From positions 1 to 40,750 of IMG/VR virus record IMGVR_UViG_3300028423_000317: a stretch of 40,750 nucleotides of DNA; one strand, written 5' to 3'. This stretch comes from a virus. Made by a program: the position numbers and the translations under genes. Under the pieces are notes generated by a model. It made no database searches. It had not been told where the DNA came from and saw only the letters and a program-made list of their open reading frames with translations. Below, piece after piece: positions 1-40,750 of this stretch; position 1 is the first letter of the stretch; each line of letters starts with the position of its first letter.

Positions 1-197
1 GGCGCGTCGAACTCAATCATCACCGACGGCTCGGACACAGTGTCAAGCTCTAAGGGCTCGCTAACCCTAAATGCCCTGTTTTGAGAAAGCGCAGTGCTTC
101 CTTCTTCTACTTTGAGGCGGCGCTGGCCTTCTGCCGGACTCGTCATCAAGTCCGATATAATCCCACCGTTGCCGCCTATTGGGTACGGGTTACTCAT
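1..197 (-). CDS. Partial head-associated structural protein (N-terminal part)
   Basis: The start codon at 197 opens a frame that runs off the left edge after 65 codons (begins MSNPYPIGGNGGIISDL, last visible residues MIEFDAP). It lies just downstream of the major capsid gene on the same strand. Genes starting with a similar SNPYPIGG segment follow the capsid gene in several siphoviruses and encode a minor head or decoration-type protein; that resemblance is from memory, not a search. The start overlaps the stop of the preceding 30-codon ORF, which suggests translational coupling. Its exact role is unknown. Confidence 0.6.
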   Translation of the reverse strand, partial: MSNPYPIGGNGGIISDLMTSPAEGQRRLKVEEGSTALSQNRAFRVSEPLELDTVSEPSVMIEFDA

Positions 198-282
198 GGC
201 TGCGGTTGCTCTTTGCGCTCACGGCGGCGCTGTTGAATGCGCCATGTGCGATATAAAAAAGAGCTTGGCGGCGCATAATCAT
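190..282 (-). CDS. Possible 30-aa coupled small ORF
   Basis: A short frame (MIMRRQALFYIAHGAFNS...) begins in a 4-nt ATGA overlap with the stop of the upstream 47-aa gene. It ends inside the start of the next structural gene (ATGAGTAA arrangement). The chain of overlaps is what one expects of translationally coupled phage genes. The peptide matches nothing I recognise, and no good ribosome binding site stands alone in front of it. It may simply be a spacer ORF that lets ribosomes reach the next start. Confidence 0.35.
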   Translation of the reverse strand: MIMRRQALFYIAHGAFNSAAVSAKSNRSHE

Positions 283-422
283 TCTTCTTTTGATTTTGAC
301 TTGCCATCTTCTTTCGCCTTCTGCTGTTTCTTGACTGGTTGCTTAGGCGCTGGTTTTTCACCATTGCGCAAGCGCTGGTCAATCTTGTTCGCTGTCTCTA
401 ACATTTCTTGCATCGTAGGCAT
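279..422 (-). CDS. Small charged hypothetical protein downstream of capsid
   Basis: This frame encodes 47 residues (MPTMQEMLETANKIDQRLRN...KEE). A strong AAGGAGTG ribosome binding site lies 5-6 nt before the ATG. The N-terminal half could form a short amphipathic helix; the C-terminal half is rich in Lys, Gln and Glu and probably disordered. It sits just after the capsid terminator hairpin, so it relies on readthrough or on a promoter I cannot identify. I do not recognise the family. Its position suggests a head-module accessory role, but that is inference only. Confidence 0.6.
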   Translation of the reverse strand: MPTMQEMLETANKIDQRLRNGEKPAPKQPVKKQQKAKEDGKSKSKEE

Positions 423-433
423 AAATCACTCCT

Positions 434-467
434 TATAAAAAAGCCCCGCCCATAGCAGGCAGGGCTT
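434..467 (-). terminator. Rho-independent terminator after capsid gene
   Basis: Read leftwards, an AAGCCC...GGGCTT stem with a GC-rich inner part (arms near 441-450 and 458-467) is followed by a run of six T. It closes the scaffold-capsid transcription unit. Confidence 0.8.
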
Positions 468-487
468 GTGTCACTATTGCGCTAGTC

Positions 488-1501
488 TTATCCGTTTGTC
501 TTAAGAAAACTTAACGGAACATTTTTTCTTTCGATAACGCGATCCCAAGAAGTAGCAGCAGCCAACTCAGATAGAGTAAAGCTCTCGCCCGCTGGCGTGC
601 CGGTATTCTGGAAGCCGAAAGGATGCAACAACCAAGTGTTACGCAACCATAAGGTTTCGATACCGCCACCGTTGCCTTGCTCTGGTGCGCGGTCAAGCTC
701 TACTGGCATATCAGGAGCGCCAACACCATAACCAAACGCGCCTGCACCAAACAGGATAGACGTGTAAACAAAACCAGACGTGCCGCCTGCTTCAACTGGC
801 AAGCCATCATCAAGGATAACGCGACGACCCAAGTAAGTTGGGATAGTCAACTGACCTTGTGAGTCAGGGATAAAGTCGATGTCGTCATTGTCAACCATGC
901 GCTTATACACAACAGAGTGAACCGCAATCGCTGAATAGTCATCGAAGTGGTCGCCTGATGTGAACGCAGCACTGGTGAACGCTGAACGTGAGAACAGGCT
1001 GTCAGCGGTTGCGTTGTTACCGTCCGCGATTGATACGTCGTTAACCATATCGCTAGAGTCGTTTGCCACGTTGTCAGCTAACACGCCGTTGCAGGCTGCA
1101 ACTAAGCGACGCTGCCATTGGCGCTGGAAGTACATATCGGTACGCGCCCGAATATGGTCCATTGCTTTTGGCCCCATAGCTAACTCGGATGCTAAATCAG
1201 CAACCTGCCAGCCTTGGTTAACAAAAGCTTTACGCGCAATCTGCTCGCCCTGCACGACTTTCTGCGGAGTGGCAGAATCAGCAGGGTTATCGTTTGAATA
1301 GTTAACCTCAATCGAGCCGTCCAAATCTTTCCAGAATGGAAGCTCTGCGGTTTTACCTGCGGCACTTGCTAATTCGTCAAGTAAGCCGTTTTGGTTGATA
1401 ATGCCCGACTGGAAAAACGCGGTTTTCTCAGGGCCGTTAACAGGTGCTAAGTCACGAAATACCGTGACATCAATTACATCGGATAGGCGTGTAGTAGCCA
1501 T
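488..1501 (-). CDS. Major capsid protein
   Basis: This gene makes the shell subunit of the head, about 337 residues (MATTRLSDVIDVTVFRDLAPVNG...). The N-terminus, the VADLASELAMGPKAMDHIRAR segment with QRQWQRRLVAACNGVLAD after it, and the C-terminal WDRVIERKNVPL resemble the HK97-fold capsid group that Pfam calls major capsid protein 13-like; this is recalled similarity. The upstream ATG at 1507 is too close to the GAGG ribosome binding site, so the ATG at 1501 (about 9 nt from GAGG) is preferred. It lies directly behind the scaffold gene and portal gene and ends at a terminator, as expected for a head operon. No maturation protease is visible nearby, so assembly probably depends on the scaffold. 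Confidence 0.9.
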   Translation of the reverse strand: MATTRLSDVIDVTVFRDLAPVNGPEKTAFFQSGIINQNGLLDELASAAGKTAELPFWKDLDGSIEVNYSNDNPADSATPQKVVQGEQIARKAFVNQGWQVADLASELAMGPKAMDHIRARTDMYFQRQWQRRLVAACNGVLADNVANDSSDMVNDVSIADGNNATADSLFSRSAFTSAAFTSGDHFDDYSAIAVHSVVYKRMVDNDDIDFIPDSQGQLTIPTYLGRRVILDDGLPVEAGGTSGFVYTSILFGAGAFGYGVGAPDMPVELDRAPEQGNGGGIETLWLRNTWLLHPFGFQNTGTPAGESFTLSELAAATSWDRVIERKNVPLSFLKTNG

Positions 1502-1512
1502 AATCATTTACC

Positions 1513-1737
1513 TCAACTGTTGTTAAATTCAGCTTTGAGGCGCTCATATTCTGCTGGATTGCTTTTACGTAGCTCTGCCAGCTCTGCGCCGTTCATTTCG
1601 TTAAATTTCTTTTTAACGGCACCGCCGCTTCCAGAACCTTTAGACTGACCACCGCCACTTGTGACGATTCCAGACTTTAAAAGCGGGGCAAAGGCATCAT
1701 CTTTTTCGATTTCACCTTTAAACCCTGCCATATCCAA
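1513..1737 (-). pseudogene. C-terminal part of scaffold protein, out of frame
   Basis: This frame continues the scaffold gene after a frameshift near 1784-1789. The shifted frame reads PTQTGEATFLDENGSATSLDMAGFKGEIEKDDAFAPLLK, the usual scaffold C-terminal region, and ends in a basic tail (KFNEMNGAELAELRKSNPAEYERLKAEFNNS). That tail is typical of the capsid-binding end of scaffolding proteins. An ATG at 1737 could start it alone, but no good ribosome binding site precedes it. Without fusion to the upstream frame, the scaffold would lack its capsid-interaction end. Confidence 0.65.
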
Positions 1738-2270
1738 TGAGGTGGCACTGCCATTCTCATCCAGAAAAGTTGCTTCACCCGTTTGTGTGGGTCAATATCA
1801 ATTCGACTTGAGATAAGCGCTTTAAATGCTTTGTGTGCCTTGTCGTGCGCCAACTCTGCGCTCAGGTCTGACACTATGCTGTTGCGCTTATCTGCCTTAA
1901 TCTGTTTCTCAAGCGTTTCCAGTCGCTCTTTGTACTGGTGTTCGCTTTCCTCGCTGCGCTTCTTCATATCAGCCAACTGCTGCTGATAGCGCTCTTCAAT
2001 AGCTTTTACGTCGCCATTGGTTCGAGCTTTTTCCAGTGCTTCCGCACGCGCCTGCTCGATTTCTTTTTTCTTATCTTCCTCATACCCGTTAAGTCGCTCT
2101 TCCAGCTCTTTGGCTCGTTGGTCGGCGCTCTTGTACTTACCGTCCAAGTCATCCAAAGTCTGCTTCAGCTTGGCATCCTTGACGGGTACATATTCCTCGC
2201 CGTCCTGCACAAACGCCTCTTTCGCGTAATCGGGTAAATCTTCGTACTGCTCTTTCGTTAGTTTAGACAT
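1677..2270 (-). CDS. Capsid assembly scaffold protein, frameshifted
   Basis: The gene encodes the internal scaffold that guides capsid assembly. From the ATG at 2270 the frame gives MSKLTKEQYEDLPDYAKEAF, then a long highly charged coiled coil (about residues 45-130), then SAELAHDKAHKAFKALISSRIDIDP. This is the standard layout of phage scaffolds that precede the capsid gene. After IDIDP the frame becomes implausible (HKRVKQLFWMRM...). The -1 frame instead restores QTGEATFLDENGSATSLDMAGFK and runs to 1513. A 2-nt CA insertion in a CACACA run (plus-strand TGTGTG, 1784-1789) explains it. The intact product would be about 252 residues. The gene should be essential, so a sequence error is quite possible. 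Confidence 0.8.
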   Translation of the reverse strand: MSKLTKEQYEDLPDYAKEAFVQDGEEYVPVKDAKLKQTLDDLDGKYKSADQRAKELEERLNGYEEDKKKEIEQARAEALEKARTNGDVKAIEERYQQQLADMKKRSEESEHQYKERLETLEKQIKADKRNSIVSDLSAELAHDKAHKAFKALISSRIDIDPHKRVKQLFWMRMAVPPHWIWQGLKVKSKKMMPLPRF

Positions 2271-2319
2271 GGCACAGCCCTATCATCGTTGGTTTCGCGG
2301 TACAACCGCATTCATGTAA

Positions 2320-2348
2320 ATTATTACACTGGTCAGACCAGTTGTCAA
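2320..2348 (-). promoter_or_regulatory. Late promoter with palindromic operator (scaffold-capsid unit)
   Basis: Read leftwards there is a perfect -35 TTGACA (2343-2348), a 17-bp spacer and a -10 AATAAT (2320-2325). The spacer contains the palindrome ACTGGTCTGACCAGT (2328-2342). The site lies between portal and scaffold genes. A protein bound here would occlude RNA polymerase. Confidence 0.8.
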
Positions 2349-2349
2349 A

Positions 2350-3858
2350 CTATTGACTATCTTGCTGTTGTCGCGGCAACTGATTAGCAATCGAACTAAT
2401 GCTTGGCGCTTCTTCCTCAAGATTAGCCAGCCACACCTCAATCTCTTCGCCTGTACCCCATCCGCCTTGCTCAAGAATCTTAATGGCTTGCTCGGTGGTG
2501 TATAAGCCTTCGGTTTTCGCGTCCAGTAATACACGCACCTCTTCAACGGATAACTTAGGCGTTGCAAAGTCGCGCGGTAAGTCAATTACGATTTGGTCAA
2601 GTGCCGCCTCAACAGCGTCAGGCTGAAACAGTCCCTCGAACATACCGCAGTAAGCGACCATGCGCTTCCATGCGTATTCGAGCTGCGAGGCGATAGATTC
2701 CAACATGGCGTTCTGCTCGGTTGCATCAATGTCAGCCTCGGTCGCTGTACGTTGCTGCTGCATTCCGTCTTTGAACACGCCGCCAAGCGCTTTAACCTTT
2801 TTGCTGTTATCTTCAAAGTATCGCTCAAAGCCTTCCAGCTCTGTGTTGACGCTCTTAATGTCAACCTCAACCTCGTTGGGTAGGTTGTTTGCGCAACCCG
2901 GCCCCCATGCCATTTGCTCGCGCCCGTTGACCTCAACAAAAATATCTTTATCACCTTGTTTCCAACCTTTCGTAAATGTGGTTGGCACAAGGTAACGCAT
3001 GGCCTCTTTGTAATCAGCCGATACACGGTAACGGTACAGAGCAGACTCGCATATTGGATATAACATACCCATACCTTGCGGCAGGTCACCAACGGGTAAT
3101 TCTTCATCACTAACAATCTCAACGGGTAGCCATTTCAAGTTAGAGCCGCCGATGGTCACGTAGTCGCGCTCACCGCCTTTGCCGTCAACCTCTTTATACT
3201 GGTAGTAATTGCCATCTTCATCCAGCGCCAGAGTCAAGAATGACTCAATCGGGTCACGCACATTGGTTTCAGGATTAAACTCGTAGCCTGTTTCGCGCAG
3301 CTTGACATACGACAACTGCATCACACCGTTTATGCGGCGGTAGTTCCAGTCTACCAATGCCTCGCGGGTGTACTGCTTAATCGTTGCGCGTGGCGCTAAT
3401 TCTTCCGCGTCTGCTTTGGTAAGTTGGCTGATGTCAATATCCGACAAGCCTTGATAATCAGCTACTAGAACATGGTACTTCGTCTGGAAGATATTAGACG
3501 TGCAAGACTCAAGAGCGGACAGTAAAGGCGTGCCGTCACCGTCTGCGTTCTGAATAAGGTAGTTTAGACGTTCAGGTAGGTCGGTAGTTGTATTGCTAAC
3601 ACGCATCTTGCCTAGCCATGCGCGCAAGGATAAAGCAGGGTAGTTGTCGAACTCAGCGCCTTTAATGTACATATCGTAACGGGCTTGCTGCTCTTTGCTT
3701 TCAGTGTCAACTTGCGATGGGTGGGGTAGGTAGTTGTATTTCTCGCGCTTGACTCGCCACGCCCCCTCCACACAATCGCGGACGGTTTCAAGTGCTTCAA
3801 CCGTTTCCGTGTAATGCGGGTGAACGTCTGCGGAGTTGTAGCTGTAATCGTGCGCCAT
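2350..3858 (-). CDS. Portal protein (DUF4055 family)
   Basis: The gene encodes 502 residues and matches the DUF4055 group of phage portal-like proteins. Recognisable parts are the N-terminal HPHYTETVEALETVRDCVEGAWRVKREKYNYLPHP, the central WLPVEIVSDEE, the YLVPTTFTKGWKQGDK segment, MAWGPGCANNLP, and the helix-rich C-terminus. Such proteins form the dodecameric ring at the unique head vertex through which DNA is packaged. The order terminase, (accessory genes), MuF, portal, scaffold, capsid along the minus strand agrees. The ATG at 3858 has only a weak AGGG ribosome binding site. It has its own operator-bearing promoter at 3889-3917. Confidence 0.88.
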   Translation of the reverse strand: MAHDYSYNSADVHPHYTETVEALETVRDCVEGAWRVKREKYNYLPHPSQVDTESKEQQARYDMYIKGAEFDNYPALSLRAWLGKMRVSNTTTDLPERLNYLIQNADGDGTPLLSALESCTSNIFQTKYHVLVADYQGLSDIDISQLTKADAEELAPRATIKQYTREALVDWNYRRINGVMQLSYVKLRETGYEFNPETNVRDPIESFLTLALDEDGNYYQYKEVDGKGGERDYVTIGGSNLKWLPVEIVSDEELPVGDLPQGMGMLYPICESALYRYRVSADYKEAMRYLVPTTFTKGWKQGDKDIFVEVNGREQMAWGPGCANNLPNEVEVDIKSVNTELEGFERYFEDNSKKVKALGGVFKDGMQQQRTATEADIDATEQNAMLESIASQLEYAWKRMVAYCGMFEGLFQPDAVEAALDQIVIDLPRDFATPKLSVEEVRVLLDAKTEGLYTTEQAIKILEQGGWGTGEEIEVWLANLEEEAPSISSIANQLPRQQQDSQ

Positions 3859-3888
3859 ACCAAAGCCCTGAGTTGGTTAATTAAGGCT

Positions 3889-3917
3889 AGTATAACACTG
3901 GTACGACCAGTTGCAAA
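3889..3917 (-). promoter_or_regulatory. Late promoter with palindromic operator (portal)
   Basis: Leftward -35 TTTGCA (3912-3917), 17-bp spacer, -10 TATACT (3889-3894). The spacer contains ACTGGTCGTACCAGT (3897-3911). It sits in the short gap between the MuF-like gene and the portal start. Confidence 0.8.
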
Positions 3918-3918
3918 C

Positions 3919-4932
3919 TTATAGGTCGATACCCTCCCTTCGCGCAATCTCTTGAAGCGTTAACGGGCGTAATGATGCGTCCGTTAAGTTTCTCAAAGAC
4001 AACTTACCCTCACGAAACAACCTAGCACGCTCAACGCCTAATAAATCCTCTTGCCAGTCTTTTGATTGGCGACTCACGAAGCTGTCAATCTCGGTACTTG
4101 CGCGAACCTGTTGTGTTTTGCCTGAATCACCACGGGCAGCGCGTGTTCCTGTTAGCTGTTGGCCGTCTGCCATTGGAATAATCTGAGTCCTACACCCAAA
4201 ATGATAGCTTGGGTAGCCTATAGGAGACTGACCAACTGGCCAGCCTTCTTGACCGTAACGAGCTGATATACTTAGACAAATATCAGTCGTGCGCGAATCA
4301 AACGTACTGAGAGGAACTTCCCTAGTCACAACATCAGGATTCGCCGCAGCAAACGCACGCCGCCCAATGGTCGAGTAGTGATTAGTTGCAGTGCGTGCCA
4401 GTGTTTCGGCGTTTCTGGCTATTTCACTATCAAAGCGGCGGCTAATTTCACGGCGCATTTCTCTGGCAGTCCAGCCCTCCGCATAGGCTGTACGCAATAC
4501 ATTCGACACGGCGCGCATTTGTGACTCTTGATTCGCTTGCACAAAGTCAGGCCATAGGCCGGTATTGAATTTGTCGCCACTTCTGAGGACCATCATCGTA
4601 TTATCAGCCAACCGCTTAACACGCTCGCTCGTAGCAGCCGCACCGCCTATCAACTCAGCAAAGAACCTGTTGTCATAATCGGCTAGGCTGTCTAGGTCAT
4701 CCTGTAACGCCGCCCAACCCTCTTGGTCACGAATAACCCGGCGTATCTCTGCTTCTAATGCGCGGAGTTGGCGCTGGCTTGTGATTGAGTCCGTTTCTGC
4801 CAGTAAGCGGCGAATGTCCCGCAAGGTCTGTGCGAGTGATGGCGCAATGTGCGCTTGGTAGCCTTGGGTTTCTAGTCTGGCTAAATACGTTTGGTGATTA
4901 AGGATTTTGTCTAGGTTGATGTTAGTCGCCAC
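3919..4932 (-). CDS. MuF-like minor head / head morphogenesis protein
   Basis: The gene encodes 337 residues. The second half carries the phage Mu gpF / SPP1 gp7 signature: EIARNAETLARTATNHYSTIGRRA, then STFDSRTTDICLSI, then GYPSYHFGCRTQIIPM, the usual H-x-x-C-R motif. Members sit next to the portal and are carried into the virion in a few copies. The start codon is GTG at 4932, set by AGGAGA six bases upstream. It overlaps the stop of the 60-aa gene before it. The C-terminal extension after PM (about 90 residues) has no recognised domain; MuF proteins sometimes carry toxin domains there, but I see no such motif. Confidence 0.87.
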   Translation of the reverse strand: MATNINLDKILNHQTYLARLETQGYQAHIAPSLAQTLRDIRRLLAETDSITSQRQLRALEAEIRRVIRDQEGWAALQDDLDSLADYDNRFFAELIGGAAATSERVKRLADNTMMVLRSGDKFNTGLWPDFVQANQESQMRAVSNVLRTAYAEGWTAREMRREISRRFDSEIARNAETLARTATNHYSTIGRRAFAAANPDVVTREVPLSTFDSRTTDICLSISARYGQEGWPVGQSPIGYPSYHFGCRTQIIPMADGQQLTGTRAARGDSGKTQQVRASTEIDSFVSRQSKDWQEDLLGVERARLFREGKLSLRNLTDASLRPLTLQEIARREGIDL

Positions 4933-5104
4933 GCTCTATCTCCTGCAATACAAAAGCCGCCATCGCCTCCTGCTGGCTTGGCGTTGTGTCATGGTGTCCG
5001 CGTGCAATGAAACGCAATTCAGCCGCAGGAATCACCACAGGCTCGCCGTGTGCGTCGTTGGCGATTAGGGCTGGTTGATTAACTGTAAGTGAAGTGACGG
5101 ACAT
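4922..5104 (-). CDS. Small hypothetical protein upstream of MuF gene
   Basis: This is a 60-residue acidic protein (MSVTSLTVNQPALIANDAHGEPVVIPAAELRFIARGHHDTTPSQQ...). It starts directly after the stop of an 18-codon ORF (TGAATG) and overlaps the GTG start of the MuF-like gene by 11 nt, so it is probably translated. I do not recognise a family. The repeated valine/proline pattern suggests a small beta-rich fold. Its place in the head operon hints at a structural or assembly accessory role. Confidence 0.6.
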   Translation of the reverse strand: MSVTSLTVNQPALIANDAHGEPVVIPAAELRFIARGHHDTTPSQQEAMAAFVLQEIERGD

Positions 5105-5161
5105 TCAGCCATCACCATATCCGATATTGTAACTACCGCCGCCTACTTTCTCTTTATTCAT
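5105..5161 (-). CDS. Possible 18-aa leader ORF
   Basis: A very short ORF (MNKEKVGGGSYNIGYGDG) ends exactly one base before the ATG of the next gene. It lies immediately after a terminator hairpin. It may be a real micropeptide or a leader that delivers ribosomes to the 60-aa gene. The evidence is position only; no clear ribosome binding site is seen. Confidence 0.3.
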   Translation of the reverse strand: MNKEKVGGGSYNIGYGDG

Positions 5162-5199
5162 AAAATAAAACCCCTAACGTGGTTGATAGGGTTAGTATA
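5162..5199 (-). terminator. Terminator, overlapping an extended -10 promoter candidate
   Basis: Read leftwards, AACCCTA...TAGGGGTT forms a hairpin (arms 5187-5193 and 5169-5176, one bulge) followed by TTTTATTTTA. It ends the unit that begins at the methyltransferase. Just upstream, TGCTATACT (5194-5202) is an extended -10 without a good -35, and could restart transcription for the MuF unit; that part is weak. Confidence 0.65.
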
Positions 5200-5203
5200 G
5201 CAA

Positions 5204-5374
5204 TCAATCTTCTTGCGGGCTAGTCGTGGTCGGGAATGTGTATTCAGCGCCGCACTCTCTATCACTGCAAACAATACGGTCGTTATCCCAGCCGCCGCCG
5301 TAAATCGCTATCGTCGGGCTTTCGCAAATCTCGCACTTGATGTTGCGGTCGGCCATTTCTTGGAATAGAGTCAT
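5204..5374 (-). CDS. Small zinc-ribbon-like protein
   Basis: The 56-residue product (MTLFQEMADRNIKCEICESPTIAIYGGG...) has two cysteine pairs, C-x2-C near residues 14-17 and C-x4-C near 36-41. This pattern is consistent with a zinc ribbon. An AAGGAG ribosome binding site precedes the ATG, which overlaps the stop of the preceding gene (ATGA). It belongs to a string of tightly coupled small genes. The function is unknown; small zinc ribbons in phages often bind nucleic acid or host proteins. Confidence 0.65.
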   Translation of the reverse strand: MTLFQEMADRNIKCEICESPTIAIYGGGWDNDRIVCSDRECGAEYTFPTTTSPQED

Positions 5375-5562
5375 TGTTGCTCCTTATCCTTGTATGGCAG
5401 AGATGGGTCGTAATAACCATAAGCAAAATAGCCAACTAGTTTATTGTCCTTCTTGCGTCTAACTTCATACTCTGCAATATGACCGTTAATTGCCTCTTTC
5501 GTGATAAAATAAACCGCACCAAATCGGAGTTTATTGTACAGCTTCCTGATTAACTTATTCAT
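5371..5562 (-). CDS. Small basic hypothetical protein
   Basis: The product has 63 residues (MNKLIRKLYNKLRFGAVYFITKEAINGHIAEYEVRRKKDNKLVGYFAYGYYDPSLPYKDKEQQ). The ATG at 5562 is set by GGAGG six bases upstream; the GTG one codon earlier is too close. The start shares its A with the stop of the 26-aa ORF before it. It is basic at the N-terminus and tyrosine-rich, with a likely beta-hairpin around AEYEVRRKKDNKLVGYFAYG. I do not recognise a family. Confidence 0.6.
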   Translation of the reverse strand: MNKLIRKLYNKLRFGAVYFITKEAINGHIAEYEVRRKKDNKLVGYFAYGYYDPSLPYKDKEQQ

Positions 5563-5642
5563 CACTCACCTCCGTCGCGGATTTTGGCGGCGTGTTTCTT
5601 TGCTTCCGCTGATTCGTCAAACAGTTCATCTCTAACTGTCAT
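5562..5642 (-). CDS. 26-aa coupled small ORF, possibly part of the preceding gene
   Basis: The frame MTVRDELFDESAEAKKHAAKIRDGGE ends in a TGATG overlap with the next gene start, and its own ending supplies that gene's ribosome binding site. It is likely translated. If the T8 run at 5667-5674 were one T longer, the upstream 162-aa gene would read straight into this frame, so it might be the true C-terminus of that gene. No strong ribosome binding site of its own is visible. Confidence 0.4.
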   Translation of the reverse strand: MTVRDELFDESAEAKKHAAKIRDGGE

Positions 5643-5665
5643 GCTCACACCTAGGCAGCACCCCC

Positions 5666-6154
5666 TCAAAAAAAACTTTCCTCCGCCTGTTTCACCCTCA
5701 CTTCGGCTAGGCTGGTTTGGGGTACAGACAATTCCAATGTGCGTAGGTCGTGTATTTCACTCTCTTCAACTAATCCACTCTCCATAGTCTCAGAAACTAG
5801 CGCTTCAATTGCGTCATTCAACCCCTCTCGTAGCCGCTCAACATGCGCCGCCAGTTCGTCGCGCTCTTGTTTGACTTCATCAGCTAAGTGCCACGGAGTC
5901 CAATATCCATCGTCCATAGGCTTTGTTATGGGTTCATACTGTCCATTCCATGAAATGCCATAACGAGGCAGTCCGCTGCCATTTGGTGGAAATGGTGGCA
6001 ATTCAGGCTTGACGCCTTTTAATCTCTCATTCTCACGCCCCAACTGCTCGATTCGGTCGGCGGCTTGCATTTCAATAGTTTCGCTAATATCTATCAAATC
6101 TTCTTCTTGGTGCATTTTCGCAAGCATCTTTAAATCTTTAACTAAATCACTCAT
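5666..6154 (-). CDS. Coiled-coil hypothetical protein
   Basis: This 162-residue protein begins MSDLVKDLKMLAKMHQEEDLIDISETIEMQAADRIEQLGRENERL, a predicted coiled coil. A Pro/Gly-rich middle follows (LPPFPPNGSGLPRYGISWNGQYEPITKPMDDGYWTPWHLADEV), then a second helical stretch. Such proteins with a WTPWHLADE-like motif occur in phage accessory regions, role unknown. It starts in an ATGA overlap with the DUF551 gene. The frame stops right after a run of eight T (plus-strand A8), which makes the C-terminal end sensitive to a homopolymer error. Confidence 0.6.
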   Translation of the reverse strand: MSDLVKDLKMLAKMHQEEDLIDISETIEMQAADRIEQLGRENERLKGVKPELPPFPPNGSGLPRYGISWNGQYEPITKPMDDGYWTPWHLADEVKQERDELAAHVERLREGLNDAIEALVSETMESGLVEESEIHDLRTLELSVPQTSLAEVRVKQAEESFF

Positions 6155-6603
6155 TTGCTCTGCTCCTTTGGTGGTTGTGGTAGTGGCATCCAGTGGGTTA
6201 CTTCAAATACAACGCCGCTCCAATCCTGCATGCCCTCATTATTCCCTGTGTTAATATCCTGAAACCCTTCACATATAGCGAATATGGCGGTTACAATGCC
6301 ATAGCTACTACTACATATGTATTTCCCGCCTTCTTTAGGCAACTCATCCTCAACACTAATCCACGGATTACGCAACCGCTCAATTTCCTCATGCTGGGCT
6401 AGGATTGTGCGGAGGTCTTCAATAGAACTAGTAAGCTCGTAAATCCTACCGTTGTTATACGGCAGCCAGTTTCCTGTTAAGTCATAAAGATAAAGGCCTG
6501 TGCGTTCATCTTCTTTGTAATAAGTGTAATCATCTTTTACATAATGAGTCGCCCCTTTCGGCGCACCATCAAGCACTTGTTTTATTTGTTCGATGTTAAT
6601 CAT
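6151..6603 (-). CDS. DUF551 domain protein
   Basis: The protein has 150 residues. The C-terminal half carries the DUF551 pattern: NPWISVEDELPKEGGKYICSS near residues 79-99 and THWMPLPQPPKE at the end. DUF551 proteins are common in phages and prophages of proteobacteria and their function is unknown. The N-terminal half (MINIEQIKQVLDGAPKGATHYVKDDYTYYK) resembles segments of other phage accessory proteins that describe short beta-strands. It overlaps its neighbours on both sides by a few bases, so it is expressed with them. Confidence 0.75.
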   Translation of the reverse strand: MINIEQIKQVLDGAPKGATHYVKDDYTYYKEDERTGLYLYDLTGNWLPYNNGRIYELTSSIEDLRTILAQHEEIERLRNPWISVEDELPKEGGKYICSSSYGIVTAIFAICEGFQDINTGNNEGMQDWSGVVFEVTHWMPLPQPPKEQSK

Positions 6604-6826
6604 AATCCACCCCCACTAGCGTTAGCTGAACCCTCTCAACGCCTACCGCCTTAAATGCCGTCTCACAAAATTCGCAGTAGATTCGCTCTGACAGCCCATC
6701 AACATCAGCAATCGGAACTGATTTCTGGCTAAAAGTTTTCATCGAACAGCTGCCGCTTTTAGTCTGGTCTGTGAGCGTATTGCCACATATCGGGCAAGTG
6801 AACTGAACTTCGTTATATAATCCCAT
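6596..6826 (-). CDS. Zinc-ribbon-like hypothetical protein
   Basis: The product has 76 residues starting MGLYNEVQFTCPICGNTLTDQTKSGSC. It has two CxxC knuckles (CPIC at residues 11-14 and CEFC near 51-54), a clear zinc-ribbon arrangement. The ATG at 6826 is preferred because AGAGGGAAT lies just before it, while the longer frame to 6853 has no ribosome binding site. It overlaps the DUF551 gene by 8 nt. The function is unknown. Confidence 0.65.
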   Translation of the reverse strand: MGLYNEVQFTCPICGNTLTDQTKSGSCSMKTFSQKSVPIADVDGLSERIYCEFCETAFKAVGVERVQLTLVGVDYD

Positions 6827-6860
6827 ATTCCCTCTCCATCCAATTAAACACACCCAAAGC

Positions 6861-7067
6861 CTAGCACGGTTTTGTGGTGGAAGTGGTATGGCCAGTTAGC
6901 CCCTCTCGGAATATATGCGCCACAACATCAACAGTCCATGAGTCACCCAATAGATTTTCAGCCTGATTGCGTGTTACGTGGGGCTCTACATATCCCACTG
7001 GGAATGTTTGCGCTAACTCTTGCTCCCTTGTGGTCAAGTATCTTGCAAAATCTTCACACTGAACCAA
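6861..7067 (-). pseudogene. C-terminal part of cytosine-C5 methyltransferase, out of frame
   Basis: This frame encodes CEDFARYLTTREQELAQTFPVGYVEPHVTRNQAENLLGDSWTVDVVAHIF, the standard C-terminal end of Dcm-like phage methyltransferases. That region includes the conserved N-A-x-x-L-L-G-D-x-W motif that packs against the cofactor fold. Extending it upstream gives GCLTLKQDRCPNSGLVQ, which joins the N-terminal frame after restoring one base near 7111. As it stands it is separated from the catalytic part and has no convincing start of its own. Confidence 0.75.
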
Positions 7068-7099
7068 CCCACTGTTAGGGCAACGGTCTTGCTTTAACG

Positions 7100-7786
7100 T
7101 TAAGCAGCCAATCGTGTCGCTGTAGGTAACATTTCTGCACGCTGAAACCGTTGTACGACCGCCCCGTTATTCCACATTCTTTCACGGCTTGGTGTCCGAT
7201 TCATTTTAAATTTTCGGCAGTAATCTGGATCGATGTCTTTTATGTCCTGGAATGACTTTAACCGTTTTTCAGGAGTCTCAAATTGCCAATTAGCCCAGTA
7301 AATCCTAGCTCGGGTTTGGAACGTGATAAGCGAGGAACAGATATGTTTTCCGTTTACGCTAAGGTAGCTGTTTAACTGCTCCTGTGATTCTTTCCTCATC
7401 TTGACGTTTTCTAAGAAAAACTTAACGCCAGGATTGACTGACTTTATGTGATTGAGGATATCCAAATAGATATAAAAAAGCTTTGACTTATCGCCTTTCA
7501 GACCTTTAGCTTCCCTGATTTCTTTTTTAGCGTGACTAGCTCGCGCGATTGAAAAATCCTGACAAGGACTGCCTCCAATTAGCAAGTCAATGCTAGACCA
7601 ATTTATATCCCAATCACGCCACTGCTCAACGTCGCCCAGTTGAATTGTGTCAGGATAATTAGCTTGGGTTACTTTAATGGCTGCCGGCTTTATTTCCGAT
7701 GCGTAGTAGTTGTCAACGCTGATACCCGCACGTTCTAGCGCAACTTGGCCTGATGATATTCCGTCGAATAGTGATAATACGTTCAT
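7100..7786 (-). CDS. DNA cytosine-C5 methyltransferase, frameshifted
   Basis: The protein transfers a methyl group from S-adenosylmethionine to cytosine C5. Visible motifs are LFDGISSGQ (motif I, residues 6-14), GGSPCQDFS with the catalytic Cys (71-79), LENV (motif VI, 125-128) and QTRARIYW (motif VIII, 157-164). The ATG at 7786 is set by GGAGAGG. After EMLPTATRLAA the frame stops at 7100. One missing A near 7111 (CGATTGG for CGAATTGG) would continue it as TRIGCLTLKQDRCPNSG into the 6861-7067 frame, for a total near 308 residues. The truncated form lacks motif X, so it is probably inactive unless the deletion is an error. It likely protected phage DNA from host restriction. Confidence 0.85.
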   Translation of the reverse strand: MNVLSLFDGISSGQVALERAGISVDNYYASEIKPAAIKVTQANYPDTIQLGDVEQWRDWDINWSSIDLLIGGSPCQDFSIARASHAKKEIREAKGLKGDKSKLFYIYLDILNHIKSVNPGVKFFLENVKMRKESQEQLNSYLSVNGKHICSSLITFQTRARIYWANWQFETPEKRLKSFQDIKDIDPDYCRKFKMNRTPSRERMWNNGAVVQRFQRAEMLPTATRLAA

Positions 7787-7816
7787 TTATCCTCTCCGTT
7801 TGTTTAACTGCGTACA

Positions 7817-7855
7817 GTTATAACACAGATTCTGGCGGTTACTGGTCTTACCAGT
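7817..7855 (-). promoter_or_regulatory. Operator palindrome upstream of methyltransferase unit
   Basis: ACTGGTAAGACCAGT (leftward; 7841-7855) overlaps the terminase stop codon. A -10-like TATAAC lies at 7817-7822 with only a poor -35 overlapping the palindrome. So the operator is certain as a sequence match but the promoter is weak. Confidence 0.65.
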
Positions 7856-9084
7856 TAAAAAGCAATCTTAACGGCGGAGGTGGTTTTGTGCTGAATGGGG
7901 AACAGCGAATGTATCTGATAGCCAAGCGCATCGGTAATATGGTCTAGCCCCAGTGACTTGTCAGGCTGACTTGTGCCTTCCTTATAGGTCATGCCGTCAA
8001 GCCCTTTTATCAGCTCTTTGCAGCGCGGATGAATAAACAATCTGCGCTCGCCGTCTGTATTGCACAGCATGGCTTGAACCTCATTTATACGGTCTGCTAC
8101 TGCAGGTGCTTTATTTGGTGCTAAAACTAAAAAGCCGTGCTGCTCAAGTATTGTGAAGTCAGTAACCCCGCCTGCAGCACTGGTTTTCCGCGCCTTTCCG
8201 CTGGGGTCTGGGTAAGCTCTGATTTTGTGGTTCGGGTATCGCTTCTTAATTTCTTGTGATAGCTCGGTCGTGTTTGAGTTTCTGATACACAGTTCATCTA
8301 CTATGTGTAACTGGTCAGATACTTTTACGGCAACGGAAGCGGTTATTGGATCGATATTAAAATCGACACCGATATGCAACTCTGAAACACTATCGATGGT
8401 AGCGATGTCTGCAGACACGTTTATATCTCTATCAAAATTCGAATAAACTCTATTTGATAGGGTTTCAAAACTAGCCAAGTACTCTTGCTTAAAGGTTCTC
8501 TCAGGAAGTTCCCTTCTAGCTGCCTCTATCTCTTCTCTAGTTACATTCCCCCCATCTGCAGTAGTGAACTGAAAAGACTCCCAGTCTGGTTCATCTTGAT
8601 TCCTGCCGTGCTCGTAAAGGTCTTTGAACCAGTTAAAACCGCTAGGCGATGAGATAAACATTACTGGCGCTAACTTGTCCGATGTCGCTGGCCTGATTAC
8701 GTCTGTCCATACCTCCCTAGCCATGAAGCTTGCCTCATCAAGACATACAGAGCTAAGGGAAACTCCGCGCAAGCTATCCCTGTTCTCCGCACCCTTTAAC
8801 TGAATAACCGCACCGTTTGCGAACTCGACTGATAAATCGGATTCGTTCTTGTGCTTGATATGTTCGATGAAAAGCTCTTTTAGTAGCCTCCACGCGATTT
8901 GCTTGGCCATAACGTAAGACGGCGCAACATAGTAGTGCAAGCCGCCTTTTGTCATTGCGTTATGAACAAGCCACGTGAGCGCAAGGTAAGACTTGCCAAA
9001 GCGGCGACCTGCAGACACAATCTTGAATCTGGCGGGGGATTTCCAGACTCTTGTTTGTGGTTTTGTCAGCTTAACCTTGCTCAT
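7855..9084 (-). CDS. terL: Terminase large subunit
   Basis: This is the ATPase/nuclease motor that cuts and packages phage DNA. The 409-residue protein has Walker A AGRRFGKS (25-32), Walker B SSVCLDEAS (111-119), a coupling segment MFISSPSGFNWF, and a C-terminal RNase H-like nuclease with HIGVDFNIDP and LGLDHITDALGY acidic residues. The ATG at 9084 (MSKVKL) has GAAGAGG five bases upstream and is preferred over the in-frame GTG at 9102. It overlaps the stop of the HNH gene (ATGA). It ends in the operator palindrome upstream of the methyltransferase. Confidence 0.95.
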   Translation of the reverse strand: MSKVKLTKPQTRVWKSPARFKIVSAGRRFGKSYLALTWLVHNAMTKGGLHYYVAPSYVMAKQIAWRLLKELFIEHIKHKNESDLSVEFANGAVIQLKGAENRDSLRGVSLSSVCLDEASFMAREVWTDVIRPATSDKLAPVMFISSPSGFNWFKDLYEHGRNQDEPDWESFQFTTADGGNVTREEIEAARRELPERTFKQEYLASFETLSNRVYSNFDRDINVSADIATIDSVSELHIGVDFNIDPITASVAVKVSDQLHIVDELCIRNSNTTELSQEIKKRYPNHKIRAYPDPSGKARKTSAAGGVTDFTILEQHGFLVLAPNKAPAVADRINEVQAMLCNTDGERRLFIHPRCKELIKGLDGMTYKEGTSQPDKSLGLDHITDALGYQIHSLFPIQHKTTSAVKIAF

Positions 9085-10130
9085 GCTGGCCTCTTCTTGC
9101 ACCTGTCAAAATGATATCTTACCATTCCGTTTGAAGTTGGTCTTCCTAGTTTGCCGCAATGTGGGCATTTAACAGGTTTTCTTTGCTCTTCCCTTTGCTT
9201 TATGAATTCAGAAACCTCTTTTGGCTCTTTAGATTTGTCTGCATAACCCATAAATATCCATTTTCTAGTGCCGCTCCTGCTCAGATTTACGCACTCAATG
9301 ACTCCTGACTTTGACATTCCATGCTCTGTATAAGCCTCATAACAGGTACATTCTAACCACTTGTCTTTTTCATACTTATGTTTCCATAAGTAAACCTCTG
9401 GTCTATACCTGCCGTTTGCATCGCCTTTTACCTTGTCGTTTCCGTAGTTGGGGTTGTTTTTCCCTGTGATATCAGACTGACTTCGCTTTATTCCTAAATT
9501 TAAACCTCTGTAATACTGGCCTAGCAGTTTTAACTCTTCTGTCTGCTTCCTAAAATACAACTTTTTAGTCTTGTCGAAAAAACAGTTAAACCCAACAGCT
9601 TTGTGTATTGTAGATATCAGGCTCCTGTCAATAGCGGTATCAAATGGCTTGTAATTCCTCACCATAGATATAACCCAACCGAAATGCTCCCCAAAGTCGT
9701 ACCCAAAAAGAGGGTTTTCCTCACCTTTTGTTATTGGTCTATTTTTCTTGATTTTTGCTAGAGTTTCAGGCGTATGGCGCATCCCAAAAAAAGGATTTCC
9801 TTCTCCTGAAAAATCCTTCCTCATCCACTCGATATGCCTCAATCTAGCCGCCTCATACAATCTGCCTTCTGAGGCATATCCTTTGGCACTATTTGTCCCG
9901 CTTTTTGACATAAAATAGACGGGAGTCCAAAGTCTACCCCCGTAAATCTTGGCTAGAAGGTAGTGTGCTATGAAGTGCTCTCTTGCGGTCAATCTTACTA
10001 GATTGGATTTGTCGTTGCTGCCACCTAGACAGCGAGGTTTTATGTGGTGAGTTTCAAAATAGGTGGGCTTTTTAAGTATCTCGTCCTGACGCTTTTTTAT
10101 TAGCTGGTCATAAATTCTTTGGTAATTCAT
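9081..10130 (-). CDS. HNH homing endonuclease with NUMOD3-type repeats
   Basis: The 349-residue protein is a likely free-standing homing endonuclease. It has an HNH motif near the N-terminus (ETHHIKPRCLGGSNDKSNLVRLTAREHFIAHYLL, residues 26-59). DNA-binding NUMOD3-like repeats follow: GEGNPFFGMRHTPETLAKIKK, KGEENPLFGYDFG, TGKNNPNYG. A C-terminal zinc-finger-like CPHCGKLGR...HFDRC closes it. The ATG at 10130 follows GAGG at 8 nt. It is inserted between the terminase small and large genes, a common site for such elements. The base composition looks more AT-rich than the terminase genes, a sign of separate origin. Confidence 0.88.
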   Translation of the reverse strand: MNYQRIYDQLIKKRQDEILKKPTYFETHHIKPRCLGGSNDKSNLVRLTAREHFIAHYLLAKIYGGRLWTPVYFMSKSGTNSAKGYASEGRLYEAARLRHIEWMRKDFSGEGNPFFGMRHTPETLAKIKKNRPITKGEENPLFGYDFGEHFGWVISMVRNYKPFDTAIDRSLISTIHKAVGFNCFFDKTKKLYFRKQTEELKLLGQYYRGLNLGIKRSQSDITGKNNPNYGNDKVKGDANGRYRPEVYLWKHKYEKDKWLECTCYEAYTEHGMSKSGVIECVNLSRSGTRKWIFMGYADKSKEPKEVSEFIKQREEQRKPVKCPHCGKLGRPTSNGMVRYHFDRCKKRPA

Positions 10131-10162
10131 GTTTATTGCCTCGGTCAAAAGGTAGTCATTTT

Positions 10163-10219
10163 GGGAGGTGGCTACCGAGTGACTAGCTCGGCACGGCTTG
10201 CAAACCGCTGCCACCTTTT
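10163..10219. other. Cloverleaf-like structured element in front of HNH gene
   Basis: An outer stem AGGTGGC/GCCACCT (10066-equivalent arms at 10166-10172 and 10210-10216) encloses two hairpins. The first is a perfect CCGAG/CTCGG stem (10175-10179, 10187-10191) with a 7-nt loop. The second is CGG/CCG around a loop containing TTGCAA. The layout recalls a tRNA without its T arm, with a GCA-type anticodon. It also sits where the HNH mRNA leader should be. The strand and role are undecided. Confidence 0.45.
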
Positions 10220-10221
10220 AA

Positions 10222-10250
10222 ATTATACTATTCTTCGTCGTCCTCGTCCA
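10222..10250 (-). promoter_or_regulatory. Possible HNH promoter inside small terminase gene end
   Basis: A perfect -10 TATAAT (leftward, 10222-10227) has a weak -35 TGGACG 17 bp upstream. Transcripts would start just before the structured element and the HNH gene. The weak -35 keeps this tentative. Confidence 0.35.
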
Positions 10251-10602
10251 GTACAACAACCAATGGTTGCATTGTTCCGTCTTGCGAAGAATGGTTTAGG
10301 TCTTGCTTGTCTGAATAGCCGTGCTTGGTTAACATCATCTTAGTTACTGCAGGGTTGAAGCCCCCGACAAGACCACCGTTGATTAACTTTCGCTCTTGGT
10401 ATTCCGCTACGCGCGTAAAAATGTCCGAAAACTCTGGCTTATCTTCATCTTTCGACCACTCATAAAGCGTGCTTCTGGCAATTCCAATCTCGCAAGCCAT
10501 GCCTGCAACTGTTGGCACAGCGTCGCCGTATTGCTCGTGATTGTCGACATAGTCTGCAGCTTTGGCTAGGACTTCATCGTTGTAATCTGTAGGACGCGCC
10601 AC
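10228..10602 (-). CDS. terS: Terminase small subunit
   Basis: The small terminase recognises the packaging site and regulates the large subunit. The 124-residue protein reads MARPTDYNDEVLAKAADYVDNHEQYGDAVPTVAGMACEIGIARSTLYEWSKD, a helix-turn-helix typical of the gp3-like packaging proteins. It continues with a helical oligomerisation region (FTRVAEYQERKLINGGLVGGFNPAVTKMMLTKHGYSDKQ) and an acidic tail DEDDEE that likely contacts the large subunit. The start is GTG at 10602, set by GAGGTGA. A promoter lies at 10650-10678. It is separated from the large terminase only by the HNH gene. Confidence 0.88.
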   Translation of the reverse strand: MARPTDYNDEVLAKAADYVDNHEQYGDAVPTVAGMACEIGIARSTLYEWSKDEDKPEFSDIFTRVAEYQERKLINGGLVGGFNPAVTKMMLTKHGYSDKQDLNHSSQDGTMQPLVVVLDEDDEE

Positions 10603-10649
10603 CGGCTCACCTCTTTAAATCGTTACAAGCACCGCTTGAATATGCAGAC

Positions 10650-10678
10650 AGTATAGCGTAAGAAAAATTGTAGGGCAA
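10650..10678 (-). promoter_or_regulatory. Promoter for small terminase
   Basis: Leftward -35 TTGCCC (10673-10678), 17-bp spacer, -10 TATACT (10650-10655). It lies about 50 bp before the GTG start. Unlike the other leftward promoters it has no palindromic operator in its spacer. Confidence 0.6.
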
Positions 10679-10770
10679 CTAGAAAGCCGCGACGTAGGTA
10701 AATGAACCAAGAGGCCGCGGGCGTGTTGTAATGCGCCGACCGAGTTTGCTCAATCCGCATAACGAATTGG

Positions 10771-10862
10771 TTTGCAGCCCAAGTCCTTACCCAAATCAGA
10801 CTCGCTTAATCGAGGGGCGGCAAGGATAACCGCTACCGAACTTCATTGGCTTGAGCCGCAAA
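10771..10862 (-). ncRNA. Possible structured RNA (long helix with inner hairpins)
   Basis: Read leftwards, TTTGCGGCTCAAG and CTTGGGCTGCAAA pair over all 13 positions, with two G-U wobbles; on the plus strand the same positions are A-C mismatches. Between them lie GCGG/CCGC and CTCG/CGAG hairpins. The wobble pattern favours an RNA made from the minus strand. No known family is recognised. Confidence 0.35.
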
Positions 10863-11023
10863 ACAATACGTCCTCTTTCAAGGATTGCACCGCCTATCGG
10901 GTTCGTAATGTTTCCTGTACGGTGCGACACACATTTTTTCTTGCCGTGCTGTACTCCCAATACCCCAACCACGGCGAAAGAGCAACAGTCCTTCCAACTG
11001 CTCGATGACTATCTTTGTTAATC

Positions 11024-11323
11024 CTAGTCCATTGATTCCAAACATTCAAGGTAAATATCGTTCTGAAAGTCTGTAATCGGCTTGGTGCGATAACCTTCTG
11101 GATATTGCGGGCGCTTGTAGGCTCGTATAGCCATTTTCTGCGCGTACTTATCCTCACCAATAACACGCAGCACATTTACCAGTGGTACACCCACCTGACG
11201 CGATTTCATAATAGCCTCTGCGACGCTTGCCTGTGCATTACAACTAGGCTCTTTGATTTCTTCGGCGGCTAGTGGGGTGCTGACTAGCGCGCCAACTAAT
11301 GCGATTGTCGTTAATGTTTTCAT
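11024..11323 (-). CDS. Small exported (periplasmic) protein
   Basis: The 99-residue protein starts with a clear signal peptide (MKTLTTIALVGALVSTPLAAEE, likely cleavage after PLAA). The mature part has two cysteines that could form a disulfide (SCNAQAS and LECLES). It also has the pattern AEAIMKSRQVGVPLVNVL...AIRAYKRPQYP...DFQNDIYLECLE, which recurs in small exported proteins of phages and prophages; this is recalled similarity. GGAGAAAA precedes the ATG. Function is unknown. An exported phage protein outside the lysis cassette may be involved in superinfection exclusion or envelope modification, which is inference only. Confidence 0.75.
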   Translation of the reverse strand: MKTLTTIALVGALVSTPLAAEEIKEPSCNAQASVAEAIMKSRQVGVPLVNVLRVIGEDKYAQKMAIRAYKRPQYPEGYRTKPITDFQNDIYLECLESMD

Positions 11324-11741
11324 TGTGTTTTCTCCAGTTTTGTTGATTCGGTTTTAGCATAGCAAACTTTCCCGCGGTAAGTGGTCGGATGAGTTGGCGG
11401 AAACTAAGGAAACTAAAAACTAGCCGATCTTTATAATAAGCCTGTCTAAGGCTCTCACGCGCGTATATGCGCCCTTAAACATTAAAATTCTATACTTTAT
11501 AGAAATGTTAGTTTCCTTAGTTCCCATTCGGCTAAAATCCTTTTATTCTGCGCCCTGTGGCGGAAACTAAGATTGGAACTAAGGTTTTTTGGTTAGTTTC
11601 CCTAGTTTCCAGAGGCCGGTTTTGCGGAAACTAGGGAAACTAGGGAAACTAACCGAAAACGCCTGTTAGTTTCCGCAAAATCTCTTAAAAGGCTACTTTT
11701 TAAAAATGTTCGTTTTCTTAGTTTCCCTAGTTTCCACGCAC
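11324..11741. other. Iteron region, candidate replication origin
   Basis: No gene lies between 11324 and 11808. The stretch holds twelve exact copies of the 8-mer GGAAACTA, in both orientations (see the repeat entry), an AT-rich segment (about 11470-11508) and a short palindrome GCGCGTATATGCGC. It directly follows the primase-helicase gene. This is the usual make-up of an iteron origin recognised by a phage replication protein. Confidence 0.6.
11399..11735. repeat. GGAAACTA iteron array with nested inverted repeats
   Basis: Forward copies begin at 11399, 11408, 11562, 11626, 11635 and 11644; reverse copies (TAGTTTCC) begin at 11509, 11594, 11603, 11667, 11719 and 11728. Tandem copies are spaced exactly 9 bp apart. 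Degenerate copies lie at 11518 and 11575. Two larger perfect inverted repeats are built from them: 11591-11610 with 11635-11654 (20 bp) and 11620-11633 with 11667-11680 (14 bp). Confidence 0.9.
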
Positions 11742-11786
11742 AAAAAAACCTCGCAAAGGACGGATTTAATGTCCACCTTTGCGAGG
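11742..11786 (-). terminator. Strong terminator after primase-helicase gene
   Basis: Read leftwards, a perfect 11-bp stem CCTCGCAAAGG/CCTTTGCGAGG (11749-11759 and 11776-11786) is followed by seven T. It closes the repressor-primase unit just before the iterons. Confidence 0.9.
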
Positions 11787-11808
11787 TCGATGTCCGTCTT
11801 CTTGTTGT

Positions 11809-14205
11809 CTAAAACGGCACAGGTTTAACCCAACCCCGTTGCTTACCGAAGCGGCGACCAAACTTGATTGCGCTCGCCGCACGTTCCCAGCCTTCCATGT
11901 TATTCATAATAGCGGCTATGCGGTTGCTATCCATGCGGCGCATATCACGTCCGCGCATACCAAGACAATCTTCCCATATCTCAGCACAGCAAACGCGCTC
12001 GCGCTCGTCATCTTCGCCGATTGCGTCAAAGTCAGGGTTAGGGTCATAGCGCCCTGCATTTGCTGATTGCTGCAGCCAAGACTCGATAACGCCTTGCCAC
12101 GGGTCGGATTCCTTTTTGTCCTCTTGAAGTTCCCGGGCAATGCTCTGCGCTTCTTTTGACAGTGTCGTCTGTTCATCTTCGATCAGATAAAGCATATACG
12201 CTTCAGCCCATACTTGGTCGACTTCACGCTCAAGACGGCTAAAGTCGATGGTTTCGCCATAAGGTAGGTTGGCATCAATAGGCCACCAGCGGCGGTTCCC
12301 TGTGCTGTCCTTGAGATATTCGCTCTGGTTGGTTGTACCCATCAGAACGAACTGGCGGAAATACTCCACAGGGTGTCGGGCATACGCCAAACGAACGGTT
12401 GTTGAACGGCTGGAAATAAACGACTTTTGCATTTCTAAATCATGTCTGTTGGTTGCGCCCATTTCATTTATTTCAACAATAAGTCGTCCTTGTGTTTCTT
12501 CAACGGCAACCTTCGGCTCAAAACTGGTCAGTTCCCCGTACCATTTGCCGCGAGCTAGTGTTTCAATGAAGGTGGTCTTCCCGATGCCTTGAGCACCACC
12601 AATGACAGGCACGTTGTCGAATTTGTAACCGGGGTTAAACACACGGTTAACTGCAGCGACCAGACAACACTTGGCGGCTTCGCGCGTGTAAGCGTTGTCG
12701 TCGCATTTAAAGTAATCAATAAAAAGTGTGGCAAGTCGCTGTTGCCCGTCCCACTCCAGACTTTCCAGATACTCCTGCACAGGGTGGAAAGCGTTCTTAT
12801 TTGCCCGGTCTTCAATGGCTTGTTCAATTTTCGTTTCCGGGAAGTCGACATTGTACTTTCGACCAATATGCTTGCGCACTTTGTAGCTGTGGGCGCTGTC
12901 CCACATCTTTCCAGTCCGGGCAATCTCAACACGACCAGAGAACAAGTTGAACATCGGTATGCCGTTTATTTTCTCATCGTTGTTGAGTATAATCGTCGCG
13001 TTCAGGAAAGTGGATTTTATTGCGCCGTTTTCCCCGACCTGCAGAGTTGCCATCCAGTTGTCTTGGGCTGGCTCTGCACCATCGGTTTCAATGTCGTCAA
13101 AGTCATCGGTTACGTCTGCGTCATCGTCAATCCGCAGACTGACCAGCTCGCCTTTTATCTGTTTATTTTCTTGCGCCCATTCTTTCATTGCCGTGTACGA
13201 CGGCAAACGATGAACAGGTGTCCCGGTCTTGGCCTCGTCGTCAAGGTGTCCGAACTTGTGAATGCGCAATAAGTCAAAGGCATTACAGGTCTGTTTACCT
13301 GCAGGGTCTGTGTCGTGGTTGCTGTATGCGTGGTAATCGTCGTAAACGACCAAGCCGTTGGTTGTCGAGCCTTCAAGAAATGTATAGCGGTCGTCTTTTT
13401 CGCGGCGGTAAACGTCCTGCAACTCTTCTTCAATGGCCTTGTGAATGTCGAAAACTCGACACACTGCGCCGACAAGGTTTTTCTTTTCTCGTGGATCTCC
13501 CAGCTTCGCCAATCGTTTCTTTAAGTCCCGTGTTTCACGGCTTGACTTCGGCCAGTTTGCCGCGTCCTGCCAGTCACCATCGTACAGCCCAAGCAACCAA
13601 CTCACAGGCGCAAAAGGTTTGTCATTGTGCTTGAAATAAAAAGGCGCGTCGCTGGATGATGACGGCCAATACATAAGACGATTAACGTCATAGGTGGTGT
13701 CGTCAAAATAGTCGATGCCAACAATGTCCGCCAGTTTGCGCATTGCCGCCTGATATTCTTCGGGTAACATCGGACGGTCGGCAATGACCACCAAGCGATA
13801 GCGCGGGCGCGCTTCGGTGTGCTTGTGGGTGCTGTATATTGTGTAGTTGTAGTCGCTCAGTTCCCGGTGGACAGCCTTTAAAAAATGCTTGTCGGCAAAA
13901 TCTGCGTCAAGTGTCATTGCGCTACGGTTAGCGACGCTCTCTTTGTTACGTCGACCACCTTTGAGAGAGCCTGCAACAAAGCCGCCGACGTCCTTTATTG
14001 CGTCTTGCTCTGCCTTTGGCATTGCCATGTATTCGTCAATCGTTTCGGTGGTGCGAACAGTGTTCCCTAGCCTGTTGACAAAGCCCTCAACGGTCGTTGT
14101 CTTATTCGCCCACTTTGCTGATTCTCTGGTGTTCGCCGTTGCAATGTTTATCTCTTTATCAAAAGACAGGTTATCAACCTTCTGCTCTTCTTTATGCGAC
14201 ATCAT
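11809..14205 (-). CDS. VapE/D5-type primase-helicase
   Basis: This 798-residue protein is the likely replication initiator-helicase. The C-terminal half is a VapE-family superfamily 3 helicase: VQEYLESLEWDGQQRLATLFIDYF, Walker A GGAQGIGKTT (536-545), Walker B GRLIVEINEM (573-582), and sensor-like VLMGTTNQSEYLKDSTGNRRWWPI. The N-terminal part (SAMTLDADFAD...YTIYSTHKHTEARPRYRLVVIADRPM...YDVNRLMYWPS) matches archaeo-eukaryotic-type primase domains fused to such helicases. The ATG at 14205 follows GGAGG at 6 nt and overlaps the Cro-like gene by 14 nt. The iteron cluster just downstream is a natural candidate for its binding site; that link is inference. Confidence 0.88.
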   Translation of the reverse strand: MMSHKEEQKVDNLSFDKEINIATANTRESAKWANKTTTVEGFVNRLGNTVRTTETIDEYMAMPKAEQDAIKDVGGFVAGSLKGGRRNKESVANRSAMTLDADFADKHFLKAVHRELSDYNYTIYSTHKHTEARPRYRLVVIADRPMLPEEYQAAMRKLADIVGIDYFDDTTYDVNRLMYWPSSSSDAPFYFKHNDKPFAPVSWLLGLYDGDWQDAANWPKSSRETRDLKKRLAKLGDPREKKNLVGAVCRVFDIHKAIEEELQDVYRREKDDRYTFLEGSTTNGLVVYDDYHAYSNHDTDPAGKQTCNAFDLLRIHKFGHLDDEAKTGTPVHRLPSYTAMKEWAQENKQIKGELVSLRIDDDADVTDDFDDIETDGAEPAQDNWMATLQVGENGAIKSTFLNATIILNNDEKINGIPMFNLFSGRVEIARTGKMWDSAHSYKVRKHIGRKYNVDFPETKIEQAIEDRANKNAFHPVQEYLESLEWDGQQRLATLFIDYFKCDDNAYTREAAKCCLVAAVNRVFNPGYKFDNVPVIGGAQGIGKTTFIETLARGKWYGELTSFEPKVAVEETQGRLIVEINEMGATNRHDLEMQKSFISSRSTTVRLAYARHPVEYFRQFVLMGTTNQSEYLKDSTGNRRWWPIDANLPYGETIDFSRLEREVDQVWAEAYMLYLIEDEQTTLSKEAQSIARELQEDKKESDPWQGVIESWLQQSANAGRYDPNPDFDAIGEDDERERVCCAEIWEDCLGMRGRDMRRMDSNRIAAIMNNMEGWERAASAIKFGRRFGKQRGWVKPVPF

Positions 14206-14386
14206 TATCTGCCTCCATTATATCAACGGCGCGAAACTTACCGCCGGTCATGCGCTCGACCTGTATGGCTCTTAGTGGCGGCAAATTGCCTTTTGACTGC
14301 CAGTGGGTCACGGCAGAACGGTCAACGCCAAGGCGCTTTGCCATCTTGGACTTTGAACCGAACCACTCGATTATTTCTTCGATCAT
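14192..14386 (-). CDS. Cro/YdaS-like transcriptional regulator
   Basis: The 64-residue protein MIEEIIEWFGSKSKMAKRLGVDRSAVTHWQSKGNLPPLRAIQVERMTGGKFRAVDI is a small helix-turn-helix protein of the Cro/YdaS type. The recognition helix is in DRSAVTHWQSKG. It begins the leftward unit that leads into the primase-helicase and faces the rightward replication operon. So it probably represses one or both divergent promoters in the 14387-14467 gap. No partner repressor or lysogeny module is present. Confidence 0.8.
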   Translation of the reverse strand: MIEEIIEWFGSKSKMAKRLGVDRSAVTHWQSKGNLPPLRAIQVERMTGGKFRAVDIMEADNDVA

Positions 14387-14388
14387 GC

Positions 14389-14417
14389 TTGACGACCTCT
14401 TTTGTGTGGTGTATGTT
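14389..14417 (+). promoter_or_regulatory. Rightward early promoter
   Basis: -35 TTGACG (14389-14394), 17-bp spacer, -10 TATGTT (14412-14417). It reads into the replication operon. A GTTTAT/ATAAAC inverted repeat (14415-14420, 14437-14442) next to the -10 is a possible operator. Confidence 0.6.
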
Positions 14418-14433
14418 TATCAATGCTCAACAG

Positions 14434-14463
14434 AGTATAAACCTAAACCTAATAAGGAATCAA
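14434..14463 (-). promoter_or_regulatory. Leftward early promoter (Cro-like gene and primase)
   Basis: Leftward -35 TTGATT (14458-14463), 18-bp spacer, -10 TATACT (14434-14439). It overlaps the ribosome binding region of the first rightward gene. Confidence 0.55.
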
Positions 14464-14467
14464 GAAA

Positions 14468-14812
14468 ATGTCATTAGAAAGTCAAATTGCAGAACTTACA
14501 AAGGCTGTAAACACGCTAACAAAAACCATCCTAGAAGCCGACATTGATCGGCTGCAGGCAACGGCAAAGCCGACAGAGCCGGTCGAAGCTGCGCCGACCA
14601 AAACCGCGCCAAACGAACCCGTGTCGACTGAACCTTCACACACAGCCGACGACCTTAAGCGCTTGTGCATGGCTAAGGTTAAAGAAAACCGTAAGTTTAA
14701 AGAAACGCTTAAAGAATTCCTCAAAGAAACTTACGGTGTATCGAAGACGTCGGAAGTGCCTGACGATAAAGTCGACGAAGCCTACACTCGCATTGAGCGG
14801 GGTGAACTATGA
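14468..14812 (+). CDS. Hypothetical protein, first gene of replication operon
   Basis: The 114-residue protein has an N-terminal coiled coil (MSLESQIAELTKAVNTLTKTILEADIDRLQ). A Pro/Thr/Ala-rich linker follows (about residues 34-62), then a helical basic C-terminal part (DDLKRLCMAKVKENRKFKETLKEFLKETYGVSKTSEVPDDKVDEAYTRIERGEL). Proteins of this kind precede the DUF2800 nuclease in related replication modules. The C-terminal part may be a small DNA-binding or partner-binding domain. AAGGA lies upstream of the ATG, and the end overlaps the next gene (ATGAG). Confidence 0.7.
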   Translation: MSLESQIAELTKAVNTLTKTILEADIDRLQATAKPTEPVEAAPTKTAPNEPVSTEPSHTADDLKRLCMAKVKENRKFKETLKEFLKETYGVSKTSEVPDDKVDEAYTRIERGEL

Positions 14813-15936
14813 GCGCTCACGCAAAACTGTCAGCCAGCGGATCACACCGCTGGCTAAATTGCCCGGGTAGCGTAAAGGCGGAAGAAGGCTTTACAGACTC
14901 AGGTGGTATTCATGCACTAGAAGGAACACGGGCGCACGACCTAGCCGAGCTGTGCTTCACCAACGATTGCTTTGCCGATGACTATTTGGGCAAAGAGCTT
15001 GACGGCGGCGTCATAGACGACGAAATGGTACAGCACGTCAATGGTTACATCAGTTATGTTCGCACAATGGTGGCTGGTGCCGACCACTTTGAAGCCGAGC
15101 AACGGCTCGACATGACACGTTGGATACCAGAGGGCTTCGGTACGTCTGACATTGTCGCAATAAAAGGCACTACGCTCTATGTGATAGACCTCAAATACGG
15201 AAAAGGCATAGAGGTGTCAGCCGACAATAACAGCCAGCTAAAGCTTTACGCTTTGGGAGCAATAGCTGAGTTTGACTGGGTGGTCGACATTGAAAATGTT
15301 GTCATGTGCATCTATCAGCCTCGCCGTAACAATGTCAGCGAAGCGGAAGCAACTATTGACGAGTTATTGACTTGGGGAGAGTGGGTTAGCGAACAGGCAA
15401 AACTTGCATTGAGCGCTGATGCTCCGCGTAGTCCCGGCGAAGTGCAGTGCCAATGGTGTAAGGCGAAAGCCACCTGTCCCGCGTTGTTTGAACACACCCA
15501 AAAAGTTATCGGTGCAGAGTTCGACGACTTGGACGCAGCAGAAAACCCGGACGCACTGCCAGTCGATAGGCTCAAGTCTGTACTTGACAACAAAAAGTTA
15601 ATTGAAGGCTATTTGTCAGCCGTCGAAAAACACGCAATGCAGTTGGCAGAGAACGGCAAGCTACCGGGATATAAGCTGGTTGAGGGTCGAAGCATCCGCC
15701 GCTGGCGCGATGAGGCCATTGCCGTCAAGGTGTTGTCCGAGCAGTATGACAACGAATCACTCTTTGAGCGTATGTTCCTGTCCCCGGCAAAAGCCGAAAA
15801 GCTGGTAGGCAAGAAAGGCAAAGAGCAGTTGTCCGAGCTGGTTGAAAAACCAAGAGGCAAGCCGACACTTGCACCTGAGGACGACAAACGACCTGCAATC
15901 GGTGACTTTTCAAAAGATTTTGAGAATATCGCTTGA
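14809..15936 (+). CDS. DUF2800 PD-(D/E)XK (Cas4/RecB-like) nuclease
   Basis: The 375-residue protein begins with the family signature MSAHAKLSASGSHRWLNCPGSV. The nuclease core follows: EGTRAHDLAEL, then the catalytic region GFGTSDIVAIKGTTLYVIDLKYGKGIEVSADNNSQLKLYALGA with the D...D-x-K arrangement near residues 110-128. A later CQWCKAKATCPAL cysteine cluster is consistent with an iron-sulfur or zinc site as in Cas4-like nucleases. DUF2800 proteins accompany DUF2815 SSB in phage replication/recombination modules and probably process DNA ends. It overlaps the preceding gene by 4 nt. Confidence 0.85.
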   Translation: MSAHAKLSASGSHRWLNCPGSVKAEEGFTDSGGIHALEGTRAHDLAELCFTNDCFADDYLGKELDGGVIDDEMVQHVNGYISYVRTMVAGADHFEAEQRLDMTRWIPEGFGTSDIVAIKGTTLYVIDLKYGKGIEVSADNNSQLKLYALGAIAEFDWVVDIENVVMCIYQPRRNNVSEAEATIDELLTWGEWVSEQAKLALSADAPRSPGEVQCQWCKAKATCPALFEHTQKVIGAEFDDLDAAENPDALPVDRLKSVLDNKKLIEGYLSAVEKHAMQLAENGKLPGYKLVEGRSIRRWRDEAIAVKVLSEQYDNESLFERMFLSPAKAEKLVGKKGKEQLSELVEKPRGKPTLAPEDDKRPAIGDFSKDFENIA

Positions 15937-16008
15937 CAGCGTTTTAATGTTGAACTAAGCTAAACATAGCCTAACGGCTGAAACCCAAAACTTTAAAGGA
16001 TACAAACA

Positions 16009-16536
16009 ATGTCTGATACAAAAATGAAGTTCAAAAGTGTTCGTCTTTCTTTCCCTTCTCTGTTCAAAAAAGCAGTCTTTCAGGGCGAAGAAACCAAGTT
16101 TGAAGCCACGTTCCTTATCAACAAAGAAACCCAGTCTGACATCATCGAGCAAGTCGATTCGGTGATTGATGCTTTCTTAGAAGATAAGTTTGGAAAAGGT
16201 AAAGTTCCGAAGTCAATTAAACGCACCTGTTTCATTGACGGTGACGAAAAAGACTATGACGGCTACGCCGGACACATGGCTTTTAAAGCAGGTACTCTAC
16301 GTCGACCAACTGTTATTGACCGCGACAAAACGCCGCTTGTTGAAGAAGACGACAAGCCCTATGCGGGTTGTTACGTCAACGCGGTAGTCGACCTTTGGTA
16401 CAGCGACCATCCGAAAGGCGGTAAGCAGGTTCTAGGCAACTTGCTTGGCGTCCAATTCTATAAAGATGGTGAGTCATTCGGCGCGGGTAACATTGACGTT
16501 GATGACGAATTTGACGACTTGGACGACGACATTTAA
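16009..16536 (+). CDS. Single-stranded DNA-binding protein (DUF2815, Enc34 type)
   Basis: The 175-residue protein matches the family of the phage Enc34 SSB: MKFKSVRLSFPSLFKKAVFQGEETKFEATFLINKET, then DYDGYAGHMAFKAG...RPTVIDRDKTPL, and LLGVQFYKDGESFGAG. The acidic C-terminal tail DVDDEFDDLDDDI is the usual partner-binding tail of SSBs. It protects ssDNA during phage replication. AAAGGA precedes the ATG at 8 nt; a terminator follows directly. Adjacent nuclease and polymerase genes support the assignment. Confidence 0.88.
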   Translation: MSDTKMKFKSVRLSFPSLFKKAVFQGEETKFEATFLINKETQSDIIEQVDSVIDAFLEDKFGKGKVPKSIKRTCFIDGDEKDYDGYAGHMAFKAGTLRRPTVIDRDKTPLVEEDDKPYAGCYVNAVVDLWYSDHPKGGKQVLGNLLGVQFYKDGESFGAGNIDVDDEFDDLDDDI

Positions 16537-16544
16537 ACCTACCT

Positions 16545-16571
16545 GCCGCCTTCGGGCGGCTTTCCTCTTTT
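16545..16571 (+). terminator. Hairpin terminator after SSB gene
   Basis: GCCGCC-TTCG-GGCGGC (16545-16560) is followed by TTTCCTCTTTT. The very stable UUCG tetraloop and T-rich tail suggest partial termination, giving more SSB than polymerase transcript. Confidence 0.75.
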
Positions 16572-16585
16572 AAGGGCTACCCCCT

Positions 16586-18364
16586 ATGCGAATTATCTTA
16601 GATACAGAGTGTTATAAAAACTATTTTCTTTTGACTGTCATGGACGAGGGCGGTCAAAAACTTGTCAATTTCGAGAAGTATAACGACAGCGAATTTCCTT
16701 CTGACCGTGTTCGTGCGGTCATGCAAAAGAGGACAACTGTTGGCTTCAACTCCAACAGCTATGACCTGCCAATGATAACTGCAGCCTGCAACGGTGCGAG
16801 CAACGAAGAGTTAAAGCAACTTTCTGACGATCTGATATTGTCCGGTCAACCGGGCTGGGCTGTTTGCCGCGATTGGGGCATTGAGGTGTCGAAAGTTTGG
16901 GATCACATTGACATCATAGAAGTTGCCCCGGGCAAAGCCAGTCTAAAGATATACGCGGGGCGAGTTCATGCACCAAAGATGCAAGATTTACCGATTGAAC
17001 CAGACGCAACCATTGACGACGAAGCACGCGCAGAACTGCTGCGCTATTGTCGCAACGATGTCGACAACACGCTTTTGCTTATGCAAGCGCTCGAAAAGCA
17101 GATTGCTCTGCGTGAAAAGATGAGCGACAAATATCGTATCGACTTGCGCGCTAAGTCAGACGCTCAAATTGCCGAAGCGGTGATAAAGTTGGAGTTGAGC
17201 AAAAAGACAGGTAAGAAATACAAGCGACCAACCATTCCGCCGGGTACAAAGTTCAAGTACAAGCGTCCGGATTTCATCGAATACGAAACCAAGCAACTAC
17301 GGTCGGTGCTCGATGACGTTCTAAATGCGGACTTTGTTGTTGGTGACAACGGTCAGGTTAAAATGCCGAAAGAGTTAGCCAGTCGTGTCATCGAGATTGG
17401 CTCTGGAAAGTACCGCATGGGAATCGGCGGACTTCACAGCTCAGAAAAACAAACAGCGCACGTCGCCCGGGAAGGAGAGATAATTGAGGACGCAGACGTT
17501 GCCAGCTATTACCCGAACATCATACTCGGGCAGTCACTATACCCGAAACATCTCGGTCGGCCGTTCTTGGATATATACGATGACATTGTACAGACGCGCC
17601 TTGCCGCAAAAAAGTCAGGGGATAAGGTGACTTCTGACAGCCTTAAAATCACAATCAACGGCTCATTCGGAAAGCTGGGGTCGAAGTGGTCGCTGCTCTA
17701 TGCGCCTGACCTAATGATACAAACGACCTTGTCAGGTCAACTGGCGCTTTTGATGTTGATCGAAAGAATGGAGCAAAACGGCGTTTCTGTTGTCAGTGCC
17801 AACACAGACGGTATCGTTCTTAAATACCAGCGAGAACGCATGAACGAAGTCCGAGCAATCGAAATGGGGTGGGAGCTTGACACAGGTTACACGCTGGAAG
17901 AAAACGAGTATTCGGCGCTGTATTCCCGGGATGTAAACAACTACATAGCAATAAAGCCTGATGGCTCATATAAAGGGAAAGGGGCATACGCCAACCCGGG
18001 GCTTATGAAAAACCCAGCCAACGGCATTTGCGTTAAGGCGGTGGTCGACTTTCTCAGTAACGGCGCAGATATTGAGCGAACAATAAAGGGGTGCGGTGAT
18101 ATAACTCAGTTTTGCACCATACGACAGGTCAACGGTGGGGCAACTAAAGAAGGTCGGCTTTTAGGGAAGGCCGTTCGTTGGTACTACTCAAGGGAAAACG
18201 AAACACCGATTGTTTATGCCAAAAACGGAAATAAGGTTCCCCGGTCAGACGGCGCTATGCCGCTGATGGATTTGCCCGAGAGGTTCCCGGGTGACGTTGA
18301 CTATGACTGGTACATCGGAGAAACGAAAAGCATATTGGAGGGCGTTGGCTATGAGGGAGCGTGA
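16586..18364 (+). CDS. Family B DNA polymerase with 3'-5' exonuclease
   Basis: This is the replicative polymerase (592 residues). The exonuclease domain shows LDTECY (Asp6, Glu8), GFNSNSYD (53-60) and YCRND (154-158), the three Exo motifs. The polymerase domain shows motif A DVASYYPNII (304-313), motif B KITINGSFGKLGS (354-366) and motif C NTDGI (406-410, the DTD-type motif). The linear order identifies family B rather than family A. The protein is compact and has no visible terminal-protein region motif such as TPR2 that I can name. The ATG at 16586 follows AGGGCTACCCCCT, a weak ribosome binding site. It overlaps the VRR-NUC gene by 14 nt. Confidence 0.88.
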   Translation: MRIILDTECYKNYFLLTVMDEGGQKLVNFEKYNDSEFPSDRVRAVMQKRTTVGFNSNSYDLPMITAACNGASNEELKQLSDDLILSGQPGWAVCRDWGIEVSKVWDHIDIIEVAPGKASLKIYAGRVHAPKMQDLPIEPDATIDDEARAELLRYCRNDVDNTLLLMQALEKQIALREKMSDKYRIDLRAKSDAQIAEAVIKLELSKKTGKKYKRPTIPPGTKFKYKRPDFIEYETKQLRSVLDDVLNADFVVGDNGQVKMPKELASRVIEIGSGKYRMGIGGLHSSEKQTAHVAREGEIIEDADVASYYPNIILGQSLYPKHLGRPFLDIYDDIVQTRLAAKKSGDKVTSDSLKITINGSFGKLGSKWSLLYAPDLMIQTTLSGQLALLMLIERMEQNGVSVVSANTDGIVLKYQRERMNEVRAIEMGWELDTGYTLEENEYSALYSRDVNNYIAIKPDGSYKGKGAYANPGLMKNPANGICVKAVVDFLSNGADIERTIKGCGDITQFCTIRQVNGGATKEGRLLGKAVRWYYSRENETPIVYAKNGNKVPRSDGAMPLMDLPERFPGDVDYDWYIGETKSILEGVGYEGA

Positions 18365-18617
18365 TATTGAAAAAGCGCTGGTTGCCCGGGTAAAGCAGAT
18401 AGGTGGAAAATGCGAGAAGTTTACAAGCCCTGCACGTCGAGCAGTGCCCGACCGGATTGTAAGCCTCCCCGGTGGCGTCGTGATTTTCGTTGAGCTAAAA
18501 GCGCCCGGAGAAAAGCCAACCAAACTGCAGGCTAAAGACCACAGGGAGCGCCGCCAACTTGGTTGCGATGTTCGAGTGATCGACACAATGGAGGCCGTTG
18601 ATGCTTTCCCGGGATAA
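18351..18617 (+). CDS. VRR-NUC domain nuclease
   Basis: The 88-residue protein MRERDIEKALVARVKQIGGKCEKFTSPARRAVPDRIVSLPGGVVIFVELKAPGEKPTKLQAKDHRERRQLGCDVRVIDTMEAVDAF is a minimal VRR-NUC domain. The catalytic PD...E-x-K pattern is in VPDRIV and FVELKAPG. The family contains Holliday-junction or flap nucleases in phages. GGAGG lies 9 nt before the ATG at 18351. It is nested between polymerase and helicase genes with overlaps at both ends. Confidence 0.88.
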   Translation: MRERDIEKALVARVKQIGGKCEKFTSPARRAVPDRIVSLPGGVVIFVELKAPGEKPTKLQAKDHRERRQLGCDVRVIDTMEAVDAFPG

Positions 18618-19932
18618 CCTACACGAATACCAAGAGCGCGGCGTCCAGTTTATCCATGATGTACCCCGCTGCGCACTATGGCTTGACATGGGGCTTGGTA
18701 AAACCACCACAACGCTGACCGCAATATCAGATCTATTGGACGGGTTGGTTGTCGAAAAAGCGCTAATAGTCGCGCCGCTTCGTGTTGCAAAAAGCGTATG
18801 GAAGCAAGAAGCACAGAAATGGGGACACCTCCAGCATTTACGCGTTTCCGTTGTGGTTGGATCGGAGCGCCAGCGTATAGCGGCATTGCACGAAACTGCA
18901 GACGTGTACGTCATAAACCGCGAGAACGTCAAATGGCTAGTTGAATTTTACAAACGCAAATGGCCATTCGATATGGTTGCTATCGACGAAGCCAGTAGCT
19001 TTAAGTCGAGTAAATCGCAACGCTTCAAAGCATTGCGAAAAGTGCGCGACAAAATTGACCGCCTTGTCGAGCTGACAGCCACACCATCAAGCAACGGACT
19101 ACTTGACCTATGGGCGCAAATTGCATTGATGGACGGCGGCGAAAGGCTCGGGCGCACCATGACAGCCTATAAAAACCGATTCTTTGAATCTGACTACATG
19201 GGCTATAAGTGGGAGCCGCGCAAAGGCTCTGAGGACATAATTCACGGGCTGATTGGTGACATTGTGATGACAATGCGCGCCGAAGACTATTTGCAACTCC
19301 CTGACCGTGTGGACACATCGGTCGAAGTCGAGCTAAAACCAAAACTTAAAAAGACTTATGATGAGCTTGAACGCGAGTTCCTGATCGAGATTGAAGACGA
19401 GGAAGTCACTGCGCTCAATGCGGCGACACTTGCGGGCAAACTACTGCAGTTTTGCAATGGTGCAATATACACCAATGAGCACGGAAACTTTACAGCACTT
19501 CACGACGAGAAGCTGGATGCTCTGGAAGAATTGGTCGAAGCGAACAACGAACCCATGTTGGTTGCTTATAACTTTAAGTCAGACCTTGCCCGACTGCGCG
19601 ACCGATTCCAAAACGCAGTTGTATTGGATAAAAGCGAAGAAACCATCGAGCGTTGGAATCGAGGGGAAATAGACTTGCTTTTGGCTCACCCGGCAAGTGC
19701 CGGCCACGGCATTAACCTGCAGCACGGGGGTAGTCTGATTGTTTGGTTCGGGCTTAATTGGTCGCTGGAGCTTTACCAGCAGTTTAACGGAAGGCTTCAT
19801 CGACAAGGTCAAACAAAGCCTGTGCGGGTTATCCACATAGTTACTTCTGGCTGTATCGACGATAAGGTCTTGGCGGCGATACACAATAAGGCTAAAACAC
19901 AAGACGACTTGTTAAATGCACTAAGGACTTAA
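18601..19932 (+). CDS. SNF2/DEAD-type DNA helicase
   Basis: The 443-residue protein is a superfamily 2 ATPase. Motifs seen are the Q-like LHEYQERGVQFI, motif I LDMGLGKTTT (28-37), motif Ia LIVAPLRVAKSVW, motif II VAIDEAS, motif III LTATPSSN, motif V AHPASAGHGINLQHG, and motif VI QQFNGRLHRQGQ. Members occur in phage replication modules with VRR-NUC nucleases and likely remodel forks or recombination intermediates. The ATG at 18601 has GGAGG 6 nt upstream and overlaps the VRR-NUC stop. Confidence 0.9.
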   Translation: MLSRDNLHEYQERGVQFIHDVPRCALWLDMGLGKTTTTLTAISDLLDGLVVEKALIVAPLRVAKSVWKQEAQKWGHLQHLRVSVVVGSERQRIAALHETADVYVINRENVKWLVEFYKRKWPFDMVAIDEASSFKSSKSQRFKALRKVRDKIDRLVELTATPSSNGLLDLWAQIALMDGGERLGRTMTAYKNRFFESDYMGYKWEPRKGSEDIIHGLIGDIVMTMRAEDYLQLPDRVDTSVEVELKPKLKKTYDELEREFLIEIEDEEVTALNAATLAGKLLQFCNGAIYTNEHGNFTALHDEKLDALEELVEANNEPMLVAYNFKSDLARLRDRFQNAVVLDKSEETIERWNRGEIDLLLAHPASAGHGINLQHGGSLIVWFGLNWSLELYQQFNGRLHRQGQTKPVRVIHIVTSGCIDDKVLAAIHNKAKTQDDLLNALRT

Positions 19933-19933
19933 T

Positions 19934-20557
19934 ATGAAAGCGATTGAAACTCAATATGCAGGACACCGATTTCGCAGCCGCTTGGAGGCGCGTTGGGCGG
20001 TGTTTTTCGACAGACTAAATCTCGATTGGCAATATGAGCCTGAAGGGTTTGAGCTTGGCGAAGCTGGGCGCTATTTGCCTGATTTCTATTTGCCGAGCCT
20101 AAACCTTTGGATCGAGGTTAAAGCGCAAAAACTGAGCGAAAAAGAGCGTAATAAGGCATTTGCGCTGTCCTCTTATACGGACTTTCCAGTTGTGGAGCTA
20201 TGTCAGATACCAAATCCAGACGACATACTGCAGTGCAAAGGGATGCCCGGCATACGTGTTTACCGGGGCATTGGTATGAGGGATATTGAGCGTCATTGGA
20301 AGATGCAAAGTCTGGTCGAGTTCTTTATTGAAAAGACAGGGCACGAAAGCGCATTGGCGGAACACGAAATGGTCGCTTGGGCACTGGAATGGGACACTGA
20401 GTATTATCAGCAGAAATACGGAAAGCTGCACCCCTCCAATTTTAAAAATGGGTTTATTGACGAGGGTGAACCATTTGGAATGTTTGGCTGTTCGCAAATT
20501 TACAATGCCGCCGTTTCTGCCCGCTCTGCTCGATTTGAGTTTGGAGAGTCGGGCTAA
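19934..20557 (+). CDS. PD-(D/E)XK-type endonuclease
   Basis: The 207-residue protein begins YAGHRFRSRLEARWAVFFDRLNLDWQYEPEGFELGEAGRYLPDFYLPSLNLWIEVKAQK. This is a clear nuclease core: Glu in RSRLEARW, Asp in YLPDF and E-x-K in IEVKAQ. The C-terminal 110 residues, rich in aromatic residues, have no domain I can name. It begins two bases after the helicase stop, so the genes are co-transcribed. It may resolve replication or recombination junctions, or degrade host DNA. Confidence 0.85.
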   Translation: MKAIETQYAGHRFRSRLEARWAVFFDRLNLDWQYEPEGFELGEAGRYLPDFYLPSLNLWIEVKAQKLSEKERNKAFALSSYTDFPVVELCQIPNPDDILQCKGMPGIRVYRGIGMRDIERHWKMQSLVEFFIEKTGHESALAEHEMVAWALEWDTEYYQQKYGKLHPSNFKNGFIDEGEPFGMFGCSQIYNAAVSARSARFEFGESG

Positions 20558-20571
20558 CTGGTCAGACCACC
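20556..20571. promoter_or_regulatory. Degenerate copy of the late operator
   Basis: ACTGGTCAGACCA (20557-20569) matches 13 of 15 bases of the palindrome found in the leftward promoters. No promoter is recognisable around it, and it abuts a terminator hairpin. Confidence 0.5.
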
Positions 20572-20603
20572 TAAGCCTGGCCTTTGTGTTAGGCTTAGAT
20601 TTT
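20571..20603 (+). terminator. Hairpin with short T tail after nuclease gene
   Basis: CTAAGCCT/AGGCTTAG (20571-20578, 20591-20598) is an 8-bp perfect stem followed by ATTTTG. It would partly end the replication transcript before the MazG-like gene. Confidence 0.6.
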
Positions 20604-20625
20604 GAACAACATGAGGACTGACAGC

Positions 20626-20922
20626 ATGAACACACTCGAAAAAATCCGCCAATGGCATCATGACCGCAACTTGATTGACGGAAGCGATGATAAGTCACAG
20701 TTTTGCAAGCTGGTTAGCGAGGTCGGTGAGCTTGGCGACAATATTGGGAAACAGCGCGACGTATCGGACGACATCGGCGATATTTACGTTGTGCTTATCA
20801 ACATAGCAGAGCGCAACGGTTTAACACTTGAGCAGTGCTTACAGACCGCATACGACGACATTAAAGACCGTCGCGGGCGTATGGTTGACGGGGTTTTTGT
20901 TAAGGAGGGCGACATTGAATAA
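20626..20922 (+). CDS. MazG-like nucleotide pyrophosphohydrolase-type protein
   Basis: The 98-residue protein (MNTLEKIRQWHHDRNLIDGSDDKSQFCKLVSEVGELGDNIGKQRDVSDDIGDIYVVLINIAERNGLTLEQCLQTAYDDIKDRRGRMVDG) has the MazG-like fold signature. The metal-binding E-x-x-E-L (SEVGELGD) and D-D-I-G-D acidic residues are present. Such enzymes hydrolyse non-canonical or regulatory nucleotides. In phages they are proposed to adjust (p)ppGpp or dNTP pools. The ATG at 20626 follows AGGA at 8 nt and is preferred over upstream in-frame starts. It overlaps the methyltransferase start. Confidence 0.85.
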   Translation: MNTLEKIRQWHHDRNLIDGSDDKSQFCKLVSEVGELGDNIGKQRDVSDDIGDIYVVLINIAERNGLTLEQCLQTAYDDIKDRRGRMVDGVFVKEGDIE

Positions 20923-22195
20923 TCAACTATCATGCCCGACTAGTATTAAAGAGGTCATCGAGGAATACCGCCACAAGTCGGAGCATCTAGCCGATGCCAT
21001 GAAGTCATTTGAACAAGCGGAGCGAGACATTGACTCTGCCGTTCAAGTGATTGGTGGTTTTACTGGTGACTCATTCATAAAAAAGAACTACTTATCAGAA
21101 GCTAACGGACAGCGCATATTGCTAGCAAGTGCATGGAAGTCGATATATCACCGTCTTGGGCTTGATAATGTATTTAGCGCAGACGATAAGCGCAAGTTTG
21201 AGCAATCGCTTACGCATCCAGCGCCGCTGACACTTGAGAATTTACAGGCTAGCTTTGGCAAGTATTGGGAGAGCCCACGTTACTACATACTGAAAGGTTT
21301 GGCGGAGGCGTTTTGTAAGCTTGATAAATTCTACAAGTCACACTCAAACTTTGGTTTCGGGGTCAAGGGGCTGCCCAAGCGAGCAATCATTAGAAGCTTC
21401 GCCGGATATGGCTCTTGGGGTAGCGACCACCTAAAAGATATGTGCGAAGCTATTTTACAAGTGACAGGCTCACCGATGCTAACACAGGATGAGAAAGGCC
21501 TGATATATCAAAGCAAGTTACGCTCTGAGGACTTTGATTTGCCGCGCTTAGGTCTATCAATCCGAACATTCCAAAACGGTAACGCGCATGTTTACTTTGA
21601 CAAAAACTCACTTCGGATTGTTAGCGAGGCGTTGCATGAGTTTTACGGCAATGTGCTACCTGACGCATACGAACAAGGAGAGCGTCCACAAAGTACAGAA
21701 GTGGCGAAGGACTTGCAATTTTACCGCACGCCAAAAGCGGTTGTAGAGCATGTTTTATCATCAGTGCATATTCCTAATGGCGCAACTGTATTAGAGCCTA
21801 GCTGTGGCGATGGCGCAATTATGGACGAGCTAAACCGCATGGGCGCTAAATGTGTTGGTGTTGAGTTTGATAAATCAAGAGCTTCACAAGCAAAAGCGAA
21901 AGGTCACGCTGTTCATGTGTCTAACTTTTTAGAAATGTCGCCAACGCCAGAATTTGATTTTGTAATAATGAACCCTCCGTTTTACGGTAAGCATTATGTC
22001 AAGCACATTAATCACGCCAAGAAGTTTCTGAAAGAAAGCGGAGCGCTTGTTTCAATACTGCCAGCCAACGCTTGGTATGAGCACAAGCTGTTAAAAGGTG
22101 AGTGGCATGATTTGCCGATTGGTAGTTTTAGAGAGTCAGGCACTAACGTCAATACGGGATTTTTGATAATGCGGAGGGTCGGAGGTGCTAAATAA
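20915..22195 (+). CDS. DUF4942-containing N6-adenine-type methyltransferase
   Basis: The 426-residue protein starts at TTG 20915, set by AAGGAGG six bases upstream, and overlaps the MazG-like gene. The N-terminal 260 residues match the DUF4942 type (LPKRAIIRSFAGYGSW...LGLSIRTFQNGNAHVYFDKNSLRIVSEAL). The C-terminal part is a Rossmann methyltransferase: FYRTPKAVVEHVL, motif I ATVLEPSCGDGAI, and catalytic motif IV NPPF. The NPPF motif points to adenine N6 (or cytosine N4) methylation of DNA. It probably modifies phage DNA against host restriction. No cognate restriction enzyme is present. Confidence 0.87.
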   Translation: MNNQLSCPTSIKEVIEEYRHKSEHLADAMKSFEQAERDIDSAVQVIGGFTGDSFIKKNYLSEANGQRILLASAWKSIYHRLGLDNVFSADDKRKFEQSLTHPAPLTLENLQASFGKYWESPRYYILKGLAEAFCKLDKFYKSHSNFGFGVKGLPKRAIIRSFAGYGSWGSDHLKDMCEAILQVTGSPMLTQDEKGLIYQSKLRSEDFDLPRLGLSIRTFQNGNAHVYFDKNSLRIVSEALHEFYGNVLPDAYEQGERPQSTEVAKDLQFYRTPKAVVEHVLSSVHIPNGATVLEPSCGDGAIMDELNRMGAKCVGVEFDKSRASQAKAKGHAVHVSNFLEMSPTPEFDFVIMNPPFYGKHYVKHINHAKKFLKESGALVSILPANAWYEHKLLKGEWHDLPIGSFRESGTNVNTGFLIMRRVGGAK

Positions 22196-22301
22196 GCGAG
22201 TGAGAAAATCAAAGGCTTACAGCTCTGCGCCAGCATGGGTTGATGCCAGCTGGCGCACCCACTGGCGGCGTTATCTCAACCATAGCGAGGTGATAAAATG
22301 A
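22185..22301 (+). CDS. Small basic hypothetical protein
   Basis: The 38-residue frame starts at GTG 22185 with GGAGGG six bases upstream (MLNKRVRKSKAYSSAPAWVDASWRTHWRRYLNHSEVIK). It overlaps the methyltransferase stop and ends in ATGA with the next gene. It is rich in Arg, Lys and Trp. An alternative GTG start lies at 22200. The coupling makes it likely to be real; the function is unknown. Confidence 0.5.
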   Translation: MLNKRVRKSKAYSSAPAWVDASWRTHWRRYLNHSEVIK

Positions 22302-22657
22302 AAGATATTCCAGCGGGAAAGGCTCTGGTAGATGTAAAATCTGTATCATGGCAGGATATGGATTTATTGCGCCCGATGCAGACGATACGTTTCGATGACT
22401 TCAACTCATGGGAATTGATAGCCGAATGGTGTATTGAAAACCGCGATTTTGTTAAGCAGGCTTTTATGTCATGGCAATGGGGTAGCAATCTGTTCTTCTA
22501 TGTTGACCATAGGGGCAAAAAGGAATGGCACGAGCCGATGCCGTATCGAGGCGATTACGCACCAACAAACAGAGTTAGTTTAACCATTGAGGATGTTATC
22601 GCAATGGGTAAAGAAGAAATGGACGATGCGCGAAATATGCTACATCGAACTAGGTAG
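22298..22657 (+). CDS. Hypothetical protein
   Basis: The 119-residue protein begins MKDIPAGKALVDVKSVSWQDMDLLRPMQTIRFDDFNSWELIAEWCIENRDF. It is acidic and rich in Trp, with a helical C-terminus (IEDVIAMGKEEMDDARNMLHRTR). GAGGTGATAAA precedes the ATG, which overlaps the previous stop. I recognise no family. A GCCACTT/AAGTGGC hairpin (22657-22663, 22671-22677) begins at its stop codon. Confidence 0.65.
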   Translation: MKDIPAGKALVDVKSVSWQDMDLLRPMQTIRFDDFNSWELIAEWCIENRDFVKQAFMSWQWGSNLFFYVDHRGKKEWHEPMPYRGDYAPTNRVSLTIEDVIAMGKEEMDDARNMLHRTR

Positions 22658-22707
22658 CCACTTGGATATTAAGTGGCAATCGGATTCACGGAAAAGAGGG
22701 GATTATG

Positions 22708-22872
22708 ATGAGTAATGTCCACTACCAGCCCAAAGGCGGCATGTGCCGCGTATGCAGACACAGACACGGCGACTGCTCAATGTTGCCTTTTCACACAATG
22801 AAACCAATCGAGCGCAAACGCGATACTGTTATTGTGCGGTGTGGTTGGTTTGAGAGGGAGGAAAGACGATGA
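22708..22872 (+). CDS. Small Cys/His-rich protein
   Basis: The 54-residue protein MSNVHYQPKGGMCRVCRHRHGDCSMLPFHTMKPIERKRDTVIVRCGWFEREERR has C-x2-C, a further Cys seven residues on, and a last Cys near residue 45. This is a probable zinc-binding knuckle. GAGGGG lies 6 nt before the second of two adjacent ATGs. It ends in ATGA with the next gene. Similar short CxxC proteins are common in phage accessory operons, with unknown function. Confidence 0.6.
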   Translation: MSNVHYQPKGGMCRVCRHRHGDCSMLPFHTMKPIERKRDTVIVRCGWFEREERR

Positions 22873-23075
22873 GTAAATACACCCGCACCCTAAAAGGTCA
22901 GCAGGTTGACGTGTACGACGTTCTAAAGGCGTTTAACGTCACAGACCCAGCGTTACAGCACCTAATCAAGAAAGCGCTATGCTGTGGCTTACGCGGACAC
23001 AAAGACCAAGCGCAGGACTTGCAGGATATTGTCGATTCTTCTTTGAGGGCGCAGCAGTTGGCGCGCGATGAATAA
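22869..23075 (+). CDS. Conserved small phage protein
   Basis: The 68-residue protein MSKYTRTLKGQQVDVYDVLKAFNVTDPALQHLIKKALCCGLRGHKDQAQDLQDIVDSSLRAQQLARDE belongs to a widely seen group of small phage proteins. Its hallmark is DVYDVLxAFxVTxPAxQHxIKKxLCxGxRGHKD; this is recalled similarity. It is probably all-helical. No biochemical function is known to me. It is coupled to the preceding gene by ATGA. Confidence 0.75.
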   Translation: MSKYTRTLKGQQVDVYDVLKAFNVTDPALQHLIKKALCCGLRGHKDQAQDLQDIVDSSLRAQQLARDE

Positions 23076-23119
23076 ATAGTTTACCATAGCGATAGCAACC
23101 ACTATCGCTAAGGATTTTT

Positions 23120-23293
23120 ATGTCTGCATCAAAGAATATCGGAAAGCATGAGCTTGTCGAGTCTTTCATTGAGAATAAATTTAATTACGCAGGAACAGCA
23201 AAAGCTCTTGGATGTGACCGCAACAACGCCAACCAGCGGGCATCTGCTCGACCAAGACGGCACGCCAGCACAGATGATAGACCTATCTATTGA
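23120..23293 (+). pseudogene. Helix-turn-helix N-terminus of deleted phosphoesterase gene
   Basis: The frame MSASKNIGKHELVESFIENKFNYAGTAKALGCDRNNAN begins with a good AAGGA ribosome binding site. It is the normal N-terminal helix-turn-helix of a phage metallophosphoesterase-like protein. After about residue 32 it leaves the family pattern (QRASARPRRHASTDDRPIY) and stops at 23293. The phosphoesterase domain continues in another frame of the same DNA, so an internal segment has been lost around 23212-23225. Confidence 0.65.
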
Positions 23294-23789
23294 GTGTATG
23301 GATTATCTCATTACAGAGGCTTTACGGACGCATGAGAAGGTTATTGTCGTTATAGCACAAGGTAATCATGACCTGTATTCCGCGCTCTGGTTGCGTAAAA
23401 TGTTTGTGCGTCTTTACCGCGATGAGCCGCGAGTTGAGTTTGTCGAAAATGAATTGCCATTTTATGCGTTTAAGTTTGGCAAGTCAGTTATTGGTTTTCA
23501 CCACGGGCATAAGGTCAAGTTTGATAAACTTCCAGCGCTATTTGCTGATGAGTTTAGGCACTTAATGGGCGACACAGTGCGCACCTATATCCACATGGGA
23601 CACTACCACCACAAGGAGATTAAAGAGGTTGGCAAGGCGGTAGTTGAGATGCACCGCACGTTGGCCGCTAGGGATTCACACGCCAGCTACGGCGGCTACC
23701 ACTCGCAACGCTCGACCGACTTAATCACCTACCACAAAGAATACGGCGAGGTCGGGCGCATAACGTCCAGCTTTGATATGCTGTTCTAA
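23148..23789 (+). CDS. C-terminal part of metallophosphoesterase, deleted gene
   Basis: From about 23213 this frame reads LDVTATTPTSGHLLDQDGTPAQMIDLSIECMDYLITEALRTHEKVIVVIAQGNHDLYSALWLRKMF...GFHHGHKVKFDKLP...HMGHYHHKEIKEV...HRTLAARDSHASYGGYHSQRSTDLITYHKEYGEV. Metallophosphoesterase motifs III (GNHD, 23361-23372), IV (HHGHK) and V (GHYHH) are present. The first two motifs (D-x-H and G-D-x-x-D), which should lie upstream, are missing. The frame's own ATG at 23148 lies within the helix-turn-helix coding region and encodes unrelated residues. The product is therefore expected to be inactive. Confidence 0.7.
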   Translation: MSLSSLSLRINLITQEQQKLLDVTATTPTSGHLLDQDGTPAQMIDLSIECMDYLITEALRTHEKVIVVIAQGNHDLYSALWLRKMFVRLYRDEPRVEFVENELPFYAFKFGKSVIGFHHGHKVKFDKLPALFADEFRHLMGDTVRTYIHMGHYHHKEIKEVGKAVVEMHRTLAARDSHASYGGYHSQRSTDLITYHKEYGEVGRITSSFDMLF

Positions 23790-23823
23790 TATGTAAACAA
23801 AACCGCACTTTATATACACATGT

Positions 23824-23885
23824 ATGCAGTTATGTACAGATTTATGCGCATTGTGTACATAACCTGCATCGATTGCATAAATCTG
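23824..23885. repeat. Two crossing inverted repeats (pseudoknot-like)
   Basis: Arm A ATGCAGTTATGTACA (23824-23838) pairs with TGTACATAACCTGCAT (23854-23869) with one bulged base. Arm B CAGATTTATGC (23837-23847) pairs perfectly with GCATAAATCTG (23875-23885). The order A-B-A'-B' means the two helices cross. Confidence 0.75.
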
Positions 23886-23889
23886 TTTA

Positions 23890-23921
23890 GCCGCATTATT
23901 TGCGGCCTTCCTCCCTGTTTT
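23890..23921 (+). terminator. Weak hairpin terminator
   Basis: GCCGCA-TTATT-TGCGGC (23890-23906) is followed by CTTCCTCCCTGTTTTG, a pyrimidine-rich but not pure T tail. It would separate the phosphoesterase unit from the small-gene operon. Confidence 0.45.
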
Positions 23922-24004
23922 GTAACAATTAAATCGACTTTATGCACGGTTTCAATTGCCAACGTGACTAATTTGCGCAACTCATCCGACCAGCTAAAAA
24001 CACC

Positions 24005-24034
24005 TTTACACCAACAATACATTGTTGCTATCTT
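24005..24034 (+). promoter_or_regulatory. Promoter with palindromic operator for small-gene operon
   Basis: -35 TTTACA (24005-24010), 18-bp spacer, -10 TATCTT (24029-24034). The spacer contains a perfect 7-bp palindrome CAACAAT-AC-ATTGTTG (24012-24027). The site differs from the late operator and is the type bound by Cro/C1 proteins; two such regulators are encoded in the window. Confidence 0.6.
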
Positions 24035-24064
24035 TACATCGTCAACAACGAAATGGAGAGAGCG

Positions 24065-24457
24065 ATGAGCGAACTACAACTAACCCAGCATGGTATCGAC
24101 CGACTTAACAGAATGCGTAAGGAAGTATTGAGCGGTAACTTTACAGCAGAAGTAACTTGCCGAAGAGAAGACGGTAGCCCGCTTTACTTTTTTGTAAGAA
24201 TGCCAAGCGGTAGCCACTGCGCTTTTGTTAGCGATGAAAAGGATGTTCCAAACTATATTGCTAACTCTGTCAGCGCCACGCTAAACAGTAAAATTAGAAT
24301 GCGACTATTCGAGCCGCTAGAATTAGGTCGGTGGGCATTGGCAGAAAAAGATGATGTGACTACTGTTTATTTAGGTCGAGAAGACTACTCAACCCCAGCG
24401 CAACGGGCGCTGGAATCACTTGGCAAGCGTTTGGGAGCGATACAATGCACACACTAA
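24065..24457 (+). CDS. Hypothetical protein, first gene of small-gene operon
   Basis: The 130-residue protein begins MSELQLTQHGIDRLNRMRKEVLSGNFTAEVTCRREDGSPLYFFVRMPSGSHCAFVSDEKDVPNYI. The ATG at 24065 follows GGAGAG and is preferred to the upstream in-frame ATG at 24053. The middle looks beta-rich. The C-terminus (TPAQRALESLGKRLGAIQCTH) overlaps the next gene. I recognise no family. Confidence 0.65.
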   Translation: MSELQLTQHGIDRLNRMRKEVLSGNFTAEVTCRREDGSPLYFFVRMPSGSHCAFVSDEKDVPNYIANSVSATLNSKIRMRLFEPLELGRWALAEKDDVTTVYLGREDYSTPAQRALESLGKRLGAIQCTH

Positions 24458-24636
24458 TCAAAACCCTAGAAGATTTACGGGAGCGGATGCAAGCGCACCG
24501 CTCGACCGACATCGCCAACAAGTCAGGCATTCACGTTAATACAGTGCGGTCAATCCGCAACGGCGTGAATCTTAACCCGACCATTGGCGCGATTGCAAAA
24601 ATTGAAGAAGCATTGGAGGAGTTGGACAATGATTGA
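24445..24636 (+). CDS. Small helix-turn-helix regulator
   Basis: The 63-residue protein MHTLIKTLEDLRERMQAHRSTDIANKSGIHVNTVRSIRNGVNLNPTIGAIAKIEEALEELDND is a compact Cro/C1-type helix-turn-helix protein. The fold lies in STDIANKSGIHVNTVRSIRNG. It is a candidate for autoregulation at the CAACAAT/ATTGTTG operator upstream; that is inference. It overlaps both neighbours. Confidence 0.75.
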   Translation: MHTLIKTLEDLRERMQAHRSTDIANKSGIHVNTVRSIRNGVNLNPTIGAIAKIEEALEELDND

Positions 24637-24829
24637 TTATCTCGCAATGATTGAGGATGCAACGTATGACGATTGCGAGCGCCTAGCCGAATCGTACGAC
24701 GATTTAACAGCCGATGACCTGTACGGATTTGTCATTGGCGATAACGACAACGAGCTTTGTTTTAAGGCGTTCAAAGACGACATTGACGAAGCGGCGTTAA
24801 ACCATGAAATGTATCGACGGGGGATGTAA
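24629..24829 (+). CDS. Small acidic hypothetical protein
   Basis: The 66-residue protein MIDYLAMIEDATYDDCERLAESYDDLTADDLYGFVIGDNDNELCFKAFKDDIDEAALNHEMYRRGM is strongly acidic. The ATG at 24629 follows GGAGGAG at 7 nt. Highly acidic small proteins in phage early regions can be DNA mimics or host-protein inhibitors, but nothing specific is recognised. It shares bases with the previous stop and the next start. Confidence 0.6.
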   Translation: MIDYLAMIEDATYDDCERLAESYDDLTADDLYGFVIGDNDNELCFKAFKDDIDEAALNHEMYRRGM

Positions 24830-25053
24830 TGCAACACAATGACTTCAAAACACTGGCGACAATCGCCAAAAACAAAGACGCGTTCCGACATTGTGAAGTG
24901 CCAGTCGAGCCGAATAACCGAACCAACATGATTAAGCGCTGGGTACGCGCTGGCATGATTGAGCGCACCGAGAAGGTAGGCCATTACAACATCACACAAT
25001 CTTTTTACGACGAAGCGATTAAAATTGAGCAACTATTGGGAGAAATAGCATGA
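24829..25053 (+). CDS. Small winged-helix-like hypothetical protein
   Basis: The 74-residue protein MQHNDFKTLATIAKNKDAFRHCEVPVEPNNRTNMIKRWVRAGMIERTEKVGHYNITQSFYDEAIKIEQLLGEIA has the look of a small winged helix: helix, NMIKRWVRAGMIER recognition region, a short hairpin, then a final helix. The start is a TAATG junction with the previous gene. It resembles the 81-residue protein at 25773 in layout (both end in an I/VEKAIxE-like helix). Function unknown. Confidence 0.6.
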   Translation: MQHNDFKTLATIAKNKDAFRHCEVPVEPNNRTNMIKRWVRAGMIERTEKVGHYNITQSFYDEAIKIEQLLGEIA

Positions 25054-25133
25054 AAAAAGATACTTGGATTTGGATAGGGGTGTTCTTCGTCTTGTCATTG
25101 GCGTTTTGGTACGTACTGGCAGGTGCGCGATGA
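25050..25133 (+). CDS. 27-aa single-pass membrane peptide
   Basis: MKKDTWIWIGVFFVLSLAFWYVLAGAR is one transmembrane segment with a positive N-terminus. It is linked to both neighbours by ATGA overlaps, and GGGAG precedes it. It may be a membrane-acting phage peptide; no family is recognised. Confidence 0.55.
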   Translation: MKKDTWIWIGVFFVLSLAFWYVLAGAR

Positions 25134-25342
25134 ACAAACTATCAGAAGCAATGTTAGCGCTTACGCTGAACAAGCTAAACTCAGTTGACGCGCTAAACTT
25201 GTCGCTGGCCGTAGAATCTGTCATCGATTCCGCTAACGTGGTGTCAAAAGCAACAGTGGACGGTGAATTGCAGGACTACATGACCAACAACTTAGAATTA
25301 AACTTAGCGCACTTGGAAGGTGTATTGGAGGAACTAGAATGA
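25130..25342 (+). CDS. Small hypothetical protein
   Basis: The 70-residue protein MNKLSEAMLALTLNKLNSVDALNLSLAVESVIDSANVVSKATVDGELQDYMTNNLELNLAHLEGVLEELE is acidic and probably all-helical with amphipathic repeats. It is coupled to its neighbours at both ends (ATGA). I recognise no family and no catalytic residues. Confidence 0.55.
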   Translation: MNKLSEAMLALTLNKLNSVDALNLSLAVESVIDSANVVSKATVDGELQDYMTNNLELNLAHLEGVLEELE

Positions 25343-25479
25343 ACGCAGCTGATTTTATGGATATGCTGAAACGTGCAGAGCGCGAGGTAAACGCAGAGAA
25401 CAAAGCAAAAGCCAAGCGCATAGCGCAACGACGCCAACAAGCCGAATACGAGAAACACTTAAAGGAGCTAGAACAATGA
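25339..25479 (+). CDS. 46-aa helical hypothetical protein
   Basis: MNAADFMDMLKRAEREVNAENKAKAKRIAQRRQQAEYEKHLKELEQ is a single charged helix, likely a coiled coil. GGAGG precedes the ATG at 25339, and it ends in an ATGA overlap. The coupling supports its being translated. The function is unknown. Confidence 0.55.
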   Translation: MNAADFMDMLKRAEREVNAENKAKAKRIAQRRQQAEYEKHLKELEQ

Positions 25480-25673
25480 AGCCTATCGACTGGATATTAG
25501 CTGTAAACAACGCATTAACGTACTGCCAAAACAACCGCGACCGATTGACCACATTAACCACAGACGGCGCTCATCTTGAGCATGGCGGGCTGTTGTCGCA
25601 TAAAGACGTGCGCGACTGCAACCTAGCCGCTGCGCACATGGTAAATGGCGACCCGATGCCGGAGGATGATTGA
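25476..25673 (+). CDS. Small hypothetical protein
   Basis: The 65-residue protein MKPIDWILAVNNALTYCQNNRDRLTTLTTDGAHLEHGGLLSHKDVRDCNLAAAHMVNGDPMPEDD follows AAAGGAG with good spacing. It overlaps the previous and next genes by a few bases. It has two Cys and several His residues but no clear metal-binding pattern. Not recognised. Confidence 0.6.
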   Translation: MKPIDWILAVNNALTYCQNNRDRLTTLTTDGAHLEHGGLLSHKDVRDCNLAAAHMVNGDPMPEDD

Positions 25674-25783
25674 TGGAAGGCGTAAGATTTAGCTTAATGA
25701 TGTCGCTTGGCTTTATCGGCGTTGTGTGTGTCGTGTATGCGCTCATTGATGCGTGGCATAGGGATGGTGACGATGAGCAATAA
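25673..25783 (+). CDS. 36-aa single-pass membrane peptide
   Basis: MEGVRFSLMMSLGFIGVVCVVYALIDAWHRDGDDEQ has one transmembrane segment (about residues 6-27) and an acidic cytoplasmic tail. The start overlaps the previous stop (TGATG), with GGAGGATG upstream. It is the second membrane peptide of this operon. Function unknown. Confidence 0.55.
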   Translation: MEGVRFSLMMSLGFIGVVCVVYALIDAWHRDGDDEQ

Positions 25784-26018
25784 AAGCAACGTGCGCCTCG
25801 ACTACATCATTACATGCTTTCACCTTGACGCAAGCGGTGCGGAGCATTTTACGCCAAAAGAGATACGCGCAACAAAGGATGATTGCTATTCGATGTACGT
25901 GCAAAGCATGGCACGCTGCGGCCTTTTGCGACAGGTTAGCCGTGGCATATATGAGCTAACCAAAAAGGCATATCGTGAAATGGTGCGAATCGAGAAAGCC
26001 ATAGCGGAGTTTGCATAA
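25773..26018 (+). CDS. Small winged-helix-like hypothetical protein
   Basis: The 81-residue protein MSNKSNVRLDYIITCFHLDASGAEHFTPKEIRATKDDCYSMYVQSMARCGLLRQVSRGIYELTKKAYREMVRIEKAIAEFA resembles a winged-helix DNA-binding domain: three helices, then the G-x-Y-E-L-T hairpin typical of the wing. The ATG at 25773 is preferred to the in-frame ATG at 25764, though neither has a strong ribosome binding site. It is the last rightward gene before the terminator facing the lysis cassette. Confidence 0.65.
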   Translation: MSNKSNVRLDYIITCFHLDASGAEHFTPKEIRATKDDCYSMYVQSMARCGLLRQVSRGIYELTKKAYREMVRIEKAIAEFA

Positions 26019-26042
26019 AAAAGCCCGCCGATTAGGGCGGGC
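26017..26042 (-). terminator. Terminator between small-gene operon and lysis cassette
   Basis: GCCCGCC/GGGCGGGC (26023-26029, 26035-26042) is followed, reading leftwards, by six T (26017-26022). It ends the long lysis-tail transcript. The hairpin alone may also slow rightward transcription. Confidence 0.85.
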
Positions 26043-26076
26043 AAACGCTTGGAGAGAGCATGAAAACAAGTACAGG

Positions 26077-26490
26077 TTACCCTTTGCGCTTAATCATGTC
26101 AACTGCAAAGTAAAATCCGATGACGATATTCATCGGGTAAAGCAATATCTCTTTGGTCATGGCGAATACGTCATCCGCCAGCATATCAAGCTGCCCCATC
26201 AGCGCAGGCGACCAGCCTAAACCCATGCCGACACGGAACAGTATCGTGCATATCAACCATGTTCCTGTAAACACCATAAAGCCAACAGTAAAAGCAAACG
26301 CAATAAACCGCCGCATGATACTTTGATGTTTGGTCTTATCGATGTACCTTAACAACCAATCGGACTTTTGCTGGTCCGTCATCTGGTCGAGTCCGCCAAG
26401 TTTGCGGATTCCATCAATAGCTGTATCTTGCAACTTGCCCGATGAAAACATTGAGCCGAAAAAACCGCCGATGGCAGACAAAATACTCAT
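26077..26490 (-). CDS. Holin-like membrane protein
   Basis: The 137-residue protein has an N-terminal amphipathic part (MSILSAIGGFFGSMFSSGKLQD) and a charged middle. Two hydrophobic segments follow, FIAFAFTVGFMVFTGTWLICTILF (62-85) and about 113-131 (TKEILLYPMNIVIGFYFAVDM), with a basic end KRKG. The layout and its position at the end of the lysis cassette fit a phage holin, which would open the inner membrane. It is assigned by topology and context; no named family signature is claimed. Confidence 0.65.
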   Translation of the reverse strand: MSILSAIGGFFGSMFSSGKLQDTAIDGIRKLGGLDQMTDQQKSDWLLRYIDKTKHQSIMRRFIAFAFTVGFMVFTGTWLICTILFRVGMGLGWSPALMGQLDMLADDVFAMTKEILLYPMNIVIGFYFAVDMIKRKG

Positions 26491-26491
26491 A

Positions 26492-26770
26492 TCAACCTCG
26501 CGCTATTTTCAGGTTGTGCAATACCACCCAAACATAAAGCGCGACAAGCGCAAGATTAGCCCACCATACGCCATGATAAGCTAAATAAAACACGCCAACT
26601 ACCGCTGGCAGCTTTATAATCGGCCACCAGTTGTCGAACCATTCCATCGCCTTTCGGGCGACGGGATTGGCCTCTGTGTGGCCTTTTTCGATTAGCTCAT
26701 TGGTCAGCGTGATGTCGCGGATGTTTAGCGCTACGAAAATCACCGCCAATACGAATGCTAGTGCTGTCAT
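26492..26770 (-). CDS. Small multi-pass membrane protein, lysis cassette
   Basis: The 92-residue protein (MTALAFVLAVIFVALNIRDITLTNELIEKGHTEANPVARKAMEWFDNWWPIIKLPAVVGVFYLAYHGVWWANLALVALYVWVVLHNLKIARG) has three hydrophobic stretches. The sequence TNELIEKGHTEANPVARK is a pattern seen in small phage membrane proteins of this kind (recalled). The ATG at 26770 follows GGGG at 5 nt. It lies between the candidate lysis genes and may be a second holin, antiholin or superinfection-related protein. Confidence 0.6.
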   Translation of the reverse strand: MTALAFVLAVIFVALNIRDITLTNELIEKGHTEANPVARKAMEWFDNWWPIIKLPAVVGVFYLAYHGVWWANLALVALYVWVVLHNLKIARG

Positions 26771-26771
26771 G

Positions 26772-27182
26772 TTAACCCCATTCATCTAAACCAGAAATAA
26801 AGAGCATAGCGGATTCACCGTTTAGCTCACGTAAGAACAGTTTAATCGCTGCACCTGAATCGCGCAAGTTTTGACCATTCCATGACAACCCCAAAGCTAT
26901 GCAACCTTGTAACTGACTCACCTTGTTAGCGGCGTGAAAGAGGCAATACGTCCGTACCCCCTCAGTCTTGCCAACCGTGCCGCCCGATATAATGTAACAC
27001 TCGCCATGCGTCGGTGATTGCCACGGGTCGATGCGATAAACGCCGTCAGGAATACAACTCTCAAACGGCTCGTTATTCTTCCACGGGCATTCAAGCGATT
27101 GCAGTACACGACCAGACGGCATCGTTAAAATGCCGCCTGTCTGTGTGTCGCTTGGGTCTCGCTCAAGGTAGAGAGCTTTCAT
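26772..27182 (-). CDS. DUF5675 family protein, probable lysis cassette member
   Basis: The 136-residue protein starts MKALYLERDPSDTQTGGILTMPSGRVLQSLECPWKNNEPFESCIPDGVYRIDPWQSPTHGECYIISGGTVG. It continues with TYCLFHAANKVSQLQGCIALGLSW. This matches the DUF5675 family: short N-terminal strand, LELPWKNN-like motif, IP-x-G-x-Y, and the later H-x-A-N...GCIALG motif resembling L,D-transpeptidase-like folds. It lies beside two membrane proteins and no classical lysozyme is seen, so it is the best candidate for cell-wall work. That role is inference. The ATG at 27182 is chosen because the upstream extension lies inside the previous gene. Confidence 0.7.
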   Translation of the reverse strand: MKALYLERDPSDTQTGGILTMPSGRVLQSLECPWKNNEPFESCIPDGVYRIDPWQSPTHGECYIISGGTVGKTEGVRTYCLFHAANKVSQLQGCIALGLSWNGQNLRDSGAAIKLFLRELNGESAMLFISGLDEWG

Positions 27183-27423
27183 CGGGCAGACTCGCTTCAA
27201 ACGTGCTTTGGTCAGGAAACACAAAGAATCGTGTACCGCCACCTTGATAAATTCTCAAAGGCGTTGCAGGCGCTTCGATTTCGTATTGCTCCCACTCAGT
27301 CGGCACTTCACCACGGGCGTTGACGTGAAAACCTGACTGATACGTTGGTTTGTTTGTGATATTGCCATTATCATCAAAAGTGGGCGGCGTTTCGTACATT
27401 TTGCCGATTATTGAGTATTCCAT
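27163..27423 (-). CDS. Small hypothetical protein between tail fibre and lysis genes
   Basis: The 86-residue protein MEYSIIGKMYETPPTFDDNGNITNKPTYQSGFHVNARGEVPTEWEQYEIEAPATPLRIYQGGGTRFFVFPDQSTFEASLPDESSLP looks beta-rich. GGAGCAATAAC precedes the ATG. It overlaps the DUF5675 gene start by 20 nt. It lies one base from the end of the tail fibre gene, so it could be a fibre chaperone or small tail protein. It is not recognised. Confidence 0.65.
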   Translation of the reverse strand: MEYSIIGKMYETPPTFDDNGNITNKPTYQSGFHVNARGEVPTEWEQYEIEAPATPLRIYQGGGTRFFVFPDQSTFEASLPDESSLP

Positions 27424-27424
27424 G

Positions 27425-29149
27425 TTATTGCTCCAAAGTTGTTAGGGCGATGGCTTGGGTGTCTGATACCCTATCGGGATTAACCGAAACTTCTTTAAAT
27501 TGCAGTTTTCCGTCAACACTGTCCGTTTGCCTATAACGCTTCCCTAGATTCAATGTTCTAGCTGCGCTGTACCAATCTGTTGGTGTGTTGATAGTTGCCG
27601 CATTGCCTTTAACACCGTTAGCAAACAACACAAACTCACTATTTACTACGTCGTATCTTATTAAAGCTTTTATCTCTTCGTTCGCGCTTGCGTTATGTGA
27701 TCCAGAAACTGCTGAATCAGAACTGCCAACATCCGACGCAAGAAAAGCCTGCAATGTGTCGCCGCGGGTGTAGAGAGTGATTCCGTTGTCGATTGTATTG
27801 TCGCTGTTTCCAACAGAGAAAGTGAACGTCAAGATTTTATTTGTGTTAGCGAAATAGTGCAGGAATACATACCCGTAATCGGGGTTGAATGTTAGCTCTG
27901 ACTTATCTGCTTCGACCTGCGTAACTGCCACCTGACTATTTTCAGTTGGTATGTAAGGCATTAAGTCACCACTGTTAGCCATAAACCCAGTTAAATAACC
28001 GCCTTCGCCTTGCGTCCAGTTTTCCCCGCCTGTCGATATGGTATCAATTTTAGAGAGCCAAATCTGAACAGGGAATGAGTTAGTGCCTAAACCGCTATCC
28101 GTCACTGATAGTCTGTAAGCGCCATCAGACAATGGTTCAATATGCGTGTAACCATTAAAATTATTTGAATTTATACCACCTGTTATTGGGTTGATATTTA
28201 CACGCACTTCTTTAGCTGCACTCAAACGAAAGAATACGCTAGTCGCTTCGTCTGGTTTAAAAACAACACTGACTGTGCCTGTATCTCCTGTATTCACTGA
28301 CTTAGATATGGCAACAGCTTCTGTTCCTGTTGCACCAGCTTCTACCCTACCGAATTTTATGGCAGTGCCACTTCTAACGATGGGCGAGTCTAACCCTGAT
28401 ATGGAAGCTAATGAAGACCCTATCTTAACCCAAGAAGAGTCTGTCAAATCTTCTGAATAATTAAACAAATTCGTACTACTAGGAGCAACCTGCAATCCTT
28501 GACAAACGCCATTCCCATCATAAACAATCGGCGCATTACCAACGCCTGAATCGTAAATCTTGCCATCTGGACCAATGCCTGTAATGCCATCAGGATTTGT
28601 CATTGTAATAGCCGCAGCCACGCCACTAGCGACCTTGCTCAAGCCCGTTGGTACAAGCGCATAGTCTTGCGTAAAGTCAGCGTAGAATGCGGCGTTGCTT
28701 TTTAGCTTTTCTTCGACCTGAGATTTTAACCCATTAGTCAATATTCTCCATAGCCCGGACTCAAGGCTAGGTTCATTATTTTCTATGGAGCCAACCTCAG
28801 ACAGTAATAACCAAAAGGAGCCTCTATGAAAAACTGAAACCCCCGGATTGTAATCTCCAGATAAGTCTTCCCATTTCCCGACGTAATTAGAAAGAGCTTC
28901 AGCGTCAGTAAGTAATGACTGAACGGCATCTCTATCTTTCGCAACTTCTAACTTATCAGAGGATACTTTATTAACGTTTTGTTGAATAGAACCCTCAGTT
29001 TCTTCTACCCACTCCCCGGCAGAATTAACCCCCGACCTAAAAGTACTTAAAGCATTCAGGAAAGAGTCGGTTTTATCAGAGAATTCCGTAGGTGTATCAG
29101 TAGACCTATTCGGAATTGGAGGTAGTTCGGTTATTTGTGGATAGCTCAT
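27425..29149 (-). CDS. Tail fibre / receptor-binding protein
   Basis: The 574-residue protein has an N-terminal tail-attachment segment (ELPPIPNRSTDTPTEFSDKTDSFLNALSTFRSGVNSAGEWV). A helical stalk follows (about 50-90), then a WEDLSGDYNPGVSVFHRGSFWLLL carbohydrate-binding-like part. The central APSSTNLFNYSEDLTDSSWVKIG module is typical of phage tail fibres, and a C-terminal lectin-like region (about 410-560: ADKSELTFNPDYGYVFLHYFANTN...ALIRYDVVNSEFVLFANGV) closes it. It likely binds the host surface. It starts in an ATGA overlap with the tail protein before it. Host range should be set largely by its C-terminal half. Confidence 0.82.
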   Translation of the reverse strand: MSYPQITELPPIPNRSTDTPTEFSDKTDSFLNALSTFRSGVNSAGEWVEETEGSIQQNVNKVSSDKLEVAKDRDAVQSLLTDAEALSNYVGKWEDLSGDYNPGVSVFHRGSFWLLLSEVGSIENNEPSLESGLWRILTNGLKSQVEEKLKSNAAFYADFTQDYALVPTGLSKVASGVAAAITMTNPDGITGIGPDGKIYDSGVGNAPIVYDGNGVCQGLQVAPSSTNLFNYSEDLTDSSWVKIGSSLASISGLDSPIVRSGTAIKFGRVEAGATGTEAVAISKSVNTGDTGTVSVVFKPDEATSVFFRLSAAKEVRVNINPITGGINSNNFNGYTHIEPLSDGAYRLSVTDSGLGTNSFPVQIWLSKIDTISTGGENWTQGEGGYLTGFMANSGDLMPYIPTENSQVAVTQVEADKSELTFNPDYGYVFLHYFANTNKILTFTFSVGNSDNTIDNGITLYTRGDTLQAFLASDVGSSDSAVSGSHNASANEEIKALIRYDVVNSEFVLFANGVKGNAATINTPTDWYSAARTLNLGKRYRQTDSVDGKLQFKEVSVNPDRVSDTQAIALTTLEQ

Positions 29150-30057
29150 ATCAATCCCTCTATTTGTATGGTCACACTTGAAGTGGACGGGTTAGAAATG
29201 TTAATTGTCATATCTTTATAGTAGCCATAAACGAGAGTTATGTCACTCCCTTGCTCAGGATTACCTGACCAGACGCAGGGGATAGTGGTTAATTTATCAA
29301 GCTGCTTGAACACGTAACCGACTTTACCCGTGCCCACGTACCCATCAAAATCAACCAGCTTAGACGTGCGACGACGGTTAACAATAAAATTTCCGAACTC
29401 GTCGCGCTCACGCACTGAGAAGTCCATCAGGCTAAGGCTTGTTCCGTACTCGGCAACACCTAAAACAGTCTGCTTACCAATCACAACTTCACCTGCTTTA
29501 ACGTCGCTGCCTGTATTTGTCAACGTAACCCCAATCGTTGCGTTTGGGTATGGAGGCAAGTCTAGCAAAATGAACTCTGTTTTTTGCAGTATGGGTGAAA
29601 AGAAATAAGCGTAATAGTCATCAACTTCACTGTTGTCACGTAGCTCAATATCTGTGTTGTACACTTCACCTTCAATCGGGTCTGTCATTGTGACGTTAGC
29701 GCTTAAAGACGATATATTAAACATCGCCACACCATTTATAAGCTCACCTGCGGTTATCTCAACGGATATTGAATTGGGTGATACTGACTGCCTGCTGATA
29801 ACCCCATCAAACATGGCGTATCTGTTCGTTGGGGCAATATCTACCCACGTTGGCGGGTCAGCTAAAACACCTTTTTCTGGGTCGTCTGTGTTCGCGTCAG
29901 TGGCAGACCGGTAAACACGGTGCGTTTCCGTCTTAATGACTTCATCGCCAGTGTTGTAAGTGGCCTGGTCATCCCAAACCGCTTCGCCCGTGTCAGGCTC
30001 TGGTATGTTCGATACCAGAGCCTCATCGGTTATCTCAAAAGGTTTAACGACTATCAT
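29146..30057 (-). CDS. Phage tail protein behind tape measure
   Basis: The 303-residue protein has an N-terminal MIVVKPFEITDEALVSNIPEPDTGEAVWDDQATYNTGDEVIKTETHRVYRSATDANTDDPEKG, a carbohydrate-binding-like motif with conserved Trp and Tyr. It continues with a beta-rich body. Proteins of this type lie between the tape measure and the fibre genes in several siphoviruses and are thought to be baseplate or tip components; this is recalled similarity. It overlaps the tape measure stop (ATGA) and the fibre start (ATGA). Confidence 0.72.
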   Translation of the reverse strand: MIVVKPFEITDEALVSNIPEPDTGEAVWDDQATYNTGDEVIKTETHRVYRSATDANTDDPEKGVLADPPTWVDIAPTNRYAMFDGVISRQSVSPNSISVEITAGELINGVAMFNISSLSANVTMTDPIEGEVYNTDIELRDNSEVDDYYAYFFSPILQKTEFILLDLPPYPNATIGVTLTNTGSDVKAGEVVIGKQTVLGVAEYGTSLSLMDFSVRERDEFGNFIVNRRRTSKLVDFDGYVGTGKVGYVFKQLDKLTTIPCVWSGNPEQGSDITLVYGYYKDMTINISNPSTSSVTIQIEGLI

Positions 30058-33000
30058 TCTATAATCCTCGTATCGAGCCCGCCCAGTTCCATTCTCTGCA
30101 ATATCTTAGCAGTTTGCGCGGTAGATTTCGCGATTGATTCATTGGCACTCTTAAGCTCTTTGCGCAGCTCTGCAATTTCTTTGCTGCTACCTGACGACTC
30201 GCTTCTTATAACCACAGGCGCTCCGCCGGGCGGGTTTGGACGACCACCGCCACCGCCACCGCTACCGCCACCGGGGTCAGTAGCCCCGCCGCCGCTGTCA
30301 TCGCCGTCACCGCCACCATCATCTGGTGGTTCAGGCGATTGGCGGTCAGCGTCATCGATAGCGTCCTGAACCGCTTGCGAATACTCATCCATCGTCACAT
30401 GCAGCGCTTTAACTGCATCTTCAACGCTCATTACTGACGTATCAATCAGCCCAAGTGCTTCGAGCTGCGACTCGGCATCTTCTAATATCTCGTCAAGACG
30501 CGCAATCTCATCTTCATAAGCCTGCTGATGTAGCTCGTAGACCTCGGCAGCATTTTCGAGCATTTGCTCATAAAGCGCCATTGTGCCTTCAAACTTAAGC
30601 TCTTCTAACTTTGCTTTGGCTTCTTCGTATTCGCGTATTGCTTCTTCGATTGACAGCACGCTATTATCAACACCAAGCACCGCGTCGCGCTGCTCGTTTA
30701 GCGCTGCAATGGTTTCGTTGAGTGCAGATTCCTCCGCTTCAATCTGCGACTGTAGAGTTTCAATCGTTTCGCTATACCCCGCTTCCTCAAGAGCGACTTG
30801 AGCGGCTCTGTATTCATGTATCGCGTCTTTTACTGATAGAACGCTGTTATCTACACCCAAAATCGAATCGCGCTGCTCGTTGAGTGATGATATTGTCCGC
30901 TCAAGATAAGCCTTCTCGCTTTCGATTTGCTCGTTCAGCTTCTCAATCTGCGACTCAGCATTTAACTGCGCTTTCTCAATCAGTTTATCAAGCGACTCAT
31001 TCTGACGCTCAAGTTCGTTAAGCATTCTTTCTTCTTCGCTTAACTGCTCGTCGGTGAGGTCAGCCAACTTGGACAAAGACTGCTGGGTGACTGCAACATC
31101 AAACGCCCTTTCTTCTGCACTACCGAACAAGCCTTGTGTATCGCCAAGAGCAGAAAGGTCAAGGTTCATCGCTTGCGAGAAGTCGCCGCCTTGAGCCGCG
31201 CCAATGGCCGACTGTATTGCAGACTGAGTTTGGCGACGACGCAACAGCGTTAATCGCGTCGATTCCTCAGCGATTGAGCCGACCATCGCTCGCAAGCTAT
31301 CAGACAATCTTGAAAGCTCGCCAACATAGTCTTGCGTTGAGCTAATCAGCTCGCTGTTGGCGCTCTTGCTTTTTTCAAGTGAATCAACCTGAACCTCGAT
31401 TCTTTCGCGTACCGCTTCAATCTCGCGATTGATTAAATCGACAGCGACCTCACTCGCCTGACGCTGACTCTCTATCTCAGCGGCAAAGGCAGAAGTTAAA
31501 TTTTCCTCCGCTGATTTTTTTGCGGCTATCGCGGCATCTTGAAGCGCCATAGTTGCGTCAATTTCGCTTTGTATTGCGGCAATACGCTCATCTGACAGCA
31601 TCTGCTGTCTTTGTATTTCAGCGTCAAACGCTTCATTTACACCACGCTCTGCGGCTGCTACTGCGGCATCTGCGGCGCGTTTAGCTTCTTCCAGTGCGCG
31701 TATCAGGCCGTTAACACGGTCAACTTCGGCGTCGTAAGCTGCGCGCGCTCCGTCTAATCGCTCTTTAGCGAGCCGTTTCTCTTCTGCCACCGCATCGCGC
31801 AAGTCGTCGAATGCGTCACGTGATAAGTCAGCAAGCGCTTCGACTGACTGCCCTTGCTCGTCCAGCATGTCGAGGTATTCTGACATCCATGGCACAAGCT
31901 CCATCAGCGCTGCGAATAGCTCCTGTCCGTGCTCCGTAGTCAGGTCAAGCGAATCAACCAGTGCGCGGAAACCTTCTGCGGTTGTTGGTAGCTCAATGCC
32001 TAAATTGCCAAACGCGGCGGATAGCTGAGATTCAAGCGATGCAAGCTGTTCAGCTTCGCTATAAAACTCTTCAAAGTATTTGCTGGTTGCGTCGGTGAAG
32101 TTTTCCATGCCACCCATGAGGTCGATGACAGCTTGCCCGACTTCGATTTGCATGATTGCTGATAAGTCACCAAGCGCAAAACCCAACCGCTCAATCGTGC
32201 CGATAAATTGAGCTTGCTCGTTGGCAACACGAACCAGAGTTTCAAACAAGCCTTCGCCCATTTGCTGGAACTGCCCCATCGCCGGTACTAAGTGCTCAAC
32301 CAGTAAATCAGCCTGTTGTGAGAATATCGCTTCAAGCTCGGCCTGTATTTCCTCGCCGCTCATGTCCTTGAAGCTGATTTCACCTAAACTGATGACGAAC
32401 GACTCTAAAGAGCCATCCATCTCAATCCCAAGCGATTCTATTGCGGCGGTTGCGCTTTCGCCGATGTATGTGAAGATTGACGCGAACTCTTGCGCTATAG
32501 CTTGCTCAACTGGCTCGGTTTCGGTGCTTGTGTCTGAACTGCTAATAGCACCCCAGAGGTACTCTTTCGTTTCCTCGATGACGTTGAAGTACGCCGCGTC
32601 AACCAATCCTGTTGCGAGAATCTCAGCAAGGCTCTGACTGTCAAACTGAATGCCGAAGTCAACGACTTCTTGCGTTTTCTCGTAAAGGCCGCCGACCAAG
32701 TCTGTAATGAAGCCGCCCAATATCTCATCGAGCAACATTACACCAAGACCTGCGATACCACCAGCAGCAAGTATTCCTGTACCGCCCAGCAAGCCAGCGC
32801 CTGTCAAAGCAGCCCCGCCACCAACAATCCCAGCTGCGCCGCCCGCAGCAAAAAGCCCACCGTTGCCACCGAACAAGTTGCTGCTACTACCGCTAGAGAA
32901 CTCCGCCCCAAACCGTGTAGACTGCACCAGCGACACGGCAAGCTGTGCGATACCATCTGATAGCTGAGTCATTGCGCCGCGTAACGCCTGTAGCTCTACA

Positions 33001-35921
33001 ATCTGGTCAAGGCTTGCTTCGGCGGTGATTTCCACGGCGTTTAGTATGGACTCTGACTGTGCTTCTGGGTCGCTGCCCGCACCCAATACAGTGCCTGCGC
33101 CTTGCCCCTGCTGGTTGTCCGCTGCGCTATACCCGCCACTGGTGGAGCCAAACGCAACGCCAGCCTGCGACAGCACGCCAGCCATAAGCGCCGACATAGC
33201 CGCGACACGAGCAAATGCTGTGTATGGGTCGCCTGAGCCTTGATTTGATACGGCGGCGACGGCGTTAGCTACTGCTTTTTGCAGCGCCATAGCCGTTTCA
33301 ATGGCGGTGAATGTAACCTCCAACTGGTGCAGCTTACGACGTGCTTCTGACTGCTCGCTGAACATCTTAGATGCAGCGCCAGCGATTGTGCCATAGCTGT
33401 TAATTTGAGCTTGGAAAGACTCCTCTTGCAAGTCTGCCAAAGCCTTGTCGATTTTTAGCGCTTCCTCGCTACCGTCTGCATAATTGCCGCGCTTCTCGGT
33501 CAGCTCAGCTTGGAGCTCATTAATACCACTCATACGCTTTTCGTAGTCGTTCAAGTGGTCGTTAATATCGCCAAAGGCGCTCACCATTGCGCTGCCGGCT
33601 CTATCCCACGACCCGCCAAACTCATCCACTTGGTCGATGAGGTCTTGCAGGCCGCTGTCAGTGCCGCCGCTTGCGTTGTCTTTGGCTTCTTGTAATTCAT
33701 CATATGCAAGCGCCAATAGTCGCGCTGTTTCGGCTTCTGACAGGTTCGCTTCTGTTATCCGTTGCACCTGTTCGGCGTAGCGGTTTTCGGCGGCGGTCAC
33801 TTCGTCGAATACGCCCAACAACTCGTAGTAGGACTCGGATTCTGACTCGGTGGCGGCGTTCAGCTCATATTTGCGCTCAATCAGCTTGATTATTTCTTGC
33901 CCTTCTGCGCTTTGTGCGTCAATACCAGCGCGACGCAAGTTAATCATTGTTTCGTACGCTTGGCGACCATTCTCAAGTTCAAATATCTGGTCTTGTAGCG
34001 ACTGGGTGACTTTTTGAATAGCTTCGTCTTGCTGTTCTTCACTGGTTTTTAGGTTAGGGAATATCTCGCGCAATATATCAAGCTGAGCGCCGTATTTGCG
34101 GACTGCTTCTTCTGCCTGCGAATATCTTAACGTGCCTTCTGCTACGCGCCCTTGTAGTGCATCGAATCGGCTTTGAGCGACTTCCAGCAAACCAGAAACC
34201 TTGTCAATTTCTGATTGCACGTCGTCCATACTCAAGCCTTGCACCATTTCGCGGTACGTGGAGTCTACCGAGTCGCGGTAGTTATCCATTAACTGAGCGC
34301 CTTTAGCAGTGCTTTCGGCGGTATCCTCGAAAATCTTTCCTGCTTTTTCGAGCTCTGCGTTAAGCTTCTTCTGAGCCGCGTACTCTTCCATGATTTTCTG
34401 CGTCTGCTGTTCCCGCACTTCTACGCTATCACGGTAAGACTCAACCATGCGATAAATGCCATAGGTGGTTAGCGCAATCAACCCCGCTGGACCGCCTAGT
34501 AACCCCATTGCACCACTTAACGCACGCGATGTCAGCGTGCCTGCCGCTTGCGCTGCGTTCAGGCGTGTTTGCGCTGCGGTCAATGCTGTGGTGTTAGCCG
34601 CTAGCTGTCCACGTAATGCTGTTTGTTGCGCTGATACAGTTGAGCTTCGCAGTTGAGCCGCAAGCGATGATTGCACAACGCGCAAATAATTCATCTCGGC
34701 TTGTGTAGCTGCCACTGTCGCCGCTGATTGTCGTGATGTAGCTGCTGCGTCGGATACTTTAGCGGTGGTAGCCATAGCGATTGACGCAGCCAGCTTGCCG
34801 CCGTACATAGTCGCTAGTGCACCGCCCACCGCAGCCAACGTATCCATATTCTCAGTAAGCGTATTCAGCCCACCAGTTGCCGCTTGCAGGAACGAGCGCC
34901 CCAAACCGTCCACATCATCAGTGAATAACTCAAGCTGGAAGCCTTCAAACGCCGATTGCAGTGCTTTCAGGTCGCCGTTAAATGTGTTGGTGCGGATTCT
35001 TGCCTGCTCGTAAGCTGTTTCAGTGCCTCGTAACGTCTGGTTAAGCTCGCCCAATACGTCAATTTGACCAAGCAATGCAGTTGCTGCGCTGTAGCCTTCC
35101 TCGCCGAATAGCTCCATAAGCTCGGTGCTTGACATGGTGCGCGAGGCAAGCTCGGCCATTGCATCATTCAAGCCAACAACGGACGGCTGCAACGTTGAGT
35201 CGCCTGTTTTCTCCAGCTTCAACATGACTTGACGCAATGCCGTACCCGCGTCTGCGCCCTCACGACCTGATGCGGCTAATGCCTGAATGCCCGATACTGT
35301 TTCGGCAAGGTCGATTCCAAGCGACTGTGCGGCAGGAGCTGCGTTTCTCAGCGCCTCGGTGACTTGTGCAACTTGTGCTGTACCAAGCTGTGACGATGCG
35401 GCGAGTATGTTAATTACTTCATCGGCTCGGCTTGCGTCAAGGCTAAACTGGTTCATGGCTGAGCCAAGTGAGCGTGCTGCGGTCGGTAAGTCCTGCCCTG
35501 TGGCTTCTGCAAGCGTTACCGCGCTACGTGTTACAGCGTCCAGTGCTTCTGAGTTTTTGAGTAGCTGCGGTGAGGCCGATGCGATTAGCTGGTAAGCCTG
35601 CGCAGCTTGTGATGCACTCAAGGTTGTTGTGCGCCCAATCTCGGCAGCTTTGCGGCGGTAGAACTCTAAATCCTGCCCTGCCGCACCAGTGATTGCTGAT
35701 AAGTCGGCTATGGCTTGGCTAAACTCCGCTGTATTGCGTACTGCGCCAGTGATGACTGAAAGCCCAGCGTATGCCGCGCCTAAAGCGCCGATAGTCCTAG
35801 TCAGCTTCTGAGCACTGTTATCAACACGTCCGCCAGTCTGCGCCAAGCGGTTCATGTCTTGGTCAGCGCGTTTTAAATCTGAGGTGTCGGCTCGGTAGCC
35901 TATTTTGACAATATCAACCAT
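30054..35921 (-). CDS. Tape measure protein
   Basis: The 1955-residue protein sets tail length and helps DNA entry. The N-terminus is the TP901-type tape measure domain (NTAEFSQAIADLSAITGAAGQDLEFYRRKAAEIGRTTTLSASQAAQAYQLIASASPQLLKNSEAL, residues ~60-130). Hydrophobic segments follow near 470-490 and 1020-1070. A long coiled-coil region (about 1380-1830) contains three copies of a DxSVxSxxxA module. A glycine-rich linker (about 1867-1897) is followed by a final short helix. At roughly 0.15 nm per residue the tail would be about 290 nm, which is long for a siphovirus. It has its own operator-bearing promoter. Confidence 0.93.
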   Translation of the reverse strand: MVDIVKIGYRADTSDLKRADQDMNRLAQTGGRVDNSAQKLTRTIGALGAAYAGLSVITGAVRNTAEFSQAIADLSAITGAAGQDLEFYRRKAAEIGRTTTLSASQAAQAYQLIASASPQLLKNSEALDAVTRSAVTLAEATGQDLPTAARSLGSAMNQFSLDASRADEVINILAASSQLGTAQVAQVTEALRNAAPAAQSLGIDLAETVSGIQALAASGREGADAGTALRQVMLKLEKTGDSTLQPSVVGLNDAMAELASRTMSSTELMELFGEEGYSAATALLGQIDVLGELNQTLRGTETAYEQARIRTNTFNGDLKALQSAFEGFQLELFTDDVDGLGRSFLQAATGGLNTLTENMDTLAAVGGALATMYGGKLAASIAMATTAKVSDAAATSRQSAATVAATQAEMNYLRVVQSSLAAQLRSSTVSAQQTALRGQLAANTTALTAAQTRLNAAQAAGTLTSRALSGAMGLLGGPAGLIALTTYGIYRMVESYRDSVEVREQQTQKIMEEYAAQKKLNAELEKAGKIFEDTAESTAKGAQLMDNYRDSVDSTYREMVQGLSMDDVQSEIDKVSGLLEVAQSRFDALQGRVAEGTLRYSQAEEAVRKYGAQLDILREIFPNLKTSEEQQDEAIQKVTQSLQDQIFELENGRQAYETMINLRRAGIDAQSAEGQEIIKLIERKYELNAATESESESYYELLGVFDEVTAAENRYAEQVQRITEANLSEAETARLLALAYDELQEAKDNASGGTDSGLQDLIDQVDEFGGSWDRAGSAMVSAFGDINDHLNDYEKRMSGINELQAELTEKRGNYADGSEEALKIDKALADLQEESFQAQINSYGTIAGAASKMFSEQSEARRKLHQLEVTFTAIETAMALQKAVANAVAAVSNQGSGDPYTAFARVAAMSALMAGVLSQAGVAFGSTSGGYSAADNQQGQGAGTVLGAGSDPEAQSESILNAVEITAEASLDQIVELQALRGAMTQLSDGIAQLAVSLVQSTRFGAEFSSGSSSNLFGGNGGLFAAGGAAGIVGGGAALTGAGLLGGTGILAAGGIAGLGVMLLDEILGGFITDLVGGLYEKTQEVVDFGIQFDSQSLAEILATGLVDAAYFNVIEETKEYLWGAISSSDTSTETEPVEQAIAQEFASIFTYIGESATAAIESLGIEMDGSLESFVISLGEISFKDMSGEEIQAELEAIFSQQADLLVEHLVPAMGQFQQMGEGLFETLVRVANEQAQFIGTIERLGFALGDLSAIMQIEVGQAVIDLMGGMENFTDATSKYFEEFYSEAEQLASLESQLSAAFGNLGIELPTTAEGFRALVDSLDLTTEHGQELFAALMELVPWMSEYLDMLDEQGQSVEALADLSRDAFDDLRDAVAEEKRLAKERLDGARAAYDAEVDRVNGLIRALEEAKRAADAAVAAAERGVNEAFDAEIQRQQMLSDERIAAIQSEIDATMALQDAAIAAKKSAEENLTSAFAAEIESQRQASEVAVDLINREIEAVRERIEVQVDSLEKSKSANSELISSTQDYVGELSRLSDSLRAMVGSIAEESTRLTLLRRRQTQSAIQSAIGAAQGGDFSQAMNLDLSALGDTQGLFGSAEERAFDVAVTQQSLSKLADLTDEQLSEEERMLNELERQNESLDKLIEKAQLNAESQIEKLNEQIESEKAYLERTISSLNEQRDSILGVDNSVLSVKDAIHEYRAAQVALEEAGYSETIETLQSQIEAEESALNETIAALNEQRDAVLGVDNSVLSIEEAIREYEEAKAKLEELKFEGTMALYEQMLENAAEVYELHQQAYEDEIARLDEILEDAESQLEALGLIDTSVMSVEDAVKALHVTMDEYSQAVQDAIDDADRQSPEPPDDGGGDGDDSGGGATDPGGGSGGGGGGRPNPPGGAPVVIRSESSGSSKEIAELRKELKSANESIAKSTAQTAKILQRMELGGLDTRIIE

Positions 35922-35952
35922 CGGTGCAGCTCGCTTTGCGGGTAATGTTCAT

Positions 35953-35981
35953 AGTATAGCGCAACTGGCCAGACCAGTAAA
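35953..35981 (-). promoter_or_regulatory. Late promoter with palindromic operator (tape measure-lysis unit)
   Basis: Leftward -35 TTTACT (35976-35981), 17-bp spacer, -10 TATACT (35953-35958). The palindrome ACTGGTCTGGCCAGT (35964-35978) covers part of the spacer and the -35. It heads the unit running from the tape measure to the holin-like gene. Confidence 0.75.
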
Positions 35982-35982
35982 A

Positions 35983-36014
35983 CACAAAACCCCAACCGCA
36001 ATGGCTGGGGTTTT
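35983..36014 (-). terminator. Terminator after tail assembly chaperone genes
   Basis: Leftward AAAACCCCAGCC/GGTTGGGGTTTT (36003-36014, 35986-35997) forms a 12-bp stem with one mismatch and ends in a T-rich tail. It lies immediately before the tape measure promoter. Confidence 0.85.
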
Positions 36015-36015
36015 C

Positions 36016-36833
36016 TCACTTCTTCCTCGAACGCTTGAGTGCCATCATCTGCTCAACAACAGCGGCTCTACGTGCTTGGATTTCGTCATCTGTTTCTTCT
36101 GCCGTAAACGGTGGCGGCATCAACGGGTCGTCTGAGCGTCTTAGGCTTGCGGTGTATGCCCGCGACATCATCATGACCTGCTCTGCTTCCCACGGTGATA
36201 GTTCCGTTCCCGTTAGCTCGCAATAGTTGCGTAACTCTGACCAACTAATCGCTGATACGCCCATGCCATTCGATGAACACATGCCACTGTCAAAAAACGG
36301 TCTGAGCAAATAGGCGGCCTCAACTTCTGGCATTCTGCGCCTAAAATCATCTTCGTCATACATTTCCATGCGTGACTTATCAGACTTTTTCGGCGTTGCG
36401 TGAAGCCAGCCCAAGTGCTCGGCGTATAGCTTTAGGTCACAGCTTACGCTTTCAAAAAATTTGCGCGGTCAGAAATAAACTGCTCTGCTTGGTCGCGTAG
36501 CCACCGGTATTCAAGATAGATACGCACGCAATTCTCAAAAGTGCATTCCAGTTTTTCTTTGCCTTCTTCAAAACCTTTCCAGCCAAGTGTTAACTTGGCC
36601 AATAGCTCTGCACCTTTGCGCTCTGCATCGTCAAGGTCAACCTTTTGTTTCTTGCGACCGTTGCCCATCGATTGCTCTGCACGCCGCTTGATTTCTTTGC
36701 GATAGGTTTCAGAGTCAGTACCTTGCAGCTTGATAGTCATACCTTCGATATCGTAACCAGTTGCAGGGTGAGATACTTGCATTTCTGCGCCTTTGTTTGA
36801 AGCGCTTACTGTATCGAGTTTCTTTAAGTCCAT
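36016..36833 (-). CDS. Frameshifted tail assembly chaperone (G-T type fusion)
   Basis: A -1 shift at A-AAT-TTT (36456-36462) fuses the 129-aa upstream chaperone frame to this downstream frame. The joined product reads ...SDRANFFESVSCDLKLYAEHLGWLHATPKKSDKSRMEMYDEDDFRRRMPEVEAAYLL..., about 272 residues. The downstream frame has no ATG of its own; only a TTG at 36414 could start it. This is the usual lambda G/GT arrangement directly upstream of the tape measure gene: the longer form helps fold the tape measure and recruit tail tube protein. The C-terminal 130 residues are largely helical. Confidence 0.85.
36444..36833 (-). CDS. Tail assembly chaperone (G type, short form)
   Basis: The 129-residue protein (MDLKKLDTVSASNKGAEMQVSHPATGYDIEGMTIKLQGTDSETYRKEIKRRAEQ...WKGFEEGKEKLECTFENCVRIYLEYRWLRDQAEQFISDRANFLKA) is the short, abundant chaperone form. 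The N-terminal part resembles the beta-rich domain of such chaperones, followed by helices. The stop follows the slippery site by three codons. GAGGA precedes the ATG. It is transcribed from the operator-bearing promoter at 36929-36958. Confidence 0.83.
   Translation of the reverse strand: MDLKKLDTVSASNKGAEMQVSHPATGYDIEGMTIKLQGTDSETYRKEIKRRAEQSMGNGRKKQKVDLDDAERKGAELLAKLTLGWKGFEEGKEKLECTFENCVRIYLEYRWLRDQAEQFISDRANFLKA
36453..36463 (-). other. Programmed -1 frameshift site
   Basis: In the reading frame GCA AAT TTT TTG, the heptamer A-AAT-TTT (36456-36462) fits the X-XXY-YYZ rule. Both tRNAs can re-pair one base back. The zero frame stops nine bases later, while the -1 frame is open for about 145 codons. 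Confidence 0.85.
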
Positions 36834-36928
36834 GAGTCATTCCTCATTCATGTATCCGTTAAAATTAGGGTGCGGCAGGCGGCTGGATGAGTTCCGCTTT
36901 TCGAGTGCGCGACTCTAGCCGCGATAAG

Positions 36929-36958
36929 ATAATAGCACTGGTCGTACCAGTTGAGCAA
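36929..36958 (-). promoter_or_regulatory. Late promoter with palindromic operator (tail chaperones)
   Basis: Leftward -35 TTGCTC (36953-36958), 18-bp spacer, -10 TATTAT (36929-36934). The spacer contains ACTGGTACGACCAGT (36937-36951). The site lies between the chaperone genes and a divergent plus-strand gene, so a bound protein could affect both. Confidence 0.75.
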
Positions 36959-37006
36959 ATAAATCGTGGTATTGTTGGGGGTGAATTTAACTAATGAGGG
37001 CGTATA

Positions 37007-37282
37007 ATGAAGATTAATTACATAGTAAACTACGGCGTAGATTTCACTCATCGCAACATGAATTCAAAAACATTTGAGAAATACCAAGACGCCTTAGAGT
37101 TTTATCGCCAGATACTAAACACGCCAATGGATACTTGGAAGGTTGGTGAAATTCTAAAGGTAGAGTCGCAAGACAAGTATGAGCCAGCTAAATTGACGCT
37201 AAAGAAGCGACTTATTAAGCATGAAAAACGGGTCACCTACAAAAAGCCAAGCGAAGAAGAATTGTCTGGATTGTGCGCATAA
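37007..37282 (+). CDS. Lone plus-strand gene in the late region (moron candidate)
   Basis: The 91-residue protein MKINYIVNYGVDFTHRNMNSKTFEKYQDALEFYRQILNTPMDTWKVGEILKVESQDKYEPAKLTLKKRLIKHEKRVTYKKPSEEELSGLCA is basic, with GAGGG six bases before the ATG. It is the only rightward gene among the structural genes, flanked by an operator-bearing promoter on one side and a hairpin on the other. That is the usual layout of a moron gene. Family and function are unknown. The promoter on the plus strand is not clear. Confidence 0.65.
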   Translation: MKINYIVNYGVDFTHRNMNSKTFEKYQDALEFYRQILNTPMDTWKVGEILKVESQDKYEPAKLTLKKRLIKHEKRVTYKKPSEEELSGLCA

Positions 37283-37321
37283 AGAAAGGCATATCCAGAA
37301 TTCCAAAACCCAAACAATGCA

Positions 37322-37345
37322 GCCACCAATCGCGGTGGCGGCTTT
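37322..37345 (+). terminator. Hairpin after the plus-strand gene
   Basis: GCCACC/GGTGGC (37322-37327, 37334-37339) is followed by GGCTTTACC. The stem is good but the T tail is poor, so it may act as a weak terminator between convergent genes. Confidence 0.45.
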
Positions 37346-37673
37346 ACCTCGTCAACCACCAAGCGAAAAAGCTACCCGCCAATGCAGCAATGGTAAGCCA
37401 TAATCCAAACTTTTTAAGCGCGTCCAACTGGCCTTTTTGATAGCCTTCATGCTCGCGCTTTTTTCCTTCAATATCGTCGATGCGCTCACCTATCACTCTA
37501 AATCCGTCACGTATTTCTGTTCGAAAGTCATCAATACTGGTTTCTACGGCGGATAAGTGCTTCATGGTTTCTTTGTGGTCTGACTCAAGGCGTTTAATGC
37601 GCTCGTCATGGCGCGTCTTGCTTTCTTTGAGTCCGTCCACTTCATGCCACAGCTTTTCCATTTGTTCCATCAT
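37344..37673 (-). CDS. Coiled-coil protein with C-terminal membrane anchor
   Basis: The 109-residue protein is a long coiled coil (residues 1-80, MMEQMEKLWHEVDGLKESKTRHDERIKRLESDHKETMKHLSAVETSIDDFRTEIRDGFRVIGERIDDIEG) with one transmembrane segment near the C-terminus (FGLWLTIAALAGSFFAWWL). The layout is like the XhlA-type hemolysin/lysis proteins and some phage membrane-anchored coiled coils. It has its own promoter with a degenerate operator. It lies between tail tube and chaperone genes, so a role in lysis or superinfection exclusion is possible but unproven. Confidence 0.65.
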   Translation of the reverse strand: MMEQMEKLWHEVDGLKESKTRHDERIKRLESDHKETMKHLSAVETSIDDFRTEIRDGFRVIGERIDDIEGKKREHEGYQKGQLDALKKFGLWLTIAALAGSFFAWWLTR

Positions 37674-37705
37674 TCGCCCTGAGCGCTTTGTTCTTGATTG
37701 TTTAC

Positions 37706-37747
37706 AGTATAACCGTTCGGGTTATGTTGGTGCAAGTGGTCAGGCCA
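37706..37747 (-). promoter_or_regulatory. Promoter with degenerate operator (coiled-coil gene)
   Basis: Leftward -35 TTGCAC (37730-37735), 18-bp spacer, -10 TATACT (37706-37711). TGGCCTGACCA (37737-37747) is the operator core with one change and lies just upstream of the -35 instead of in the spacer. Confidence 0.6.
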
Positions 37748-37760
37748 AAGCTCGGACAAT

Positions 37761-37786
37761 AAAAAGCCCCGCACTAGGCAGGGCTG
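37761..37786 (-). terminator. Terminator after tail tube gene
   Basis: Leftward AGCCC...GGGGCT stem (arms near 37777-37785 and 37765-37772, one mismatch) is followed by five T. It is similar in sequence to the terminator after the capsid gene. Confidence 0.8.
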
Positions 37787-37804
37787 TTAATTATTGACTC
37801 GCTA

Positions 37805-38266
37805 CTACGGCGTAGGCGTAGGCGCAACTTCAGTAATTTCGGTATTGATTTCGATGTTACTCGAAGCCGAAACGATGCTGTTTGCGCCGCCAGGGTTCTT
37901 CGTGTAACCGAAAATCTTACCCTGGAAATAATCAATATCGCCACTTGGGTATTCCACTTTAAACGAATGCTCGGTAAATTTCTCCGCGCCTGTGGAGCCT
38001 GCCGCCAACGCCTGTTGGCCTGCATCCTCTGCATCGCGACCAAGCTCAACGGTAACTGAGCCAAAGTTAGTAAAGCCTTTGTATTTCTCAGTGATGCCGG
38101 TTTTCAATGGCTCATGGTTAACGACCTGTTGGCTTGCGCCATATTCGCCAACACTGACGACTTCGCCAATTTCCTGAAACGTTAACGCTTCGTAGCCTGC
38201 TTGGTCTGCCGTTGCTGGGGTGTCCGCTACGACTGATAAAATCAGTCCTGTGCTAGTTTGTACCAT
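37805..38266 (-). CDS. Major tail tube protein
   Basis: The 153-residue protein (MVQTSTGLILSVVADTPATADQAGYEALTFQEIGEVVSVGEYGASQQVVNHEPLKTGITEKYKGFTNFGSVTVELGRDAEDAGQQALAAG...FSGKIFGYTKNPGGANSIVSASSNIEINTEI-like end) has the pattern of siphovirus tail tube proteins. Those features are the F-x-E-I-G-E-V motif, the TEKYKGFTNFGS loop and a GxxxGYTKNPGG C-terminal part. It forms the rings stacked around the tape measure. GAAGGA precedes the ATG. The gene is flanked by an operator-bearing promoter and a terminator, as expected for an abundant protein. Confidence 0.88.
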   Translation of the reverse strand: MVQTSTGLILSVVADTPATADQAGYEALTFQEIGEVVSVGEYGASQQVVNHEPLKTGITEKYKGFTNFGSVTVELGRDAEDAGQQALAAGSTGAEKFTEHSFKVEYPSGDIDYFQGKIFGYTKNPGGANSIVSASSNIEINTEITEVAPTPTP

Positions 38267-38318
38267 TTGGTGCTTCCTTCTTCTTGCAAAAAGATTAAAA
38301 GTTGTTCATCCAGTAATC

Positions 38319-38346
38319 ATTATAACTGGTCTGACCAGTTAATCAA
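38319..38346 (-). promoter_or_regulatory. Late promoter with palindromic operator (tail tube)
   Basis: Leftward -35 TTGATT (38341-38346), 16-bp spacer, perfect -10 TATAAT (38319-38324). The spacer is the palindrome ACTGGTCAGACCAGT (38325-38339), flanked by AA/TT. It is one of the strongest promoters in the window. Confidence 0.85.
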
Positions 38347-38741
38347 ACAATCCTTGCCGCTTCCCGCTTAACAATCCCTAAAATATCGCGCACGGACAGC
38401 TTAACCATTCCTTGCGCCTGCTGTCTGTCTGTCCCGTTCTCAACGTATGACGCATAGGGAACAGCGTTAACAAACCAGAACTCATCCCCGATTTTCATGT
38501 CGCCGTTTACTTCGCGCGCCACATTTACAACAATCGAGCCTGATTTGTCTTGTCGCTCGGTTTCCTCATATGGCTCTACGTTTGTTTGTGCAACCCACCC
38601 GCCGCGCAATATGCCTTTATCAACAGGCGTCTTAGCCACTATCGCACTGAATAGTTGTATGTTCGTGCGCTTAACGACCGTTTCAACGTCACGCCCTGTC
38701 TTTTGCGCTATTGTCCTTAGCTGACTTGCAACGCTTGCCAT
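38343..38741 (-). CDS. HK97 gp10-like head-tail joining protein
   Basis: The 132-residue protein matches the HK97 gp10 family: MASVASQLRTIAQKTGRDVETVVKRTNIQLFSAIVAKTPVDKGILRGGWVAQ, then NAVPYASYVENGTDRQQAQGMV. These proteins sit at the neck and assist attachment of the tail. The start shares a base with the end of the upstream gene. It lies in the connector cluster just before the tail tube gene. Confidence 0.87.
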   Translation of the reverse strand: MASVASQLRTIAQKTGRDVETVVKRTNIQLFSAIVAKTPVDKGILRGGWVAQTNVEPYEETERQDKSGSIVVNVAREVNGDMKIGDEFWFVNAVPYASYVENGTDRQQAQGMVKLSVRDILGIVKREAARIV

Positions 38742-39142
38742 TACACGCGCTCCACATACGCCGTTAGGTCAATCTCAATCATAGTGCGATGATAATTTTC
38801 GTCCTGCATCGGTCTGGCACTGAACGACACAACGCGCATAAAACCATCGTCAAACTCCATCTTGGTTTTCTTGCTGAATAGCCGTTGCAGCTTATCGACA
38901 ATACCAGTCGATTCGATGTTGCCCGCACCTTTTGGCGCAAATACATCCACCTGAAAAATGACCGGCACTGTATCAGTCTGGCGAAGCGAATACATGGTAT
39001 CAGACGCGAACATAGGCGATACTTTGAGGAAAATCTCATCGTTCGGCGTTGTGAAGTTACTGTTAGGCCACTTAATTGGCTCAGCCCACGTTTCGGCAAG
39101 CATAGCGTCATACAGGCGGTTAATTATGTTTTCTCTTAGCAT
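38741..39142 (-). CDS. Tail terminator / completion protein (DUF4128-like)
   Basis: The 133-residue protein MLRENIINRLYDAMLAETWAEPIKWPNSNFTTPNDEIFLKVSPMFASDTMYSLRQTDTVPVIFQVDVFAPKGAG...RPMQDENYHRTMIEIDLTAYVERV has the DUF4128 pattern. Those proteins cap the tail and join it to the head. The ATG at 39142 is set by GGAGG and sits in a TAATG overlap with the previous gene. Its position between connector and gp10-like genes supports the call. Confidence 0.82.
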   Translation of the reverse strand: MLRENIINRLYDAMLAETWAEPIKWPNSNFTTPNDEIFLKVSPMFASDTMYSLRQTDTVPVIFQVDVFAPKGAGNIESTGIVDKLQRLFSKKTKMEFDDGFMRVVSFSARPMQDENYHRTMIEIDLTAYVERV

Positions 39143-39522
39143 TACAGCCTCCGCACCTGAACAGTCCACACAACGCGCATAGGGTCAGTGTTTGACGCAA
39201 CAATTTGATGCTCGACACCGTCAATGTCAACCGTCACGTTGTCGGTTCTCGGTGTTAACTGCTCGAACTCGTTATCCAGCGCCATAATCACGCCGTCGCC
39301 GACTTGAATCTTCATGCCGTCGTATTGCCCTAGGCTGAACTCGTCGGCTATGCCGTGCAGTGTTTCATTGATTGCAGGCTCACCGCCTGTTGTTTCTTCG
39401 GTTCGTGGGTCATACGTACCGCCCACCGATGGGCGCTTAAAGATACAGGATCGCACTGCATCGGGGAATTCTGTCCGCAATTCTGTGAATACGTCGATAA
39501 ACTCTTGTTTGCTTGTTGGCAT
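39142..39522 (-). CDS. Head closure / head-tail connector protein
   Basis: The 126-residue protein MPTSKQEFIDVFTELRTEFPDAVRSCIFKRPSVGGTYDPRTEETTGGEPAINETLHGIADEFSLGQYDGMKIQVGDGVIMALDNEFEQLTPRTDNVTVDIDGVEHQIVASNTDPMRVVWTVQVRRL looks like a beta-barrel head-closure protein. The IQVGDGVIMALDNEF and IVASNTDPMRVVWTVQVRR motifs support this. It would seal the portal and receive the tail. It is the first gene of the connector unit after the operator-bearing promoter. Confidence 0.75.
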   Translation of the reverse strand: MPTSKQEFIDVFTELRTEFPDAVRSCIFKRPSVGGTYDPRTEETTGGEPAINETLHGIADEFSLGQYDGMKIQVGDGVIMALDNEFEQLTPRTDNVTVDIDGVEHQIVASNTDPMRVVWTVQVRRL

Positions 39523-39551
39523 AACTCGCCCCGTATCTGTTCAATGCTATT

Positions 39552-39580
39552 AGTATAACTGGTCTGACCAGTATTGACAA
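39552..39580 (-). promoter_or_regulatory. Late promoter with palindromic operator (connector genes)
   Basis: Leftward -35 TTGTCA (39575-39580), 17-bp spacer, -10 TATACT (39552-39557). The spacer contains ACTGGTCAGACCAGT (39558-39572). The layout is the same as at the scaffold and tail tube promoters. Confidence 0.82.
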
Positions 39581-39598
39581 AAAGTTAAACAGTACGCA

Positions 39599-39624
39599 CA
39601 AAAAAGCCGTCGCTATGGACGGCT
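39599..39624 (-). terminator. Terminator after three small genes
   Basis: Leftward AGCCGTC/GACGGCT stem (39618-39624, 39605-39611) with a 6-nt loop is followed by six T. It ends the 40507-39655 unit. Confidence 0.85.
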
Positions 39625-39654
39625 CTGTGTAGAGGCGGACTACTAAAGTGACTC

Positions 39655-39963
39655 TTATATCACTTCCATTTCGTAGTGACTCTGTAAGTAATGCTTTGAC
39701 TCTAAAAAACCATCATCTTCATCATGGAACACCAAAGACGTCACCAAATCCAAAGATTCTAGCGTATTGCTACTCTTGTGATAATGCGCAATAACATTGT
39801 CATCATCGCACATAGCCAAGAATCCGAATACTGGGTCGGCATCAATTACGCCGTCTATTTCATCCAGTTTCCACGCTATCACTGGCGCGGTAACTATATG
39901 CGGCTTCACTTCGTCTTCTCTCATAACAAACGCAATCGCGCCCGTTGTATTTGGTATAATCAT
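39655..39963 (-). CDS. Hypothetical protein
   Basis: The 102-residue acidic protein begins MIIPNTTGAIAFVMREDEVKPHIVTAPVIAWKLDEIDGVIDADPVFGFLAMCDDDNVIAHYHKSS. It appears beta-rich and overlaps the previous gene by 4 nt (ATGA). I recognise no family. Its position at the edge of the structural region gives little functional hint. Confidence 0.65.
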   Translation of the reverse strand: MIIPNTTGAIAFVMREDEVKPHIVTAPVIAWKLDEIDGVIDADPVFGFLAMCDDDNVIAHYHKSSNTLESLDLVTSLVFHDEDDGFLESKHYLQSHYEMEVI

Positions 39964-40172
39964 TTCTTCACCCCTCTCTCAATAGCTTCTAAAATATCCA
40001 TAGTGCTAGGCATTGACTCACTTACCCCAGACTCGATGTGGTTAAGAATGCCATTGCTCATTGGCATGGCGTCGTCAATACTTTCCTCGATTGAGGCTCT
40101 TAGTTTTTCAGCCTCTAAAAGCAAGCCATTTACTAGCTCGCGCTGCATTTCCGGTGACAATAGTTGTTTCAT
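39960..40172 (-). CDS. Small helical hypothetical protein
   Basis: The 70-residue protein MKQLLSPEMQRELVNGLLLEAEKLRASIEESIDDAMPMSNGILNHIESGVSESMPSTMDILEAIERGVKK is probably all-helical and acidic. GGAGG precedes the ATG, which overlaps the upstream stop. It contains two similar ILxxIExGV segments (near 42-50 and 60-68), a short internal repeat. The function is unknown. Confidence 0.6.
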   Translation of the reverse strand: MKQLLSPEMQRELVNGLLLEAEKLRASIEESIDDAMPMSNGILNHIESGVSESMPSTMDILEAIERGVKK

Positions 40173-40507
40173 TGCTCACCTCCATGCTGTCTATCAATCG
40201 CATCTGCATACTGACCTAAAGCCCTGTTATTGAATGAGTCGATAGTTTTACCAGACTGATTCTCGATATAGACACTCTGCACCGGTTTCCTGAATCCTTT
40301 CTCGCCAGCTTTATGCGCGCGTAAAAACTCGCACAGGTCTGGGTACGGCAGGTCTATTTCAGACAGGTCGGAGTTGAAAAGTTCTAGTTTGTAGCCGCTT
40401 TTTGATTGCTCTGCTTGGTAGGATGAGCAGGAATGGGCGCTGCTGTATTTCTCTATGACGTTCAAGTTCTCGTCAATAACACTGGTGAATACTTTTACAG
40501 TAAACAT
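40169..40507 (-). CDS. Hypothetical protein
   Basis: The 112-residue protein MFTVKVFTSVIDENLNVIEKYSSAHSCSSYQAEQSKSGYKLELFNSDLSEIDLPYPDLCEFLRAHKAGEKGFRKPVQSVYIENQSGKTIDSFNNRALGQYADAIDRQHGGEQ begins with a likely beta-hairpin and continues mixed alpha/beta. AAGGA lies before the ATG. It is the first gene of the unit ending at 39655. Not recognised. Confidence 0.65.
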   Translation of the reverse strand: MFTVKVFTSVIDENLNVIEKYSSAHSCSSYQAEQSKSGYKLELFNSDLSEIDLPYPDLCEFLRAHKAGEKGFRKPVQSVYIENQSGKTIDSFNNRALGQYADAIDRQHGGEQ

Positions 40508-40545
40508 ACTTTAATTCCTTAATTAGTTGGTAATTATCTAAGTTG

Positions 40546-40570
40546 AAAAAGCGCCTACCGAAGTAAGCGC
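40546..40570 (-). terminator. Terminator near right edge
   Basis: Leftward GCGCTTAC-TTCG-GTAGGCGC (40563-40570, 40551-40558), an 8-bp stem with one G-U pair and a stable tetraloop, is followed by five T. It implies that a leftward gene ends just to its right. Confidence 0.85.
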
Positions 40571-40645
40571 CACAACCATTCAAGATAACAACACGCTATC
40601 TCTAGCGTATTTAAAGATTACAACATAAAAACGGGTTTGTCTACG

Positions 40646-40750
40646 CTAACACCTAACAACCTTCCCTAACCCACCGCCAACAGTAAACGCACGCAACAGC
40701 CTGTCCACGCTCGTAGTAGGGTAGGTTGTTGTGTACTGATAACCCTCGGC
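40646..40750 (-). CDS. Possible partial gene, C-terminal end
   Basis: A leftward frame enters from the right edge and ends at 40646 (AEGYQYTTTYPTTSVDRLLRAFTVGGGLGKVVRC). All three leftward frames are open for a time here, so the right frame is not certain; another reads YYERGQAVACVYCWRWV. The strong terminator 75 bp further on supports that some leftward gene ends in this stretch. Confidence 0.25.
   Translation of the reverse strand, partial: AEGYQYTTTYPTTSVDRLLRAFTVGGGLGKVVRC

Follow-up and report, generated by a model that had tools for sequence, protein, structure and literature searches.

A probable replication origin behind the vapE helicase gene of a tailed phage, with counterparts across a helicase family

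Introduction

Why would a phage carry a crowd of short repeats, on both strands, in a gene-free stretch directly behind its helicase gene? The question is raised by IMGVR_UViG_3300028423_000317, an IMG/VR virus record taken here at its full 40,750 bp (hereafter the window), for which the original prediction was of a replication origin lying beside its own helicase. There is precedent for such an arrangement: in PICIs the origin follows directly 3' of rep and has two iteron sets around an AT-rich region, and pri-rep-ori segments of these elements replicate autonomously (Fillol-Salom 2018, PMC6092414, where phage P4 is also mentioned). The C-terminal domain of the initiator takes on recognition in two known cases, namely SaPI Rep, where it recognises the downstream origin according to Ubeda 2007 as relayed by PMC7581432, and the SCCmec helicase Cch2, where it binds the iterons of that element (PMC7581432).

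Results

A dense iteron array behind vapE

Exact copies of GGAAACTA number twelve in the entire 40,750-bp record, six per strand, and all of them fall at 11399-11735, with none elsewhere in the record; this confirms the predicted count and positions, against 0.99 copies expected by chance and a shuffle maximum of 4. Indeed, across 60 dinucleotide shuffles of the window, the densest 8-mer had at most 4 copies within 340 bp. The distal set consists of two copies on the plus strand, at 11399 and 11408 (11399-11415), and is followed by an AT-rich interval at 11416-11508, the presumed melting region, which holds a CGCGTATATGCGC element (11460-11472) containing CGCGTATA. The second set occupies 11509-11735, so that two iteron sets flank the AT-rich interval as in a PICI/SaPI-type rep-ori. 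This set comprises a minus-strand iteron at 11509-11516, a plus-strand iteron at 11562-11569, two minus-strand copies at 11594-11601 and 11603-11610, a plus-strand tandem of three with a period of 9 (11626-11651), a single minus-strand copy at 11667-11674 and, closest to vapE, two more on the minus strand at 11719-11726 and 11728-11735. To these we add two degenerate iterons that had been overlooked, GGGAACTA at 11518-11525 (minus strand, completing a pair at 11509-11525) and TGGAACTA at 11574-11581 (plus strand, completing a pair at 11562-11581).

The finer anatomy had also been read correctly. Five steps between adjacent same-strand copies are exactly 9 bp, and both perfect inverted repeats are present, one of 20 bp (11591-11610 / 11635-11654) and one of 14 bp (11620-11633 / 11667-11680). 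The neighbouring AT-rich segment is the interval described above, and the array does sit in a gene-free stretch past the vapE terminator: it begins 73 bp past the vapE stop codon, 11324-11778 contains no ORF of at least 60 aa, and a strong hairpin with a T run, read from the sequence and its predicted fold, forms the terminator on the minus strand at about 11742-11788. GC skew, which had been proposed as a check, lends no independent support to an origin at the array; its minimum lies near 14-15 kb, at divergent genes, and because it merely tracks gene direction it does not locate the origin.

The helicase and its C-terminal domain

The gene beside the array, vapE (11809-14205, minus strand), encodes a VapE-type initiator helicase of 798 aa (VapE-like_dom, E 3.7e-74; phrog_256, E 1.4e-259). 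Its closest solved homologue is PriRep1 of SaPI (PDB 7pds, annotated as 'similar to D. nodosus vapE'), to which it is homologous in both the helicase and the C-terminal domain: the profile match covers residues 365-796 (E 4.7e-125) and Foldseek recovers the same structure (E 5.9e-32, about 31% identity), making the initiator a SaPI-Rep-like helicase. PriRep1 lacks the N-terminal half (the 7pds chain is 477 aa), whereas the window VapE is full-length. The C-terminus was modelled by AlphaFold2 as a winged helix (pLDDT 88 in the full-length model, 84 alone), and its best structural match by VIA-align is again PriRep1 (Z 10.0, rmsd 3.8 A over 94 residues; next match Z 6.1). These models and matches, together with a divergence that goes with iteron change (see below), mark residues 735-798 (11812-12003, minus strand) as the presumed iteron-binding domain. 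The original prediction had also raised a ring-shaped helicase or a filament; since the 7pds structure comprises six chains together with dsDNA, a ring gains indirect support by analogy, but the filament gains none.

Directly upstream of vapE lies a small HTH gene, both in the window (14192-14386, minus strand), where it is of Cro/YdaS type, and in the closest relative L060 (5820-6017, plus strand), and in both genomes this gene and vapE are divergent from the polymerase operon.

Iterons change sequence but stay in place

Close VapE proteins occur in only two viral contigs, L059 and L060 (77-78% identical, from the same metagenome), which provide just one closely related locus for comparison. 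Neither contains GGAAACTA, which the original prediction had named as grounds for rejecting an origin. While the 8-mer is indeed absent from these nearest relatives, GCAACCA repeats occupy the same place 3' of vapE, on both strands; two positions distinguish GAAACTA from GCAACCA, and the AT-rich stretch of the relatives aligns with that of the window (GCGTATATACGCGCG versus GCGCATATACGCGCG). As iterons change sequence between close relatives whilst staying in place, the absence of the 8-mer is unsuitable as a refutation. Between the window and its closest relative, VapE differs at 20% of residues 1-700 and at 37% of residues 735-798. A blastn search of the array region against the phage collection gave no match, and tandem 8-mer scans of the collection gave many matches, none with a comparable array density.

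The same layout with other repeats is found in phages of Clostridioides, Enterococcus, Paenibacillus, Staphylococcus and Listeria, whose VapE proteins are 35-42% identical and whose iterons include TGTCAACA, TGGATACC, CTGCAACA and ATGCAACA. We surveyed 166 viral loci that encode a helicase of this family, drawn from four alignment-based viral-contig scans plus annotated phages and made non-redundant by shared VapE 4-mers. Short both-strand repeats concentrate just after vapE, and in 126 loci the 3' stretch outscores all remaining windows of that locus. With 300-bp windows, repeats exceed the threshold in 122/166 loci at offset -100 and in 119/166 at offset 0; farther than 300 bp from the vapE 3' end, most offsets give 0-3/166. 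The score remains below the 99th percentile in 66/166 loci, so their iterons are fewer, degenerate or elsewhere. This position relative to vapE is maintained in phages whose neighbouring genes are ordered differently.

Beneath the changing sequences lies a common frame: with the register fitted, the 105 best iterons share roughly TGGNAACA, at 4.65 bits versus 1.95-2.35 for column-permuted controls from the same seed. The CGCGTATA motif recurs in the AT-rich interval of 38/105 loci, compared with 1/105 controls. The 9-bp period, originally judged unusual, is genuine, but this phage is not alone in it: 9 bp is the commonest tandem spacing in the family (123/334), ahead of 12, 8 and 13 bp. The VapE-type plasmid and satellite replicons that we examined carry an array of the same kind; in a SaPI-like S. 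aureus circle (L501), for example, TGGGACA copies lie at the corresponding position, 8-9 bp from one another. An Apilactobacillus plasmid (L504) holds 14 exact ATGTCAC copies on both strands after a vapE-like gene (about 2270-2693), several of them 9-11 bp apart.

A recurrent array geometry

Measured from the vapE stop codon along vapE transcription, and marked > or < by orientation, the window sites fall at >198 >207 <227 <239 >283 >292 <393 <402, two of them degenerate, which gives steps of 9, 20, 12, 44, 9, 101 and 9; the 101-bp step crosses the AT-rich interval. Nearly identical steps are found in L194 (9, 20, 13, 44, 9, 101, 9) and L198 (9, 21, 12, 44, 9, 101, 9), both with iterons quite different from those of the window. 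The geometry recurs at 9 sites in L200 and at 8/9 in both L198 and L195, a correspondence reached by 0/200 randomised maps, and 18/81 loci match the window array at p <=0.01 (200 randomised maps per locus), including L060 with 6 sites.

C-terminal divergence accompanies iteron change

Among VapE pairs more than 78% identical, those with different iterons (n=32) have a C-terminal-to-core mismatch ratio of 1.81, and those sharing their iterons (n=14) one of 1.17 (p 0.002, with pairs that are not independent). Divergence of the VapE C-terminus thus accompanies iteron change. The clearest pair is L182/L426, with 94% identical proteins and different iterons, in which mismatch is 3-5% in the first 700 residues yet 25% over the C-terminal domain; the pair represents a natural exchange of presumed origin specificity. 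L182 is Enterococcus phage AE4_2 and L426 an IMG/VR relative. By comparison, the same-iteron pairs L280/L281 and L468/L475 show 2% mismatch in this domain. When protein identity is correlated with iteron distance in sliding windows, the signal is weak everywhere; column covariation, uncorrected for phylogeny, places the C-terminal domain at 5 of the top 7 columns against 0.56 expected, a modest and suggestive excess.

Discussion

We posit that the array is, very probably, the replication origin of this phage: the C-terminal domain of VapE would bind it, the AT-rich interval would melt and helicase hexamers would be loaded there. VapE would act as a self-loading initiator helicase whose C-terminal winged helix binds the GGAAACTA iterons; these would form two sets around the AT-rich, CGCGTATA-containing interval, oppositely oriented so as to position two VapE hexamers facing it, and melting of this interval would allow replication to start. 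Binding, melting, loading and origin activity are what we infer for this phage, and the comparison across the family - in position, spacing, frame and geometry - argues strongly for the origin that was predicted beside its helicase.

The likeness to the pri-rep-ori of SaPI and PICI elements is considerable: the origin lies directly 3' of the initiator helicase gene, with two iteron sets and an AT-rich middle, and some members also use VapE-type initiators. In the window the array is immediately 3' of the gene, and repeats are found there in 122/166 relatives. By this analogy the array would work like a PICI/SaPI rep-ori, whose tested anatomical features it shares. Nevertheless, the element is a phage that shares the PICI origin design, and is not itself a PICI: such a satellite has no virion structural gene set of its own, whereas this record carries genes for the large terminase subunit, the portal, the major head protein and a minor tail (tape-measure-like) protein. 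Unlike a satellite, this tailed phage brings along a DNA polymerase, an ssDNA-binding protein, an SNF2 helicase and a nuclease, and it further departs from SaPI/PICI in the extra N-terminal half of its VapE and in the orientation of vapE, divergent from the replication operon here and in L060. The alpha protein of phage P4 is likewise a primase-helicase of phage type, with short repeats on both strands as its recognition sites, although P4 uses two separate sites, ori and crr. The putative SCCmec origin of Cch2 similarly pairs an initiator helicase with short repeats downstream of its gene, but the protein belongs to the D5_N/Primase_Cterm family and there are only three 5-nt iterons (PMC7581432).

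Could the repeats serve another purpose? Short both-strand repeats can be operators, through which a transcriptional repressor, or VapE itself, would regulate vapE or adjacent genes, and an HTH gene of Cro/YdaS type does lie upstream of vapE. We consider this improbable, however, as the array is behind the vapE terminator and 2.4 kb from the vapE start, contains no promoter-like site (two nearby matches are no more than shuffles give), and keeps its position relative to vapE where the neighbouring gene order differs. A terS-like gene (PF16677) about 0.8 kb away in the window would suit a pac or other terminase recognition site, but it is vapE, not terS, that related arrays follow; in L181, L182 and L183 the next genes past the array are helicase and VRR-NUC genes, while terS is far off or missing from the stretch, and we regard this role as exceedingly unlikely.

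An RNA or cruciform hairpin element, acting in place of protein-binding iterons, would fit the strong folding of the single strand (z -7.2). Yet the arms follow from the same 8-mer being placed on both strands, and the arrays of relatives often do without long perfect arms whilst keeping the iteron spacing; Rfam matches are all far below gathering scores and nearly all to plant or animal miRNA families, which leaves a hairpin element very unlikely.

This design recurs in many phages with VapE helicases and so provides a candidate origin for hundreds of phages, and it links phage and satellite replication systems. Perhaps - and we raise this tentatively, at somewhat less than even odds - VapE initiators and their iterons constitute a widespread, fast-switching recognition system, in which the frame (about TGGNAACA) and geometry are fixed and the variable positions are read by the C-terminal winged helix; origin specificity would then be predictable from sequence, and the system may evolve so as to prevent cross-replication among co-resident prophages and satellites. 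Pairs of the L182/L426 type, with helicases near-identical outside the C-terminal tail and different iterons, make the specificity residues directly testable. In the literature searched we found no papers joining 'virulence-associated protein E' and 'iterons'; within that literature, what is new is how widely these arrays occur among phages, the constancy of frame and geometry while iterons change, and the natural pairs linking iteron change to the C-terminal domain.

Two further genes of the window deserve mention. A C5 cytosine methyltransferase-like protein of 228 aa (7100-7786, minus strand) may be truncated, as its match covers just positions 1-119 of a 324-position profile. A NUMOD3 motif occurs in a 377-aa ORF (9081-10214, minus strand) that lies between the small terminase gene (10228-10602) and the large one (7855-9102), which suggests that a homing endonuclease has entered the packaging cluster.
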